Under the pieces are notes generated by a model. That model saw nothing but the letters and a program-made list of their open reading frames with translations, did not search any database and was not told the DNA's origin. From Anaerolineae bacterium (GTDB lineage: Bacteria; Chloroflexota; Anaerolineae; Aggregatilineales; J027), in assembly GCA_019913005.1 (NCBI GenBank), contig JAIOHL010000110.1, positions 1-57,237 of the forward strand: a stretch of 57,237 nt of DNA, read 5' to 3'. This document shows, in pieces, positions 1 to 57,237 of this stretch. Each line of letters begins with the position of its first letter. Position 1 is the first letter of the stretch. Position numbers and translations under genes: made by a program.

Positions 1-596
1 AATTAATGGCTGCGGTAGCCGCACGTCAAGTATCCACGCCCTCGCTCATATCACCTATGTCTGCCTCTGTTCCAAAAGCCTCAAGGCGCTGGCTAACCCC
101 CACCCTTGCACGTTTAGCATTGGCAGCGGCAGCGCTCTTGCTCGTCATCAACATGGTTTTAATTGCCCGCCTATTCAATCTGAGCGATGAACAGCAGCAA
201 CAAGAAACCAAAATCAATGAACTAAGCGATCAGTTAACGCGACAAAATCAGTTCTTCGCCGCCCTAGCTACCGGGAAAGCCAGTCGCATCAATTTGGAAT
301 CCTCTACGGGTGAGGCATTGGCATCGGTAATTTGGACACCTGCCAGTAACAGCGCATTGCTTGTGTCCAACAATCTCCCCGCCTTAGCATCAAACCGCGC
401 CTATCAATTGTGGTTTATTCGTGACAATCAACCCATCAGCGGCGGCGTCTTTCGTGTGGATGAAGAGGGGCAGGGGACATTTATATTTGAGATTCCAGCC
501 CCATTGAATGAATATGATGCGCTCGGTATTTCTGACGAACCGATGACTGGGAGCGAAACTCCTTCGACCAACCCTGTCGCGCTTGGTGGTGCTTAA
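1..596 (+). CDS. Anti-sigma-K factor RskA-like protein, C-terminal part (5' truncated by window)
   Basis: The reading frame is open to the first base of the window, so the protein probably begins upstream and the ATG at 6 may be internal. One transmembrane helix (about residues 34-55 from that ATG) follows a Ser/Pro-rich stretch. A short Gln-rich segment comes next, then an extracytoplasmic domain with the RskA C-terminal pattern (YQLWFI..., GGVF, ALGISDEP...G...P). RskA proteins hold an ECF sigma factor at the membrane through a cytoplasmic zinc-finger domain. That domain, and any sigma gene, would lie before base 1. Family assignment is by motif; the partner sigma factor is inferred. Confidence 0.8.
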   Translation, partial: LMAAVAARQVSTPSLISPMSASVPKASRRWLTPTLARLALAAAALLLVINMVLIARLFNLSDEQQQQETKINELSDQLTRQNQFFAALATGKASRINLESSTGEALASVIWTPASNSALLVSNNLPALASNRAYQLWFIRDNQPISGGVFRVDEEGQGTFIFEIPAPLNEYDALGISDEPMTGSETPSTNPVALGGA

Positions 597-716
597 TACC
601 CCCACCCATTGTCAGAATCCATTTACAATATTCACATATTAATCCTCAAATTGGCCTAGAATCCTCCATCTGACGCAACAAAATACCCATTTTCCATCCT
701 CAACCCATCCCTTAAC

Positions 717-740
717 AGCCCATATTGATGGGGTTTTTTT
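717..740 (+). terminator. Rho-independent terminator after the anti-sigma gene
   Basis: A short hairpin with arms CCCAT (719-723) and ATGGG (728-732) and loop ATTG is followed by seven T residues at 734-740. It lies about 120 bases after the stop codon. The stem is short, so strength is uncertain, but the T tract is good. Confidence 0.5.
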
Positions 741-887
741 GTATATATGGTTATCGGATTTATGTTAGCACATTAACTTAATTCAACCATTCCCCCTAAC
801 CCCACAGTTGCATTGAGAACACGTCATCTCAATTGATCCTTCTCAATGATTGTACTCTTAATTCAAAACAAATCTTTACAAAAGTTG

Positions 888-919
888 GAATTGCGCTTCT
901 TTACGAATTTACGCAATTC
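888..919. promoter_or_regulatory. Inverted repeat in the leader of the large secreted protein gene
   Basis: GAATTGCG at 888-895 is mirrored by CGCAATTC at 912-919 with 16 bases between. It sits about 180 bases before the start codon at 1096, in the AT-rich 600-1095 gap, which otherwise holds only the terminator near 717-740. It could be an operator. I see no convincing -35/-10 pair beside it. Confidence 0.3.
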
Positions 920-1095
920 ATCTATTCTTTCTTTAGTCTTCAGAAATTTTTCATAATTTCTTAAGGCTCATTGCCGAATCAAAACCGCTTTCTAATGCGG
1001 TTCCACAGAAAAAGCGAGGGTACATGGTTTGTGAATTTCGTAAAATAACGATTAAGAAACAGTCCCCGCTCAATTCTGTTAAGGAGCGTGTATCA

Positions 1096-4000
1096 ATGTT
1101 TCAATCTCAAGTATCGCGTCGTTTGTCTCTATTCTTTGTCTTAATGTTTGCATCCCTATCTTTCATTGTCTCACTCGATTCTGTCCAACCTGCCAATGCA
1201 AGCGGACGAATATTATGCATCAAAACTGATGCGTGGGCAGTAGGCGACGTAGTGACAGTAGTAGCCTATTCCGGTGTACTCAATGACCCCTATTTGTGTG
1301 AAGCGCCGGGGCTTATGGAATACGTGGATGTTAACGCCCTAGACCTTAACTCAATCAATTTTGCAGGGGCTTTGCCTCTGAATATGGTTATTTATGATGT
1401 CAACAATGACATCGCAGGTGATCTCGTGATGCAGTATCGCCTCCAAGACATTCAGGAAATTAGTCAATATGGCTGGTGGGGTGCCTTCGTGGGAAACACC
1501 CTCACAGGCGATCAATTGTATGGGCCAGATATGGTCGAATTTGTTTCTATACTACCTATTCCCCCTGCCCCACCGAGTCAACCCCCCACCATTGTGACCC
1601 AACCACCTGTTGTAGTGACTCAACCACCGGTGGTAACGCAACCACCGAGCAATCTACCATTGGTGGTCAGCTTTGTGCGCCCAGTGATTGAAGGGGAACC
1701 CGTCGTTGACATCAACCAGACGGCTTTTCAGGTTGCGGCCTTCGATCCAAATATCGGTAGTGCCGATGGCAGTGGTATCGCGCAGGTCAATTTCCAAGTG
1801 GTCGGCCCATCCGGGTCGGTTGTGTTCAGCAGCGGCGAGTCGAATCCTATCTATTGCACATTTACCGATCAAAATGGTGTTTGCCTGCCTATGTCAGCCG
1901 ATATGTTTGCCAGCCTAGCTCCCGGTACTTACACCGTGATGGCGCAGGCAGTGGCGTTTAATGGAACAGCTTCGGCTTGGGTGAATCGCACATTTATCAT
2001 CAACAGTGCAACCCCCTTGCCACCAAGCAATGGAACGCCACCACCTGTTACGCAGGCCCCCACGCAGCCGGGTCAAATTTTGCCTGTGGTGACATTTGCA
2101 CAGCCTGTCAGTGAAGGGCAGACCATCAATGCCATCGCACAGACTAATTTCCAAGTGATTGCGTTCGACCCGCTCGTCGGCTCGACCAACGGCAGCGGTA
2201 TCAGCCAAGTCAGCTTTGAACTGTATGGGCCAAATGGGGAGTCGGTTTATCAACACACTGAGAGTGACCCCATTTATTGTGCCTATATGGATCAAAATGG
2301 CACGTGTCTGCCGATGCCGAGTGATGCCTATGCCCTCATGACCAACGGCGTCTATACCCTCAAGGTTCAAGCCATTGGCAGCAATGGTCAGCTTTCAGGC
2401 TGGATAAGCCGTACCTTCAATTTCACTGGCGCAGCAACTCCCATCCCAACCACACCTGCACCGACCACTCCGGCCCCCACAACGCCTGTAGCGGCGGTCA
2501 ATGTGCAAATAGTAACTCCGGCGACGGATGGTGCTGTCTTTGCCAATCGTGACCAAACCCGCTTCCAAGCGTCGGCTTTCGACAGTGCGGCTGGGACACA
2601 GGATGGATCAGGTATCGCCAGTATTTATTTTGAATTGGTAGATGCGGCTGGCCGCGTTGTCCATACCCGCACCGAAGGCAGCCAACCTTACTGTGCTTTC
2701 ACCGATGCCAGCGGGCGCTGCAAGCCCATGCCAAGCAATCTCTATAGCAGTTTGAAGGCTGGGGAATACACACTGCGTGTTCAGGCTACGTCGAATAACG
2801 GCCAAAAGTCAGCTTGGGCACAGCGTAAATTGATCTTGAGCAAGGGCGGTACTGTTACCCCGACACCCACGACACCTGCACCGACGACGCCAGCACCCAC
2901 GACCCCAGCGCCGACCACCCCAGTACCCCAGCCGCTGTTCTTGAATATCGTCAATCCAAGCAGCAGTAATCAGACGATCACCAGCATTTCGCAGACAGGC
3001 TTCCAAGCAGTCGCCTATAATCCCGCCGTTGGAACGCAGGATGGCGCAGGCGTGACTAATGTGGCGTTTGAAGTTTTGAATCCAGCGGGTCAGGTTATTC
3101 ACTCAGTCACCGAAAGTTCAGCCGCGTTCTGCGTATTTACAGGCGATGTTCCTTGCAACGTCATGCCCGATAGACTGTACAATAGCCTCGCAAACGGCAC
3201 CTACACGCTACGCGCTCGCATGACAGCCCAAACCGGTGTTGTCACTGCATGGGTCACCAAGACATTTGTCATTAACCGCGCTACGCCAACCGCAACCACG
3301 CCTGCGCCCACGACACCCGCTCCTACCACACCAGCACCAACGACTCCGGCACCAACAACACCAGCGCCGACCACGCCTGCGCCCACAACACCGGCTCCTA
3401 CCACGCCCGCCCCAACGACTCCGGCTCCTACCACACCAGCTCCCACAGGACGCACCTTCTATGTCGCGCCAACGGGTCAGGACAGCAATGCAGGTAGTGA
3501 AAACGCGCCCTATCGCACCATTCAATATGCGGCGGGTCGTGCGCAACCCGGTGATACGATTATCGTTCGCGCTGGCACGTACTACGAAAAAATCACCCCT
3601 AATTCTGGGACAGCCACTGCGCCTGTCACGATCAAGGGCTACCCCGGCGAACGTCCACTCATTGACGGCGACAATCGGGTCTATCGCAACATCGAAGTCA
3701 TCGGCAAGAGCTATATCGTATTCGAAAATCTGCGTGTTGAAGAGCCGCTAGACGCATGGGCACATATTGAGAATTCTGATCACATCACGCTTCAGAATAT
3801 CGAATTCATGAATCCAACCTATCCGTCGGGTATCCAGCGCAATTTTAACGGTATCGCCCTGCGCTACAGTACCTATAACAAGATTTTGAACTCACGTATG
3901 GATCGCTGGGGTCGCTATCAGGGCGGTGACCAAGAAGGCAACCATATCGGGATCACGGGTGATATGAACCGGGGTGGGTATAACCTCATCGAAGGCAACT

Positions 4001-5073
4001 ACTTCACCTATGGTGCGCAAGGCAGCATCATCGTCAACGCACCGTATAACATCATCCGCAACAACACCTTTGATAACGATTGGCAAAAAGGCATCTATCT
4101 AGGCTACTTTGTCAATCCGGGTGATGCGCCTGCGGGTACGATCTATCCAGCCTATCGTAATCTGGTCGAAGGCAATACCTTCCTGCGCTCCAATAATTCC
4201 GAGGCCCAGCATGGTGGCTTGGGGTACGAAGAAACTGCTGTCGCCACAATCTTCCGTCGCAATGTCATCCGCAACAGCGATCATGTCGGCCTGATTGTCA
4301 CCGTGTTTGGCAACTATGCCCCGCTGGATTATGGCAACCATATCTTCCATAACACCATCGTGAACAATGGCCTTGATCGGTTTGAATGGATGGGTACAGG
4401 CATTTCAATCACCAATCATGGCTTGGGCACTGAATTGCACGATGATATTGTCAAGAACAACATCATCTATGGTAACTTAGCGGGTGCGGGTAACAATCCC
4501 TTCCAACTCACCATCGAAGTTTCCGGCAGCAGCAACCGTCCGCCCTTCGCCGGCATGATTGTGGCGGGTAATCTCATCGAAAACCCACGCGCCAGCACCT
4601 GCCAACAGAATTTGAACGCAGGTGGCAATGGGAATGGGGAGTGCCCCATCTACGTCGCTGGCGTTGGTGATGCCAATGCGGATTGGTTTAATACCCGCTA
4701 TCCCCAAAATTTCTGGGGCAATAGAGAAGGCAATCCCAACTTTGTGGCCTATAATCCATCAGCCAATCAGTTTGACCTGCACCTGCAATCCAACTCTCCG
4801 GCCATTGACGCGGGGGTAAGCCTGACCGAAACCGTCAGTGCGGGTTCTGGTACGGTCATCCAAGTCAAAGACGCGGGTTACTTCCATGCAGGTTACAACG
4901 GCATGATTGCGGCTGATTCCATCCGGGTCGGCAGCGAAACCGTGACGATTGTCAGCATCAACTACGATACCAATACCATCACAGTGAATCGCTCTATCTC
5001 GTGGAACGCCAATACCCCGGTCAACCTTCCCTTCAATGGAAATGGCCCCGACATCGGCGCTTTTGAGCGGTAG
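1096..5073 (+). CDS. Large secreted protein: four repeated beta-sandwich-like modules, PTTPA linkers, C-terminal right-handed beta-helix
   Basis: The start is set by AAGGAG at 1081-1086, nine bases before the ATG; an in-frame ATG at 1024 has no such site. Residues 1-37 form a signal peptide ending near ANAS. Four related modules of about 118 residues (about 189-305, 329-447, 468-585, 614-730) share the motifs Q..FQ..A(F/Y)(D/N), G(S/T)..G(S/A)G, YC.(F/Y).D..G.C..MP and G.YT(V/L)..(Q/R)A. They are separated by Pro/Thr linkers. Residues about 786-1325 begin FYVAPTGQDSNAG and match the DUF1565/parallel beta-helix family, with many Asn-rich turns (EGNYF, IRNN). The likely role is an extracellular polysaccharide lyase, hydrolase or adhesin on the cell surface. 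No catalytic residues are identifiable by eye. At 1325 residues it is the largest gene product here. Confidence 0.85.
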   Translation: MFQSQVSRRLSLFFVLMFASLSFIVSLDSVQPANASGRILCIKTDAWAVGDVVTVVAYSGVLNDPYLCEAPGLMEYVDVNALDLNSINFAGALPLNMVIYDVNNDIAGDLVMQYRLQDIQEISQYGWWGAFVGNTLTGDQLYGPDMVEFVSILPIPPAPPSQPPTIVTQPPVVVTQPPVVTQPPSNLPLVVSFVRPVIEGEPVVDINQTAFQVAAFDPNIGSADGSGIAQVNFQVVGPSGSVVFSSGESNPIYCTFTDQNGVCLPMSADMFASLAPGTYTVMAQAVAFNGTASAWVNRTFIINSATPLPPSNGTPPPVTQAPTQPGQILPVVTFAQPVSEGQTINAIAQTNFQVIAFDPLVGSTNGSGISQVSFELYGPNGESVYQHTESDPIYCAYMDQNGTCLPMPSDAYALMTNGVYTLKVQAIGSNGQLSGWISRTFNFTGAATPIPTTPAPTTPAPTTPVAAVNVQIVTPATDGAVFANRDQTRFQASAFDSAAGTQDGSGIASIYFELVDAAGRVVHTRTEGSQPYCAFTDASGRCKPMPSNLYSSLKAGEYTLRVQATSNNGQKSAWAQRKLILSKGGTVTPTPTTPAPTTPAPTTPAPTTPVPQPLFLNIVNPSSSNQTITSISQTGFQAVAYNPAVGTQDGAGVTNVAFEVLNPAGQVIHSVTESSAAFCVFTGDVPCNVMPDRLYNSLANGTYTLRARMTAQTGVVTAWVTKTFVINRATPTATTPAPTTPAPTTPAPTTPAPTTPAPTTPAPTTPAPTTPAPTTPAPTTPAPTGRTFYVAPTGQDSNAGSENAPYRTIQYAAGRAQPGDTIIVRAGTYYEKITPNSGTATAPVTIKGYPGERPLIDGDNRVYRNIEVIGKSYIVFENLRVEEPLDAWAHIENSDHITLQNIEFMNPTYPSGIQRNFNGIALRYSTYNKILNSRMDRWGRYQGGDQEGNHIGITGDMNRGGYNLIEGNYFTYGAQGSIIVNAPYNIIRNNTFDNDWQKGIYLGYFVNPGDAPAGTIYPAYRNLVEGNTFLRSNNSEAQHGGLGYEETAVATIFRRNVIRNSDHVGLIVTVFGNYAPLDYGNHIFHNTIVNNGLDRFEWMGTGISITNHGLGTELHDDIVKNNIIYGNLAGAGNNPFQLTIEVSGSSNRPPFAGMIVAGNLIENPRASTCQQNLNAGGNGNGECPIYVAGVGDANADWFNTRYPQNFWGNREGNPNFVAYNPSANQFDLHLQSNSPAIDAGVSLTETVSAGSGTVIQVKDAGYFHAGYNGMIAADSIRVGSETVTIVSINYDTNTITVNRSISWNANTPVNLPFNGNGPDIGAFER
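3295..3447 (+). repeat. Coding tandem repeat, 15-bp unit encoding about ten PTTPA units
   Basis: A run of about ten five-residue units (TTPAP) links the fourth module to the beta-helix domain. Shorter runs occur near 2445-2490 and 2868-2930. Synonymous codons vary between units (ACC/ACG/ACA/ACT, CCG/CCC/CCA/CCT), so the protein repeat is better conserved than the DNA. It is probably a flexible, possibly O-glycosylated stalk. Confidence 0.9.
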
Positions 5074-5102
5074 TCCCTCGCTGTCCGCTGTTTCCCCAAA
5101 TC

Positions 5103-5139
5103 CCCTCTCCCAACGGTTTGGAACGCCGATGGGAGAGGG
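5103..5139. terminator. Bidirectional hairpin between convergent genes
   Basis: A perfect 10-bp stem has arms CCCTCTCCCA at 5103-5112 and TGGGAGAGGG at 5130-5139. An inner CGG/CCG pairing (14-16 with 26-28) extends it. It sits between the + strand beta-helix gene and the - strand methyltransferase gene, where it could end both transcripts. There is no strong T tract on either side, so it may instead be a dispersed palindromic repeat. Confidence 0.5.
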
Positions 5140-5145
5140 CAACCC

Positions 5146-6153
5146 TCACTCAATTTTTGGCCGCAAAAACAAACACACCTCTTGGCGATTACTGACCAAT
5201 TGACGCACCTGCATGATCTTGTAGGCACGGCGTAAAATCCGAAATGAATGATCCATCAGCCGCCGCATATTCGGCTGGCGTAGCTTCAAGGTCATAATCC
5301 CAATACCATCAGCCTGTAAATGTCGCGCATAGCTGACCATCAAGCGGCTAGAATCCTGTGCATCCATGCGCATATCATTGACAATCACCTCAAACGGCCC
5401 TTCGGCATGTGGCAGATATTCTTCGGCGGTCATCCCGCGATACACCACCAATGGGTCATTCAGTAAATCGGGATACATCTCGGTGGGCGCGACGGCGGTT
5501 ACCTTTAATCCATGTTGGCGCAGTACCATCGTCCACGCTCCCGGCGCGGCCCCTAAATCAAGCGCACGATCTCCCGCCCGTAGCCGAATCCCAAAATCCG
5601 TTAATGCTTCTAACAGCTTATAACCAGCCCGATTGGGCATTTGAACGGAATAGGGACGCACCCCACCTGCATAGGGCGAGATATTTTGATTGGCCCATGA
5701 AACACCAATAAACGCCTTCCATTTGGTGTTTTGCCGCGCAAGGGCCACCGATAGAATCTTGCTGGCAGAGGTAGCAGTTTTGCCATTGGATTGCTGAAGT
5801 CTCTGCAACAGGACATTGGCAGGGGACATCGAGATGGCATCCGCCCCGTTCACCATATCTGGCAAAATGCGTGCCTGAAGGATAGCAGTAGAATGGCGGC
5901 ATAGCCATTTTTCAATGGTTTGCTCGGCCTGATGCAGCGCTACTGTTTGCTGGACAGGTGCAAGATGATGAAGGTAAATCGGCAGGCGATCTCGAAAGGG
6001 GCGAATGAATTGATCGAACGGAGTGGAGGTCTGAACCAGCAGACATCCGGGGCTAAGGGTTGCTAAAACGACAACGGATGGATGGTGACGACGAATTTCA
6101 TTAACGGCGAGTTCGACAAAATAGGGTGAGCAGGTAAGTATTGAATGGTTCAC
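5146..6153 (-). CDS. FtsJ/RlmM-like SAM-dependent RNA 2'-O-methyltransferase
   Basis: The C-terminal half (about 175-335) is a Rossmann-type FtsJ domain. It has the SAM loop ALDLGAAPGAWT (197-208) and the likely catalytic tetrad K179, D260, K290, E325. The N-terminal half resembles the substrate-recognition part of RlmM (23S rRNA C2498 2'-O-methyltransferase) but is divergent. Its 335 residues are close to the RlmM size. FtsJ methyltransferases act on rRNA or tRNA ribose in the cytoplasm. The fold is confident; the exact target is not. It stands alone and converges on the beta-helix gene. Confidence 0.8.
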   Translation of the reverse strand: MNHSILTCSPYFVELAVNEIRRHHPSVVVLATLSPGCLLVQTSTPFDQFIRPFRDRLPIYLHHLAPVQQTVALHQAEQTIEKWLCRHSTAILQARILPDMVNGADAISMSPANVLLQRLQQSNGKTATSASKILSVALARQNTKWKAFIGVSWANQNISPYAGGVRPYSVQMPNRAGYKLLEALTDFGIRLRAGDRALDLGAAPGAWTMVLRQHGLKVTAVAPTEMYPDLLNDPLVVYRGMTAEEYLPHAEGPFEVIVNDMRMDAQDSSRLMVSYARHLQADGIGIMTLKLRQPNMRRLMDHSFRILRRAYKIMQVRQLVSNRQEVCLFLRPKIE

Positions 6154-6293
6154 GCTCCTCTTCTAGGGTGCCACAAAACCCCGCTTACGTGGCGATTGAA
6201 ATTTGAGTGATGGTTTAGATTATAGCGAGAATTTGCCTCTTTGCCTCAACGCAGAAGTAAGAATAACAGGGCTGGCAGGGTCGAATATTTAAA

Positions 6294-6307
6294 CGGACTT
6301 AAGTCCG
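6294..6307. promoter_or_regulatory. Perfect 14-bp palindrome upstream of the LLM oxidoreductase gene
   Basis: CGGACTTAAGTCCG is a perfect palindrome located 41 bases before the ATG at 6348. A dimeric regulator site is the simplest reading. It has no T tract and the arms touch without a loop, which argues against a terminator. Confidence 0.45.
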
Positions 6308-6347
6308 AATACGGAAAAATAATTGCACAAGTAAGTGAGAAACAACC

Positions 6348-7253
6348 ATGCCACTGACCCCGCTATTTGGCGCTAATGTTGACCCTACCACCGATGAACT
6401 GACCGAATCTTTTACCCGTGCCCAACTAGCCGATCAATTGGGGCTGGATATAATCACGGTGCAAGATCATCCCTATAACAAGCGATTTCTGGACACATGG
6501 ACATTCCTCACCGCGTTGGCGATGAAAACCGAGCGTGTCCATCTCGGCACCAATGTTGCGAATTTACCACTGCGTCCACCCGCCATGTTAGCTAAGGCCG
6601 CCGCATCGCTGGATGTATTATCCAACGGACGTGTTGAACTCGGCATTGGGGCGGGTGCATTTTGGCAAGGGGTCAATGCCTATGGTGGGCCAAATCGCAC
6701 CCCCGGAGAAGCCTACGCCGCCTTTGAGGATGCCCTGCACATTTTACGCGGTATGTGGGGGAACGTAGGGCGGTCATTTAGCTATAAAGGATCGTTTTAC
6801 CAAGTGCAAGGCGCTCAACCCGGCCCCACGCCCAAACACCCCATTCGTATTTGGGTTGGGGCATCTGGCCCCAAAATGCTGCGTTTGGCGGGACGCATGG
6901 CGGATGGGGTCTTGGTTTCCAGCACCTATGAACCACCCACCCGTTTGCTCGAAATCAACCAACTGATTGACGAAGGTGCTCAAGCAGCAGGTCGCGCCAC
7001 GACGGACATTCGGCGGGGCTATAATCTCATGGGGATTGTGGATTTTGGGCAAATTGGCAGCAAACCAACCGGATTAACGCCGGGGGTGATCTACGGCAAT
7101 GTGGATTATTGGGTAGAAGAATTAACTCGCCTCTATGTGGATTACCGCCAAGACACATTGGTGTTCTGGCCCGTTGGAGATGAACCCATGACGCAACTGG
7201 AAGTGTTTGCGAAAGAAATTGCTCCCGCAGTGAAGGCCAACGTCGCCCAATAA
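6348..7253 (+). CDS. LLM-class flavin/F420-dependent oxidoreductase
   Basis: This 301-residue protein has the luciferase-like TIM-barrel features of the LLM class: an early LGLDIITVQDHPY motif, TERVHLGTNVANLPLRPPAMLAK, LDVLSNGRVELGIGAGAF (about 87-104) and RIWVGASGPKMLRLAGRMADG (about 167-187). Such enzymes use FMNH2 or F420H2 to oxidise or reduce small substrates in the cytoplasm. The substrate cannot be told from sequence. The gene is monocistronic, preceded by a perfect palindrome, and converges on the rhodanese operon. Confidence 0.9.
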   Translation: MPLTPLFGANVDPTTDELTESFTRAQLADQLGLDIITVQDHPYNKRFLDTWTFLTALAMKTERVHLGTNVANLPLRPPAMLAKAAASLDVLSNGRVELGIGAGAFWQGVNAYGGPNRTPGEAYAAFEDALHILRGMWGNVGRSFSYKGSFYQVQGAQPGPTPKHPIRIWVGASGPKMLRLAGRMADGVLVSSTYEPPTRLLEINQLIDEGAQAAGRATTDIRRGYNLMGIVDFGQIGSKPTGLTPGVIYGNVDYWVEELTRLYVDYRQDTLVFWPVGDEPMTQLEVFAKEIAPAVKANVAQ

Positions 7254-7261
7254 CATCGAGT

Positions 7262-7293
7262 AAAACCCCTCCCCACTGTCTTCTAAGGAGGGG
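7262..7293 (-). terminator. Terminator of the STAS-kinase-rhodanese operon
   Basis: Arms CCCCTCC (7266-7272) and GGAGGGG (7287-7293) form a 7-bp GC-rich stem. On the - strand it is followed by TTTT (7262-7265). It lies just after the rhodanese stop codon and also between convergent genes. Confidence 0.6.
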
Positions 7294-7300
7294 TATCTCA

Positions 7301-8257
7301 TTATAAGCCTGTTTCAATTGGGGTGTCGTCTTCGTTCCCCCAATCTTCCCATGAGCCATCATACACTGCGACATTCTCAAACCCCATCAGCCGCATCGTA
7401 AAATAGGCTACCGACGCCCGATGCCCGGTTTGGCAATAGGTGACGATCATTTCCTTATCGGCTAAATCCAGTGATTCATAGAGGACTTCAAGATCGGCCT
7501 GCAATTTGAAATAGCCGTCCTCCAGATTATTCGTCCAATTCATGTTAAACGCACCGGGAATGTGTCCCCCATGTTTGGCGCGGACGGTTTCGCCGGAGAA
7601 TTCTTCAGGACTACGGGCATCAATCAATTGAATCGTCGAGTCATCCAGATGGGCCAATACCCACACACGGTCAACATTGTGTTCGGGCAGCGCTTCAACT
7701 TCATATTCCGTCGGCTCAATTTCAGGCGCTTCCGTCTCTTGGGGCAGTTCCGCACCATCCCATGCCGTCCACCCGCCATTCAGCAATTTAATATCAGCAT
7801 GACCATACACATCCAGCGTCCAGAACATCAAGGCGGCATCGAGCAGGTTATTATCGTCATAAATCACGACGGTCATCCCCGGCGTCAATCCCCATTCGCC
7901 CAATAGCACCGACATGGTTTCTGCGTCCGGGATTTGGGCTTTAATATCATCCACCGTTGCGCGAACCGAAGCAACATTAACCTGCACTGCACCGGGGATA
8001 TGCCCCACGTTGTATTCCGCTTGTGGACGCATATCCAAGACCGCCAATAAGGGGTCATCCAAATTTTCCGCCAGCCAATCAACCTCTGCCAGCAGTTCCG
8101 GATTGCCATATTCATCTTCTGGCATCCCGGTACTAGTGGGGTCTTGCGCCGTTACGGAGGGCATATCTTTCATATCCAGCAGTGTGCCCCCGATCAGCGC
8201 CACCGCACAAAACAATGCCAGCCATATCCACAAAAATTTCAAATTCCCGGATTTCAT
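7301..8257 (-). CDS. Exported two-domain rhodanese (thiosulfate/3-mercaptopyruvate sulfurtransferase type)
   Basis: An N-terminal hydrophobic segment (about 8-27) acts as signal peptide or anchor. Two rhodanese domains follow (about 50-165 and 185-310). The second has the active loop CQTGHR, with the catalytic Cys at 275. The first has aspartates (YDDNN, about 133-137) where a Cys would be, so it is the usual inactive domain. HIPGA occurs in both. The enzyme transfers sulfane sulfur, here outside the cytoplasmic membrane. The start overlaps the stop of the upstream kinase by four bases (ATGA), so the two are translationally coupled. An AGGGA site lies just upstream. Confidence 0.9.
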
Positions 8258-10440
8258 TTCGATATTCCCTGTGTCAGCGCCATAATGCGGTCAAAACGAA
8301 AATTCTCGACCATACTCGTCAGCAAAGAGGCCAAATGGGTATCTCGCGCCTCGATCTGTTGGATGAGTGCCAATGTTTCTTCGGTATCCGCCATACTTGC
8401 CGCATGATACAAATGCGCTACCCATTCCAACGGCAGTGATCGCAAGACATTCTGCGATAAATCTTGCGTGGATTTCACATTCGATGGCGTCAACAATGGC
8501 TTCTTTTCCTCATAAATAAACTGGACTCCTAGACGCTGAGCCAATTTTTCAAAGATGACTTCTTCACGAAATGGCTTGCGGATAAAATCATCACAACCCT
8601 GTTCCAAAATGGTCATGCGTTCATGTTCAAATACACTGGCGGTCAAGGCAATAATCAATGGCGATTGACCTTGTGTAGCGGCCTTGATTTGTTTAGTCGC
8701 CGTGTAGCCATCGAGTACAGGCATCCGCATATCCATAAAAATCAAGTGAGGCTGCCATGATTCGCTAATCTCTATAGCCTCTTTACCATTTGAAGCTTCG
8801 CGCAGTTCAAATCCCAATGGCTCAAGCAACCGCAGCAGCAGCGCCCGATTTTCCCAGCGATCTTCGGCAATCAATATCCGATAGGTCGGCTGTCCCGGCG
8901 TTAATCCAATGACGCGCTGAACGGTTGGCATATTACGGACATCCGCGGCAGGCGCAACTTTGGTGCGAACATCAAATACAAAGGTAGACCCCTTGCCCAT
9001 CTCGCTCTTAACCTCAATATCGCCCCCCATCATGCGCACATATTGACGGCTGATGGTGAGGCCCAATCCCGTCCCTTCTTGCGATTGAATCCCACTTTCG
9101 GATTGGACAAAGGCATCAAATAAATGGGGAATTTCGTGAGGAGCAATCCCCGGCCCAGTATCTTCGACCCTGAAACGCAAACTGGCTTGTTCGCCCTCCA
9201 CCGAAGCCCGTTCTACCCACAACGTTACCCCACCCATTGGCGTGAATTTGATCGCATTTCCTAATAAATTCAGCAGCACTTGGCGCAGTTTGCTCTCATC
9301 CCCCTGAATATACTGTGGCACATCCAACGCCCGTTCCAACGTCAGCAGCAGGCCCTTATGTTCAGCCCGCACATGCAACAGTTCCTCAATCGTGTCCAAT
9401 AAATTAAATAGGTCAAAATTAGTGATATTGAGCGTCGTATGCCCGGCTTCAATCTTGGACATTTCCAGCACATCATTAATCAGTTGCAAAAGATGTTCGC
9501 CGCTCCGGGAAATGACAGTGAGGTTTTCCTGCTGGGTCGTCGTCAGATTGGCATCGCGCTCCATCAGTTGGGCAAACCCCAAAATCGCGTTCATCGGGGT
9601 ACGCAGTTCATGGCTCATATTGGCAAGGAATGTGCTCTTGGCAAGATTGGCGGCCTCGGCCTCTTCTTTGGCGCGTTCCAATTCTTTCGTCCGCTGCGAA
9701 AGCTGTTGCGTGCGCGTTTCGACCAACTGCTCCAAGTTGCCACGTGCCGCCCGCAACTTTCCATAGGTGCGCTTGAGGGTTTTTTCATTTTGCCACGCTG
9801 CAATTGCCACAATCCACCAGAAAAATATCGGCGCAATCGCAACATCTTGAACAAAAATGGGGCTGACGACAAACGTAGCGACGGTATTGACGAGGGTCAC
9901 CAAAAAGCTCGCTCGATAGCCGATTAAAACACAAGTCACAAGGGTCGAAATTCCCAACAAATATTCCAACGACATGATATTGACCTTCATATCGTCGGGA
10001 ATATCTTCCCAATCCGAAACCAGCAGCAGCAGTATCCACAAGCTCCAAATCATCACGAGTTGACCATAACTAAAGACATAGGTCGCCACCCGCGTAAAAC
10101 CACGTTTATTTAACAGATAGCTAAGGTTGGCGTGTCCCAACAAAACCACAAAAATGCCCAAGTTGATAATGGCAGCTTGGGCAATTTCAATATCTGAGAA
10201 GCCTTCCGTTAAATATTGGCGCTGAAACCCGCCGGTGGTCAGCGACACCACAAAAAAAAGGGTGACAATAATAAACAAGAAAATAATAAGCAGCATCCAC
10301 CCCCGACTCAAAATATCAAGGGTGCTGGCTTTGCGTTCAAGATCAGTTTCAATTTCAAAGGGGTCTAACAGCGAGGTTGTCTCCGGCGCAAGATTAAATC
10401 GCCGTTGCAAGCGTACTACAAAGGAACTATCTCCACCCAT
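8254..10440 (-). CDS. Membrane hybrid sensor histidine kinase
   Basis: Six predicted membrane helices occupy residues about 48-216, with no large extracellular domain. A coiled coil (about 225-268) follows. The HisKA box has [13 protein letters not shown] with phospho-acceptor H277. The HATPase domain shows the N box ([10 protein letters not shown], 391-400), DTGPGI (427-432) and GTGLGL (456-461). A C-terminal receiver domain (about 520-640) has phospho-acceptor D570 (MDMRMP). The last ~80 residues have no HPt motif I can recognise. The sensor is a membrane-embedded domain, so the signal may be lipid-soluble or membrane-linked. It lies downstream of a STAS protein and a single receiver in the same operon. 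Confidence 0.9.
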
Positions 10441-10454
10441 TGTTCGTGCCTCGC

Positions 10455-10826
10455 TTACGTTTGCAGATAATCGGCGACCTTACGTAATACCTCATCAAAA
10501 CGAAATGGTTTGCCGATATAGTCTACCGCTCCGGCTTCCGCCAACCGTGCCAAATCTACTTCACCGGCCAAAGCACTGATAAAAATCACCGGAATATGCT
10601 GAAGTTGGGGGTCGGCCTTTAATTGCCCACATACCTCGTAGCCATTCATGCCCGGCATGTTAATATCAAGCAAAATCAAATCGGGTACCGCGGCTTGAAC
10701 CGCAGTGAGGGCCATCTGTCCACTTAACACCGCACGGACTTTATAGCCCTCCTCTTTCAGCACCCCGACCAAGATTTTAAGGTTCTCCGGGGTATCATCC
10801 ACTATCATTATGTCGGCGTGAGGCAT
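10455..10826 (-). CDS. Single-domain response regulator (CheY-like receiver)
   Basis: The 123-residue receiver has the acidic pair at residues 10-11 (VDD), phospho-acceptor D54 (LLDINMPG), a Ser/Thr (FISA) and a Lys (KPF) at the expected positions. There is no output domain, so it acts by binding a partner or as a phospho-shuttle for the adjacent hybrid kinase. The ATG at 10826 is preferred over the in-frame GTG six bases upstream because AAGGA is then eight bases away. It is 14 bases from the kinase and 11 from the STAS gene, all on the - strand. Confidence 0.9.
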
Positions 10827-10837
10827 AACCACGATCC

Positions 10838-11170
10838 TTAAAAAGCATTCACCGCGTCAACCGTGCTATCAAACATCCTAAAGAAATTATCGAACCCCAC
10901 AATTTGGAAAACACGCTTGACCCGGCTGTTGACCGCCGAGAGATAGAGTTCGCCGCCTTTTTCCCGATTGACGGTCAAGAATTCAGCGAGGACACGCAAC
11001 CCGGCACTGTTGATATATTGCACGGTGGATAAATCCAGCACCATTTTGCTTTTGCCTGCTTCCGCTGCCGATTGAAGTGTTTGCTCCATCTTGGTCGCGC
11101 CGTCATTATCAATCCGACCATTTAACGAAAAAACGACCACACCCTTTTCTTCACGCTGGGTAATGTCCAT
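10838..11170 (-). CDS. STAS-domain anti-sigma factor antagonist (SpoIIAA/RsbV-like)
   Basis: This 110-residue single STAS domain has the motif YINSAGLRVL, in which S55 is the expected phosphorylation site. Such proteins sequester anti-sigma kinases when unphosphorylated. GGAGG lies about ten bases before the ATG. It is the first gene of the operon STAS, receiver, hybrid kinase, rhodanese. No RsbW-like kinase is encoded nearby, so its partner is elsewhere or is part of this operon in an unusual way. Confidence 0.9.
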   Translation of the reverse strand: MDITQREEKGVVVFSLNGRIDNDGATKMEQTLQSAAEAGKSKMVLDLSTVQYINSAGLRVLAEFLTVNREKGGELYLSAVNSRVKRVFQIVGFDNFFRMFDSTVDAVNAF

Positions 11171-11272
11171 TGTGCCATGCCTCCGATTTCCTTATACGAT
11201 TGAGCAGTGGGGATAGGCTTTGCACCTATCCCCCTGTCTCAATTATCCGTTAGCAACCCTTCGGGGGCAACT

Positions 11273-13711
11273 TTATTGATAGCGCAGAATATCGGAGACG
11301 GTCTTACGTGCAGCCGAGAGTGAAGGCCACAGGCTAGAGACGGTGGATACCAAGAGCATTCCAATCAGGCCCACAATCGGCGCGGCAATCGGATAGTTCA
11401 AGTCCAACATATCCCCAAAACCGAGGGCTTCCGTCAGGGCGATACTCAGCAAGTAGCTAATTGGCAACCCTACCGCCCAAGCGATCAACCCGACAATGAG
11501 GCCTTCCGTCAGGAATTGGCTGACCACCGTTCGAGAACTCGCCCCGATAGAGCGCATCACGCCGATTTCCTTTTGACGTTCGAACACGCTCATCGAAAGG
11601 GCCGTCAGCAGTCCCAATCCACCTACCAGCGCAATCAAGGCGGCGGTCAGATTGAAAATCATGCGGAAGCTGTTGATCATGGTGGTAATGTTCTCGACGA
11701 TCTCCGGGAAGTTTTGGTAGCTGGCGGTAATGCCCTTGCCCAACAGAACTTCATTGATTTCGTCAATCTTATCGGCGGTTTCTTTGACCGTTGGGTCTTC
11801 TGTATCGAGGGATATGGCTATGTCACGTGCAACGGGTTCGCCATTTAGGGTATAACCCGCCATTTCAGACAGGGCCTGCCAGCGCATGAACACCAGATCA
11901 AAGGGATACTTCGCCAGACCAACCACTTCGACTTCACGACTGTTACCCGCAATGCGAATGGTAATCCGATCACCCGCATGGGCGTTCATGGTCGTAGCGA
12001 TATTGTTACTCAGCACCACACCATAGGGGTCAGTCCCCTCGCCCCACAACGAGCCTTCTAGCAGTTCGACATTGTACGCAGGATTCTCGGCTTCCGGGTC
12101 ATAACCATTGGCATAGCTGAATCCACCGGTACTCGCAGGTGGGGTATACCCATCAATTTCAATTTGAATCCCACTCACAGGCTCAACCGCCGCAATACCA
12201 TCCACTTCTTCATTCAGCGTGGTCTGAATCGTGTTGAAATCTTGCTGTTGCGTCGGCACGATATAAATATCCGTCGCGCCGTAAGTCCCAACAATGGTAT
12301 CCATGAGATCATCAATGGCGGCAAACAGAGCAAAAATCCCCATGAATGCACCCGCCGCCATCGCCAGAGTCAGCACGGTGAAAGCCAAGCGACCCTTTTT
12401 CTGGCTAACATTGCTCATGCCCTGACGCACATTGATTGAAACAGGCAGTTTGGCAATGAATTTCGCAATTGGGCCGTTGCCATACTTGGAGCTAATGCCG
12501 AGGTCAAGCATCGCATCCAAAATCTTGACCCGTGTCCCATTAAAGACCGGGATAAGCGCCGCCAACACAGGCACAGCCAAACCGATACCGACCCCCAAGA
12601 AGATGGCACGGGGAGCCAGCACGAAATCTTCGATAATCGTACCCATCGTGGTCGCCAAAGCCTGTGCCGCAAAATACCCCGCCGGAATACCCAGCACCAC
12701 ACCCGGAATGACCCCGAAGACGCCATAGGCCAGCGCAATCCCCACATAGATGAAGAAGTTATCGCCGCGTGATGCCCCTAACGATTTCATCACCCCGATT
12801 TGGCGCTTCTGTTCGATGACGATGGAGTTGACCACATTGATGACCAAGAAACCGGACACAATCAGGGCGGTGAGGCCAAGCATCCCCAAGACGTTACTGG
12901 TGTCTGTCGCACTCTTAATCTGTTCATTCTTGGCAGGGTCGGCGGTGTAATTCAGATCAGGGATAAAGCTGGTGGCATCCGCCAACGATTGGGCAAAGGC
13001 GTTCGATTGTTCATCAGTCAGTTTGTAGCTGCTGAAGCGTGTGAAGATGTAGTTCACGTACGAAATGCCGGTGATGTACTGGGCATCTTCGAAGGTAGTG
13101 AATACCGAAACCACCGGATCGTAGTTGAAATCGAGCATATAGGGTTGGAACACGATGGCCGTAATCGTCCACGTCTCGACGGGAATTTCAGCGCCACCCC
13201 CAGCCAGACTGACCATACGCAGATTCAAGGTATCGCCAACTTCAAGGCCAAATTCCTTCGCCATGCGCTGTTCGACGGCTAATTCGCGCTGACCGGACAC
13301 AGGATATTCGCCCTCAATGACGCGCATAGGTTCAAGCTGGCTTTCACCCATCGGCGCATAGCTGGAAATCACCATGCCGTCTTCAAATTTATCGCCATCG
13401 TCCGCTTGGAAGTAGACCAAGCTCGCCAGATAACCCTCAACCGTTGTGACGCCGGGATAGGCTTGCACTTGATTCAGTAGCACATCATTAGGAGTGGGTG
13501 TTTCACCCGCCGCCAAATTGAGATGTGTCTTCATCATCGCCAATTTGTCTTCTTGAATATCGTCCTCAAGGCGATTGACGATAAGATCACCCATCGTAAA
13601 CAGGGTAACGACGCCAAAAACGCCGATAAAAATGCTCATGGATACAAGAGCCGTGCGTCCCTTGCGGGAGAGAATGTCTCCAAAAATCTTGCGAATACGT
13701 GTTTTCGCCAT
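11273..13711 (-). CDS. ABC transporter permease of the MacB/FtsX (LolC-like) type, duplicated core
   Basis: It has 812 residues from an ATG with GAGGGGA upstream. There are two FtsX halves, each with an N-terminal helix, a large extracytoplasmic MacB_PCD-like domain and three clustered helices. The core motifs are VIEQKRQIGVMKSLGASRGD in the first half and FERQKEIGVMRSIGASSRTV in the second. This layout is typical of exporters or lipoprotein-handling complexes that act mechanically on periplasmic or envelope substrates. The matching ATPase (LolD/MacB-N type) is not next to it; the preceding genes are on other transcripts. The product is an integral membrane protein. Confidence 0.9.
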   Translation of the reverse strand: MAKTRIRKIFGDILSRKGRTALVSMSIFIGVFGVVTLFTMGDLIVNRLEDDIQEDKLAMMKTHLNLAAGETPTPNDVLLNQVQAYPGVTTVEGYLASLVYFQADDGDKFEDGMVISSYAPMGESQLEPMRVIEGEYPVSGQRELAVEQRMAKEFGLEVGDTLNLRMVSLAGGGAEIPVETWTITAIVFQPYMLDFNYDPVVSVFTTFEDAQYITGISYVNYIFTRFSSYKLTDEQSNAFAQSLADATSFIPDLNYTADPAKNEQIKSATDTSNVLGMLGLTALIVSGFLVINVVNSIVIEQKRQIGVMKSLGASRGDNFFIYVGIALAYGVFGVIPGVVLGIPAGYFAAQALATTMGTIIEDFVLAPRAIFLGVGIGLAVPVLAALIPVFNGTRVKILDAMLDLGISSKYGNGPIAKFIAKLPVSINVRQGMSNVSQKKGRLAFTVLTLAMAAGAFMGIFALFAAIDDLMDTIVGTYGATDIYIVPTQQQDFNTIQTTLNEEVDGIAAVEPVSGIQIEIDGYTPPASTGGFSYANGYDPEAENPAYNVELLEGSLWGEGTDPYGVVLSNNIATTMNAHAGDRITIRIAGNSREVEVVGLAKYPFDLVFMRWQALSEMAGYTLNGEPVARDIAISLDTEDPTVKETADKIDEINEVLLGKGITASYQNFPEIVENITTMINSFRMIFNLTAALIALVGGLGLLTALSMSVFERQKEIGVMRSIGASSRTVVSQFLTEGLIVGLIAWAVGLPISYLLSIALTEALGFGDMLDLNYPIAAPIVGLIGMLLVSTVSSLWPSLSAARKTVSDILRYQ

Positions 13712-13815
13712 TGTGATGAGTCCCCTCGTTTGATTCCTCGATGATGAACTCAGTGTAAACAAAGCCGCCCGGTATCTCACCGGGCACATGGTCGAAATTT
13801 CCTACAACTTCTGGC

Positions 13816-13831
13816 TTAGTCAGGTGACTAA
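13816..13831. promoter_or_regulatory. Operator-like inverted repeat upstream of the FtsX-type permease
   Basis: TTAGTCA (13816-13822) and TGACTAA (13825-13831) are separated by two bases. This is a compact perfect repeat of the kind bound by MarR-type or similar dimeric regulators. It lies about 105 bases before the permease start at 13711, on its upstream side. Confidence 0.4.
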
Positions 13832-13856
13832 TTCTGAGGAGTATTACGCCAGTGGA

Positions 13857-13973
13857 TTAACTGACGAGGCTTAACCAGAGCACGCCGAGCGCGATGGTAA
13901 TGAGGGTAATTGGGACACCCGCTCGTAAATAGGCCATAAAGGTTAACTTTACGCCGCGAGAATAATCATATCC
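13857..13973 (-). pseudogene. C-terminal remnant of an ArsB/NhaD/DASS-type permease
   Basis: The - strand frame ending at TAA 13857-13859 reads GGYDYSRGVKLTFMAYLRAG followed by VPITLITIALGVLWLSLVS. The pattern R.G.P(I/L)TL plus a terminal hydrophobic helix is what the last helix of SLC13/DASS, CitMHS and NhaD-like anion transporters looks like. Only about 38 codons remain; a stop codon and then another gene lie upstream. I read it as a gene relic left by deletion. The family call is from memory of the pattern and is moderate. Confidence 0.45.
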
Positions 13974-13976
13974 CCC

Positions 13977-14363
13977 TCATGGATTTTGGGTAATAAACCA
14001 CTCATGGTAAAAAATCGCCAAATAAAAAGCCTGATCTTCAAATTTTTCGCAAATCGCCACTCGTCCCGTGCCCCACCATTCATCTTTTGGGTCGGGGGTA
14101 TACGTGGTGTCTTTGAGAAAAATCGTCAACACCTGTTGGTCATCACCGACAATACAGCGCAAAATCGTGATATTGGCGTGCTGGTCTAGGTCAATAGGTA
14201 ACAAAACATCGTAGCCATTGATAGACAAAAACTCCGGCTGACCAAATCGAAATTGGCCTTCCCATTTCCACGGCCCTTCGTGTTTTTCCATCAACTCGTC
14301 ATAACGATATTGCTTGATGCGTTCAATGACTTCCGGCAACAAATCAGCGATTTTCATAGGCAT
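13977..14363 (-). CDS. Conserved-looking hypothetical protein (128 aa)
   Basis: A soluble, acidic and aromatic-rich protein with no signal peptide or membrane helix. Visible segments include GPWKWEGQFRFGQPEFL, NGYDVLLPIDLDQ and a C-terminal AICEKFEDQAFYLAIFYHEW. I do not recognise a family. The start may be this codon or the ATG six bases further in; the ribosome site is weak. It abuts the permease remnant and is divergent from the DM13 gene. Codon use resembles its neighbours, which supports it being real. Confidence 0.6.
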   Translation of the reverse strand: MPMKIADLLPEVIERIKQYRYDELMEKHEGPWKWEGQFRFGQPEFLSINGYDVLLPIDLDQHANITILRCIVGDDQQVLTIFLKDTTYTPDPKDEWWGTGRVAICEKFEDQAFYLAIFYHEWFITQNP

Positions 14364-14451
14364 ATCTCAAATACGTCCCGTAATCAATCGTTAAGATTTC
14401 TCGACTACGCTTCCTATTATCGTATGCAACCCAAATGGAGTAAACCACCTG

Positions 14452-15033
14452 ATGAATTTCCCATCCAAAAAGCGCCGCATCATCCTGATGGTAAGTATCA
14501 TCTTGGCGATCCCCGTGTTGGCCCTTGCATGGTGGTTAGGATCCCCCATATTTATTAAGGATGAGGTCAACGAGGAATTACCCGAAAACCTCATCATCAT
14601 TACCCCCACCACAGCCGACCCAGAAGCGGTTTTGGCGAGTGACGACAGTGAAAATGATGCCTCCGAAACAGAGACAACAACAACGGAACAGGTGACGGCA
14701 GTCGAGATAAAACGTGGCCCATTCCGCAATGGGGACAGTTTTCATCAAGGTAGCGGAGATGCCATCATTTATCAATTGTCCACTGGTGAACATCTGCTGC
14801 GTTTTGAAAATTTTGAAGTCACCAATGGCCCGGGTTTGCATGTCTATCTCGTACCACGTGCCAATCAAGATTCGGTCAATATCAATGGCTATATTGATCT
14901 CGGCGCTCTAAAAGGCAACGTCGGCAGTCAAAACTACACCATCCCGGCAGAGGTTGAAATTCCGACTGAAGCCAGCGTCGTTATTTGGTGTGAGCCATTC
15001 GCGGTGCTGTTCAGCGTCGCCAGTCTACAATGA
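14452..15033 (+). CDS. Membrane-anchored DM13-domain protein
   Basis: Residues about 8-28 form a signal anchor. A Thr/Glu-rich spacer (about 50-82) follows, then a DM13 domain (about 85-193). The domain shows the motifs F....HQGSGDA, YQL..GEHLLRFENFEVTNGP, LHVYLVP, LGALKGNVGSQNY and a conserved Cys in VVIWCEPF near the end. DM13 domains are thought to be extracytoplasmic redox or electron-transfer modules; the exact reaction is unproven. The last nine bases overlap the tail of the convergent MFS gene. Confidence 0.85.
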   Translation: MNFPSKKRRIILMVSIILAIPVLALAWWLGSPIFIKDEVNEELPENLIIITPTTADPEAVLASDDSENDASETETTTTEQVTAVEIKRGPFRNGDSFHQGSGDAIIYQLSTGEHLLRFENFEVTNGPGLHVYLVPRANQDSVNINGYIDLGALKGNVGSQNYTIPAEVEIPTEASVVIWCEPFAVLFSVASLQ

Positions 15034-16221
15034 TTCCGCCGTTACGGGCTTGGGACGATTGATGGCAGTATAGGCCACTGCCATAATGATGACGAGCACA
15101 AAGAAAAAGGGCGGAATAATTTCCAGACTGGAACGTTCAGCCAGAATGCCGACCAATCCCGGGATGCCCCCTGCTCCAATACTGGCGGCAGCAACCTGAA
15201 ACCCAATCGCGTTGGGTGCATGTGAGGGACCAAGCCGTTCTTGGGTGTTCGTGACCATCAAGGCGAAAATTGGGGCGAGCATAAATCCATAAATGACCAA
15301 ACCGACAAAACTTACCGTGTCGCTTGGATTCCACCACAATAGCGCCATGCCAACCGCTGCACCACTTAAACAACCTTGTACCAAAATGTGGGTGTTCACC
15401 CGATTGATAATCGCTCCAAAGAAAATCCGACCAATCGTGAAGCTGCCCCAATAGAGGCTAACCCAGAACCGCGCCGCACTCTCGGAGATGCCGCGTTCTT
15501 CATGAAACAAACTAAATGACCACTGTCCGGCGCCTAATTCGACCCCCGTATACGCCATAAACAAAATGATCCCAAGCCAGACAATCGGCATACGTAAGGT
15601 TGAAAGGGCGTCGGCGTGCTGGACTGGTTCTTCGGATTGATGGGCCATCTTTAGGCTGGGCCACGATTGCCGTGTGAGCAAAAACAAAACGACCAGACTC
15701 AAATACATCCCGCCGATAATGGCTGGGCCAATCCGCCACGATGCATCGCTGTTCAAAATGGCGTTCATCATCAACGGCGCAAGTGTCGAACCAATGCCAA
15801 AACAGGCGTGCAGCCAATTCATCAGGCGTGGGCCATAATGGGCAGCGAAATAGACATTCATGCCCCCATCCAAAATTCCCGCTCCCGCTCCGCCAAACAA
15901 CCCAGCCAAGACCAATAGCGCAAATGATGGTGCGATGGCATACCCCAACACCCCCATTGCGCCAAGCACACAGCTTAGAGCCAAAAGCCTAGCAGCGGGC
16001 AGTCGGGCCATCAACCACCCACTGACAAAACTTGCCAGAAAATACCCGGCAGTGCTGGCAAACAGCACAAGGGCGACGGCATCACGCGGTTGGTCAAATG
16101 TCTCGCGCATATAGGGCGACCATGCCACCCCTAACATTGCGCCGGGCATACCCAAGACAATAAAACTGAAATACGCGATAGCAATCACAAATAATTGACG
16201 ATTTTGGGAAGAGGGATTCAA
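15025..16221 (-). CDS. MFS transporter
   Basis: A 398-residue integral membrane protein with about twelve helices. The first half carries the family loop GWLMARLPAARLLAL and a glycine-rich helix GLFGGAGAGILDGGMNVYFA. The overall look is of FucP/fungal-type or YfkF-like MFS permeases, but the substrate is unknown. The start codon is TTG with AAAGGA nine bases upstream. It overlaps the DM13 gene tail to tail. Confidence 0.85.
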   Translation of the reverse strand: MNPSSQNRQLFVIAIAYFSFIVLGMPGAMLGVAWSPYMRETFDQPRDAVALVLFASTAGYFLASFVSGWLMARLPAARLLALSCVLGAMGVLGYAIAPSFALLVLAGLFGGAGAGILDGGMNVYFAAHYGPRLMNWLHACFGIGSTLAPLMMNAILNSDASWRIGPAIIGGMYLSLVVLFLLTRQSWPSLKMAHQSEEPVQHADALSTLRMPIVWLGIILFMAYTGVELGAGQWSFSLFHEERGISESAARFWVSLYWGSFTIGRIFFGAIINRVNTHILVQGCLSGAAVGMALLWWNPSDTVSFVGLVIYGFMLAPIFALMVTNTQERLGPSHAPNAIGFQVAAASIGAGGIPGLVGILAERSSLEIIPPFFFVLVIIMAVAYTAINRPKPVTAESL

Positions 16222-16355
16222 GGGAGTGTGTCCTTTAGGTCAAGACAAGCATTTAAAAGCAATGCAACGATAGATTATGGAGAAGTATGGTTTTCGCCAA
16301 GCCAATTGTCCACATGCTGGCATTCAGTCCACACTTCAGTATCGCCAATCTTGAC

Positions 16356-16548
16356 CTATGATTCTAGTGGATAAATGCCCAATTGCATCGCATTTTGTAA
16401 TGCCATGTCCGGTACGAGTGCATTAAATCGGCATAATTCACCACTGTCCGGGCCTCGCGGGGCAAAATCGTCGTACCGGACTAATCCAAAACAATCCCTT
16501 GCAGTGGCCCAGTATAAGCCCTCTGATTTTTATTTCGTCTAGCGCCAT
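16356..16548 (-). pseudogene. Small conserved-looking gene interrupted by a one-base frameshift
   Basis: On the - strand an ATG at 16548 opens MALDEIK, which goes out of frame at a run of five A residues near 16526-16531. Removing one A joins it to a clean frame, SEGLYWATARDCFGLVRYDD..., that ends at TAG 16356-16358. The repaired product is about 64 residues and rich in charged and aromatic residues. I do not recognise it. It may be a recent pseudogene, a sequencing or assembly indel, or a true frameshift site. It fills the 453-base gap at 16222-16674 together with the operon terminator. Codon use is like the surrounding genes. Confidence 0.4.
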
Positions 16549-16553
16549 ACAAT

Positions 16554-16582
16554 AAAAAACCAGCAATCTCAAGCGATCACTG
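16554..16582 (-). terminator. Terminator of the liv-type operon
   Basis: On the - strand, CAGTGATC and GATTGCTG (16575-16582 and 16561-16568) pair over eight positions with two wobbles around a six-base loop. Six T residues follow at 16559-16554. It is about 95 bases after the livF-like stop codon. Confidence 0.65.
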
Positions 16583-16674
16583 GGCGATGTATTTTTCCAG
16601 ATGCGATTCAAAGTTTATCGCATATTTTCGGCATTCTCAATATGGTTTGCGGTATTATTTAAACGGGATACCTA

Positions 16675-17481
16675 CTAGGACAACCAACGTTTACGTCGTT
16701 TATAATGCTTGACTTCGCGGTAGCTTTTGCGATGTCCTACATCCGTCAGCCCTAGATAAAATTCGCGCACGTCGGCATTTGCGGTTAAATCTTGGGGTGT
16801 ACCATCCAACACCACGCGCCCGTTCTCCATAATGTAGGCATAATCCGCCACGCTTAGGGCGATATTGGCGTTCTGTTCCACCAATAAAATCGTCACCCCT
16901 TGCTCTTGATTAATCCGCTTAATAATGCGGAAAATCTCCTGTACAAGCAGCGGAGCAAGGCCAAGTGAGGGTTCGTCCAGCAAAATCAATTCCGGGTCAG
17001 CCATTAGCGCCCGGCCAATCGCCAACATCTGCTGTTCCCCACCCGACATAAAACCCGCTACCTGCCGTTTACGTTCATTTAGACGTGGGAAATATTCATA
17101 GACAATTTGCATCCGGCGGCGGGCCTCCATCGGATTACGCTGGATATACGCCCCTGCCCGTAAATTTTCTTCGACGGTCAGATGTTCAAAAATCCGCCGT
17201 CCCTCCATCACCTGAAAAATACCCTTACGCACAATCGCGGCAGCATCAGAGTTATGGATATTTTGGCCCTTATACACAATCGAACCATCTGTCACCGCCC
17301 CATTTTCGGGCTTTAGCAAGCCAGAGATCGCTTTGAGCGTGGTAGATTTACCTGCCCCGTTTGCGCCGAGCAGGGCGACAATCTTGCCCTCCTCCACCTT
17401 AATCGAGAGGCCCTTTAACACCAAAATGACACGGTTGTAAATCACTTCAATATTATTCAGGCTCAATAAAGGGTCGGTCAT
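16675..17481 (-). CDS. livF: Branched-chain amino acid-type ABC transporter ATPase, LivF family
   Basis: Walker A is GANGAGKST, the signature is MSGGEQQML and Walker B is LILLDEPSLGL. LivF-specific features are the early GLSIKVEEGKIVALLG and VEQNANIALSVADYAY. The ATG at 17481 with GAGGG upstream is chosen over a TTG 15 bases earlier. The C-terminus has an extra basic tail (HYKRRKR). It is the last gene of the operon, 66 bases after the binding protein. It powers uptake with LivG. The substrate may not be an amino acid; see the acyl-CoA synthetase in the same operon. Confidence 0.9.
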   Translation of the reverse strand: MTDPLLSLNNIEVIYNRVILVLKGLSIKVEEGKIVALLGANGAGKSTTLKAISGLLKPENGAVTDGSIVYKGQNIHNSDAAAIVRKGIFQVMEGRRIFEHLTVEENLRAGAYIQRNPMEARRRMQIVYEYFPRLNERKRQVAGFMSGGEQQMLAIGRALMADPELILLDEPSLGLAPLLVQEIFRIIKRINQEQGVTILLVEQNANIALSVADYAYIMENGRVVLDGTPQDLTANADVREFYLGLTDVGHRKSYREVKHYKRRKRWLS

Positions 17482-17547
17482 AATTTTTGCCCTCAAAATC
17501 TAAAAACGGGGCAGATATACCACCCTGCCCCGTTCATTTTATTCGGC

Positions 17548-18765
17548 TTATTCTTCAGTCCGCAGATCAATCACATCACTGGCGGCTGTCCACACTCCAT
17601 CTTCAACACTGAAAATGGTGAGTGAACGGTTGCCGCGATGATCTTCAGGGGTAAACGTAATCGGCGCGGTGATCCCACCCGTATCAAATTCGGAAATGCT
17701 TTCAAGGTTGGCCTTGATGTTTTCACCCGTCAATTCCTGCCCTGCTGCCAACGTCAGCCGAATGCCTTCGACCATGACCGCCATTGTCCACCACCCTTGT
17801 GTAAAGTGTAGGGTCGCTTCCTCAAGCGTCATATCGTTTTCATCCAGCCATGCACTGGGGATTTCTTGACCGGGGACTTCGACGGTGGTGGGGCCAAAGG
17901 GCAATGCACCAAGCACACCCTCAGCATCTTCGCCTGCCAATTCAATCAAAATTTCATCGGCACACCAGTTCAGACACCCAAATTCAATATCTTCCAGTAG
18001 CCCAAAGTCGGCTGCTTCCGAAACCAACAGAGCCGCCGGGGTGGAGACATTTTGTACGATGATGTGAGTAACACCAAATTCATCGGCACGGGTCAATTCG
18101 GCTTCATAGCTGGTAGCACCACGCGGCATTGCAATGCGCATGGTCTCAATCCCGTTCTCACCGGCAAACGCTTCCCCATCTTCCAGTGGCGAAGTCCCAA
18201 ATGGGCTGTCATTATGAAAAAACACCACCTTCATTTCGGCTGGGTCGCCACCCTCTGCCACCCATTCATCCAACATATATTGCAGCATAATGACGAGTTG
18301 GTCAGAATAGGTCGTCCCTACAAGAAAATTATAGGGTGCTTCGCCCGCTGGGTCATTTAAGGCGGCTGAATACGATGCGGACATAAACGGTACTTGGTCC
18401 TCTGCCACGCGACCACGCAGTGCCTCAGTGTCGCCTGTGCCCCAGCCCATAAACGCGACCACGCCTTCTTCGACAAATTGCACATATAGATTTTCGGCGG
18501 TGGCTACGTCATAGGCATAGTCTTGCGAAAGTAGTTCAATTGGGCGGCCTTCAACCCCACCGTTGGCATTGACCCAATCCACATAGCCCACGACTCCCAC
18601 AGAATAGGGCGTGCCTACGTCACCTGTCGCACCAGAAAGATCAAACACTGCGCCGATTTTGATGGGTTCACCCTCTTGAGCCAACCCAATTCGGCCAGAA
18701 TGGAGGCTTGTGCCGGTCAACAGCGTTACCAAAACTAAAACAATCACAAACAATCTTTTTTTCAT
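17548..18765 (-). CDS. Periplasmic-type substrate-binding protein of a LivJ/LivK-like ABC transporter
   Basis: A signal peptide (about residues 1-30) precedes a mature protein starting near IKIGAVFDLSG, the typical first strand of Peripla_BP_6 proteins. Later segments YVDWVNANGGVEGRPIELL and FMSASYSAALND are standard for the family. GAGGAG lies nine bases before the ATG at 18765. There is no lipobox Cys in the signal region. The family binds branched-chain amino acids, amides, urea, aromatic acids and related small acids; the ligand is not clear. It sits between the livM-like and livF-like genes. Confidence 0.9.
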   Translation of the reverse strand: MKKRLFVIVLVLVTLLTGTSLHSGRIGLAQEGEPIKIGAVFDLSGATGDVGTPYSVGVVGYVDWVNANGGVEGRPIELLSQDYAYDVATAENLYVQFVEEGVVAFMGWGTGDTEALRGRVAEDQVPFMSASYSAALNDPAGEAPYNFLVGTTYSDQLVIMLQYMLDEWVAEGGDPAEMKVVFFHNDSPFGTSPLEDGEAFAGENGIETMRIAMPRGATSYEAELTRADEFGVTHIIVQNVSTPAALLVSEAADFGLLEDIEFGCLNWCADEILIELAGEDAEGVLGALPFGPTTVEVPGQEIPSAWLDENDMTLEEATLHFTQGWWTMAVMVEGIRLTLAAGQELTGENIKANLESISEFDTGGITAPITFTPEDHRGNRSLTIFSVEDGVWTAASDVIDLRTEE

Positions 18766-18873
18766 CGTCCTAAGCTCCTCAAGGTTCAAAAAACATTATC
18801 TACCGCTTGGCTAAAACGGATTCGCTTTTATTTTGCGTTTCACCTCCTTAAAATTTCCCCCAAAATAATAGCA

Positions 18874-19956
18874 TCAATAACTAAAAGGCCAGAGGCGGAA
18901 ATAGTTTTTAATATCCCGCCACATCTTCACAATCCCTTCTGGCTCCAAAATTAACGTAATGACGATAGCGACCCCAAATGCGCCGCGTTGGATAAATGGG
19001 AGATAAAGCCGAAAATCATCGGCATTCAACACCTCTGATTTTGTCAAAAAATCACCCATTTCACGCAGTAGTTCGGGCAGCACAGTAATAAAGATTGCCC
19101 CATAGATTGAACCGGAAATCGTACCGAGGCCGCCAATAATAATCATGGCGAGATACTGGATGGATATTTCAATCGTGAAGCGCTCCCAGCTAATTGCCGT
19201 GCTGTGTTGGGCCAAGAGCGCACCTGCTAGTCCAACAAAAAAGGAGGAGGTCGCAAATGCCAATAATTTATAGCGGAAAATATTGACCCCCATCACCTCC
19301 GCCGCAATATCTTGGTCACGGATGGCAATAAATGCCCGCCCCACATGGGTACGAAAGAGGTTGACGGTAACAATCACTACCGCAATCAAAATCAGCACCC
19401 CAAACACATAAAAGGCTTTCTCATCCTGATTTAACTGATACCCAAAAATCTTGGGGTCGGGAATACGGAGTGCATTAGTGGCTCGACCATCCCGTATGCC
19501 ATCTATGGGGTCCCAATTATTGAGAACCCACTGCACAATCTGTTGGGCCGCGAGAGTCGCTACCGCTAGATACAGCCCCTTGAGCCGCAGCGAAGGGATA
19601 CCAAACATCATACCAATCCCCGCCGTAATAAATGACGCCAGAACCACCGCGACAGGCCATGGAATATCATAATAGGTGGTCAGCAAGGCCGAAGAATAGG
19701 CCCCAACTGCCAAAAATGCCCCCTGCCCCAAGCTGATTTGGCCCGTATAGCCCACTAAGATATTGAGGCCTATCGCCCCAATCGCCGCGATGATAATGCT
19801 GTTGGAAATACGGATGAGATAATTGTTTGCCACCAGCGGCAAAATCACCACTACCGCCAGCACCAATGCAATACGAATCCGCTGCATGGTGGTAGGGCGA
19901 AGCTGCAAGTCTGATCCATACGACTCATGGAAAACGCCACATTGTGTTGCGGTCAT
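18874..19956 (-). CDS. livM: ABC transporter permease, LivM family
   Basis: A 360-residue membrane protein with about nine helices. It carries the LivM hallmarks NILVGYTGQISLGQGAFLAVGAY (about 64-86) and the EAA-like loop MGVNIFRYKLLAFATSSFFVGLAGAL. AGGGG lies ten bases before the ATG. It pairs with the LivH-like protein to form the channel. The 108-base gap to the next gene is the longest in the operon and holds no obvious terminator. Confidence 0.9.
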   Translation of the reverse strand: MTATQCGVFHESYGSDLQLRPTTMQRIRIALVLAVVVILPLVANNYLIRISNSIIIAAIGAIGLNILVGYTGQISLGQGAFLAVGAYSSALLTTYYDIPWPVAVVLASFITAGIGMMFGIPSLRLKGLYLAVATLAAQQIVQWVLNNWDPIDGIRDGRATNALRIPDPKIFGYQLNQDEKAFYVFGVLILIAVVIVTVNLFRTHVGRAFIAIRDQDIAAEVMGVNIFRYKLLAFATSSFFVGLAGALLAQHSTAISWERFTIEISIQYLAMIIIGGLGTISGSIYGAIFITVLPELLREMGDFLTKSEVLNADDFRLYLPFIQRGAFGVAIVITLILEPEGIVKMWRDIKNYFRLWPFSY

Positions 19957-19975
19957 AATTAATTATCCCCTGCCC

Positions 19976-21166
19976 TTATACCCGTTCAATCCGCTTTTGA
20001 CCAAACAACCCATACGGCTTAAACATCAAAATGACAATCAGCACCAGATACGGCACCACATTTTTGGTGGAGGCACTAGCAAGGGAAGCAAAATTTTCTT
20101 GCAAAAGCGGATCAATATATCCAACGGCATATTGTTCCAGCAGGCCAATCATTAACCCGCCAACAATCGCCCCCGCAATCGAATCCAGTCCACCCAGAAT
20201 AATCACTGGGAAGGCCCGCAGACCTACGCCGGGAATATCAGTCTTGGCCCCACCCCCGGTGTCCGCCACAATTAACCCAGCGATTCCAGCAGTCATCGCG
20301 GCAATTGACCATGTGATGGCAAAAATACGTTTGACACTAATCCCCATACTAAGTGAGGCTTGCTGGTCATCCGCCGTCGCCCGCATGGCGATACCTTGCT
20401 TGCTGTATTTAAAGAAAAAGATCAAGGCGAGGATGACGACACTCACAATCAAAATGATGTACACCTTATCATATTGAAAGCGCACCGGACGGCGGGAGCC
20501 TTCGATTTCCCGCTCATACGCCCCGGTTTCAAGATCAAGGCGAATTTCCGAATCTTGAGGGAATAGTTCCGGCACTTGCGCCAGAACCCCATCCGCCAAT
20601 GCTGTATCGCGCACCTGCCATGTTTTGGCGTCGGTGCCCCATTGCAATCCCACCCCGGCATGAATAATACTGCTCAGGCCAATCGTCACCATAATGACCG
20701 AGATCACGGGTTCACCCACCAGTGGGCGCAGCACCAACCGTTCCACCAAGATACCGAGCAACCCCATAATGACCGCCGCCGCGATCAGCGCTGGCACAAG
20801 CCCTAATCTATCAATACCGAGAAAGGATATCTTGAACTCGACCAGCATTTCATACGCGACATATGCCCCCAGCATCATAAACTCGCCGTGTGCAAAATTG
20901 ATCACATCTGTCGCCTTATAAATCAGCACCAGCCCCACCGACACCAACGCCAAAATCGCGCCCTCCGCAATTCCATTGTAGGTATAGCGCACAAATGACG
21001 CCGGGTTGTCTTGGGCTTGGGGCACAAACCAATTGAGGATATAGGCCAGTACCGCTAAAATGCCGAATAAGGTCAAATACCACTGCCACGTCTTGGTGGC
21101 AAAGTAGGCTTGCAGATGATCTAAGAGGCCCTGTAATGAAAGACTTTTTTTCTCCGTGCCTATCAT
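19976..21166 (-). CDS. livH: ABC transporter permease, LivH family, with an enlarged central loop
   Basis: A 396-residue membrane protein, longer than the usual ~300 residues of LivH. The family core is intact: NGIAEGAILALVSVGLVLIYKATDVINFAHGEFMMLG and MRATADDQQASLSMGISVKRIFAITWSIAAM. The extra length is an N-terminal cytoplasmic stretch plus a hydrophilic insert (about residues 175-230), which is strongly charged. AGGA lies ten bases before the ATG. It is in line with the acyl-CoA synthetase upstream (53-base gap) and LivM downstream (19-base gap). Confidence 0.88.
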   Translation of the reverse strand: MIGTEKKSLSLQGLLDHLQAYFATKTWQWYLTLFGILAVLAYILNWFVPQAQDNPASFVRYTYNGIAEGAILALVSVGLVLIYKATDVINFAHGEFMMLGAYVAYEMLVEFKISFLGIDRLGLVPALIAAAVIMGLLGILVERLVLRPLVGEPVISVIMVTIGLSSIIHAGVGLQWGTDAKTWQVRDTALADGVLAQVPELFPQDSEIRLDLETGAYEREIEGSRRPVRFQYDKVYIILIVSVVILALIFFFKYSKQGIAMRATADDQQASLSMGISVKRIFAITWSIAAMTAGIAGLIVADTGGGAKTDIPGVGLRAFPVIILGGLDSIAGAIVGGLMIGLLEQYAVGYIDPLLQENFASLASASTKNVVPYLVLIVILMFKPYGLFGQKRIERV

Positions 21167-21219
21167 AAAATATTTTTCCTATTGCTTAATTTCTGGGGTT
21201 CTTTCGATACAGCCTTTCC

Positions 21220-23127
21220 TCACGGATTAACCTTATCAATTCTCAAATTTACTTTAATTGTCGCCGTGCGTCCATCCTGATAGGTAATCACCGATTCAAT
21301 ATCCAAACTGTCGAGGTCGCTGTACAGACCATCAATCAACCGATGATAGGTCTGCGCCACATACCCACGACGAACCTTGCGGGTGCGCGTCAATTCAGCA
21401 TCATCCGCGTCCAATTCTTTATAGAGCAGCAAAAATTTTTGGATGCGGGCCGCCGAGGGAAGATCGGCATTGGTGCGCTCGACATCTTTCCGAATGAGAT
21501 CATACACCGGAGATTTTTGGGCAAGGTCAGTATAGGTCGTATAGGCAATCTGCTGTGCCTCGGCCCATTTACCAACGTTAGCGAAATCAATATTGATGAA
21601 CGCCGTCACATAGGGCCATTCGCCCCCAAATACAACGGCCTCTTTGATATATTGGCTAAATTTAAGTTTGTTCTCTATAAATTGTGGCGAGAAGCGCGTG
21701 CCATCTTGCAAGGTCATGACATCTTTGGCGCGGTCAATCACAATGAGATGACCATCGTCGTCAAAATACCCTGCGTCGCCTGTCCGCACCCAGCCATCCG
21801 GCGTAATCGTCTCCGCTGTGGCCGCTTCATTGCGAAAATATCCGCCGAAACAGACTGGCCCACGTACCAAAATCTCGCCATTATCATCGGTCTTGACCTC
21901 AACACCGGGAAAAGGCTTGCCCACCGTCTGATATTTGATTTCGTCGTCACGGTGAATCACACACAACCCTGTCGTTTCGGTTTGACCGTACCCCTGTTTG
22001 AGATTCACCCCCATCGCGTGGTAAAACCGGAACACGTCCGGCCCCAATGCTGCTCCCGCCGTGTACCCCCATTTGATATAAAGCAGACAAAGCTGGTCAA
22101 GTATATTGTTAAAGACAAACACACGGGTGAGGGTTAGTTGGGCTTTATCCACAGCGGTCAGCGGCTTGCGATCAAATTTTTTGTCGGCGATGCGATAGCC
22201 AATCTTCATGGCCCGGTTAAACAGGAATTTTTTTAGGCGATCCGCGTCCTCAATTTTGACCTGTACCTCGCTGACCATGCTCTCCCAGATGCGCGGCGGG
22301 GCAAACATAATATGCGGTCCAATTTCGCGCAAATCTGCCCGCACGGTATGGGTATCTTCAGGAAAACTCAGTGCAAATCCCTTATACATGCCGCACGCCA
22401 TAGACATCATTTGTTCGCCTATCCATGCCAACGGCAAAAAGGAGACAAATTGATCGTCTACCGTAAAACCGTCTACTTCCGTCATGCCCTTCGCCATCGC
22501 AAACAGATTATCATGTGTAATCTGCCCCAATTTCGGTTTGGAGGTCGTGCCAGAGGTCGTCGAAACAATGGCAACGTCTTCCCCCCTCCCCTTGTTGACC
22601 GATTCCTCAAAAAATGTCCGATTCGCTTGTTGAAATTCGCGCCCTAAATTTTCGATTTCGGGAAAAGGCTTCAAATATGCTTGGTCATAATTGCGGAGGC
22701 CTTTGGGATCATAAAAAATCACGGCCTGTGCCCGCGACAGCCGATCCCAGATTTCGACCACCTTATCTACCTGCTCTTGGTCTTCCACCACCAAGTAACG
22801 CACCGCAACCAAATCGGCGATATACAACACTTCTTCCGGCGTGGAGTCTTGATAGATACCAACGGACTGACCACCCAGTGATTGGGCTGCCAATTCGCTA
22901 ATGACCCATTCGGGGCGATTATCCCCTAAAATAGCCACCTTATCGCCGCGTGCAAACCCCAGTTGATGCAGTCCTAGCGCAAAATTCCGCACACGTTCCA
23001 AGTATTGTGCCCACGTCAGCGACTGCCAGATGCCAAATTCTTTTTCGCGCAGAGCTATGCGATTTCCATAAATCCGCGCGTTTTCGACCAGTTGTTTAGG
23101 CAGAGTGTCAATCGGGTTCATCGCCAT
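21220..23127 (-). CDS. AMP-forming long-chain acyl-CoA synthetase (FadD/FadD15-like) inside the liv operon
   Basis: A 635-residue AMP-binding enzyme. It has the phosphate loop STTSGTTSKPK, the acid/AMP motif GYGQTETTG and the adenylation C-terminal motif WVRTGDAGYFDDDGHLIVIDRAKD. It activates a carboxylic acid with ATP and CoA in the cytoplasm. Only eight bases separate it from the LivG gene, and it is followed by LivH and LivM. It is therefore probably made with the transporter and may trap the imported acid as a CoA thioester. The start may be the first ATG (23127) or the second (23121); a GAGGG site serves either. Acid chain length is not readable from sequence. Confidence 0.9.
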   Translation of the reverse strand: MAMNPIDTLPKQLVENARIYGNRIALREKEFGIWQSLTWAQYLERVRNFALGLHQLGFARGDKVAILGDNRPEWVISELAAQSLGGQSVGIYQDSTPEEVLYIADLVAVRYLVVEDQEQVDKVVEIWDRLSRAQAVIFYDPKGLRNYDQAYLKPFPEIENLGREFQQANRTFFEESVNKGRGEDVAIVSTTSGTTSKPKLGQITHDNLFAMAKGMTEVDGFTVDDQFVSFLPLAWIGEQMMSMACGMYKGFALSFPEDTHTVRADLREIGPHIMFAPPRIWESMVSEVQVKIEDADRLKKFLFNRAMKIGYRIADKKFDRKPLTAVDKAQLTLTRVFVFNNILDQLCLLYIKWGYTAGAALGPDVFRFYHAMGVNLKQGYGQTETTGLCVIHRDDEIKYQTVGKPFPGVEVKTDDNGEILVRGPVCFGGYFRNEAATAETITPDGWVRTGDAGYFDDDGHLIVIDRAKDVMTLQDGTRFSPQFIENKLKFSQYIKEAVVFGGEWPYVTAFINIDFANVGKWAEAQQIAYTTYTDLAQKSPVYDLIRKDVERTNADLPSAARIQKFLLLYKELDADDAELTRTRKVRRGYVAQTYHRLIDGLYSDLDSLDIESVITYQDGRTATIKVNLRIDKVNP

Positions 23128-23135
23128 CGTGCCCT

Positions 23136-23966
23136 CTACTGTTCCTGCATCAGGGCATGTTCTTGACCTAAATAGGCTTGGATGACTTGCGGATTGGCCC
23201 GAACCTCGTGTGGTGTCCCCAGCGCAATCAGGCGTCCAAAATCGAGTACCGCCACTCGATCTGAAATATCCATCACCACCCCCATATCGTGCTCAATCAA
23301 AATAATCGTCACCCCCCACTCCTCGTTGATGTCGAGGATGAACCGGGCCATGTCCTCTTTTTCTTCCACATTCATGCCTGCCATCGGTTCGTCCAGCAGC
23401 AGCAAACCGGGGTTCATCGCCAGCGCCCGCCCCAGTTCCACCCGTTTTTGCAAGCCATAGGCTAATGACCCAACCTGTTGTTTACGGATATGCTGAATTT
23501 CAAGCAGATCAATCACCTGTTCCACAAATTCACGATGGTGGATTTCTTCGCGTTGGCCCGGCCCCCAATACAGCATGGAGGTGAAGATATTCTTTTTCAT
23601 ATGGATATGCCGTCCCAACATCAAATTATCTAGCACCGTCATATGGCTAAAGAGTTCGATGTTTTGGAAGGTACGCGCAATGCCGAGTTTGGGAAGTTGG
23701 TGGGGCGAAGTTGTAACGAGGTTGCGGTTATGGTAAACGATTCGACCCCGTTGTGGGCGATAGAGACTACAGATGCAGTTGAGTAGACTGGTTTTCCCTG
23801 CGCCATTTGGCCCAATGATTGCCAAAATCTCGCCGGGTTCACATGTGAGACTGACGCTAGTGAGGGCATTGACACCCCCGAAACTGAGACTGATATTTTG
23901 AACTTCTAAACGATGACGTTCCGGTTGGTTGACCTCATAGGGCCGAGCAAATCTCGATAAGGTCAT
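23136..23966 (-). CDS. livG: Branched-chain amino acid-type ABC transporter ATPase, LivG family
   Basis: Walker A is GPNGAGKTS, the LivG-style signature is LAYGLQKRVELGRAL, and Walker B is LLLDEPMAGMNVEEKED. The C-terminal LivG extension ends LGTPHEVRANPQVIQAYLGQ, as usual. It is the first gene of the operon. The ATG at 23966 has its only purine-rich AGGA 13 bases away. An in-frame TTG at 23975 has the same AGGA four bases away, so the exact start is uncertain. That AGGA lies inside one arm of a 10-bp inverted repeat. Confidence 0.88.
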   Translation of the reverse strand: MTLSRFARPYEVNQPERHRLEVQNISLSFGGVNALTSVSLTCEPGEILAIIGPNGAGKTSLLNCICSLYRPQRGRIVYHNRNLVTTSPHQLPKLGIARTFQNIELFSHMTVLDNLMLGRHIHMKKNIFTSMLYWGPGQREEIHHREFVEQVIDLLEIQHIRKQQVGSLAYGLQKRVELGRALAMNPGLLLLDEPMAGMNVEEKEDMARFILDINEEWGVTIILIEHDMGVVMDISDRVAVLDFGRLIALGTPHEVRANPQVIQAYLGQEHALMQEQ

Positions 23967-23977
23967 AATTTTCAAAT

Positions 23978-24007
23978 AATCCTAAAAGTCTATACGATTT
24001 TAGGATT
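23978..24007 (-). promoter_or_regulatory. 10-bp perfect inverted repeat over the transcription start/SD region of the liv operon
   Basis: AATCCTAAAA (23978-23987) and TTTTAGGATT (23998-24007) are separated by ten bases. On the - strand the distal arm contains the AGGA that must serve the first gene. The proximal arm starts two bases after the -10 box. It could be a repressor operator, or an RNA hairpin that hides the ribosome site. Confidence 0.5.
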
Positions 24008-24008
24008 G

Positions 24009-24037
24009 ATTTTATGACAGACCATTTATTTTAGCAA
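24009..24037 (-). promoter_or_regulatory. Sigma-70-type promoter of the liv operon
   Basis: On the - strand TTGCTA (24037-24032) and TAAAAT (24014-24009) are separated by exactly 17 bases. Transcription would start near 24002, about 36 bases before the ATG, inside the inverted repeat. Confidence 0.6.
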
Positions 24038-24113
24038 AATTTAACGCATCACTTCTTTAAGACCTTAAGTTTGGTTTTGAAGGTGTATCCCAGAAAGCTG
24101 GTGACGAATCAAA

Positions 24114-24150
24114 GCGTAAAACAAAACCAGCTACTCATATGAATAGCTGG
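24114..24150 (-). terminator. Terminator of tRNA-Glu
   Basis: CCAGCTA (24127-24133) pairs with TAGCTGG (24144-24150), extended inward by TCA/TGA. On the - strand the hairpin is followed by TTTTGTTTTA. It is 21 bases beyond the tRNA 3' end. Confidence 0.7.
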
Positions 24151-24171
24151 CAAATCATAGATTTATGGATA

Positions 24172-24244
24172 TGCCCCCAAGGGGATTCGAACCCCTGTTT
24201 TGGCCTTGAAAGGGCCGCGTCCTAGTCCACTAGACGATGGGGGC
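24172..24244 (-). tRNA. tRNA-Glu (anticodon UUC)
   Basis: The 73-base cloverleaf on the - strand has acceptor GCCCCCA paired with TGGGGGC, a D arm around GTCTAGTGGACTAGGAC and a T arm GGGGTTCGAATCCCC. The anticodon loop is CTTTCAA with anticodon TTC. It closely follows the standard bacterial tRNA-Glu. The anticodon stem has a C-A mismatch at its outer pair. The discriminator is A, and CCA is not encoded. Confidence 0.95.
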
Positions 24245-24314
24245 GGACAATGAGGGTACATTCTACACAGTCACTTTAGACTGGTCAAGACACAACTTCA
24301 CCACCGCCCCTAAC

Positions 24315-24346
24315 AAAAAACCCCTATTTCACTATTGAAAACGGGG
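24315..24346 (-). terminator. Terminator of the V4R-like gene
   Basis: GGGG/CCCC (24343-24346 with 24321-24324) and TTTCA/TGAAA (24327-24331 with 24336-24340) stack around a 2x2 internal loop and a 4-base loop. On the - strand six T residues follow (24320-24315). It lies 32 bases after the stop codon. Confidence 0.7.
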
Positions 24347-24377
24347 GCTTTGTATCAATATTCTGTAGTGTCGAGTA

Positions 24378-25007
24378 TTAACCAATCGGCTCTTTGAAAA
24401 TCACATAGCGTCCGATGTCGTCACCTTTGGCAATACACGTCGCCATATCCACCTTAAATTCATGACCACCAGAGACCCAGCGCAGACCTTCTTGCAACAA
24501 CCCTTGTCCCAGATAACACACCGGGCGGTCAGCAGTACGCTTCCAGCACATGGGGCAGCGTTCCAGTGTGTAAACAAATTTATCATTTTCTTCGGTCACG
24601 TTTGAAATCTGGTCAGAAAATTGGGTCAAAATATTCGCCATCGCGGGCAAACCGATCTTCAATTTGGCGGGTAGCGGCAGCACCTTAAACGCAAGGTCCC
24701 CCACCCCGGCCAATGCCCCAAACCCTTTGAGACCCTCTGCAAATGTCGCTCGGCCTGCACGCAGCGCCAAACCACGCCCACCGCGCGGGCCATACATTTC
24801 TTCCAGTGCGACATTTAAGGCCGTGATATGGGCAAAGTCGAACTGTTTTTCAAGGTTATCGGGCGGGTAGCTCCCGATAAACTCCTCAAGTCCGGCGAGG
24901 TGCAAAATCGCGTTCAAGCCATTCTTGCCCATGATTTCTTCCATCGCCATCAGGATAATGAGGGCAAATTTGTTCGGGTAATTAAAGCCGCTTTTTTCCG
25001 GTGGCAT
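24378..25007 (-). CDS. V4R-like (4-vinyl reductase domain) cysteine-containing protein
   Basis: A 209-residue soluble protein. The C-terminal half has the pattern L(E)RCPMCW...PVCYL.QGLL.EGL....G..F.VDMATCIAKGD, which matches V4R-type small-molecule or metal-binding domains seen in bacteriochlorophyll (BchJ) and regulatory proteins. Four Cys in that half could bind iron, zinc or heme. The N-terminal half (NKFALIILMAMEEIMGKNGL, LEEMYGPRGGRGLALRAGRA) is also typical of these proteins. GGAGG lies ten bases before the ATG. It stands alone, so its ligand and partner are unknown. Confidence 0.65.
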   Translation of the reverse strand: MPPEKSGFNYPNKFALIILMAMEEIMGKNGLNAILHLAGLEEFIGSYPPDNLEKQFDFAHITALNVALEEMYGPRGGRGLALRAGRATFAEGLKGFGALAGVGDLAFKVLPLPAKLKIGLPAMANILTQFSDQISNVTEENDKFVYTLERCPMCWKRTADRPVCYLGQGLLQEGLRWVSGGHEFKVDMATCIAKGDDIGRYVIFKEPIG

Positions 25008-25278
25008 TGTGCCTGATCCTCCAATCGGTGAGGGTGCTTACAAACCTTAATCTGCCTATGGGGAAGGGGGCCAGTTGCGATTGATGGGACTCACCGCTGA
25101 GAAACGACCCCTGCCGCGCATTAGTATAATCTAAAATGAATTTGTTGTCACTAAAAGTGTTCCCAAGAAACAACATCATCAATTTAACCACAATTCTACA
25201 GAATATAGCAAGTCCACTACCCGTTTATCCTCAACAAAGCTATATTAATGAAATACGGCATTCAAAAAATTTACCTAG

Positions 25279-28200
25279 ATGGGCACAATGACCATGCAGT
25301 TGACTCCTGAACAACGACAGGCAATTGAAATAACCGACAAAAATCTCGTGGTGGTCGCCGGTGCTGGCAGCGGCAAAACTTTCGTGCTGGTACAGCGATT
25401 TATGCACCTACTTGACCAAAACCCCTCATGGACCCTACCCTCCATTGTTGCCATCACGTTTACCGAAAAGGCCGCCCGTGAAATGCGGGATCGCGTGCGT
25501 CAAGAGATTAGTCAACGCGCTGCCCACACGCCCCCCGATGACCCGAATGCCAAACGTTGGCGTACCCATGAAGCCAGCCTAGACAGCGCCCGTATTGGCA
25601 CCATCCACAGCCTGTGCGCTCAGATTTTACGAGCCAATGCCGTCGAAGCCAATCTTGACCCCGAATTTGAAGTGCTCGACGAAATTGACACGGCCATTTT
25701 GTTGGATGAAGCGATTGACCAGAGCCTTGCTGAACTGCTAGAAACTCCGGCTCGTGCTTTGTTGGTCGAATATGGTGTACAGGGGGTGCGAACCAGTCTG
25801 CACGATCTAATTACCAGTGGTCAATGTGAACGACTGATCGAGCAGTTGGCCGACAAAACCACCGAAGTCCTCATGAAGGATTGGCAGGCGGCTTGGGAGG
25901 TGAACACTCACCGTGTCGCCGACGCCCTCCGTAATGATGGCGATTTTTGGGACTGTCTCTATTGGCCTATGTCCATTCCCGAAGCCGAGCAACCACGCGG
26001 CGACAAATTATGGACGGTATGGGAAGACATACTCAGCTATCGGCAAGTGTTGAAAAACGGCACTCCGCTCGAAATCAAGACCACTATCGAAAATTTGGCG
26101 GAAACCATCGTCCTAAATGTCGGCAGCGACAAAAACTGGCAAGGCCGGCTTCACGAATCAAAAGCCATGCTGCGAACCCTCCGCGACGATCACCTTAAGA
26201 CCTACAAAAGCCTATTTTTACCACCCCCGATGGAGCTTGACCGCCAACTCGCCGATTTGCTGTTCCATTGGCGCGAGGCGACGGCGTTGGTAAATAAACG
26301 TTTCCGCGACCTGAAAGATCAGAACGGCACTTTAGATTTTAACGACTTGGAAAATATGACTGCCCACCTGCTGACGCATTACCCGCAAGTGTCACGTCGC
26401 TACATCCAAGAGTTTAAGCATGTGATGGTAGATGAATTCCAAGATACCAACGCGATGCAGCGCCAGATTATCTATCAATTGTGTGGTATCGGCGCGAAAA
26501 AAGCCCCGGCAGGCAAGTTATTCGTAGTCGGCGACCCCAAACAAAGCATTTATGCCTTTCGTGGGGCAGATGTCAGCATCTTTCGCCAAGTATCCGAGGA
26601 AATTATTCAAGCAGGTGGACAGCAAGTCCAACTCAGCACCTCCTTCCGCAGCCATCAGAATCTGATCGGCTGTATCAATGAACTCTTCGGGAATCTGCTC
26701 AAAACAGAAACACGCTTTGCTTCGGCCTATAGTGTCACTTACGCCCCCATGACGGCCAACCGTGCCTCCAGCCATACCGCCAATCAATCACCGATCACAC
26801 TGATGATGCTGCCCAAAACAGGCAAAAATGGCTCAGGATTGGACGCTGAAGAATCGCGGCGCTGGGAAGCTGATATTCTGGCCTCCCAATTGGGTCGCTG
26901 GGTCGAGCAAAAGCTGGAAGTCTGGGACAAAAAATCTGACCAGCATCGTCCGTTGGTTTTTGGTGACATCACCATCCTATTCCAATCTCTTAGCAACAGT
27001 CCTCTATATGAAGAGACTTTTCAATCCTATGGCCTGCCCTATCTGACCGTCGCGGGCAAGGGCTATTATGACCGCCAAGAGGTCTGGGATGTGATGAACC
27101 TGCTGCGTGCCCTCCACAACCCAGCCGATGATTTGTCGCTGGCAGCAGCCTTACGTTCCCCCCTATTCGGTCTCAGCGATGAAGCCCTTTTAACCCTGCG
27201 ACTGCGCCGGCATGGGGACAAACTGCTGCATTTGTGGGATGCCCTGTCGCAAGATGCCAATCGCACGGTCTGGGAACCCGATTGGCTGCCCATCCCTGCC
27301 GAAGACCTCTCTGCCGTCGAATTTGCCCGCCAAATCCTGACCTCACTTCGTACTCTGGCGGGTCGTGTCACTATCGCCGAACTGATTGAGCAAATTTTAG
27401 AACGGACGGGCTTTGAGGCGATTCTGACGGGATTACCCAATGGTGAAAAACGCCGCGCCAATGTCCAAAAATTATTGACTGTCGCCGAAAAAAGCCAGCG
27501 CGTATCGTTGGGTGAATTTAACACCTATTTACGCGATATGGTCGAAGCCGAAGCCCGCGAAGGGGAAGCCACCCTTGAGGCTCAAAACGCGATTACCCTT
27601 ATGACAGTTCATGCCAGCAAAGGTTTGGAATTCCCAGTGGTAGTGCTGGCCGACTGCTCATGGAAACGCCAACCGGATAAACCGCGCATCGGGGTTGATC
27701 CAGAAGTTGGCCCGGCCTGTCGCTTGATGGCCGATTCCAATGAATCCAATGACGATGTGGATAAAGAGGGCTTTGTTTATAAACTGGCCCAACTTTCTGC
27801 CCATGCGCGGGATATGGCGGAACGCAAACGTCTATTCTATGTAGCGGCGACCCGTGCCCAAGATATTATGGTGATAAGCGGTCACGAAACCTCCGGTAAC
27901 AGTCAAGATTGGTTAAATCAGTTGCAGGCGGTATTTAAGGTTGAGTCCTACCAACCCAATGATGAAATTCAGCCTGTGACCTATCGCTGGGGCAACCTCA
28001 ATCTCTACCGCCCCTCGACCATCCCGGCCCCACACGCCTTGATTCCGCGCCGCACCTATTCCAACCAATGGGAAATGCTGGAAAAAGGATTATCACCAGT
28101 TGCCATCCCCCTGCCTGCCGAATTTACCCTTGCAACTACCGATGCGACCCGTCTCGGTACCCATTCCCCGGCACGCCATATCAGCGCTACCCATTTGGAA

Positions 28201-28878
28201 AAATTAGGCCGTGCTAAGTATGAAAAACCCGAAGAAATCGCCCGTCGGGGTTTTCGTCAGACCATCTTACGCGACATGCCAACCTCGATTTGGCCTATCA
28301 GCCTTTCCGCATCAGTGGCAGGGGTTCCGGGCTATGTCATCGGGGATATTGTGCATCGGGCCTTGCGGGTCGGGCTGCTCCCCCGCGACATTAACCCGGA
28401 AATCGTCCAAGACGCGCTTGAAAGTTATGCGTGGGAACGGTATGCCACCAATCAGCAAGTTTTGGACAACGCGGTGCGGCGTGCCCAAGGCCTGCTGGCA
28501 CAGTTTCAATCCAGCGACCTGTACCGCATGTTGCAGGAATGCAGCGAGGTCTACCGCGAAATTGAATTTGCCTATGATCGTGGTGTCCATGTCATTCACG
28601 GCATCATTGATGTGTTGTATCAGTATGAGGGTACGTGGTACGTCTTGGATTTTAAGACCAGCGAAGTGAAATTGTGGTATGTCGCCGAGCATGGCAAACG
28701 TTACGCCTATCAAATGGGCGCGTATGCCGAGGCCGTTCAGCAGCAAATTGGCATCACACCTCATGTGCAGGTCTATTATCTACACCCCGGCATCCTGTGG
28801 AAAATGCCCGAATCGCTGTGGCGGAACGCGATGGCCTCACTCGATAGCGATATTCAACAAGCGCTGAGTCTTACCTAA
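25279..28878 (+). CDS. addA: AddA-like UvrD-family helicase with C-terminal PD-(D/E)XK nuclease
   Basis: It has 1199 residues. The Q motif LTPEQRQAIE is followed by Walker A GAGSGKT (28-34), TFTEKAAREM (motif Ia) and DEFQDTN (motif II, 385-391). Next come GDPKQSIYAFRGAD (motif III), ITLMTVHASKGLEFPVV (motif V) and KRLFYVAATRAQD (motif VI). The C-terminus has GIIDVLY (D1111) and VLDFKTSEV (D1124, K1126), the PD-(D/E)XK nuclease core. Such proteins process double-strand break ends, usually with AddB. No AddB is encoded here, so it is either encoded elsewhere or this is a stand-alone form. Three close ATGs (25279, 25288, 25294) lack a clear SD. Confidence 0.9.
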   Translation: MGTMTMQLTPEQRQAIEITDKNLVVVAGAGSGKTFVLVQRFMHLLDQNPSWTLPSIVAITFTEKAAREMRDRVRQEISQRAAHTPPDDPNAKRWRTHEASLDSARIGTIHSLCAQILRANAVEANLDPEFEVLDEIDTAILLDEAIDQSLAELLETPARALLVEYGVQGVRTSLHDLITSGQCERLIEQLADKTTEVLMKDWQAAWEVNTHRVADALRNDGDFWDCLYWPMSIPEAEQPRGDKLWTVWEDILSYRQVLKNGTPLEIKTTIENLAETIVLNVGSDKNWQGRLHESKAMLRTLRDDHLKTYKSLFLPPPMELDRQLADLLFHWREATALVNKRFRDLKDQNGTLDFNDLENMTAHLLTHYPQVSRRYIQEFKHVMVDEFQDTNAMQRQIIYQLCGIGAKKAPAGKLFVVGDPKQSIYAFRGADVSIFRQVSEEIIQAGGQQVQLSTSFRSHQNLIGCINELFGNLLKTETRFASAYSVTYAPMTANRASSHTANQSPITLMMLPKTGKNGSGLDAEESRRWEADILASQLGRWVEQKLEVWDKKSDQHRPLVFGDITILFQSLSNSPLYEETFQSYGLPYLTVAGKGYYDRQEVWDVMNLLRALHNPADDLSLAAALRSPLFGLSDEALLTLRLRRHGDKLLHLWDALSQDANRTVWEPDWLPIPAEDLSAVEFARQILTSLRTLAGRVTIAELIEQILERTGFEAILTGLPNGEKRRANVQKLLTVAEKSQRVSLGEFNTYLRDMVEAEAREGEATLEAQNAITLMTVHASKGLEFPVVVLADCSWKRQPDKPRIGVDPEVGPACRLMADSNESNDDVDKEGFVYKLAQLSAHARDMAERKRLFYVAATRAQDIMVISGHETSGNSQDWLNQLQAVFKVESYQPNDEIQPVTYRWGNLNLYRPSTIPAPHALIPRRTYSNQWEMLEKGLSPVAIPLPAEFTLATTDATRLGTHSPARHISATHLEKLGRAKYEKPEEIARRGFRQTILRDMPTSIWPISLSASVAGVPGYVIGDIVHRALRVGLLPRDINPEIVQDALESYAWERYATNQQVLDNAVRRAQGLLAQFQSSDLYRMLQECSEVYREIEFAYDRGVHVIHGIIDVLYQYEGTWYVLDFKTSEVKLWYVAEHGKRYAYQMGAYAEAVQQQIGITPHVQVYYLHPGILWKMPESLWRNAMASLDSDIQQALSLT

Positions 28879-28905
28879 GCCCATATTAACCTCTAGGATA
28901 TAACC

Positions 28906-29859
28906 ATGCGTTTAGATTTGTTTAGAAGTGTCGAGAATTGGACAGAACAAGAACTTTCTCAGTTACCCGAAGAAGAATCAGATCAATATGAGTTCAAATC
29001 CAGTCAGACGACATCTGATAAACTAAAGGAAAAAATCCCGGTTGCTGCATCAGCATTCTGGAATTCTGGTGGAGGCTTTTTTATCGTTGGAGTAGATGGC
29101 AAAGGAAAAATAGATGGCGGGATAGAAAAAATTGTTGGGCGACAGAGTCTCCGAGATTGGATTGACCAATTGCTTGCAAAAGTTGAACCTGTTGGCCCAT
29201 ATGCCATAAAAACGATTTCAAGAAGGGGACAGCAATCTAAAATCTCACAAAATCGGGCTGTTCTCGCCATTTCATTTGGGCAAAGCCCAATAGCACCACA
29301 CATGGCTCCTGACAAAAAATATTATATTAGAGCAGGAGCGCACTCCGTACCAGCCAGTCATTTCATATTAGAGGCCATTTTCGCAAGAAGGAAACTACAG
29401 ACGCCAATACTGCGTGCCTTATTTAGAAGAAGTGAGCAAAAATCGAGAATTATTGAATTGGTTATAACGGCGTTGACTGAAATGCCAGCATTGGATGTCA
29501 GGATTTCTTTTGATCCTCTTCCAAAATTCCTTAGCGAAGATATAGGCAGGGATTTCTCTATTCTTATACCTGTTATAGAACAAAAATATCCTTTCATTAT
29601 GGATATTTCCGTTTGGACAGCCAATCCTCAGGTATTTGGAACTGAACCTATAAAACTGAAATTAGAATATAAAGATTCAGCGAGTAAACAATATCAACAA
29701 GAACAGCTTTTAGATATAAACACGGGTTTATCGCCAATCACCATTGGTAGCGACTTCCAAGATGAGATAAATAAAACGCTAAAGGATATTTTTAAGGAGC
29801 TTCGTCAGTTAAACCGTTCTTTGGCACAATTTGTGTCAATTACTGATAGATCCGAGTAA
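28906..29859 (+). CDS. AlbA_2/Schlafen-like domain protein (AT-rich)
   Basis: The N-terminal ~130 residues match the AlbA_2 (Schlafen AlbA) pattern: E..Q.EFK near 26-31, then I...ASAFWNSGGGFFIVGVD (about 44-64) and later PHMAPDKKYYIRAGAHSVPAS. The remaining ~190 residues have no family I recognise. AlbA_2 proteins bind nucleic acids, and some are RNases or defence and regulatory proteins. AGGA sits eight bases before the ATG. It follows addA by 27 bases but is visibly more AT-rich than addA, which suggests transfer. The function is inferred from the domain only. Confidence 0.75.
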   Translation: MRLDLFRSVENWTEQELSQLPEEESDQYEFKSSQTTSDKLKEKIPVAASAFWNSGGGFFIVGVDGKGKIDGGIEKIVGRQSLRDWIDQLLAKVEPVGPYAIKTISRRGQQSKISQNRAVLAISFGQSPIAPHMAPDKKYYIRAGAHSVPASHFILEAIFARRKLQTPILRALFRRSEQKSRIIELVITALTEMPALDVRISFDPLPKFLSEDIGRDFSILIPVIEQKYPFIMDISVWTANPQVFGTEPIKLKLEYKDSASKQYQQEQLLDINTGLSPITIGSDFQDEINKTLKDIFKELRQLNRSLAQFVSITDRSE

Positions 29860-29862
29860 ATA

Positions 29863-30237
29863 TTACTCCATCATCTCAACCCACTGCGCCCGCCATGCCT
29901 GTGCCGGAAAGGGTTCAGGCCAAAATTCGCGGATGTGGATGATTTTGCCATCTTGAATACGAAAAAAGGAAATTGCTGTAAGTGTCTGTTCCTCAGAACG
30001 TGCGGTGATTTCTGTAGTAACTTTATCCCCAGAGGCCACCATGCGCTGAATGGAAATGTGCCACCGCCCCGGATAATTTACATTAAACGCCACAAAATTC
30101 GCTCGGCCTCGCACCCGTTCTTTGGATTGCGGCAGTTCAAATACAAAATTATCGTGTAAAAGCCGACCCGCCTCCTCAAAATCGAAGGTGTCAAAGGCGT
30201 GCCAGAACATTTCGACGATCTCTTGTGGAGTATTCAT
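29863..30237 (-). CDS. NTF2-like/SnoaL-type protein
   Basis: A 124-residue NTF2-like cone fold. It has an N-terminal helix pair (EIVEMFWHAFDTFDFEEAGRLLHDNFVFELP), a mid strand (FVAFNVNYPGRWHISI) and an end pattern AISFFRIQDGKIIHIREFW. This family includes SnoaL cyclases, ketosteroid isomerases and many unassigned small-molecule proteins, so no reaction is assigned. It ends three bases from the AlbA_2 stop on the opposite strand and lies 17 bases upstream of tilS. Confidence 0.8.
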   Translation of the reverse strand: MNTPQEIVEMFWHAFDTFDFEEAGRLLHDNFVFELPQSKERVRGRANFVAFNVNYPGRWHISIQRMVASGDKVTTEITARSEEQTLTAISFFRIQDGKIIHIREFWPEPFPAQAWRAQWVEMME

Positions 30238-30254
30238 AGAATTCCCCCTAATTT

Positions 30255-31814
30255 CTATTCAGGTATTTGCCAACGCAGGCGTAACACTGATTGTTCTTCT
30301 GACCGGACAGCAAATGGCTCGGCAATACGGGCCTGTGGGCCATTAGCGGTTGGGGCGACAAACCACGCAATCTCATCATTGATGGTCAACAGCGGCACAT
30401 GATCTCGATAGTACGACGGCACTTTAAAATTGGTGAAGGTATCAGATAATTTCTGCGACTTGCCGTGCATTCCAAAAGGTCGAAACCGATCCCCTGTCTG
30501 GCGTGTCCGCAGCACCAATCGCGCCCCTTCAGGAATCGCCAACGTTGCAATCAGTGGGTCTTCAAAGCGCAAATCCTTAGATCGGCTTTCAATCACCCAA
30601 TAGCTAATCAATTTCAATTGACCAGCCATAATCGTTGGGCCTGCTGGGTCAACTGAAATTTGTGTGCCGGGGGTGAGATACGGTAAATGCGGCGGATACA
30701 AAGGGCGTCCTCCATATCCAATCGTCACGTCGTCATACCCCACCATCAACCGTACCGCAATCGGTAAATCAAGGTGCATCCCGGTCTTGCCTTTTAAAAT
30801 CAACTCGCGGGCATACTCGGTTTGTTCAAATGAGACATCGCGCAGGCCGGACGAAAGCTCAAACAATACCTTACGAATAATCCCGCGCTGAACAGCAATC
30901 GGCTGTTCCTGAAAAGCCATCCGGTCAATAAATACTAACTCCCCCGGTTCACCATCTGTTTCGGGCGTTGGTTCAGTCTCCGACCAGTCCAATAACCATG
31001 CCGCCGTACTTTCGACACTGCGTTCAATGACGTCTACTTCATCGCGCATCACTGCCGCCAGATGGGTCATGACCTGCCGCACATTGGGATTAAATTTTTC
31101 CAGCGTAGGGATGACTTCGTGGCGCAGTGCATTACGAAAGCGGGTCGTATCTGCATTCGTCACATCTTGCCGAAAGCTGAGACCGTGTGTGTCGGCATAG
31201 GCACGAATTTCAGCCCGCGACACATCCAACAGTGGGCGAATCAACACCACCTCTGCCGGGTCAACATCATCAAAATCGTCCGCATTAGCACCCGTCAGCG
31301 TCCAATCTTCTAACAAATGATATTCGCTCAACGGGGTAATTGGCAGCATCCCACGTAAACCGCGCATCCCGGTACCGCGAATGATGTGCATCAGGACGGT
31401 TTCGGCTTGGTCATCTTGATTATGGGCAATCGCAATCCGGCCTGCCCCAAGCTGGATAGCCGTCTGCATCAAAAAAGTATAACGCGCTTGACGGGCGGCT
31501 TCTTCAAGGTTTAAACCAGCCTCGGCTTTGATCGCCATCACATCGGCTGCACCAGTAACGACTTCGACACCCCATTGGCGGGCAACATCTTCGACAAAAC
31601 GCACATCGGACGCCCCGGCATCGCCGCGTAGCCCATGATTAAAGGTGGCAACCGTTAAATCTATCCGCAATTCTTCGCGCAGACTCAGCAGCGCATGGAG
31701 CAGCACCACCGAATCTACCCCCCCCGATACCCCCACCAATATCAGCGATTGAGGCGGTATCAGATCATGTTGATGGCAGCTTTGGCGTATCTCATCAAGC
31801 AGCGACAAGCCCAT
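30255..31814 (-). CDS. tilS: tRNA(Ile)-lysidine synthetase TilS
   Basis: The PP-loop is VGVSGGVDS (SGGVDS at 30-35). The N-terminal ATPase domain also has FNHGLRGDAG and AIAHNQDDQAETVLMHIIRGTGMRGLRGM. The C-terminal domain contains LVLRTRQTGDRFRPFG and a TilS_C region. It converts the wobble C of tRNA-Ile(CAU) to lysidine using ATP and lysine, which is essential for AUA decoding. The ATG at 31814 is preferred because AAGGAA lies nine bases upstream; earlier in-frame starts lack this. It is 519 residues, slightly longer than the usual 430-480. Confidence 0.95.
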   Translation of the reverse strand: MGLSLLDEIRQSCHQHDLIPPQSLILVGVSGGVDSVVLLHALLSLREELRIDLTVATFNHGLRGDAGASDVRFVEDVARQWGVEVVTGAADVMAIKAEAGLNLEEAARQARYTFLMQTAIQLGAGRIAIAHNQDDQAETVLMHIIRGTGMRGLRGMLPITPLSEYHLLEDWTLTGANADDFDDVDPAEVVLIRPLLDVSRAEIRAYADTHGLSFRQDVTNADTTRFRNALRHEVIPTLEKFNPNVRQVMTHLAAVMRDEVDVIERSVESTAAWLLDWSETEPTPETDGEPGELVFIDRMAFQEQPIAVQRGIIRKVLFELSSGLRDVSFEQTEYARELILKGKTGMHLDLPIAVRLMVGYDDVTIGYGGRPLYPPHLPYLTPGTQISVDPAGPTIMAGQLKLISYWVIESRSKDLRFEDPLIATLAIPEGARLVLRTRQTGDRFRPFGMHGKSQKLSDTFTNFKVPSYYRDHVPLLTINDEIAWFVAPTANGPQARIAEPFAVRSEEQSVLRLRWQIPE

Positions 31815-31952
31815 AACATTCGATTCCTTAATGAATTCTGTAAATGTGTCTACAGTATGCCACATCTTCGCCCAATTGACCGCAGTTGTAGATTCCCGCA
31901 ACTATGCTAGAATCACGGGCAAATTTATTCTGAGAGCAGTCTCGGAGATAGC

Positions 31953-32699
31953 ATGGTGGACAAGATCAAAAAACTTGTATTGACCATTGAAGATCAACCC
32001 GCCATCGCGGAGTTACTGGGTTTTTTACTCGATGCCACCGAGCTAGAGGTCAAACGCTCGGATAACGGGGCCGAAGGGCTGGAAATGATCCAAAAACTAA
32101 AACCCGACCTCGTGATTATGGATGTCATGATGCCGACGATGGACGGCTGGCAGGTGTTTGATACTGTCCGACAGAATGAGGCTACCCAAAATATTCCCAT
32201 TATTATGTTGAGTGTGGCCCGTCAAGACCCAGAGCGTCGTGTCGCTTTTCGGGGTAGCCACCTCGATTTTTACATGACCAAGCCCTTTGATGTCGCCTCG
32301 CTGCGCCGACTGGTACAGGAGGTTCTTGGCCTTGAAATCTGGATAAAATCCACCCCAACTTCACCAACACCGGTGCAAGCCACCCAACCGACTCAAGCGC
32401 CCCCACCTGAGGTATCCAGTCCGCCTATTCCCTCACCAACCGTGCCTACCCCGCCAGTTCCAGAGATTCCTGCCACCCTACCAGCGCCCCCTGTCCCTGA
32501 ACCTATCCTTCCGTCGGAACCAACCGTTGCCGCTGTTCCGCTTACCTCTGTTCCGCCTGTTGTTCCATCAACCGAAACTGTCGTTCCTACTACTCCTACA
32601 GACGCCGTTGCATCCCCACCAAAACCAACTGAGCCGCCAGCATCGCCGACACCATCTACGCCGCCTGAACCTTCGGCACCATCGCAAGTAAAAGAATAG
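31953..32699 (+). CDS. Receiver-domain protein with long proline-rich tail
   Basis: Residues 1-125 are a receiver with the acidic pocket ED (13-14), phospho-acceptor D57 (VIMDVMMP) and the KPF lysine. The rest (about 130-248) is almost entirely Pro/Thr/Ser/Val/Ala, built of short TPPVPE, PEPS-type segments, with no output domain. It is cytoplasmic (no signal). The tail may be a flexible tether to a partner. GGAG precedes the ATG. It is divergent from tilS and 35 bases upstream of a membrane protein gene. Confidence 0.85.
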   Translation: MVDKIKKLVLTIEDQPAIAELLGFLLDATELEVKRSDNGAEGLEMIQKLKPDLVIMDVMMPTMDGWQVFDTVRQNEATQNIPIIMLSVARQDPERRVAFRGSHLDFYMTKPFDVASLRRLVQEVLGLEIWIKSTPTSPTPVQATQPTQAPPPEVSSPPIPSPTVPTPPVPEIPATLPAPPVPEPILPSEPTVAAVPLTSVPPVVPSTETVVPTTPTDAVASPPKPTEPPASPTPSTPPEPSAPSQVKE

Positions 32700-32734
32700 A
32701 TATTTCCAAATAAGTTGCCCTTTTTCGAGAACCT

Positions 32735-33445
32735 ATGACGAACAAATTTGAAACCCTACCCGTTCCAACCGCTGGGGAAACACCTCTAAAACTGGCCGTA
32801 GATGCTGAACATGTAGGCATTCGACTTGCGATGCCCCTCTTGGCGATTGCAGGTCTGATTATCGGCTTTATGGTGGGCCAGATGATTACCCGCCTAATTG
32901 ATGAAACCCTAAGCAGTTTATGTCTTGGTATCCCGCTGGCGTTGATTGGCCTTGTCATTTTCACCCAGATTGGCGAACGGATTATTAAACCCAAATGGTC
33001 CAGCGGACGCTTTGTATTGTTGGATTCAAGCCAACTTCTATTCCGAGATAAACGCCGCAAGGAGACGACCTTCTACTGGGCCAACCCTTTTGACTTTTAT
33101 ACATGGCACTTCCCAATTGCCAAACGCCGCACGCGGGTGGAGCGGGGTTGGTATTGCGCAGCAGTTCAACTTCAGCAAAATGAGCAGACTGTGACGCTTT
33201 ATACTTTTCTTGACCCTGATAAGGCCTCGGATATCCCTCACTTCAAAGAGTGGTTTGTCAAACTCCGCAAGCGTAAAGAAATGGATGATGTGAAGGCCTT
33301 CGATCCCCGTTTGGCAGCCCAACTCACCCGCCTGCATAAGATGGAGAATGAACGCTGGTTACATGGGGGGGAACTATCGAATCAAGATTTTCTCACCGTT
33401 ATGCAGTTGGTCGAACGTCATGGTCGTTATGGTTTCGGAAGTTAA
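32735..33445 (+). CDS. Hypothetical membrane protein with two N-terminal helices
   Basis: Residues about 30-54 and 62-80 are hydrophobic helices. The remaining ~150 residues are a basic cytoplasmic domain (RDKRRKE, FPIAKRRTRVERGWY, VKLRKRKEMDD). I do not recognise a family. It is probably co-transcribed with the receiver gene before it. The ribosome site is weak. Confidence 0.65.
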   Translation: MTNKFETLPVPTAGETPLKLAVDAEHVGIRLAMPLLAIAGLIIGFMVGQMITRLIDETLSSLCLGIPLALIGLVIFTQIGERIIKPKWSSGRFVLLDSSQLLFRDKRRKETTFYWANPFDFYTWHFPIAKRRTRVERGWYCAAVQLQQNEQTVTLYTFLDPDKASDIPHFKEWFVKLRKRKEMDDVKAFDPRLAAQLTRLHKMENERWLHGGELSNQDFLTVMQLVERHGRYGFGS

Positions 33446-33453
33446 ATGAGAAA

Positions 33454-33478
33454 GGGGAGAACTCTCATCAATCTCCCC
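33454..33478. terminator. Terminator-like hairpin between convergent genes
   Basis: GGGGAGA (33454-33460) pairs perfectly with TCTCCCC (33472-33478) around an 11-base loop. T tracts are short on both strands. It lies right after the + strand stop and before repeat copy 1. Confidence 0.5.
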
Positions 33479-33499
33479 TCGTTGTTCCTGTGTTCAGTT

Positions 33500-33530
33500 T
33501 AGATTCAGCATGGCGGCTTTAGCCCCGTGT
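33500..33530. repeat. Convergent-gene hairpin repeat, copy 1
   Basis: A 31-base element beginning TAGATTCAGCATGGCGGC and ending AGCCCCGTGT. It folds as a stem (CATGG with CCGTG, GGC with GCC) with a one-base bulge and a TTTA loop. Near-identical copies lie at 44996-45026 and 51242-51272. The T-G pair here replaces a C-G pair of the other copies, keeping the stem. Confidence 0.75.
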
Positions 33531-33551
33531 TTTAATGGCCCACCTGACTAG

Positions 33552-34853
33552 CTAGCGCGGGGAATTACCCAAAGGAATCGCCGTCGGTGTTGGGTCATCT
33601 GCCTCATACGCATTTTCCGGCAGCTTGACAAATTCATCACGCATCATCGGCGACACATCTTGCGGCAGCGGGTCGAGTGGAATGAAATCACGGTACAATT
33701 CCAACCCGTTTTCTTTTTCAAGTAACGTTGTATATTCAGGGTCATCCATCTTAGACAAAATCCATTGGCGGAAATACTCATCCTTAACCGCCTGCAAGTC
33801 GCCGGGAGCAGGAATATCCAGTTTCCGGTCTAGGATGTTGGCGACGTACCAGCCCGCCGCGCTAGGAAATGGCCCGATCACCATACCGGGGGTGGCTTCA
33901 AAGATGGCGTTAATCAATTCTTCGTTCAGCCCTTCGGTATCACGTTGAATTTCACGTTGGGTCTCACCATTACTGGGCGATTTTCCGTAATCCCGTGCAA
34001 TATCTACCAATGCTTCCCCTGCCTGCAACCGTTCAATCACATCCAGCGCGTCTGCCCGTGAATCAAAAAACGCATCTTGCACTGTAACACTGGTAACCGT
34101 CGTCTCCGGCAGTTCGGCCTGATCCCCGATGATGACCCGCAGTTGTTCATAATAGACCAGTGCCCGCACGGTCTCCAAAAACTGTGCCTCGTCCATGCCT
34201 GTATACAGTTCGAGCCGTTCCAAAAACGCCTGATAGATTGCATCCCAATCATCGGGTCGCTTGCCACCCTCACCCAATGTCGTACCAATACGCGCCGCCA
34301 TACGCCCATCAAAAACCGTCTGTTCAATCTCAAGGTCACGATTTGCAGCTTCGCGCAGGATAATCTGGTCGGTCAAAATAGCATCCATTGACTGTACCCC
34401 TATGGAATCGGGGTCACTCAGCGTGTAGAACAGCGATAAGGTACGCGAATTTTCCGATAGCGTCAGGTCAAGCAAGCGTGATGGCCCTTCTTTATCCAAC
34501 AGGCGCTTCAGGCCTTCAAGGGGCAACCAGCGCTCATAGCGTACCCGCGCCTGATAGTAGGCTACCGTGATATCCTGTCCGCCAATCGTCGCCAACACCA
34601 AATCCGGATCATAACCGGGTAGCGGGGTCGCTGTGCCATAGGGCGTGGGAGTGGGAGAAGGCGTTGGGCTTGGGCCAGCAGTCGGTGGTGCGTTTGTAAG
34701 AGCAAAAGCCGTTGCCGCTTGGTCAGTCACCACTTGGGCCGGACGGTCAATCACCGCCCGTGCGGGTTCTCGATCATCCTTACACGCCACCAACAATACC
34801 ATCAACAAGACAAGCAAAGTCAGCAAAAATAAGCGTCGTTTATGGGAATACAT
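33552..34853 (-). CDS. Lipoprotein foldase of the parvulin/SurA-PrsA type (peptidyl-prolyl isomerase)
   Basis: Signal II peptide: basic start, hydrophobic core and lipobox LVAC (Cys near residue 24), then a Pro/Thr spacer (about 58-72). A SurA_N-like helical region (about 85-235) is followed by a PpiC-like domain (about 248-350). That domain has ALDVIERLQAGEALVDIARDYG and VIGPFPSAAGWYVANILDR. It would assist protein folding on the outer face of the membrane. The PPIase core is shorter and more divergent than E. coli SurA. It ends the leftward group amidotransferase, murI, PPIase. Confidence 0.85.
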   Translation of the reverse strand: MYSHKRRLFLLTLLVLLMVLLVACKDDREPARAVIDRPAQVVTDQAATAFALTNAPPTAGPSPTPSPTPTPYGTATPLPGYDPDLVLATIGGQDITVAYYQARVRYERWLPLEGLKRLLDKEGPSRLLDLTLSENSRTLSLFYTLSDPDSIGVQSMDAILTDQIILREAANRDLEIEQTVFDGRMAARIGTTLGEGGKRPDDWDAIYQAFLERLELYTGMDEAQFLETVRALVYYEQLRVIIGDQAELPETTVTSVTVQDAFFDSRADALDVIERLQAGEALVDIARDYGKSPSNGETQREIQRDTEGLNEELINAIFEATPGMVIGPFPSAAGWYVANILDRKLDIPAPGDLQAVKDEYFRQWILSKMDDPEYTTLLEKENGLELYRDFIPLDPLPQDVSPMMRDEFVKLPENAYEADDPTPTAIPLGNSPR

Positions 34854-34889
34854 CTTAGGTCACATCACCTTTTGAAAAAAAAGTTGCTC

Positions 34890-35759
34890 TCATGTCATCG
34901 CAAGCGATTCGTCATTCTCTGTCCATTTCACCACACGCACATCGGGATTTTTTAGGCCCAACAACGCCTCCAATTGATTGCGGAAATGTACCTCATCCCC
35001 GCTGGTCAAATAGAGCGTCTGTCCCGGCATATTCCTGCCCGTATCGGCCTCGGCTTCTTTCAATACCCGCGCCGTTTGTTTGGCGATTGCTGGGCTGGGG
35101 TCAATAATTTCCACACCCGCCCCCATTGCGGTCTGAATCAAGGGCATCAGGAATGGAAAATGCGTACACCCCAACACCAATTCATCAATCCCGGCAGCCT
35201 TTAGCGAAGCCAAAATCTCTGTAACTTGCTGCTGATCGGCTTCGTCATATGGCCCGCCGCGCTCAACCAATGTCACAAATTCCGGGCAGGCGCGTTTATG
35301 GACGTGCAGCCCCTGTGCGAAGCGGTCAATCAAACTGGCATACAATTCGCCTTGGAAAGTCGCTGCCGTTGCAATGACACCGATATGATTACTACGAGTT
35401 CGCTCCGCCGCAGGTTTGATTGCTGGTTCAGTTCCGACAAATTTGATCTGTGGAAACGTGGCCCGCACATGATGTAACGCCGCAGCACTAGCCGTATTAC
35501 AAGCGATGACAATCAATTTCGCAGGGGAGATTTGTTCACACCCCTTGAGGAAAAATCGGGTAATCCCTTCCTCAAAATATTGAATCTGCTGCATCGTGCG
35601 TGGGCCATACGGCACATGCCATTGGTCGGCCAGATAAACAAAATCTTCGTGCGGCATCAATTGTTGTAATTCACGCAATACCGAAAACCCCCCCACACCC
35701 GAATCGGTAACTGCGATTGGGGAATGCCGGAATTGAGCCGAGGTATATTGCGTCGTCAT
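34890..35759 (-). CDS. murI: Glutamate racemase
   Basis: The two catalytic cysteines are in ACNTAS (C87) and GCTHFP (C198). The N-terminal DSGVGGFSVLRE, the mid VYLADQWHVPYGPRT and the EPAIKPA motif are all standard. It makes D-glutamate for peptidoglycan in the cytoplasm. The ATG at 35759 gives 289 residues; an earlier in-frame start would add 25 residues that overlap the upstream gene. It is only five bases from the amidotransferase gene, so the two are likely co-transcribed. Confidence 0.95.
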   Translation of the reverse strand: MTTQYTSAQFRHSPIAVTDSGVGGFSVLRELQQLMPHEDFVYLADQWHVPYGPRTMQQIQYFEEGITRFFLKGCEQISPAKLIVIACNTASAAALHHVRATFPQIKFVGTEPAIKPAAERTRSNHIGVIATAATFQGELYASLIDRFAQGLHVHKRACPEFVTLVERGGPYDEADQQQVTEILASLKAAGIDELVLGCTHFPFLMPLIQTAMGAGVEIIDPSPAIAKQTARVLKEAEADTGRNMPGQTLYLTSGDEVHFRNQLEALLGLKNPDVRVVKWTENDESLAMT

Positions 35760-35764
35760 GGTAT

Positions 35765-36505
35765 TTAGTGGGTGCAGGATTCCACAAACTGGCGGAATAA
35801 CGATTGCATCTCTGGCACGGCATCCACCAAACACTCAGGGTGCCACTGTACCCCCATATAAAAATGCGCATCCGGGATTTCAACCGCTTCAACAATCCCA
35901 TCGTCAGCCAACGCGGTGATTTTTAAGGGGTCAGCCAATTTCCCGACGGCTTGGTGGTGGATACTATTAACCGAAACACGATGACACCCTAGCACAGCAG
36001 CGAGACGGGAATCGGCTTGGACTTCAACTTCATGGGCTAAAAAGGTACGCGGTTTTTCAGTCGGTTGGCGATGTGGCAAAGATTTGCCATTCAATTCCTC
36101 TTTGATGTCGTGCATCAAAGTCCCGCCCAACGCCACATTCATGACCTGCTGTCCACGACAAACCCCCAGTAATGGACGGTCATCTTCAAAGGCCCATTTC
36201 GCTAGGGTGACTTCCAGTTTGTCACGCAGGGGGATAATTTCATATTCAAATTGGGTCAGGGCTTCTCCATACCATTCCGGGTGTATATCACCACCACCCG
36301 GAATCAGAATCCCATCAAGGCGCTCATACAGCGAACGTAAATCGCTTTCACTGCCATATTCAACAATTGAAACTGGAATCAATACGGGCATACCACCAGC
36401 CCGCATAACCGCATTTGAATATTCGGCGGCCATGCCATCACGCCAACGATCATATTCAATGTGGGTACGTGCGGTGGTAATGCCAATCAGGGGCGGGGTC
36501 ATCAT
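35765..36505 (-). CDS. Class I glutamine amidotransferase-like gamma-glutamyl hydrolase (PuuD-type)
   Basis: A 246-residue peptidase C26 family protein. The nucleophile is C116 in LLGVCRGQQ, and HPE in MGVQWHPEC supplies the His/Glu. The start is PLIGITTAR, as in PuuD (gamma-glutamyl-GABA hydrolase). Substrates in this family range from gamma-Glu-GABA to other gamma-glutamyl compounds; the exact one is not readable. A possible promoter (TTGCCT and TATACT, 15 apart) lies at 36542-36568 on the - strand. It is first in the operon with murI. Confidence 0.9.
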   Translation of the reverse strand: MMTPPLIGITTARTHIEYDRWRDGMAAEYSNAVMRAGGMPVLIPVSIVEYGSESDLRSLYERLDGILIPGGGDIHPEWYGEALTQFEYEIIPLRDKLEVTLAKWAFEDDRPLLGVCRGQQVMNVALGGTLMHDIKEELNGKSLPHRQPTEKPRTFLAHEVEVQADSRLAAVLGCHRVSVNSIHHQAVGKLADPLKITALADDGIVEAVEIPDAHFYMGVQWHPECLVDAVPEMQSLFRQFVESCTH

Positions 36506-36662
36506 CTAGTCCCTCTAAAAATTAGCGTTATGTCGGCATATAGTATAGTACGGGCAATTTTAAGGCAAGACAAAACCCGTGTTTGAAAAGTAGTAGCATT
36601 ATGCGCACAATGAGGTAAGATAGTAGCTCATTCGACCTAAATATTAAAACGGTGTAGTTATA

Positions 36663-38630
36663 ATGAAGAGAAAAACTGAAAATGCGACCTCGCACTATGC
36701 TAACGAAATGTTTGGAGATTTTTCAGGTCTCGATATAGTTTTCGCAAGATTTGAAAGTCAACAACAGTCTAATTTTCAGGAGCTTTTTAGAGGCTTTTCA
36801 AAGTTAAGAGTGCTTACCTATTCAAATAGTGTTTCAATTATAAACAAAGCAGCAGAAATGTTTGAAGAAATTGAAATTGTTTTTGGTCGTGAAGATATCT
36901 TAAATGGAATGGCTCAATATCTGCACTATCAAGAACTTCTAATTAGAGAATTAATTACAGAAACCCAAAAAAATGACTTTATTAAGCAAAAAATAGATGA
37001 TGGGAAAATTATGCTCTATGTTGTTCAAGATTCCATTTCTCATGAAAAGTTATTTCTATTAGAAGGTCCATCAGGTACACGAGTTATTACCGGGTCAGCA
37101 AATTTCTCGACAAAGGCATTTTCTGGGGATCAAAACGAAAGTTACATATGCTTTGATAATGACGAAGAGGCATGGAGTTATTTTTCGAGGAAATATGAAA
37201 AAATCAAGATAAATTCCACAACGAGTATCTCTAAAGAAGCTATCCTTGAAGGCAATTTTGATATCGAGAATATTCCTATTCTCTCACCAAGCCAAGATCA
37301 CAACAACACCCCTAAAATCATAGTCGTACATGATCGTCCTCCAACTCCTAATATTATTCAAAAAGTAATTCAAAAAACTCCAAAGCATTACGAGGGAATA
37401 AGTCAGGTTATTCCATCATCTCAGGGAGTTTTCCGAATCGATAGGTCAATTGCAACAAGAGCTATTCAATACGTTAAGAGCAACTCACGAACAGAAGACG
37501 ATAATCCTGACGAGTATCTAAGTATTCATCTCAACTCTGGCAGAGTAGTGCATTCAGGTAAAGAGATGAATTTGGATGTATCTATAACCGAATTACAAAA
37601 AGATGTTGAGCTATTGTGTGAGTATTTTGAAGGATATAAGCATTTTAGAGGTGACTCTGAAAAACTTGCCCGTGATTACTTTACTTTCATGAGTTGGTTT
37701 TATATTAGCCCCTTGATTTGTGACTTTCGGAACAAAGCTATCGCAGGAGAAAAAGACCTTAATCATCTCGATTATCCTGTTTTTGGAATATTGTATGGCA
37801 AAAGTAATTGTGGAAAATCAGAATTAATTAGAACCTTATTGCTATCGATGTTTAGTCAAGAAGGTTTTTTGCCGAATAGCTGGTTTACTAAGAGTGCAGT
37901 CGCTAATTTGCGCGAACAAAACAAACGATTCCCAATGGTGTTTGACGATTTAGACAGAACACGGTTTAACGATCATGCAATTCCACTTATTAAAGAAGAC
38001 TTTACATACTTACATGAGTATCCCGCTATTGTCTTATCCATGAATGCTGACAAAGATACTTTTGAAACCGAAGTTAGAAAGCGCTGTTTAATCATTTATA
38101 CAGGAGCTTCATTACCAGATCATACAGGGGAAAGCCGAGAATTAGTTGGAAAAATCAAGAGAATAAAAAGAAATCTAGGGAATAGTCTCTATCGTGAATT
38201 CTTAGCAAGAGTTTTGACTCAGTTATCAGAAGACGAAATACCAACTGATATTCTGAAATTTTCATCTACTATCTTAGCTGGAATATTCAAAGAATCTAGC
38301 CCTATAAAGACCCTTGATTGGTGTCGTATTACAAGTATTGAAGAATATAGCAGAGGAAAACATGATAAGGTCAAGAATGATCTTCTTGAAATCTTAAAAT
38401 ATAATCCCGAAGCGTGGAGTGAAAAAGGAAATAAAATAATCCTCACATTCAACGACAGCGTGGAGCAGCGTAAGCTCTCAAGAGACATACCAGATTATCT
38501 CATAAGCAGCAAGTCTGGTAATATGATTATCTTTTATAAGAATTACCTTGAGGATTTTCTAGAAATGGAATTATTCCCACCAAAGCGAAAGTCCTTTTTC
38601 GGTTTCCCACGATCCCCTAAAAAGCATTGA
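36663..38630 (+). CDS. AT-rich PLD-like nuclease fused to an SF3-type P-loop ATPase; candidate defence gene
   Basis: It has 655 residues. The N-terminal domain (about 20-180) resembles a phospholipase D-like/NgoFVII-type nuclease, with one HxK motif (H127, K129) followed by TGSANFS (143-149). The acidic residue of a full HKD motif is not obvious. A linker (about 205-255) leads to a C-terminal ATPase: Walker A GKSNCGKS (379-386), Walker B MVFDDLD (425-431), sensor LSMN (458-461) and a basic EVRKR (470-474). This order looks like an SF3 helicase. No signal or membrane helix is present. It is clearly more AT-rich than its neighbours and inserted alone between puuD-like and eamA-like genes. Function as phage defence is an inference from domains and context. 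Confidence 0.7.
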   Translation: MKRKTENATSHYANEMFGDFSGLDIVFARFESQQQSNFQELFRGFSKLRVLTYSNSVSIINKAAEMFEEIEIVFGREDILNGMAQYLHYQELLIRELITETQKNDFIKQKIDDGKIMLYVVQDSISHEKLFLLEGPSGTRVITGSANFSTKAFSGDQNESYICFDNDEEAWSYFSRKYEKIKINSTTSISKEAILEGNFDIENIPILSPSQDHNNTPKIIVVHDRPPTPNIIQKVIQKTPKHYEGISQVIPSSQGVFRIDRSIATRAIQYVKSNSRTEDDNPDEYLSIHLNSGRVVHSGKEMNLDVSITELQKDVELLCEYFEGYKHFRGDSEKLARDYFTFMSWFYISPLICDFRNKAIAGEKDLNHLDYPVFGILYGKSNCGKSELIRTLLLSMFSQEGFLPNSWFTKSAVANLREQNKRFPMVFDDLDRTRFNDHAIPLIKEDFTYLHEYPAIVLSMNADKDTFETEVRKRCLIIYTGASLPDHTGESRELVGKIKRIKRNLGNSLYREFLARVLTQLSEDEIPTDILKFSSTILAGIFKESSPIKTLDWCRITSIEEYSRGKHDKVKNDLLEILKYNPEAWSEKGNKIILTFNDSVEQRKLSRDIPDYLISSKSGNMIIFYKNYLEDFLEMELFPPKRKSFFGFPRSPKKH

Positions 38631-38654
38631 GCAGAAATAAACCTAGTATGATAG

Positions 38655-39620
38655 CTAATCTCCCGCTGCCATGGCAGGTGTCAGGGGCACTTCTTCAGCG
38701 GGAGTCTCTTCCCCGGTTCCACGTACCAGCACCACACCCACCAATGTGACAATGCCACCCACAATCAGCCCAAGTGTGACGTGCTCACCCAGCAGCAACA
38801 CCCCAGCCAACGCTGCGATAACCGGACTAAGATTGTTATAGGCTACGGAACGGGTGGCTCCCAATTTACCAAGTGCGTAACTCCAAACCAAATAGCCCCC
38901 CACGCTGGATAGCAAGCCGCTGTATAAAATATTGGGCCAAACGGACATCGGAACATCGGATGGAGACAGTTTGATTAATTCTGGAAGGCCAACCACTACC
39001 AATCCTAAACAAGTGAACCAATGCGCCAAAATTGCCACTGCCATTGAGCCAGACCGTTCCACGATGGGCGCAACATTTATGTTATAGATGGCACTCAAAA
39101 TGACGCCAAGGATTAACATGGCACTTCCCAGCAAGTCGTCGGATGACAACGACGGCCCGCCCTCGGCATGGCTCATGACAATCAGCATCACACCCGAGAG
39201 TGTAACCACCACCCCGATAACCAAGCGGCGGGTGACAGCCAACAACCCCATACTGACACTCAACGCGGCGACCCATGCGGGCAATGTGGCAACTAAAAGC
39301 GCCGAGTTCGTCGCGGTGGTCAAATTGAGACCCAATACAAACAGGATTTGATAGCCCACCAAGCCTAATATGACCCACCCAAATAGGGCCATCACATCTC
39401 GACGGGGCATACGGATCAACGCCCGGTTACGCAGCAGTGGTAAACTAATAAACGGCAGACCGATGGGGAAGCGAATGGCATTATAGGTCAGCGGTTCAAG
39501 ACGGGATAAGGCGTCCTTCGCCACAATATAATGCAGTCCCCAGACGGTGACAATCATTAATAAAGCGAGGTCGGCGTGATACTTCCGCAGAAACTCGGTC
39601 AGCCCTTTATACAAGTTCAT
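38655..39620 (-). CDS. EamA/DMT-family transporter
   Basis: A 321-residue protein with about ten helices in two EamA repeats. The first half has ALLMIVTVWGLHYIVAKDAL and ATLPAWVAALSVSMGLLAVT. The second has YSGLLSSVGGYLVWSYALGKLGATRS and the typical end PVIAALAGVLLLGEHVTLGLIVGGIVTLVGVVLV. It exports metabolites or amino acids in many bacteria; the substrate is unknown. It converges on the PLD-ATPase gene with a 24-base gap. Confidence 0.92.
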   Translation of the reverse strand: MNLYKGLTEFLRKYHADLALLMIVTVWGLHYIVAKDALSRLEPLTYNAIRFPIGLPFISLPLLRNRALIRMPRRDVMALFGWVILGLVGYQILFVLGLNLTTATNSALLVATLPAWVAALSVSMGLLAVTRRLVIGVVVTLSGVMLIVMSHAEGGPSLSSDDLLGSAMLILGVILSAIYNINVAPIVERSGSMAVAILAHWFTCLGLVVVGLPELIKLSPSDVPMSVWPNILYSGLLSSVGGYLVWSYALGKLGATRSVAYNNLSPVIAALAGVLLLGEHVTLGLIVGGIVTLVGVVLVRGTGEETPAEEVPLTPAMAAGD

Positions 39621-39768
39621 AGATGCCTCTGGTTGGGAATGTGCGCGGTTTTATCAGTGTACATCCAAAACACCTCCGAGAAAAAGGGGGTTTTGACAAT
39701 TGAACGCATATTTTGTGCAATAATTTAAATATGGGAAAATTTATGTGCAGTTACAAAGGGAGTCACTC

Positions 39769-40104
39769 ATGAAAATACAGAGTCTAAATTCTCACCTAAG
39801 CCCTATCATCAATCGAGCCGGTGTTACACTCCTGCTCATGCTGTTCCTCTCCGTCATGAGCCTTGCTCTTTGGGGATCCCTTACCCAAGATAATATTGGA
39901 ACATTCCTCACCGTGCTTGGCTTCCTGCTCATCATCGCAACATTTGGCTTTAATGTAGTCCGTGACGTTATCCGTCAAATATTTGGCATCAGTTACACGG
40001 CTTCTGAAAAGCGAGTGACCATTGTGTCCATTGGCTCGAATTTCATCGCCGGGCTACTCGCGGTTTTTATTGGGGGCATGATTATTTTAATGGCTACTAC
40101 CTAA
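39769..40104 (+). CDS. Small two-to-three helix membrane protein of unknown function
   Basis: A 111-residue protein with hydrophobic segments at about 18-38, 44-65 and 88-108. AAGGGAG lies six bases before the ATG at 39769, which is preferred over an earlier in-frame start. A TTGACA box at 39693-39698 with AATAAT at 39719-39724 could be the promoter, but the 20-base spacing is long. No family is recognised. A secreted-protein gene follows after 21 bases. Confidence 0.6.
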   Translation: MKIQSLNSHLSPIINRAGVTLLLMLFLSVMSLALWGSLTQDNIGTFLTVLGFLLIIATFGFNVVRDVIRQIFGISYTASEKRVTIVSIGSNFIAGLLAVFIGGMIILMATT

Positions 40105-40125
40105 GTTTTACCGAGTGCGATTATC

Positions 40126-41127
40126 TTGAAATCCCTACTGATTAGCCTAATCCTTCTGCTCACAGTGGCGGGTAATTTCGCCACTCCAATTAATGCGTCC
40201 CCTGACGAAAGCGTGTTATTGTTAGCCCGTGCCAATGACACCAGCCCACACGCCCTCTACAAAATCACCCTCGATGAAGCAGGCCATCTGACCAAAACAA
40301 CCCTTCTGGCCGCTTCGGAGGGATACACCTTAGTGAACCGCACCCCGGAAGCCCTCGATTTTGTACGTGCCGCCGATGAACCACCTCTCCATATTATGAT
40401 TGAGACAGGTGAGCGATTGATCCTAGAAGATGATCCTACCCCATCCGCTGACGACCTCTCTGAAAAATGGACTGCCCAAATCTTAGCCCAAGTCACTCCC
40501 CTGTCCGGCCCACGCGATTTCCACCCATTTTCTAATGGCGTTATCTTCAGTATGACCGGGCCAACCGACAATTTTTTGAATCTGTACTGGTTGGATTCTT
40601 CAGGCACGATTCAGCAGTTAACCTCGGTTGAAAAAATGGGGGATAGCCTCCAACCGTTGCTTTCTGCCAGCGCCGAATTTCTCAATTGGCGACCTCAATT
40701 TCTCTCCTTTCTCTATCGTGCCCGCCAACGCGATATGCAAGGACGGGATCATAACGAACTGCGCCTATATTCGTTGGACGATTTTTCCGATGTACCTGCC
40801 CCCTATTTTGGCAAAACCCCGGTGTGGTCAGCCGATGGCGATTGGTTGGCGGGTGTCCGATTGAATGACACTACCCCCCCACTCTACATTTTGTGGCGCG
40901 TAGAATGGACTACACGTGAAGCCATTGAAGTTGGGCCGGGCTGCAATCCGGCATGGTCAGGGAATTGGCTGGCCTACGATGGGCATGATAATAGTCAATG
41001 GCAGGGTTATACCGATTGTTACGCCAATGGTCGGGTATTTGCTCAAAATACGAATTCAGGAGAGGCCATCGAATTATCAGCGGGAATTGAGGGATATGTC
41101 TTATTAATAGGGTGGATGGGCGATTGA
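40126..41127 (+). CDS. Secreted beta-propeller-like protein of unknown function
   Basis: A 333-residue protein starting with TTG. A signal peptide (about 1-24) is followed by repeats with the look of a TolB/WD40-type propeller: LLARANDTSPHALYKITLDEAG, NLYWLDSSGTIQQLT, LRLYSLDDFSDVP, TPVWSADGDWLAGVRL and NPAWSGNWLAYDG. The W(S)xDGxWLA motif is typical of TolB-like blades. No catalytic residues are seen. It probably works outside the membrane together with the small membrane protein upstream. Confidence 0.7.
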   Translation: MKSLLISLILLLTVAGNFATPINASPDESVLLLARANDTSPHALYKITLDEAGHLTKTTLLAASEGYTLVNRTPEALDFVRAADEPPLHIMIETGERLILEDDPTPSADDLSEKWTAQILAQVTPLSGPRDFHPFSNGVIFSMTGPTDNFLNLYWLDSSGTIQQLTSVEKMGDSLQPLLSASAEFLNWRPQFLSFLYRARQRDMQGRDHNELRLYSLDDFSDVPAPYFGKTPVWSADGDWLAGVRLNDTTPPLYILWRVEWTTREAIEVGPGCNPAWSGNWLAYDGHDNSQWQGYTDCYANGRVFAQNTNSGEAIELSAGIEGYVLLIGWMGD

Positions 41128-41146
41128 GAGGCCGCCCAACCCAATG

Positions 41147-41332
41147 CTATTCGGTATCGGCTACTGCTTGCATTAATGCAACAAACTCCTGCCATTCTTC
41201 TTTAAAGAAGTGCAGGGTCATATTAAACAATTCGATATGATGAATTTCCTCGCCATCCGGTTCGCTCGTGCGATAGACCATATAGTTCTCGGTTTCCACG
41301 AGAGTCTCGGTCAGAATTTCGTGATCGTCCAT
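41147..41332 (-). CDS. Small acidic hypothetical protein (61 aa)
   Basis: The ATG at 41332 with AAAGGAG nine bases upstream fixes the start; a longer in-frame start would run into the next gene. The product is acidic, with a run IHHIELFNMTLHFFKEEWQEFVALM that looks like a short amphipathic fold. No family is recognised. It follows a 100-residue hypothetical gene in the same direction. Confidence 0.6.
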   Translation of the reverse strand: MDDHEILTETLVETENYMVYRTSEPDGEEIHHIELFNMTLHFFKEEWQEFVALMQAVADTE

Positions 41333-41360
41333 TTTGGGCTGCTCCTTTGTTGAACCGCTA

Positions 41361-41663
41361 TTATCCGTTATTTGCCGCATAGGTTTCAAGGGCATTCAGC
41401 ACATCAATCAACGCCAACAAACTCGCCCCACTGTGGGCCTGTTCATCCAAACCCTCCACTCGAAAGCGGCGCTCAATCAGATTCTTCTCAAAATCCGGTT
41501 GCTGGGTTACTGCTATCACCCGTGTTTTCATCTCACGAATACGTGCCATATCCCATTTGGTCGCCATCTTTGTCCAATAAATGCGAAAACCAAAATCTAT
41601 GCGTGCCTCGGTCATGGGCGTGCCGGGCGGAATGGGTTTTGATTCAGGGTCATTGGGTAGCAT
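41361..41663 (-). CDS. Hypothetical protein (100 aa)
   Basis: A soluble protein with Pro-rich start (PNDPESKPIPPGTP) and a middle segment DFGFRIYWTKMATKWDMARIREMKTRVIAV. I do not recognise it. It starts ten bases after the AI-2E transporter stop and precedes the 61-residue gene by 28 bases, so all three may form one leftward transcript. Confidence 0.55.
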   Translation of the reverse strand: MLPNDPESKPIPPGTPMTEARIDFGFRIYWTKMATKWDMARIREMKTRVIAVTQQPDFEKNLIERRFRVEGLDEQAHSGASLLALIDVLNALETYAANNG

Positions 41664-41672
41664 ATCGGTTAT

Positions 41673-42968
41673 CTATTCTTCCTCTACAATTTCGCCTTCC
41701 GAAACATCCTCGCCTCCACCATTCGGACTTACCAACGCCGCTGGCATGGCTGGAATCAAGACTGGATTGCGTGAAATCACCGTTGTAACGCGCCGCCGGG
41801 AGGGACGATGGAACATATCTATATCCAATAGCTTGCTCCACAAATAGGTACCAATCAAACGCAGGGTGGCCGTCACAGGCGCGGCTAAAATCACACCCAG
41901 CACCCCGGCAATTTTGGCCCCGAACACCACTGCGACCAATACCACAAACGGATGTAGATTGAGTGTGCTGCCCATGACACGTGGCACGAGCAAAACCGCC
42001 TCTAATTGTTGAATCAGAAAATAGGTCGCCATAACCACAAACGCATAGGGCGGGCCACCCAAACCGGGGAATGTCGTACTTTCCGCCACTATTGCGATCA
42101 GCACCGCCGGAATTGCCGAGAGTGTTGGCCCAATGTTCGGGATGAATTCCAAAAGCCCCGCGATAAACGCCAGTACCAACGGCTGTGGCATCCCCAACAA
42201 TGTCATAGCAATGTACGTTGCCAGTCCCACGCTCAGGCTCAAAATGAACTGACCGCGATAATAGGCGTTCCAAATTGCCCCCAATTCGCGCAGCAAAAAC
42301 CGCATATCATCCTGATAGTCCTGCGGCACAAGTTCGGTCACGGATTGGACAAAATGCGAACCGTCCTTCATCAAATAAAACATCATGACGAAGATAAACA
42401 GGAGGTTATAAAAAAGGGTGAACACTCCACCAATCAATCCTGCGGCGGGGTCAATCAGTCCGGTGGCCGTATCCCGCAGCGTGGTCGAAAGGCCATCATT
42501 CGCGTCTACATTTTGCCCATCGGCATTAAATAGGCCCTCCAGTAAATCGGCGGGGACAATCTTGTTGTTGCCGATACGGATTGGCTCACTTAACTGATCT
42601 TGAAGGTCTTGGCTTGTTTCTTGAATGAGCGAAGGAGCATCAGTGGCAAATTCTTCCACCTGCTCCGACAAGCGTGGTACGATGACAATACCGACGAGGA
42701 CAATCACGGCAATAACCAGTGCAAAGGTCAAAAAAACCGAGAGGGTACGCCGCACCTGTTGAAGGGGCACAAACCACAAGGCTGTCTCTAATTCGTTGAC
42801 CAACGGAATCAGTAAATAAGACAGCAGCACAGCAATCAACACAGGCGTCCATGCTGTACCCAAACGCACACTAATATAAAACATCAACCCCAACGCGATC
42901 AGTGTTACGATGCGTTTGGTACGTGGTGACCATGGCGGGCTGGTTAACACAGGCAAATCACTCGGCAT
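41673..42968 (-). CDS. AI-2E family transporter (TqsA/PerM type)
   Basis: A 431-residue membrane protein with about eight helices. It has the family segments LSYLLIPLVNELE, GLATYIAMTLLGMPQPLVLAFIAGLLEFIPNIGPTLSAIPAVLIA (about 251-295) and the late LNLHPFVVLVAVVFGAKIAGVLGVILAAPVTAT. Members export autoinducer-2 or act as Na+/H+ antiporters, so the transported molecule is open. The C-terminal tail (about 395-431) is cytoplasmic and acidic. It is divergent from the ABC-2 genes. Confidence 0.93.
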   Translation of the reverse strand: MPSDLPVLTSPPWSPRTKRIVTLIALGLMFYISVRLGTAWTPVLIAVLLSYLLIPLVNELETALWFVPLQQVRRTLSVFLTFALVIAVIVLVGIVIVPRLSEQVEEFATDAPSLIQETSQDLQDQLSEPIRIGNNKIVPADLLEGLFNADGQNVDANDGLSTTLRDTATGLIDPAAGLIGGVFTLFYNLLFIFVMMFYLMKDGSHFVQSVTELVPQDYQDDMRFLLRELGAIWNAYYRGQFILSLSVGLATYIAMTLLGMPQPLVLAFIAGLLEFIPNIGPTLSAIPAVLIAIVAESTTFPGLGGPPYAFVVMATYFLIQQLEAVLLVPRVMGSTLNLHPFVVLVAVVFGAKIAGVLGVILAAPVTATLRLIGTYLWSKLLDIDMFHRPSRRRVTTVISRNPVLIPAMPAALVSPNGGGEDVSEGEIVEEE

Positions 42969-43106
42969 TCTGGTTTCGAGGTTCCAACTAAAATTCGCCT
43001 AACCGATTCGATTGTACACCAGATTTGACCACCTCTCACGCAATCGAGGCTTGAGATTTAAATATCAGGCTATACACATATTAAGGGTAACTCTCGTCTA
43101 AATTTA

Positions 43107-43135
43107 ACCTTTTGTCCCCTTAACCCGCCTATAAT
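43107..43135 (+). promoter_or_regulatory. Likely promoter of the ABC-2 exporter operon
   Basis: A perfect TATAAT at 43130-43135 lies 33 bases before the ATG at 43169. The -35 region at 17 bases (43107-43112) is a poor match (ACCTTT), so the call rests on the -10. Confidence 0.35.
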
Positions 43136-43168
43136 CGTCGCAGTGCCATGAGAAAGGAGAACGTTTTT

Positions 43169-44113
43169 ATGGCCCAAAATCTAGACTCGGTTATCCAGAC
43201 CCAAAACTTAACCAAGAAATATGGCGGGGTGGTTGCCCTCCAAGATTTAAACCTAGAAGTCCATCGCGGGGAGGTTTTTGGTTATCTGGGGCCAAATGGT
43301 GCAGGCAAAACCACGACCATTCGCACCCTGCTCGATCTCATCCGCCCCACCAGCGGCACAGCCACCATTCTTGGACTCGATTCACGGCGAGATAGCGTCA
43401 AAATCCATGCTCAAGTCGGCTTTCTACCTTCAGAAATGACCCTCTATCACAACATGACGGGTCGCCAGTATGTCCGATTCATCGAACGGGCACGCAGCGT
43501 GGCGTGTATGCGAGAAGCCGAACAACTTGCCGAACGCCTTGATTATGATCTAAACCGCTCATTAGAAGGTTTAAGCACGGGCAATCGTCGCAAAATGGGC
43601 CTGATTACCGCGCTCATGCACCGTCCGCCCCTGCTGATTTTGGACGAGCCGACCTCTGGCCTTGACCCCTTGATGCAGCAAACCTTCAATGAGTATATAC
43701 GCCAGATTCAAGCCGAAGGTCGCACCGTCTTTCTATCCTCGCACAATCTACCCGAAGTTGAGGCCCTCTGTGACCGAGTGGGTATTTTGCGGGCGGGCAA
43801 ACTCGTCGCTGTCGAGACCATTCAAGCGTTGGCAGGTCTGCGTTTCCGTTGGTTCGTTTTGGAATTTGAGCAGCCTATCGAAATTGAGCAGTTCCGTGCC
43901 CTATCCAATGTGACGGCCTTAGAAACCAACCCTGAAAATACCCGACTGCGGATTCAGGTCAGCGGTGCAATTGACCCCGTAATTAAATTGGCGGCGCACT
44001 ATCCCCTGCGTGATTTGTCCGTCGAACACCCCTCCCTAGAAGAAACTTTCCTTGAGTTCTATGGCGGCAACAACAAACATGATCCCCAGACACAGAAAGA
44101 GGTGCGGGCATGA
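43169..44113 (+). CDS. ABC-2 type exporter ATPase
   Basis: Walker A is GPNGAGKTT, the signature is LEGLSTGNRRKMGLITALM and Walker B is LLILDEPTSGLDP, followed by TVFLSSHNLPEVEALCDRVG. These mark the drug/antibiotic exporter branch of ABC ATPases (CcmA/DrrA-like). The ATG at 43169 has AGAAAGGAG ten bases upstream and is preferred over the ATG at 43148. Its stop overlaps the permease start by four bases. Export of an unknown substrate is inferred. Confidence 0.93.
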   Translation: MAQNLDSVIQTQNLTKKYGGVVALQDLNLEVHRGEVFGYLGPNGAGKTTTIRTLLDLIRPTSGTATILGLDSRRDSVKIHAQVGFLPSEMTLYHNMTGRQYVRFIERARSVACMREAEQLAERLDYDLNRSLEGLSTGNRRKMGLITALMHRPPLLILDEPTSGLDPLMQQTFNEYIRQIQAEGRTVFLSSHNLPEVEALCDRVGILRAGKLVAVETIQALAGLRFRWFVLEFEQPIEIEQFRALSNVTALETNPENTRLRIQVSGAIDPVIKLAAHYPLRDLSVEHPSLEETFLEFYGGNNKHDPQTQKEVRA

Positions 44114-44904
44114 CCATTTTTCGTAAATCCATCCGTGATTCGTGGAAAGGCATGTTTGGCTGGGGCATTGGCCTCGGTCTGTATGCCCTGCTGGTCATTG
44201 GCCTCTATCCCTCCGTCGCAGCGCAAAAGGCCGATTATGAAAAACTAATGGAAAGCTACCCTGACTCCATGATGGATATGTTCGGCACGGACGATTTGTT
44301 CTCGCCCATTGGTTATCTGCAATCTCAATTGATGTTGTACATCCCCCTCCTGTTGGGTATCTACGCCATTTTACAGGGGCTTAATGCGGTTACAGGGGAG
44401 GAGCGTAAACAGACAATGGACACCCTTGCCGCCCTGCCGATTCCCCGTTGGCAAATCCTGAGCGAGAAATTTTTGGCGACACTGGTCATCATGATCGGCA
44501 TCCTAACCCAATTTTTCTTGTCGCTGGTACTGGGGCGAGCGCTCTGGCCCGAACTGGACATTAGCGTTGATAAACTAGCGATGGCGACCTATGCCAGCCT
44601 GCTGCCAATTATGGTGGTCGCAGGGGTGGCCTATTTGCTTTCGGCAACTTTGCCCATGCACCGTCGCTGGGGTGGAATTATTTCAGCCCTATTCCTCATC
44701 GGGACGTATCTGATCTATGCGCTGGGTAACGCCAGTAAGACGATTGAGAAGTTTCAACCGTTTACCCCCTTTGAATATTACGACGCGGTGAAAATCCTCG
44801 AAGGCAGTCTACAAATAGCCGACCTGCTGGTGTTGATGATTGCCACCCTCGTATTATGGATGGCCTCGTTGTACACCTTTGAGCAGCGTGACTTGGGGAC
44901 ATAG
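44110..44904 (+). CDS. ABC-2 type exporter permease
   Basis: A 264-residue membrane protein with about six helices. The segments GWGIGLGLYALLVIGLYPSV, PLLLGIYAILQGLNAVTGEERKQTMDTLAALPI and KTIEKFQPFTPFEYYDAVKIL are typical of ABC-2 permeases acting with DrrA-like ATPases. The start overlaps the ATPase stop (ATGA), so they are coupled. It forms a two-gene export operon. Confidence 0.9.
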   Translation: MTIFRKSIRDSWKGMFGWGIGLGLYALLVIGLYPSVAAQKADYEKLMESYPDSMMDMFGTDDLFSPIGYLQSQLMLYIPLLLGIYAILQGLNAVTGEERKQTMDTLAALPIPRWQILSEKFLATLVIMIGILTQFFLSLVLGRALWPELDISVDKLAMATYASLLPIMVVAGVAYLLSATLPMHRRWGGIISALFLIGTYLIYALGNASKTIEKFQPFTPFEYYDAVKILEGSLQIADLLVLMIATLVLWMASLYTFEQRDLGT

Positions 44905-44914
44905 AAATTTTCAT

Positions 44915-44951
44915 GGGGACGGCTTAGGGATAAGTCGCCCCCGTTACTTTT
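44915..44951 (+). terminator. Probable terminator of the ABC-2 operon
   Basis: GGGG (44915-44918) with CCCC (44938-44941) and GGCTTA (44921-44926) with TAAGTC (44931-44936, one wobble) form a broken stem with a 4-base loop. TTTT follows at about 44948. It ends near the second hairpin repeat. Confidence 0.45.
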
Positions 44952-44995
44952 GGTAAAGAGGGGAGGTAAAGCAAATTCCATCTGATTGATCTGCC

Positions 44996-45026
44996 TAGAT
45001 TCAGCACGGTGGCTTTAGCTCGGTGT
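44996..45026. repeat. Convergent-gene hairpin repeat, copy 2
   Basis: Begins TAGATTCAGCACGGTGGC and ends AGCTCGGTGT. It differs from copy 3 at two positions, one of which weakens the stem (G-G). It lies between the ABC-2 permease (+) and a secreted TPR-like gene (-). Confidence 0.75.
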
Positions 45027-45049
45027 GATAGAGGTCAATCAAAATCGCT

Positions 45050-45991
45050 TTACGGCAAGCTGCAATTCGATGAACCACACGCCTCAAGCAGCGATTGAGC
45101 CGAACTGGAATCCGTCAATTGACTGTAGAGATTAATCGCCTGCTGATACCATTCAATTTTGCTGGTGGCATCCGTTGAAAAATCACCCAACCGGGCTGCG
45201 GCTAAGGCCTGACTTGCTGTATCGCCAATTTCGCCCCCGACAGTAAACGCGCAGTTGAGAAATTGTTCACTGGCCTCCGTGCCCTCAATCAGATGATACC
45301 ATTCACCCAACCGAATATAGGTCGTCGGTGATTCAAACATACTAATCACCCCATCGGCGGTATCCGGTTCCACAAAGGGGCGTTCCACGCATTGACGGGT
45401 GCTGGTCGCCAATATGGTATTGATGGCATCATAGTAGAGGCCAAATTGGGCATACAAATTGGCAGTCGCATAGGCCAGCGATTCTTCATCCAAGCCCATC
45501 GAACTGAGTGCCGCTAACCCACTATTGAGAATCGCCTCATCTTCAGGGCTAATGCTAGTTGTCGAAACCCCATCTGAGCCGGGAGGGATAGTGGAGAAAG
45601 CGGTTGCGGCAGGTGTCGGCTGTGGCACATCGTTCCACATCACCTCATTTGAATAAACAAACGCCGATGGATTGGGGTTGGAATTGCACTCCACAATCCC
45701 GTCCGCATATTGCTCTGCAATCGTCAAATCAGCGCACAAAATCACCGCTTGGCTGTTGCCCGTCACCTGCAAATAGTCACGCGCACGCACAGGCGTTCCC
45801 GGAAAAGCAGGCGAGAACGTATTATAATCGTCCCACCCTTCGCGGTTCACTCCTACCGTACCGCTGGTCGCCAACAGCAGATGGGTAATCTCTTCTTCGT
45901 CGGATTGCGCGGTTACACCACCCGTTAATGGGATCAGTGTCAAAGCCAGCACAATACCTATCAATACTTTAAACCGAATCTTTTTGTACAT
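45050..45991 (-). CDS. Secreted protein with C-terminal TPR-like helices
   Basis: A signal peptide (about 1-28, ending VTAQS) is followed by a beta-rich domain (about 38-115) that recalls FecR or ligand-binding folds (ATSGTVGVNREGW, VRARDYLQVTGNSQAVILC). A Pro/Thr linker comes next, then a helical region (about 150-305) with TPR-like repeats (LAYATANLYAQFGLYYDAIN, KIEWYQQAINLYSQL). The domain names are tentative. It lies about 145 bases downstream of another TPR gene on the same strand, so they may act together in the envelope. Confidence 0.65.
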   Translation of the reverse strand: MYKKIRFKVLIGIVLALTLIPLTGGVTAQSDEEEITHLLLATSGTVGVNREGWDDYNTFSPAFPGTPVRARDYLQVTGNSQAVILCADLTIAEQYADGIVECNSNPNPSAFVYSNEVMWNDVPQPTPAATAFSTIPPGSDGVSTTSISPEDEAILNSGLAALSSMGLDEESLAYATANLYAQFGLYYDAINTILATSTRQCVERPFVEPDTADGVISMFESPTTYIRLGEWYHLIEGTEASEQFLNCAFTVGGEIGDTASQALAAARLGDFSTDATSKIEWYQQAINLYSQLTDSSSAQSLLEACGSSNCSLP

Positions 45992-46136
45992 GGTGGTTAC
46001 TGCCCTCTACCCTCTTCATTCCTGTGCTACGACAGGGCCTATCTGCTATCATACGACGAGCCATCCAATATTGCCTGTCGTTTAATCCACGATTCAAAAC
46101 GCTCAATCAACGCTTAACCGTCGCTCCTGCAAATCT

Positions 46137-47891
46137 TTATCCTCCGCCCCCAAAAGGTGATGCGGTGTTGTTCTTTAAATCCAAGCAGGTGGGCGTTCGA
46201 CCTAACGCCGAATCGCGTGCCAAACGCACTTCCGCCTCATCTTGCCGCGTATCTTGACGGCTGCTAGTGGTACGACCCAACCGCACCTCATTCCATGCCG
46301 AAAGGGCCGCCTGCGAATCTGCCGTCCCGGAGCATATGGCATCAAAAGTTCGCGCCTCAAAATACCACAAATCAATCTCGGTGGTTGCCACATATGCCGA
46401 CAACCGTTCATCTGGCGCACACGGGAGTTCAACTGGCCCGTTCACATTCGGCAGATCAAAAGTCCCCAAACTGGCTTGGGCGCTACTCAAATTCGCTTTG
46501 GCCTGCTGATATGTCCCGGCTTCCAAATAGGCCCGCCCCAGCGACAAGTGCAGCAAATATTCAATCTGCTCCGCCACTGCTTCGTCTTCAATATATGGGC
46601 GCAAAATATCATTTTCTACATTGTCGGGGTTCGCCCGCGCACTCGCCAGCAAATTTAACCCGTCCGTTAGAAGTTGTAGAGACTGTGCATATTCGCCGTT
46701 ATCACTGTTCAGTTCGGCCAGATAATACCGCGCCAAAAGCAAACGCGAATCGGCCTCTAGTACCCGTTCAAACACACTTTGCGCCCGGTCGGGTGATCCC
46801 AATGTCAAATACAAACACCCCACCTCCAATAAATTCGAGGCATGGGGATCGGGGTCAAGCCGGGTCGCCGATTCCAAATAAAGTTCGGCTTCGGCGGCAT
46901 TACCAGAATTAATCGCCCGCTGTCCAAACCAGTTATAGACATCGGCGGCAGCAGGTGGCGCGACCAGATAAAACATCATCACCACCACAAAAAATAGGGT
47001 GGCAAGTGCAAAAGTGGCCTCTCCTTGCCATGACCGCCCCGAAGAACGGTCAAAGAAAAAGGCGTTCAACACTTCGCGCCCTGCTAAAATGGAGGCAAGG
47101 CCTAAAACCAGTTGGGCAATTGCCGATGCCCCCGACAGCGCATCCGGCCCATCAATTGAGAGGCGCTGCGTCAACAAGGTAATCAAAACAATCGCGGCTA
47201 GGGCAGGCACGGTTGCCAGCACAAACCACAGCGCATTGAGACGACGGGCGCGGCGTGAACGGCGATTATCCAAAAACCACCACCATGCCTCAGCTTTAGG
47301 CGGGGTCGGCTGCGCTTTACGCAATTTCGCTGGGTCCAAATCGTAATGTTCAACGACTTCACGCCGTAAATCATCTAGCAAATCATCATGTTCAATTAAG
47401 TAGGTCAGCGCATCCCGTTTGATGTTATAGGGAACAGGTTCTGGCTGTTCCAAAACATACTGCACATAATCCCGTGACCATAATGTTTCCAAAAGTAAAT
47501 GCTGTATCTGGGCTGTTTCTTCTTCCGCGCGACGGATCGCCAAAGTACGCGAGCGATTTTTTTTGTTACCCAGCGCATCTTGAATATCGTTATTGACATC
47601 GCGGGCCATCTCACCCAATTCGCGCAGCAGGTTTCGCAGTAGACCGACTATCCAAAGCACCAAATCTAGGGGTACCCGGATGATCGCTGTGCCAACATTT
47701 TGACGCTTGAGTTCAGTCGTCAAACGACGTTTATCTTGTCGAAAACCGGGCATCGCTTTTCGCAGATTATCCAACGCGATTTGATAGGCACGACGCGCCG
47801 ATTCAAGGTCTACCCCGGCTTCAATGGCCTCAGGGCTACCTTCAAATTCGCCATTCACAGGCGTTTCTGGTGGTGGATTCTCGCCGAGCAT
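46137..47891 (-). CDS. Large membrane TPR protein of unknown function
   Basis: The ATG at 47891 has AAAGGA eight bases upstream; earlier in-frame starts lack one. From that start (584 residues) a cytoplasmic coiled and basic region precedes three or four helices around residues 225-315. The C-terminal third (about 330-480) is TPR-like: AAEAELYLESATRLDPDPHA, LLEVGCLYLTLGSPDRAQSVF, ALGRAYLEAGTYQQAKANL. It is likely a scaffold at the membrane. No enzymatic motif is seen. The gene after it on the same strand is also TPR-like. Confidence 0.7.
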   Translation of the reverse strand: MLGENPPPETPVNGEFEGSPEAIEAGVDLESARRAYQIALDNLRKAMPGFRQDKRRLTTELKRQNVGTAIIRVPLDLVLWIVGLLRNLLRELGEMARDVNNDIQDALGNKKNRSRTLAIRRAEEETAQIQHLLLETLWSRDYVQYVLEQPEPVPYNIKRDALTYLIEHDDLLDDLRREVVEHYDLDPAKLRKAQPTPPKAEAWWWFLDNRRSRRARRLNALWFVLATVPALAAIVLITLLTQRLSIDGPDALSGASAIAQLVLGLASILAGREVLNAFFFDRSSGRSWQGEATFALATLFFVVVMMFYLVAPPAAADVYNWFGQRAINSGNAAEAELYLESATRLDPDPHASNLLEVGCLYLTLGSPDRAQSVFERVLEADSRLLLARYYLAELNSDNGEYAQSLQLLTDGLNLLASARANPDNVENDILRPYIEDEAVAEQIEYLLHLSLGRAYLEAGTYQQAKANLSSAQASLGTFDLPNVNGPVELPCAPDERLSAYVATTEIDLWYFEARTFDAICSGTADSQAALSAWNEVRLGRTTSSRQDTRQDEAEVRLARDSALGRTPTCLDLKNNTASPFGGGG

Positions 47892-48244
47892 TGATGGTGT
47901 CCTTTTGATTGCCTTATTTTCTCTCACACCACAATATACAATTTTGATTATAGGCGATTTGCCAGTCCTACAAAAGCGCCCAAACTTTCGGGGGTCTAAC
48001 GATTTCCCATCTCTAGCGGTCACTGTCAGGTAGCGTCAGGAAAACGTGGGTAAAGCGTTTCCAGTTCGGCATAGCGTCGGAATGCACAAACCTGTAGGAT
48101 TTGCCCTTGCATATGGTGAATTGGGCCTGATAAACTTCATTGCTCAAAATATCCAAACTCATGCAAGCAATCAAGTCCTCCCAAATGGCTTAAAACGACC
48201 TGTCTATTATCAGTATGGGTCGAGAAGGAAAGGATAATTTAACT

Positions 48245-49624
48245 GTGAAATCCCGTTCTGTGATGCTTATTGTGACCACGCTGGCAATCGCAATGCTTGT
48301 TTTCGCCCCGATGGTCGCAAATGCCAATACATCCACGCCAGAGCGTGCGTCCAATGCTCAGGGTGGCCCCACCGCTACTCCAAATGACCCCACATGGCTT
48401 GGTTTTGCCGCCGCCCGTGATGCGCTTTCCAAGAAAATTAATCAGCGTATTACACTGGTAAAAAATTATACGTGGGCACAAGTTTCTTTCCCCAATGGGA
48501 TGCTGCCCGGTTGCACGACTATTGAAGAAGGCGTGAATCCTCCCCCGGAGGCCTATTTCGGCTGGCGCTATGTCATTACCCTGCTGAACAACAATCAATA
48601 TGAAGTGCGCGTCAGCTTCGACCTCAAGACCGTTTTGATATGCGATAAGGTCACGGTGGGTACCACAACTGATACAGGCACAACCGGCCCCGTCGGGCAA
48701 GCAGTACCCGGCGCGTTGGAAGTCGGCGGTCAAATTCAAGGGGCATTGAGCGATGCTTCGGCTAATGCTGCCAAGAGTGCCAAGATGAATTGGATCAAGC
48801 GTCAGGTACGTGTCGGTGATGACGCGGCTGGCCTGATTGCCGACATCAAGTCTAAGGGCTTCAAAGTCTTCTTGTCCGTCATCGGTGATAAATCCCAAGT
48901 GATGAACGCTACCTATCAAGACACTTATGCCAGCTATGTGGCGGGTCTTGCGAAGGCGGGTGCAGACGCCATTCAGGTGTGGAACGAACAAAATATTGAC
49001 CGCGAATGGCCCAATGGTCAAATCAGCGGCGCGAACTATGTCGCCCTGCTCAAGAAGGCCTATCCAGCGATCAAGGCCGCCAACGCCAATACCATCGTGG
49101 TCACGGGTGCCCCTGCTCCAACTGGCGCGGGTGGTGGTGGCACTGGCTGTATCCCCGCCCTCTGCAATGACGACGCCTACTATGCCCAGATGGCTGCTGC
49201 GGGAGCCGCTCAATATACGGACTGCATCGGCGTTCACTATAACGAAGGCGTGGTTAGCCCCAAGCAAACTTCTGGCGACCCCCGTGACAATTACCCAACT
49301 CGTTATTTCCAAACGATGTTGAGCCGCGCCCTGCGTAACTTCCCCGGGATGCGTGCCTGCTTTAGCGAACTGGGTTATCTCTCCCCCGATGGCTACGGCC
49401 CACTGCCCAGTCTGTTTGCGTGGGGTCAAAACACCAGCGTTCAAGAACAGGCCCAATGGCTAGCGGAAGCCGTCGTGTTGGCTTCTCAACTTGGCAGCGT
49501 CCGTATCATCATCGTCTTCAATCTCGACTTCAAGACCTACGGTGATGACCCACAGGCCGGTTATGCGATTATCCGTGCCGACGGTTCATGCCCTGCCTGT
49601 ACCTCCATCGGCGGAACTCGCTAA
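48245..49624 (+). CDS. Secreted clan GH-A-like glycoside hydrolase domain protein
   Basis: The GTG at 48245 has AAGGAAAGG about 11 bases upstream and opens a signal peptide (about 1-30, ending NANTS). A small N-terminal domain (about 45-140) is followed by a TIM-barrel-like region (about 155-455). The motif VWNEQN with E248 is the GH-A acid/base, and CFSELGY with E375 is the likely nucleophile. HYNEGVV between them is also family-like. It should act on polysaccharides or glycans outside the cell. Exact GH family and substrate are not determined. A clear terminator follows. Confidence 0.8.
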   Translation: MKSRSVMLIVTTLAIAMLVFAPMVANANTSTPERASNAQGGPTATPNDPTWLGFAAARDALSKKINQRITLVKNYTWAQVSFPNGMLPGCTTIEEGVNPPPEAYFGWRYVITLLNNNQYEVRVSFDLKTVLICDKVTVGTTTDTGTTGPVGQAVPGALEVGGQIQGALSDASANAAKSAKMNWIKRQVRVGDDAAGLIADIKSKGFKVFLSVIGDKSQVMNATYQDTYASYVAGLAKAGADAIQVWNEQNIDREWPNGQISGANYVALLKKAYPAIKAANANTIVVTGAPAPTGAGGGGTGCIPALCNDDAYYAQMAAAGAAQYTDCIGVHYNEGVVSPKQTSGDPRDNYPTRYFQTMLSRALRNFPGMRACFSELGYLSPDGYGPLPSLFAWGQNTSVQEQAQWLAEAVVLASQLGSVRIIIVFNLDFKTYGDDPQAGYAIIRADGSCPACTSIGGTR

Positions 49625-49646
49625 CGCTATTCATCTGATTTTCAGA

Positions 49647-49677
49647 GGGGTGCAGTTTGACCACTGTGCCCCTTTTT
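49647..49677 (+). terminator. Rho-independent terminator of the GH-A-like gene
   Basis: GGGGTGCAGT (49647-49656) pairs with ACTGTGCCCC (49663-49672), with two wobbles, around a six-base loop. Five T residues follow at 49673-49677. It is 22 bases beyond the stop codon. Confidence 0.85.
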
Positions 49678-49695
49678 GATTTATCAAAAAGTTTC

Positions 49696-49724
49696 TTGGC
49701 GATATTCCGCAGAAATGATATAAT
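49696..49724 (+). promoter_or_regulatory. Promoter of the AraC-VOC-PPOX genes
   Basis: TTGGCG (49696-49701) and TATAAT (49719-49724) are 17 bases apart. The ATG at 49764 lies 39 bases beyond the -10. Confidence 0.65.
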
Positions 49725-49763
49725 ATATGCACAAGTGTTCTAAACATCGCGTGGGATAAATAG

Positions 49764-50174
49764 ATGACGGCTATTGGATACATACCTCATGATGAACGAC
49801 TTCGTATGGCACGGGCCTATCTGGATTCCAACTACACCAGCGCGATCACGATTCAATATGTAAGCCGGGAAGCGGCCCTTTCCCCCTATCATTTCATTCG
49901 GTTGTTTGGTCGAGTCTATAAACAAACACCCTATCAATATCTCATTCAGCGGCGAATTGATCGGGCCAAAGAACTGCTTCGCTCAAGCGATCTTTCCATC
50001 ACTGAAATTTGCCTAGAAGTAGGGTTCGAAAGCCTCGGATCGTTCAGTACCCTCTTTCGCAAAACCACCGGTTTATCGCCAAGCGAGTACCGCAAAAGCT
50101 CCACAAAACCATCTCAGCCGCACCACATTCCCTTATGTGTGTGTCTGATGCACGGCATCAACCTTGAAACCTAA
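49764..50174 (+). CDS. Short AraC-family transcriptional regulator (DNA-binding domain only)
   Basis: It has 136 residues, about half the usual AraC length. Two helix-turn-helix segments are visible: VSREAALSPYHFIRLFGRVY and ITEICLEVGFESLGSFSTLFRKTTGLSPSEYR. The latter is the classic AraC signature. No ligand-binding domain is present. The C-terminus has CVCLMHGINLE. It sits before a VOC-family gene, a frequent pairing, so it may regulate it. Confidence 0.9.
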   Translation: MTAIGYIPHDERLRMARAYLDSNYTSAITIQYVSREAALSPYHFIRLFGRVYKQTPYQYLIQRRIDRAKELLRSSDLSITEICLEVGFESLGSFSTLFRKTTGLSPSEYRKSSTKPSQPHHIPLCVCLMHGINLET

Positions 50175-50261
50175 AAAATCTCACAAACGCGCAATTTTCG
50201 AGAAGCAAAATCAGACCAAACATTTTACACTTTAGGCATCATTCACATTCAGGAGATGCGT

Positions 50262-50672
50262 ATGTTAAAAAACCTTGTCGCCACCCATATCTATGTCAAA
50301 GACCAGAACGAAGCCCTGCGCTTTTTTACCGAAACACTCGGCTTCGAAATCCGCGCCGATGTAACCAATGGCGATTTCCGCTGGTTGAGTGTTGGCCTAA
50401 AAGATCAACCCGATTTGCAATTTGGCCTGTTAGCGCTCAAGCCCGGCGGCCCACTGAATGAGGAAGATGTTACGGCGCTGACCAAACTGGTTGAAGGGGG
50501 AAAGCTGGGGGCTGGTGTGTGGAAAACGGATGACTGCCGCGCAACCTACGAGCATCTGAAAGCCAAAGGGGTGGAATTTATCATACCACCCACTGATCGT
50601 CCGTATGGGATGACAGAAGCCGTGTTTAAGGATAACAGCGGCAACATATTTGTCCTGCAATCCGATAAGTAA
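50262..50672 (+). CDS. VOC/glyoxalase-like protein
   Basis: From the ATG at 50262, with AGGAG six bases upstream (the ATG at 50256 is too close to it), the product has 136 residues. It shows the VOC pattern: TH(I)YVKDQNEALRFFTETLGFE, then LQFGLLAL and, at the end, VFKDNSGNIFVLQ. Members include glyoxalases, dioxygenases and antibiotic resistance proteins; no reaction can be chosen. It is co-oriented with the AraC and PPOX genes. Confidence 0.9.
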   Translation: MLKNLVATHIYVKDQNEALRFFTETLGFEIRADVTNGDFRWLSVGLKDQPDLQFGLLALKPGGPLNEEDVTALTKLVEGGKLGAGVWKTDDCRATYEHLKAKGVEFIIPPTDRPYGMTEAVFKDNSGNIFVLQSDK

Positions 50673-50735
50673 TCCTGCCCCTAACGATAAGATGAATGTG
50701 CTGTGATCGGTGCATTCTGGCAAAGGGAGATAATG

Positions 50736-51176
50736 ATGAGTTGGCATGAATTTGCAACAGCCGCACCCGCACTAGCTGAATTTGGGGAAAAGCGCCTAAG
50801 CAGTGGAGTCGCATATTTGGCAACCATTCGTGCCGACGGCTCCCCGCGTGTCCATCCGGTAACGCCGATCATAGGGGAAGGCCGTTTAATGCTCTATATG
50901 GAGCCAACTTCCCCAAAGGGCAAGGATTTACAACGCGATAGCCGCTACCAACTACATTGTGCAGTGGAAAATCAGGAGGGTGGCGGTGGGGAATTTTACG
51001 TCATGGGGCGGGCACGGCTCATCACCAAAAACGAAACCGACATCTGGGCCTCGGTGGGTCGTGTCGGCTATCAACCGAAACCGCACTACATCCTGTTCGA
51101 GTTGAGTGTGGACGGTGCTTTCTCCACCGTTTATGAAACCGAAGGGCCTGTTCGCCGCCGCTGGAACAAAGAATAA
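50736..51176 (+). CDS. Pyridoxamine 5'-phosphate oxidase-family FMN/F420-binding protein
   Basis: From the ATG at 50736 (AGGGAG six bases upstream) the product has 146 residues. It has the split-barrel pattern VAYLATIRADGSPRVHPVTPII and LYMEPTSPKGKDLQRDSRYQLH, then GEFYVMGRARLI. Such proteins bind FMN, F420 or heme. The specific reaction is unknown. It is the third rightward gene after araC and VOC and precedes a repeat copy. Confidence 0.88.
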   Translation: MSWHEFATAAPALAEFGEKRLSSGVAYLATIRADGSPRVHPVTPIIGEGRLMLYMEPTSPKGKDLQRDSRYQLHCAVENQEGGGGEFYVMGRARLITKNETDIWASVGRVGYQPKPHYILFELSVDGAFSTVYETEGPVRRRWNKE

Positions 51177-51241
51177 GTGCCCCGCCATTTTGACGACGAA
51201 GCACTTGGGAAGATTTCACGTTGATTGACCCGTATCCCGGC

Positions 51242-51272
51242 TAGATTCAGCACGGTGGCTTTAGCCCCGTGT
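51242..51272. repeat. Convergent-gene hairpin repeat, copy 3
   Basis: Begins TAGATTCAGCACGGTGGC and ends AGCCCCGTGT; it forms the best-paired hairpin of the set (CACGG with CCGTG, GGC with GCC, TTTA loop, bulged T). It lies between the PPOX gene (+) and lepB (-), again between convergent genes. Confidence 0.75.
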
Positions 51273-51300
51273 GCATTTTCAGTGCGTTTTCAGACTGCCC

Positions 51301-52014
51301 TTACATCGAACCGGGGTAGTACATATCTGGATACACGGTTGGTGTCGGAATGGTGGGGTCGGGTGTATTGGTCGGCGTAGCAGTCGGCACAATCGGCGGT
51401 GGGCCATAATCGTGATGTGAGATAATTGTCCAGTCTTCCGGCGGCCAATAGCGCACCCATGCCCGACCCACAATCTGGCTCCGTTTAATCGCCCCAAAAT
51501 CATGGCTGTCTTGGCTGGAATTACGATTATCCCCCAAGACGAAAAATTCATCCTCACCCAAAAACCATTCCCGATCTCGACAGGTTGCCGAACGGCACAG
51601 GGCTTGGACATATGGTTCATCAATCGGCTCACCGTTGATATACACCAACCCATTTTTCATCTGGATATGTTCACCGGGCAGGCCGATAATCCGCTTAATG
51701 AAGTCGCGTTTATTCTCGACATCATAGTGGAACACAATCACATCCCCGCGTTCCGGTTCGCCAATGATATAGGCCAAGCGCGACACGATCACAAACTCAT
51801 TGGAGTGGAAATTGGGTTCCATACTGCGCCCTTCCACCACAAACCGTGCTGTACTCAAATTGACCAGTGCATAAATCGCAATCACCAGCAGCAAGGTTTC
51901 GGTAATTTCGCGCATCACCCCTTGTCGCCGCGTAATTTTGGGGCGGGGTAATGAAGGCGCATCTATCTCCTCGGGGGTAGAATCATGCTCCCCCACCGTC
52001 CATTGTGAACTCAC
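51301..52014 (-). CDS. lepB: Type I signal peptidase LepB with a Pro/Thr-rich C-terminal tail
   Basis: The catalytic Ser is S64 in EGRSMEPN, the Lys is K107 in FIKRIIGLPGE, and the box-E segment GDNRNSSQDSHDFG is intact. One N-terminal membrane helix lies at about 38-56. It cleaves signal peptides on the outer face of the membrane. The start is GTG with GAGGAG six bases upstream, 14 bases after the gyrA stop, so it is in an operon with gyrA. The C-terminal tail (about 205-237, PTATPTNTPDPTIPTP...) is unusual for LepB. Confidence 0.95.
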   Translation of the reverse strand: MSSQWTVGEHDSTPEEIDAPSLPRPKITRRQGVMREITETLLLVIAIYALVNLSTARFVVEGRSMEPNFHSNEFVIVSRLAYIIGEPERGDVIVFHYDVENKRDFIKRIIGLPGEHIQMKNGLVYINGEPIDEPYVQALCRSATCRDREWFLGEDEFFVLGDNRNSSQDSHDFGAIKRSQIVGRAWVRYWPPEDWTIISHHDYGPPPIVPTATPTNTPDPTIPTPTVYPDMYYPGSM

Positions 52015-52028
52015 ACATCACTCCTCAG

Positions 52029-54620
52029 TTAAAAATCGTTATCGCTAGGTGCTTCAATCTCGCCCGACTCATCTTCGTTGGAGGCCACATAGCCGTTGCT
52101 GCCGTGGCTCTGTTCCGGTGCGGCGGGGCTAGGCCCACCACTGTTGACCAATGCGATACTGACCACCGTATCATCCGGGTCAATGTGGATGATTTTAACG
52201 CCTTGAGCCGTGCGCCCGTAAGTGCTAATTTCATTCACAGGTGTCCGCAGCGCAATACCGTTACGGGTTATCACGGTCAGGTCATAGGAATTTTCATCTT
52301 CCACGACCCCCGCCCCAACGATACGGCCTGTCTTACTCAGGTCGTTTGAAATCGCCCGCACGCCTTGACCATAGCGACCCTGCTGGCGGAATTCATCCAC
52401 CTGAGTGCGCTTGCCATAGCCCCGTTCCGTCACAATCAACAGGTCGGCATCAGCTTGTTCCGGCGTGATGACATCCAGCGCCGCGATCTGGTCGTCATCC
52501 GTCAATCGCATGGCATTCACACCTGCTGCTGTGCGACCCATTGTGCGGACATCGGTTTCATGGAAGCGAATGCCCTGCCCAAGCCGCGACACGAGGATAA
52601 TATCATCATCGCCGCTGGTCATACGCACCCAACCAAGTGTATCGCCATCATCCAACGTCATCGCCATCAAACCGGACGGGCGCACATTGGCAAATTCATC
52701 CATCGTCACTCGTTTGATACGACCCTGCTCCGTACACATAATGAAATAGCCGTCCACATCCTCAAATGTTGGGACTGCCACCGTTGCCGTCACCCGTTCT
52801 AGCGGATTCAGCGGCAAAATACTTTCCACCAATGTACCTCTACCTGCCCGATCATATTCCGGCAGATTAAACGTCCGCAGGCTGTACACCCGGCCTTGCG
52901 TGGTGAAAAATAGCAGGTGGTCAAGCGAACCCGCACTTAACAGATGCTCTACCACATCTTCATCGCGTGTCCCCATGCCCGTGCTGCCTTTACCGCCGCG
53001 TTTTTGCTGGCGATAAATGCTGGCTGGGGTGCGTTTGACATATCCACGCTGGGTCAGGCTAATCAGCACTTCTTCATCACGCACCAGATCGCTTTCATCA
53101 AAAGCTAGGGATAGCGACGGGTCATAGCTAGTGCGTCGTGCATCCCCATATTTCGCCGCGAGTTCGTTCAAGTCATCGCGGATAAGCGCCAATACCTTGC
53201 GCGGATGAGTCAGCAAATCTTCCAAATAGGCGATGCGCTCCAATACTTCCTGATATTCGGCCTCAATCTTCATCCGTTCCAATGAAGCCAAGCGGCGCAG
53301 TTGCAAATCGAGAATGGCCTGTGCCTGAAGTTCACTTAGGTCAAACAAAATCATCAATTCTTCGCGGGCGGCCTCGGCTGAATCGGCCTGACGAATGGTG
53401 GCAATGATGTCATCAATACTCGCCAGCGCCTTGAGCAGCCCTTCCAAAATGTGCCCACGCGCTTGGGCCTTTGCCAATTCATAGCGACTGCGGCGTTCAA
53501 TGACTTCCTGCCGATGCCCAATCCAGATCATCAACAGCCGCTTCAGGCTCAACAGACGTGGTTCTTGATTGACCAGCGCCAACAGTTGTACCCCAAACGT
53601 TGTTTGCAATTGGGTGTATTTGTAAAGTTGATTGAGAACCGTGAACGGCTGTGCTCCGCGTCGCAGTTCAATCACAATCCGCATCCCTTTACGATCCGAC
53701 TCATCCCGTAAGGTAGCGACGGCCTCCAAGCGCCCCTCATTGGCTAGGGCGGCGATACGTTCCAACGTAGCGGATTTGTTGACCTGATAGGGGATTTCGG
53801 TAATCACAATGCGGTGGCGTTCATTGCCAAATTCTTCAATTTCGGCGCGTGCCCGAACAATAATCCGACCTTTTCCAGTGGCATACGCTTCTTTGAGTTC
53901 GTCGCCCCCCATAATCGCCCCGGTGGGGAAATCTGGCCCTTTGACAAAATACATCAAATCATCGACCGTGACATCTATGACGGCTTCTTCAAGGGCCTCA
54001 CCCTCGAAATTAATCATGAGATTCAGCAGATAATCAATCGCCCCGCCGATTTCACGTAGGTTATGAGGCGGGATATTCGTCGCCATACCCACCGCGATCC
54101 CGCTGCTGCCATTCAATAGCAAATTCGGCAGACGAGCAGGCAAGACAATCGGCTCATCAATGGATCCGTCGAAATTCGGCGTATAATCCACCGTCTCGGC
54201 TTCAATATCCGCCAGCATTTCTTCCGCCATGCGCGACATCCGGGCTTCGGTATAACGCATCGCGGCGGGTGGGTCACCATCTACCGAGCCAAAATTACCT
54301 TGTCCATCAATCATCAAATAACGCAGCGAAAAATCCTGTGCCATACGGGCCATCGCGTCATACACCGACTGGTCGCCGTGTGGGTGGAATTTACCCAAGA
54401 CCTCCCCCACGATACGGGCGCTTTTTCGATACGGAGTGCCGGGACGGACGCCCATTTCGTGCATCGCAAATAAGATTCGGCGGTGAACGGGTTTAAGACC
54501 GTCACGGGCATCTGGCAGGGCGCGGGCGACGATCACGCTCATCGCGTAATCCAGATAGGCCCCACGCATTTCCTCGTCAATCTTGACAGGCTTGGCAGGC
54601 CGGAGCATGTTAACATCCAT
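52029..54620 (-). CDS. gyrA: DNA gyrase subunit A
   Basis: 863 residues, the normal GyrA size. The catalytic Tyr is Y123 in MRYTEARMS, with the quinolone region [15 protein letters not shown] at about 77-91 (Asp and Ser kept). The GyrA box is QKRGGKG near residue 537, so this is gyrase rather than topoisomerase IV. The C-terminal beta-pinwheel repeats ([30 protein letters not shown]) are present. A short Asp/Glu/Ser-rich end follows. An extended -10 promoter and GAGGA precede it. It introduces negative supercoils with GyrB, which is not in the window. Confidence 0.97.
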
Positions 54621-54708
54621 TGTGAAAGTTCCTCATCAGAGGCTGGTTGGGAAAAAGCCCCTCAATACGACAAAATGCCCGCCAGAAGCGGGTAAACGCA
54701 TAGTTCAA

Positions 54709-54737
54709 ATTATACCAGATTTAGGACATTTTTTCCA
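54709..54737 (-). promoter_or_regulatory. gyrA promoter with extended -10
   Basis: On the - strand TGGAAA (54737-54732) and TATAAT (54714-54709) are 17 bases apart, with TGG just before the -10. The 5' leader contains a CCCGC/GCGGG hairpin at 54678-54692, which could affect expression. Confidence 0.6.
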
Positions 54738-54749
54738 TATTCAGATGTT

Positions 54750-54777
54750 TTGGCGCGAGGGCAAATCACTGTATACT
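54750..54777 (+). promoter_or_regulatory. Promoter of the TIR-HEAT gene
   Basis: TTGGCG (54750-54755) and TATACT (54772-54777) are 16 bases apart, ending 21 bases before the ATG. It is divergent from, and nearly back-to-back with, the gyrA promoter. Confidence 0.5.
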
Positions 54778-54798
54778 CATCATTAAATCGTTGTCTAT

Positions 54799-56853
54799 AT
54801 GAATGGGGTTTCTAAATTGGCTCTTTTCTTCATATCATATGCAAAAAAAGATGGCATAGCTTATGCCCGTGAATTAAAACAAAACCTTGAAAAAGCTGGA
54901 TTACCTTCATGGATAGACGAAACCGATATTGGAATGGGTAAAGAGTGGCGGATTGTCATTGATAATGCCCTTGAAGCATCTATATGTGTAATCGTAGTTG
55001 TCACAAATGAAGCACTAAATTCACATAATGTTACTTATGAATGGTCGACAGCAAAGGCGCTTAATAAAGAAATTATACCATTACTTTTTGAGAACATTGA
55101 TTCATTGACTCTCACTCACCACCCTTTGTTTGCATTGCAATTCCGGGATTTCACTAATATCGTCAATCGGCCTTGGGGTAATTTGATAGAAGACTTGAGG
55201 CATGTTAAGACTCAAAAAGCTATCCACCCAACTGTAGTTGAAGCCGAACGCATTTTAAACACTCCAGACCCAAGCCGTTGGGTAGGCGCAATTGAAACGT
55301 TAAAACATTTTGAAGACCCATCTGCGATTGAAGCATTGGCTCGTTTGGTAAGCAATCACTCACCCGAAGTAAGTATACGTGCTGCGCTTGCATTGAATGA
55401 AAAAACTAATTACAGCGATCCAAGAAGCATACCGGGTATGATTAAATATGTACTGAAATCAAAGGAATGGAATCATTGGTATATTGATGGTTACAAAGCC
55501 CCATTAGTCCTCTTCCAAAGGATAAATAATCCCGACAGCATTGATATATTGATCAACTTAATGAATGAGATACAAATCTCTAGTAACTCTCCTGATAATA
55601 AAAAATATTATATTGAAGCACTAGCCCAAATCTCTCACCCTTACACTTTACCTCATCTTAGAAGATTATTTGATGATCCAAGCATTGAAGTCAATGACCG
55701 CAACATCATTGCTACAGCGATTGCCCAATTCCGAGATCCAGATACTTTCCCAGCCTTGACGAACTACTTGAAAAACAAGTTTAGTCAACGTAGATGGAAA
55801 CCTTTAATTCCCATCCTTAAAATCTTGTATCCATATATCATAGATGATTTAATCGAGTTTGGCTTTCAATTATATGATGACAAACATAATATTGGTGTTT
55901 TTTTTGACATTCTAGATGCCATAAATGAAAGTGGGAATTCTACGAACGAAGGCATTTTGAAAATAGTTATTCATGAAAAAGGTATACCAATATTAGTTGA
56001 ACTATTGGATATACCTAAGCATGATAGATATGGAAAAGTAGAAATAGATCCCTATTATCAATGGTTTGTGTTGGCTTTCGCAAAAATTGATACACCCTCT
56101 CAAATTGCTCTATTTAAGGCATTTATGCAGCATTCTGAGCAACATATAAAATCTGTTGCGAATTTTTTGAAAATAGTGGAGAAAAATGGCAAACTTCCTT
56201 CTGATTTCATACTTGAACTTCTTGCCACTGAAAAAGGGCTAAATATTTTGACAGAAGGTTCACTTGATATTTTGAGAGAAGGCTCACTTGGGTGGTATAT
56301 AGGGAATGAATCAAAGCTATATCAATGGATTGAAGAAGCAGTATCTTGTATTGGTAATAACAATAAATCTGAATTGCTCGAAACTGAAACCCATTTGGAC
56401 GATAGCCAATCGCTTGAAGATTGGCTATTAAGCCTAACATTTCATAGCGAACCTGATATTTCATTAAGAATTTTAGAACTTACTTCCCTATATCATCGTT
56501 TGCAAGGGGAAAAATATAACAAAATTAGAGAGATTGTTATACGAAAATTATGCGAGTTCAACGACGTTCGTATAATAGATCCCCTTCTCTCAGAACTAAA
56601 CATAATAGCGCAACACAAGAAGATACGGCTTGAGAAAAACGAGAACGACCTGTTTTTTGATGATTTGTTTGACAGCCCCGATCATTACCGGGAGATGCTC
56701 ATTAAAATATTTGAGGCACTTGCAAATATAGAAAATAACGGTGGCAAAGCTAGTTTGAAGACATATGAAGAAGACACTTATTTTAGAGACTGGAGGGATT
56801 CACTGAGAAGATTGAGGCTTGGAGAACAACCTAATTACCCTTCTCAATATTAA
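54799..56853 (+). CDS. AT-rich TIR-domain protein with HEAT-like repeats; candidate NADase defence protein
   Basis: It has 684 residues. The TIR domain (about 6-120) has LALFFISYAKKDGIAYA, LPSWIDETDIGMGKEW, ICVIVVVTNEAL and TYEWSTAKALNKEIIPLL, in which E81 is the probable catalytic glutamate. HEAT-like helical repeats (about 155-330) include AIEALARLVSNHSPEVSIRAALALNE and HPYTLPHLRRLFDDPSIEV. The C-terminal half is helical but unassigned. No signal peptide or membrane helix is seen. The gene is much more AT-rich than gyrA and the aldolase on its flanks, which suggests acquisition. Bacterial TIR proteins often cleave NAD+ on phage sensing; that role here is an inference. Confidence 0.8.
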   Translation: MNGVSKLALFFISYAKKDGIAYARELKQNLEKAGLPSWIDETDIGMGKEWRIVIDNALEASICVIVVVTNEALNSHNVTYEWSTAKALNKEIIPLLFENIDSLTLTHHPLFALQFRDFTNIVNRPWGNLIEDLRHVKTQKAIHPTVVEAERILNTPDPSRWVGAIETLKHFEDPSAIEALARLVSNHSPEVSIRAALALNEKTNYSDPRSIPGMIKYVLKSKEWNHWYIDGYKAPLVLFQRINNPDSIDILINLMNEIQISSNSPDNKKYYIEALAQISHPYTLPHLRRLFDDPSIEVNDRNIIATAIAQFRDPDTFPALTNYLKNKFSQRRWKPLIPILKILYPYIIDDLIEFGFQLYDDKHNIGVFFDILDAINESGNSTNEGILKIVIHEKGIPILVELLDIPKHDRYGKVEIDPYYQWFVLAFAKIDTPSQIALFKAFMQHSEQHIKSVANFLKIVEKNGKLPSDFILELLATEKGLNILTEGSLDILREGSLGWYIGNESKLYQWIEEAVSCIGNNNKSELLETETHLDDSQSLEDWLLSLTFHSEPDISLRILELTSLYHRLQGEKYNKIREIVIRKLCEFNDVRIIDPLLSELNIIAQHKKIRLEKNENDLFFDDLFDSPDHYREMLIKIFEALANIENNGGKASLKTYEEDTYFRDWRDSLRRLRLGEQPNYPSQY

Positions 56854-56869
56854 TCTGGAGTAGAAATCT

Positions 56870-57237
56870 TTGACGTTTAACACCGAACGCCGCCTACGTG
56901 AGCAAATTTGTCACATTGGCGAACTCATGCACCGTTTCCAATACATTGATGCCACCTCCGGCAACATCTCCGCCCGTCTCGACCATGACCGCATCCTAGC
57001 AACCCCCTCCGGCCTCGCCAAAGGTTTTATGAAACCCGATGAATTGATTGTTGTGGATATGGAAGGTAAAAAAGTCGGCCCCGCCACAGCCGCCAACCGT
57101 GACCTCAAGCCGACCTCCGAAATCCTGATGCACCTCGAAGCCTTCAAACAGCGGCCTGATGTGATGGGCGTTGTTCATGCCCACCCGCCTACCGCCATAG
57201 CCATGAGCATTGCCGGAATCAGTTTTCAGCAATGTAC
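56870..57237 (+). CDS. Class II aldolase/adducin-family protein (3' truncated by window)
   Basis: The TTG at 56870 has GGAG nine bases upstream, so it is the likely start. Visible motifs are SGNISARL, ILATPSGLAKGFM and the metal-binding HAHPPTAIAM, all standard for fuculose-phosphate aldolase/adducin-type enzymes. The frame is open to the end of the window. Whether it acts on L-fuculose-phosphate, ribulose-phosphate or another sugar phosphate cannot be told from the N-terminal ~122 residues. Confidence 0.9.
   Translation, partial: MTFNTERRLREQICHIGELMHRFQYIDATSGNISARLDHDRILATPSGLAKGFMKPDELIVVDMEGKKVGPATAANRDLKPTSEILMHLEAFKQRPDVMGVVHAHPPTAIAMSIAGISFQQC

Follow-up and report, generated by a model that had tools for sequence, protein, structure and literature searches.

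A lone gene joining a PLD-type nuclease to a predicted AAA+ helicase-like motor in an Anaerolineae bacterium

The gene, its conserved residues and its insertion site

The window, i.e. the whole 57,237-nucleotide stretch of Anaerolineae DNA that was analysed, contains a genuine open reading frame at 36663–38630, whose product consists of an N-terminal PLD nuclease domain, a linker, an AAA+ motor domain and a small C-terminal domain (Table 1). A sequence-only reading had recognised a PLD nuclease followed by a helicase-like ATPase in one chain, and Pfam, structural matches and predicted models agree with this; the third small domain behind the ATPase, which we read from the models as winged-helix-like, had been missed. 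Residue conservation was assessed by aligning the window protein with 52 of 80 fetched relatives (53 sequences). Nine residues of the nuclease half (H127, K129, G144, S145, A146, N147, S149, Q157 and E159) and nine of the motor half (G379, G384, K385, D428, D429, K444, N461, K473 and R474) are identical in all 53. Residue 134, at the place of the 'D' of HKD, is variable (E in 28 sequences, S in 19, K in 3, and Q, A and D in one each).

Table 1. Coordinates of the insert, the gene and its parts in the window
Feature	Position	Strand	Basis
Stretch absent from four same-genus genomes, ~2.1 kb	36518..38653		blastn of window vs L145-L148
PLD nuclease-AAA+ helicase-like fusion protein	36663..38630	+	ATG to stop, 655 aa
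PLD nuclease domain, aa ~25-190	36735..37232	+	Pfam matches; solved folds 4rct, 7clg, 1byr
HxK of PLD half-site, aa 127-129 (H127-E-K129)	37041..37049	+	identical 53/53
GSAN of PLD half-site, aa 144-147	37092..37103	+	identical 53/53
E159, after GSAN	37137-37139	+	identical 53/53
Linker, aa ~191-284	37233..37514	+	low model confidence: pLDDT <50 at aa 189-256, 265-280
AAA+ motor domain, aa ~285-560	37515..38342	+	predicted model and fold matches
Walker A YGKSNCGKS, aa 378-386	37794..37820	+	G379, G384, K385 identical 53/53
Walker B MVFDD, aa 425-429	37935..37949	+	D428, D429 identical 53/53
Sensor-1 Asn, N461 of LSMN	38043..38045	+	identical 53/53
Lys-Arg 473-474, candidate arginine finger or sensor	38079..38084	+	identical 53/53; role inferred
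C-terminal small alpha/beta (winged-helix-like) domain, aa ~561-640	38343..38582	+	helix/strand order in models

The genes on either side lie on the opposite strand and are assigned by Pfam to Peptidase_C26 (puuD-like) and EamA; no mobile-element or defence gene directly adjoins the window gene by Pfam. Blastn homology with the four same-genus genomes ends at 36517 and restarts at 38654 (36502 and 38656 for L148), which leaves an insert made up of the gene, ~145 bp before it and 23 bp after it. All four have an empty site, with the flanking genes 58–147 bp apart. The GC content of the gene and insert is 0.35, compared with 0.50 across 16 kb of flank, the biggest gene-to-flank drop among 76 loci compared, and the window genome has a single copy of the gene. 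The earlier description of an isolated, AT-rich gene between core genes with no mobile element beside it thus holds. We favour gain in the window genome rather than loss in four siblings because of the low GC content and the patchiness of the gene. Neither terminal inverted repeats nor a target duplication was seen at the insert, and a flanking transposon or insertion sequence was rejected for that reason. Promoter and terminator scans of this locus performed no better than shuffles.

Comparison of the nuclease and the motor with known enzymes

The N-terminal domain belongs to the PLD nuclease superfamily, NgoFVII/BfiI branch, so that the one placement that the sequence-only reading had seen as fatal to its idea, an N-terminus outside PLD, does not apply. 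The window protein matched Pfam RE_NgoFVII with 25.0 bits (cut-off 23.8; E 1.3e-5) and PLDc_2 at 5.4e-6, slightly below cut-off; across the 53 members, PLDc_2 was found in 51 and RE_NgoFVII in 44. The nearest solved folds for this domain include the NgoAVII R-protein, SauUSI and Nuc, with 4rct (NgoAVII) at the top (Foldseek 1.4e-5), and the Foldseek matches in the PDB at E ≤0.001 were solely the restriction enzymes NgoAVII R-protein and SauUSI. Since each chain has one half-site (HxK…GSAN…E), a dimer should be needed, one of two possibilities named earlier. A PLD dimer, which would make a single active site, is likely by analogy with SauUSI (PMC7913695) and NgoAVII/BfiI (PMC4267653), for which dimerisation is described.

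Among known systems, the type IV restriction enzyme SauUSI (PDB 7clg) likewise has an N-terminal PLD nuclease and then an ATPase in a single chain. Its motif is given as H(X)K(X)4E in PMC7913695, and HEKLFLLE of the window protein has the same spacing, although that glutamate is present in 28 of the 53 aligned sequences only. The two differ in that the SauUSI motor is of the SF2 RecA fold, whereas the one described here is predicted to be AAA+ and Rep/MCM-like. SauUSI further has an SRA target domain and a coupler; among the 53 members, Pfam matched neither known target-recognition domains (SRA, B3) nor an SF2 motor at E ≤0.001. NgoAVII, CglI and BfiI resemble the window protein in the top PLD fold and the RE_NgoFVII match. 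According to PMC4267653, NgoAVII and CglI use a PLD dimer that requires ATP hydrolysis to cut; unlike the window protein, they rely on a separate SF2 ATPase, a B3 DNA reader and an accompanying methyltransferase, none of which was seen here.

Residues 280–655 were modelled with a pLDDT of 92.1. The motor together with the C-terminal domain aligned with SaPIBov1 Rep (Z 13.1, rmsd 7.7, 281 residues) and SCCmec Cch (Z 12.9, rmsd 7.1, 285 residues) with scores three Z units over the first MCM entry, the alignments extending over the small C-terminal domain; AsfvPrimPol (Z 9.3), E1 (Z 8.8) and D5 (Z 8.5) scored lower. By predicted fold, the motor is therefore closest to the MCM-like SaPIBov1 Rep/Cch helicases, then to MCM and SF3. 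This revises the earlier SF3-type assignment, the predicted fold being nearer to SaPIBov1 Rep/Cch than to textbook SF3; the SF3 family PF00910 matches 6 of the 53 members and the window protein at E 0.12. A Foldseek search with the motor half returned no match at E ≤0.001, and of the four PDB sequences hit in a profile search, three matched through G-protein P-loops and the other was a calcium-channel subunit; none was useful. SaPIBov1 Rep and SCCmec Cch are presented in PMC7581432 as island replication proteins and MCM-like initiator helicases. The window protein would share with them the fold of the AAA+ and C-terminal domains, but it has its PLD nuclease ahead of the motor and lacks a match to DUF927, which was found by Pfam in none of the 53 members at E ≤0.001. 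(DUF927 proteins are present in 5 of 101 genomes.) With SF3 helicases, including HUH-SF3 Rep, it has in common Walker A and B, the Asn sensor and, if its motor forms a ring, the joining of a nuclease and a ring helicase in one chain, although the nuclease here is PLD and not HUH.

PLD-family proteins are also known in defence, namely DISARM DrmC, Azaca ZacB and AgaP, the last of which acts together with an Argonaute according to PMC11442185. We read ZacB as a PLD protein from where its profile matches. This profile matched 41 of the 53 members at E ≤1e-3; with the window protein (E 0.013) the match covers residues 127–156 only, 30 residues around HxK and not the full length. No DISARM (DrmA/DrmB/methylase) or Argonaute genes were found by Pfam in seven window genes, including the two adjacent ones. 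DISARM/DrmC was rejected, there being no partner genes among those checked and DrmC profiles matching at most 2 of the 53 members (one each for two profiles). Neither a name nor a function for the fusion was present in any library searched, and no joining of PLD to a helicase resembling SF3, MCM or Rep was apparent from title or abstract opening among the literature matches listed, in a search that mostly lay outside subscription papers.

Distribution and mobility of the relatives

Relatives occur across many bacterial phyla and on plasmids, including mobilizable ones where the gene lies amid many toxin–antitoxin genes; a large number derive from metagenome assemblies. The tree of the relatives requires 17 changes of phylum label (minimum 11, shuffles 31.3) and is thus loosely clustered by phylum, and the nine-row clade of the window protein unites Bacteroidota, Actinomycetota, Chloroflexota, Ignavibacteria, Kapaibacteria and one unplaced row. 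As judged from these sequences, the spread is wide and the tree does not track phyla. All 13 pairs compared show a third-position excess, a sign of purifying selection in them, which would suit a housekeeping enzyme of host DNA repair or maintenance as well as the function proposed below. However, the gene is patchy, which disfavours a housekeeping role: a phylum screen gave a match in 23 of 400 genomes, the window's own included, and the gene was not found in any of the four same-genus and five further same-family genomes searched, although not all of these assemblies are complete. Together with a tree that does not follow phyla, this makes a host enzyme very improbable. A phage gene was rejected, since no relative was found in viral contigs from pattern-based scans or in phage records and no PHROG matched among the 53 members. 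tRNA genes were likewise dismissed as an insertion hotspot (8 of 85 loci, 8 of 60 controls).

Conservation of the flanks was compared in 52 locus pairs with a similarity of 78% or more across the gene, with a threshold of at least 200 nt for a colinear flank match. Such a match is present in 28 pairs and absent in 24. In 11 of the latter, more than 2 kb of sequence on both sides is available to compare; here the gene is 79–96% identical, and the homology breaks off within −212 to +115 nt of the start codon and −24 to +120 nt of the stop codon, in one pair precisely at these two codons. In many cases, then, nothing but the gene itself is shared. The homologues are accordingly not all syntenic; base composition, which had been set beside synteny as a possible argument against defence, is less informative in the relatives, where the median gene-minus-flank GC difference over 76 loci is only −0.02. 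Plasmid Apa386Bp1 carries two copies in differing contexts, and two to five full copies were counted in six of the 69 carrier genomes, among them G486, with four dispersed copies that are ~93% alike. Several copies at different sites of a genome are as compatible with mobility as with defence.

These observations raise the possibility of a self-mobilising single-gene element without terminal repeats, in which the PLD domain would nick via a covalent phosphohistidine, the Rep-like ring would peel off a strand and the gene would be copied elsewhere. HUH nuclease–helicase proteins copy themselves in this way in Rep plasmids and Helitrons, and the element would be a PLD counterpart of such rolling-circle elements. 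Self-mobilisation would account for gene-sized homology in unrelated surroundings, for dispersed intact copies and for cross-phylum spread, and the predicted motor is similar to the initiators with which mobile islands replicate. Nevertheless, we consider it unlikely. The window insert, as noted, showed neither inverted repeats at its termini nor a duplicated target; the aligned groups of relatives have no ends in common, these differing from group to group, and more than half of the similar pairs do share flanks. No iteron-like repeats occur in the window and none are in clear excess near relatives (a 7-mer repeated at least fourfold within 300 bp was seen upstream in 3 of 82, downstream in 0 of 81 and in 2 of 255 random regions), which disfavours an iteron origin. 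Moreover, 63 of the 69 carrier genomes have one full copy, the copies within G486 are not near-identical, and toxin–antitoxin modules on the plasmids bearing the gene, too, reappear in other contexts.

Alternatively, the protein could serve in plasmid or island replication or exclusion, as a Rep-like initiator or as a nuclease expelling competing replicons. The predicted closeness of its AAA+ and C-terminal domains to SaPIBov1 Rep and Cch would fit, as would its occurrence on plasmids, among them an Arcobacter plasmid on which a distant relative adjoins ParA/ParB, near a replication initiator. On the other hand, the majority of relatives found lie on genome contigs and not on plasmid records, two relative-bearing plasmids have separate replication-initiator genes, and neither clear iterons nor DUF927 was detected. 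We regard this alternative as likewise unlikely.

Defence context and proposed function

Enrichment of defence genes around the homologues, which the sequence-only reading had proposed to look for, is weak. Methyltransferase-motif neighbours were found at 5 of 20 loci (5 kb each side of the gene) and in 6 of 60 control regions (12 kb; one-sided p = 0.098). By eye, four of the five and four of the six appear to be true methylases; two of the four test cases represent one lineage, and one of the five test loci resembles a chance motif. A smaller control set had given 20 of 86 loci versus 0 of 20 controls, a contrast that faded with 60 control regions; our assessment is based on the larger set. 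Some Latescibacterota relatives do lie beside type I restriction–modification genes: in L056 and L060 its immediate neighbours are a Schlafen-AlbA_2 gene on one side, with an overlap of 4 nt, and an HsdM gene on the other, with HsdS further along in L060, the locus for which the Pfam identities were checked. PADLOC was run on 122 neighbour and 137 control proteins, and in the best 25 of 145 and the best 25 of 119 families, respectively, type I and III methylases are prominent near the gene; as AriA-, Mad- and HEC-like families appear in both lists, the comparison is not decisive.

We infer, with a probability of about 0.5, that the protein is a stand-alone, one-protein ATP-driven PLD nuclease directed against foreign (phage or plasmid) DNA. 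Two chains would pair via their PLD domains to form one metal-independent cutting site, as suggested by the single conserved half-site and the precedent of SauUSI, BfiI and NgoAVII. The C-terminal AAA+ domain may form a ring that, with the small C-terminal domain, would load on DNA and hydrolyse ATP like a replication-initiator helicase. Cutting might be licensed when a particular DNA state is engaged, e.g. replicating or partly unwound DNA. The protein would then work like SauUSI or CglI/NgoAVII, in which ATP lets the PLD dimer cut, with a different class of motor, and would have spread as a lone gene.

A related possibility, which we regard as rather doubtful, is a suicide (abortive-infection) nuclease whose motor senses abnormal DNA and frees the PLD domain to destroy the DNA of the cell. 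Hachiman, the outcome of which is cell death, offers a precedent. It is described in PMC12278908 and PMC10925250 as a nuclease–helicase complex detecting DNA damage. Toxin genes are found nearby on plasmids, but no antitoxin-like partner recurs beside the gene among the neighbour clusters listed, and nothing in the present data parts suicide from direct restriction.

Whatever its role, a restriction-type PLD nuclease and a motor of the predicted island-replication class are combined here in one chain that is conserved over many phyla and plasmids. If the protein is defensive, as we favour, an AAA+ ring motor, encoded together with the nuclease in one compact gene, would join the known ways of ATP-gating PLD nucleases; self-movement would instead bring a new chemistry to rolling-circle-like mobility.

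A lone gene between conserved neighbours

The PLD-AAA+ gene is present as a single copy in its genome, and the sequence-only reading had taken it for an isolated, AT-rich insert between core genes that lacks a mobile element. Four same-genus genomes, in which the EamA gene is 98, 97, 96 and 85% identical, bear this out: in all four, the puuD-like and EamA genes adjoin, the matching blocks being 136, 147, 58 and 74 bp apart, compared with 2136 bp in the window. The PLD-AAA+ gene was not found in these genomes or in five further ones of the same family, and neither a terminal inverted repeat nor a target duplication was seen at the window insert. The siblings' short intergenic sequence is not retained beside the gene, indicating that the insertion was not clean or that the site diverged afterwards. 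GC content is 0.35 in the gene versus 0.50 in the 16 kb around it, the steepest fall from flank to gene among 76 loci with sufficient flank. The AT-richness is confirmed here; the median difference over the 76 loci is only -0.02 (below -0.05 in 19, above 0 in 18).

Elsewhere in the window, a further GC dip (0.40-0.45) was observed. An AT-rich gene beside a gyrA-like gene (regional GC 0.34-0.38) encodes a 684-aa TIR and HEAT-repeat protein, for which four same-genus genomes hold partial matches to the TIR part only and no full-length relative, so that acquisition of another immune-type gene may be represented here. A stretch of ~0.5 kb with a 119-aa ORF (no Pfam match) measures ~100 bp in three same-genus genomes and is about as long as in the window in a fourth, more distant one, which would fit either gain or loss.

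Features of the window, its PLD-AAA+ protein and related loci
Feature	Position	Strand	Basis or remark
PLD-AAA+ gene	36663-38630	+	ORF, 655 codons
Peptidase_C26 (puuD-like) gene	adjoins PLD-AAA+ gene	opposite	Pfam
EamA transporter gene	adjoins PLD-AAA+ gene	opposite	Pfam
GC dip	28501-30500		beside tilS-like gene
~0.5-kb stretch	39670-40191		ORF 39745-40104
TIR/HEAT gene	54799-56853	+	
PLD domain	aa ~25-190		AlphaFold2 model
Linker, poorly predicted	aa ~190-284		AlphaFold2 model
AAA+ domain	aa ~285-560		AlphaFold2 model
Small alpha/beta domain	C-terminal to AAA+ domain		AlphaFold2 model
Latescibacterota locus L060	8340-17769		gene order: Schlafen-AlbA_2, PLD-AAA+ gene, HsdM, P-loop gene, SH3-domain gene, HsdS
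Thermus plasmid relative L031	7986-11044		

A PLD nuclease domain and a predicted AAA+ motor

Pfam assigns residues 97-187 to the PLD superfamily, with RE_NgoFVII above its cut-off (1.3e-5; 25.0 bits versus 23.8) and PLDc_2 slightly below (5.4e-6). In an alignment of the window protein with those of 52 of the 80 loci from the genome-collection search (53 sequences in all), PLDc_2 matched 51 and RE_NgoFVII 44. An AlphaFold2 model of the full-length protein (mean pLDDT 79.7, pTM 0.59) gave three Foldseek rows against the PDB at E<=0.001, all of them PLD restriction enzymes: the NgoAVII R-protein (1.4e-5) and two SauUSI chains (6.6e-5, 1.4e-4). Further fold comparison of the N-terminal part returned Nuc, NucT, FAM83 and other PLD folds at Z ~10-12. 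The proposed N-terminal PLD nuclease therefore stands.

PLD residues H127, K129, G144, S145, A146, N147, S149, Q157 and E159 are invariant in all 53 sequences, as are motor residues G379, G384, K385, D428, D429, K444, N461, K473 and R474. Residue 134, the acidic place of HKD proteins, varies between E (28 sequences), S (19), K (3) and, once each, Q, A and D; the second HKD acidic residue had been called not obvious in the sequence-only reading. An invariant HxK/N/E set combined with a variable residue 134 implies one PLD half-site per chain. SauUSI is described as having an H(X)K(X)4E motif and PLD domains that dimerise with a pre-formed site (PMC7913695), and R.NgoAVII and BfiI as dimers via their PLD domains, NgoAVII/CglI cleavage being reported only with ATP hydrolysis (PMC4267653). 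By analogy, we infer that the PLD-AAA+ protein would dimerise in the same way. Four distant relatives (L020, L021, L022 and L032; 17-21% identity) keep the PLD-AAA+ order; E159 is substituted in the first three, hinting at a second subfamily whose site has changed.

When the motor half (aa 280-655) was modelled separately (pLDDT 92.1), the best fold matches were the island helicases SaPIBov1 Rep (Z 13.1, 281 residues, rmsd 7.7) and SCCmec Cch (Z 12.9, 285 residues, rmsd 7.1), ~3 Z units above MCM (10.0); SaPI5 primase-helicase (9.3), AsfvPrimPol (9.3) and papillomavirus E1 (8.8) scored lower. Foldseek gave no match for this half at E<=0.001, so its apparent kinship to Rep and Cch is confined to the predicted fold. 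Cch itself is described as MCM-like and a relative of SaPIBov1 Rep (PMC7581432). The ATPase suggested earlier is retained as a predicted AAA+ domain, nearer in predicted fold to Rep and Cch than to E1 and AsfvPrimPol of the SF3 type. A replicon-related role for a gene with such a motor is considered quite improbable.

Distribution and copies of the gene

The genome collection yielded 109 relatives, of which 80 were kept, from Chloroflexota, Bacteroidota, Actinomycetota, Latescibacterota, Gemmatimonadota, Pseudomonadota, Myxococcota, Acidobacteriota and other phyla. Within Chloroflexota, 23 of 400 genomes sampled across the phylum had a match (the window's own included; a few weak or broken). 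Twelve plasmid records matched (Acetobacter 4, Komagataeibacter 3, Arcobacter 3, Thermus 2), eight of them covering 80% or more of its length; viral contigs (two pattern-based scans) and phage records gave no relative. On one Thermus plasmid (L031) the relative is interrupted by transposase genes, and a second (L033) shares both its first half and the gene block upstream of it. A tree of 82 rows required 17 label changes compared with 31.3 in shuffles and a minimum of 11, so that rows do cluster by phylum, though loosely. The window's clade (9 rows, 99*) includes Hymenobacter, Rubrobacter, Ignavibacteria, Kapaibacterium, Chloroploca and one unplaced row.

All-against-all blastn of the loci identified 52 pairs in which the gene is 78% or more alike. 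While 28 share flanks (e.g. L047/L058, L028/L034, L042/L043, L086/L106 and the Latescibacterota set), 24 have no colinear flank match of at least 200 nt, showing that the homologues are not all syntenic housekeeping genes. In 11 of these 24 pairs, 79-96% identical, more than 2 kb was available on both sides (e.g. L029/L030 from Acetobacter plasmids, L095/L106, L067/L080), and local alignment placed the ends of homology at -212 to +115 nt relative to the start and at -24 to +120 nt relative to the stop. A Myxococcota/Acidobacteriota pair (L084/L087), 91% alike, likewise lacks a flank match of at least 200 nt (2.6 and 1.7 kb available). In nine locally aligned pairs, six from one group, homology stops no more than 1 nt from the stop codon. 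Plasmid Apa386Bp1 holds two copies, one in surroundings common to three other plasmids and one in a new place, where the gene alone matches those plasmids.

At least two full copies occur in 6 of 69 carrier genomes (22 plus 47 further ones). A SAR202 genome has five, of which four are dispersed, intact and ~93% alike with a common upstream stretch, as well as gene fragments, of which L153 and L154 are decayed. Changes among these four copies (six pairs) and in seven further pairs fall mostly at third codon positions, and copies have therefore been kept functional. Such lone movement could be that of a self-mobilising gene, but toxin-antitoxin modules on the same plasmids also recur elsewhere alone, so lone shuffling is no proof of self-mobility; we consider this reading quite improbable.

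Neighbours and a proposed role in defence

Clusters listed for 84 loci revealed no family at a fixed place beside the gene outside closely related sets. Four Latescibacterota loci (L056, L060, L063, L068) have a Schlafen-AlbA_2 gene with a 4-nt overlap, and HsdM comes no more than 50 nt after the PLD-AAA+ gene in L056, L060 and L061 of this phylum and 1.5 kb after it in L063; HsdS lies farther along in L060, with similar genes in L061 and L063 (Pfam was run on L060 only). The P-loop gene of L060 is zeta-toxin-like in our reading. At other loci, methylases of various types are found no more than 5 kb away. Methylase motif IV occurred at 5 of 20 test loci and 6 of 60 control regions from the same 20 genomes (one-sided Fisher p = 0.098), at most a suggestive association.

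The sequence-only reading could not name the fusion, nor do the libraries searched: the window protein had no NCBIfam match, no PHROG matched the 53 members, and no description of the fusion was found among the literature matches listed (titles and abstract openings). PADLOC profiles did not match the window protein at E<=0.001; ZacB matched 41 and mad8 24 of the 53 members, the matches in the window protein being short. Plasmid copies are annotated 'phospholipase D family protein', 'restriction endonuclease PLD domain-containing protein' or 'hypothetical protein'. Placing the protein in the SauUSI, NgoAVII, DISARM, Azaca or Rep/Cch family was rejected, as it differs from each in at least one tested feature.

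Since the gene is lone, patchy, widespread, not found in the viral collections searched and at times beside type I restriction-modification genes, a role in defence is judged likeliest (probability about 0.5). Suicide action, a self-mobilising gene and a replicon-related role are, in falling order, rival readings of low probability. Its product would be a one-protein ATP-gated PLD nuclease, alike in logic to SauUSI, whose motor is SF2, whereas a Rep/MCM-like ring is predicted here; for all the families compared, the claim is 'works like', not 'is'.
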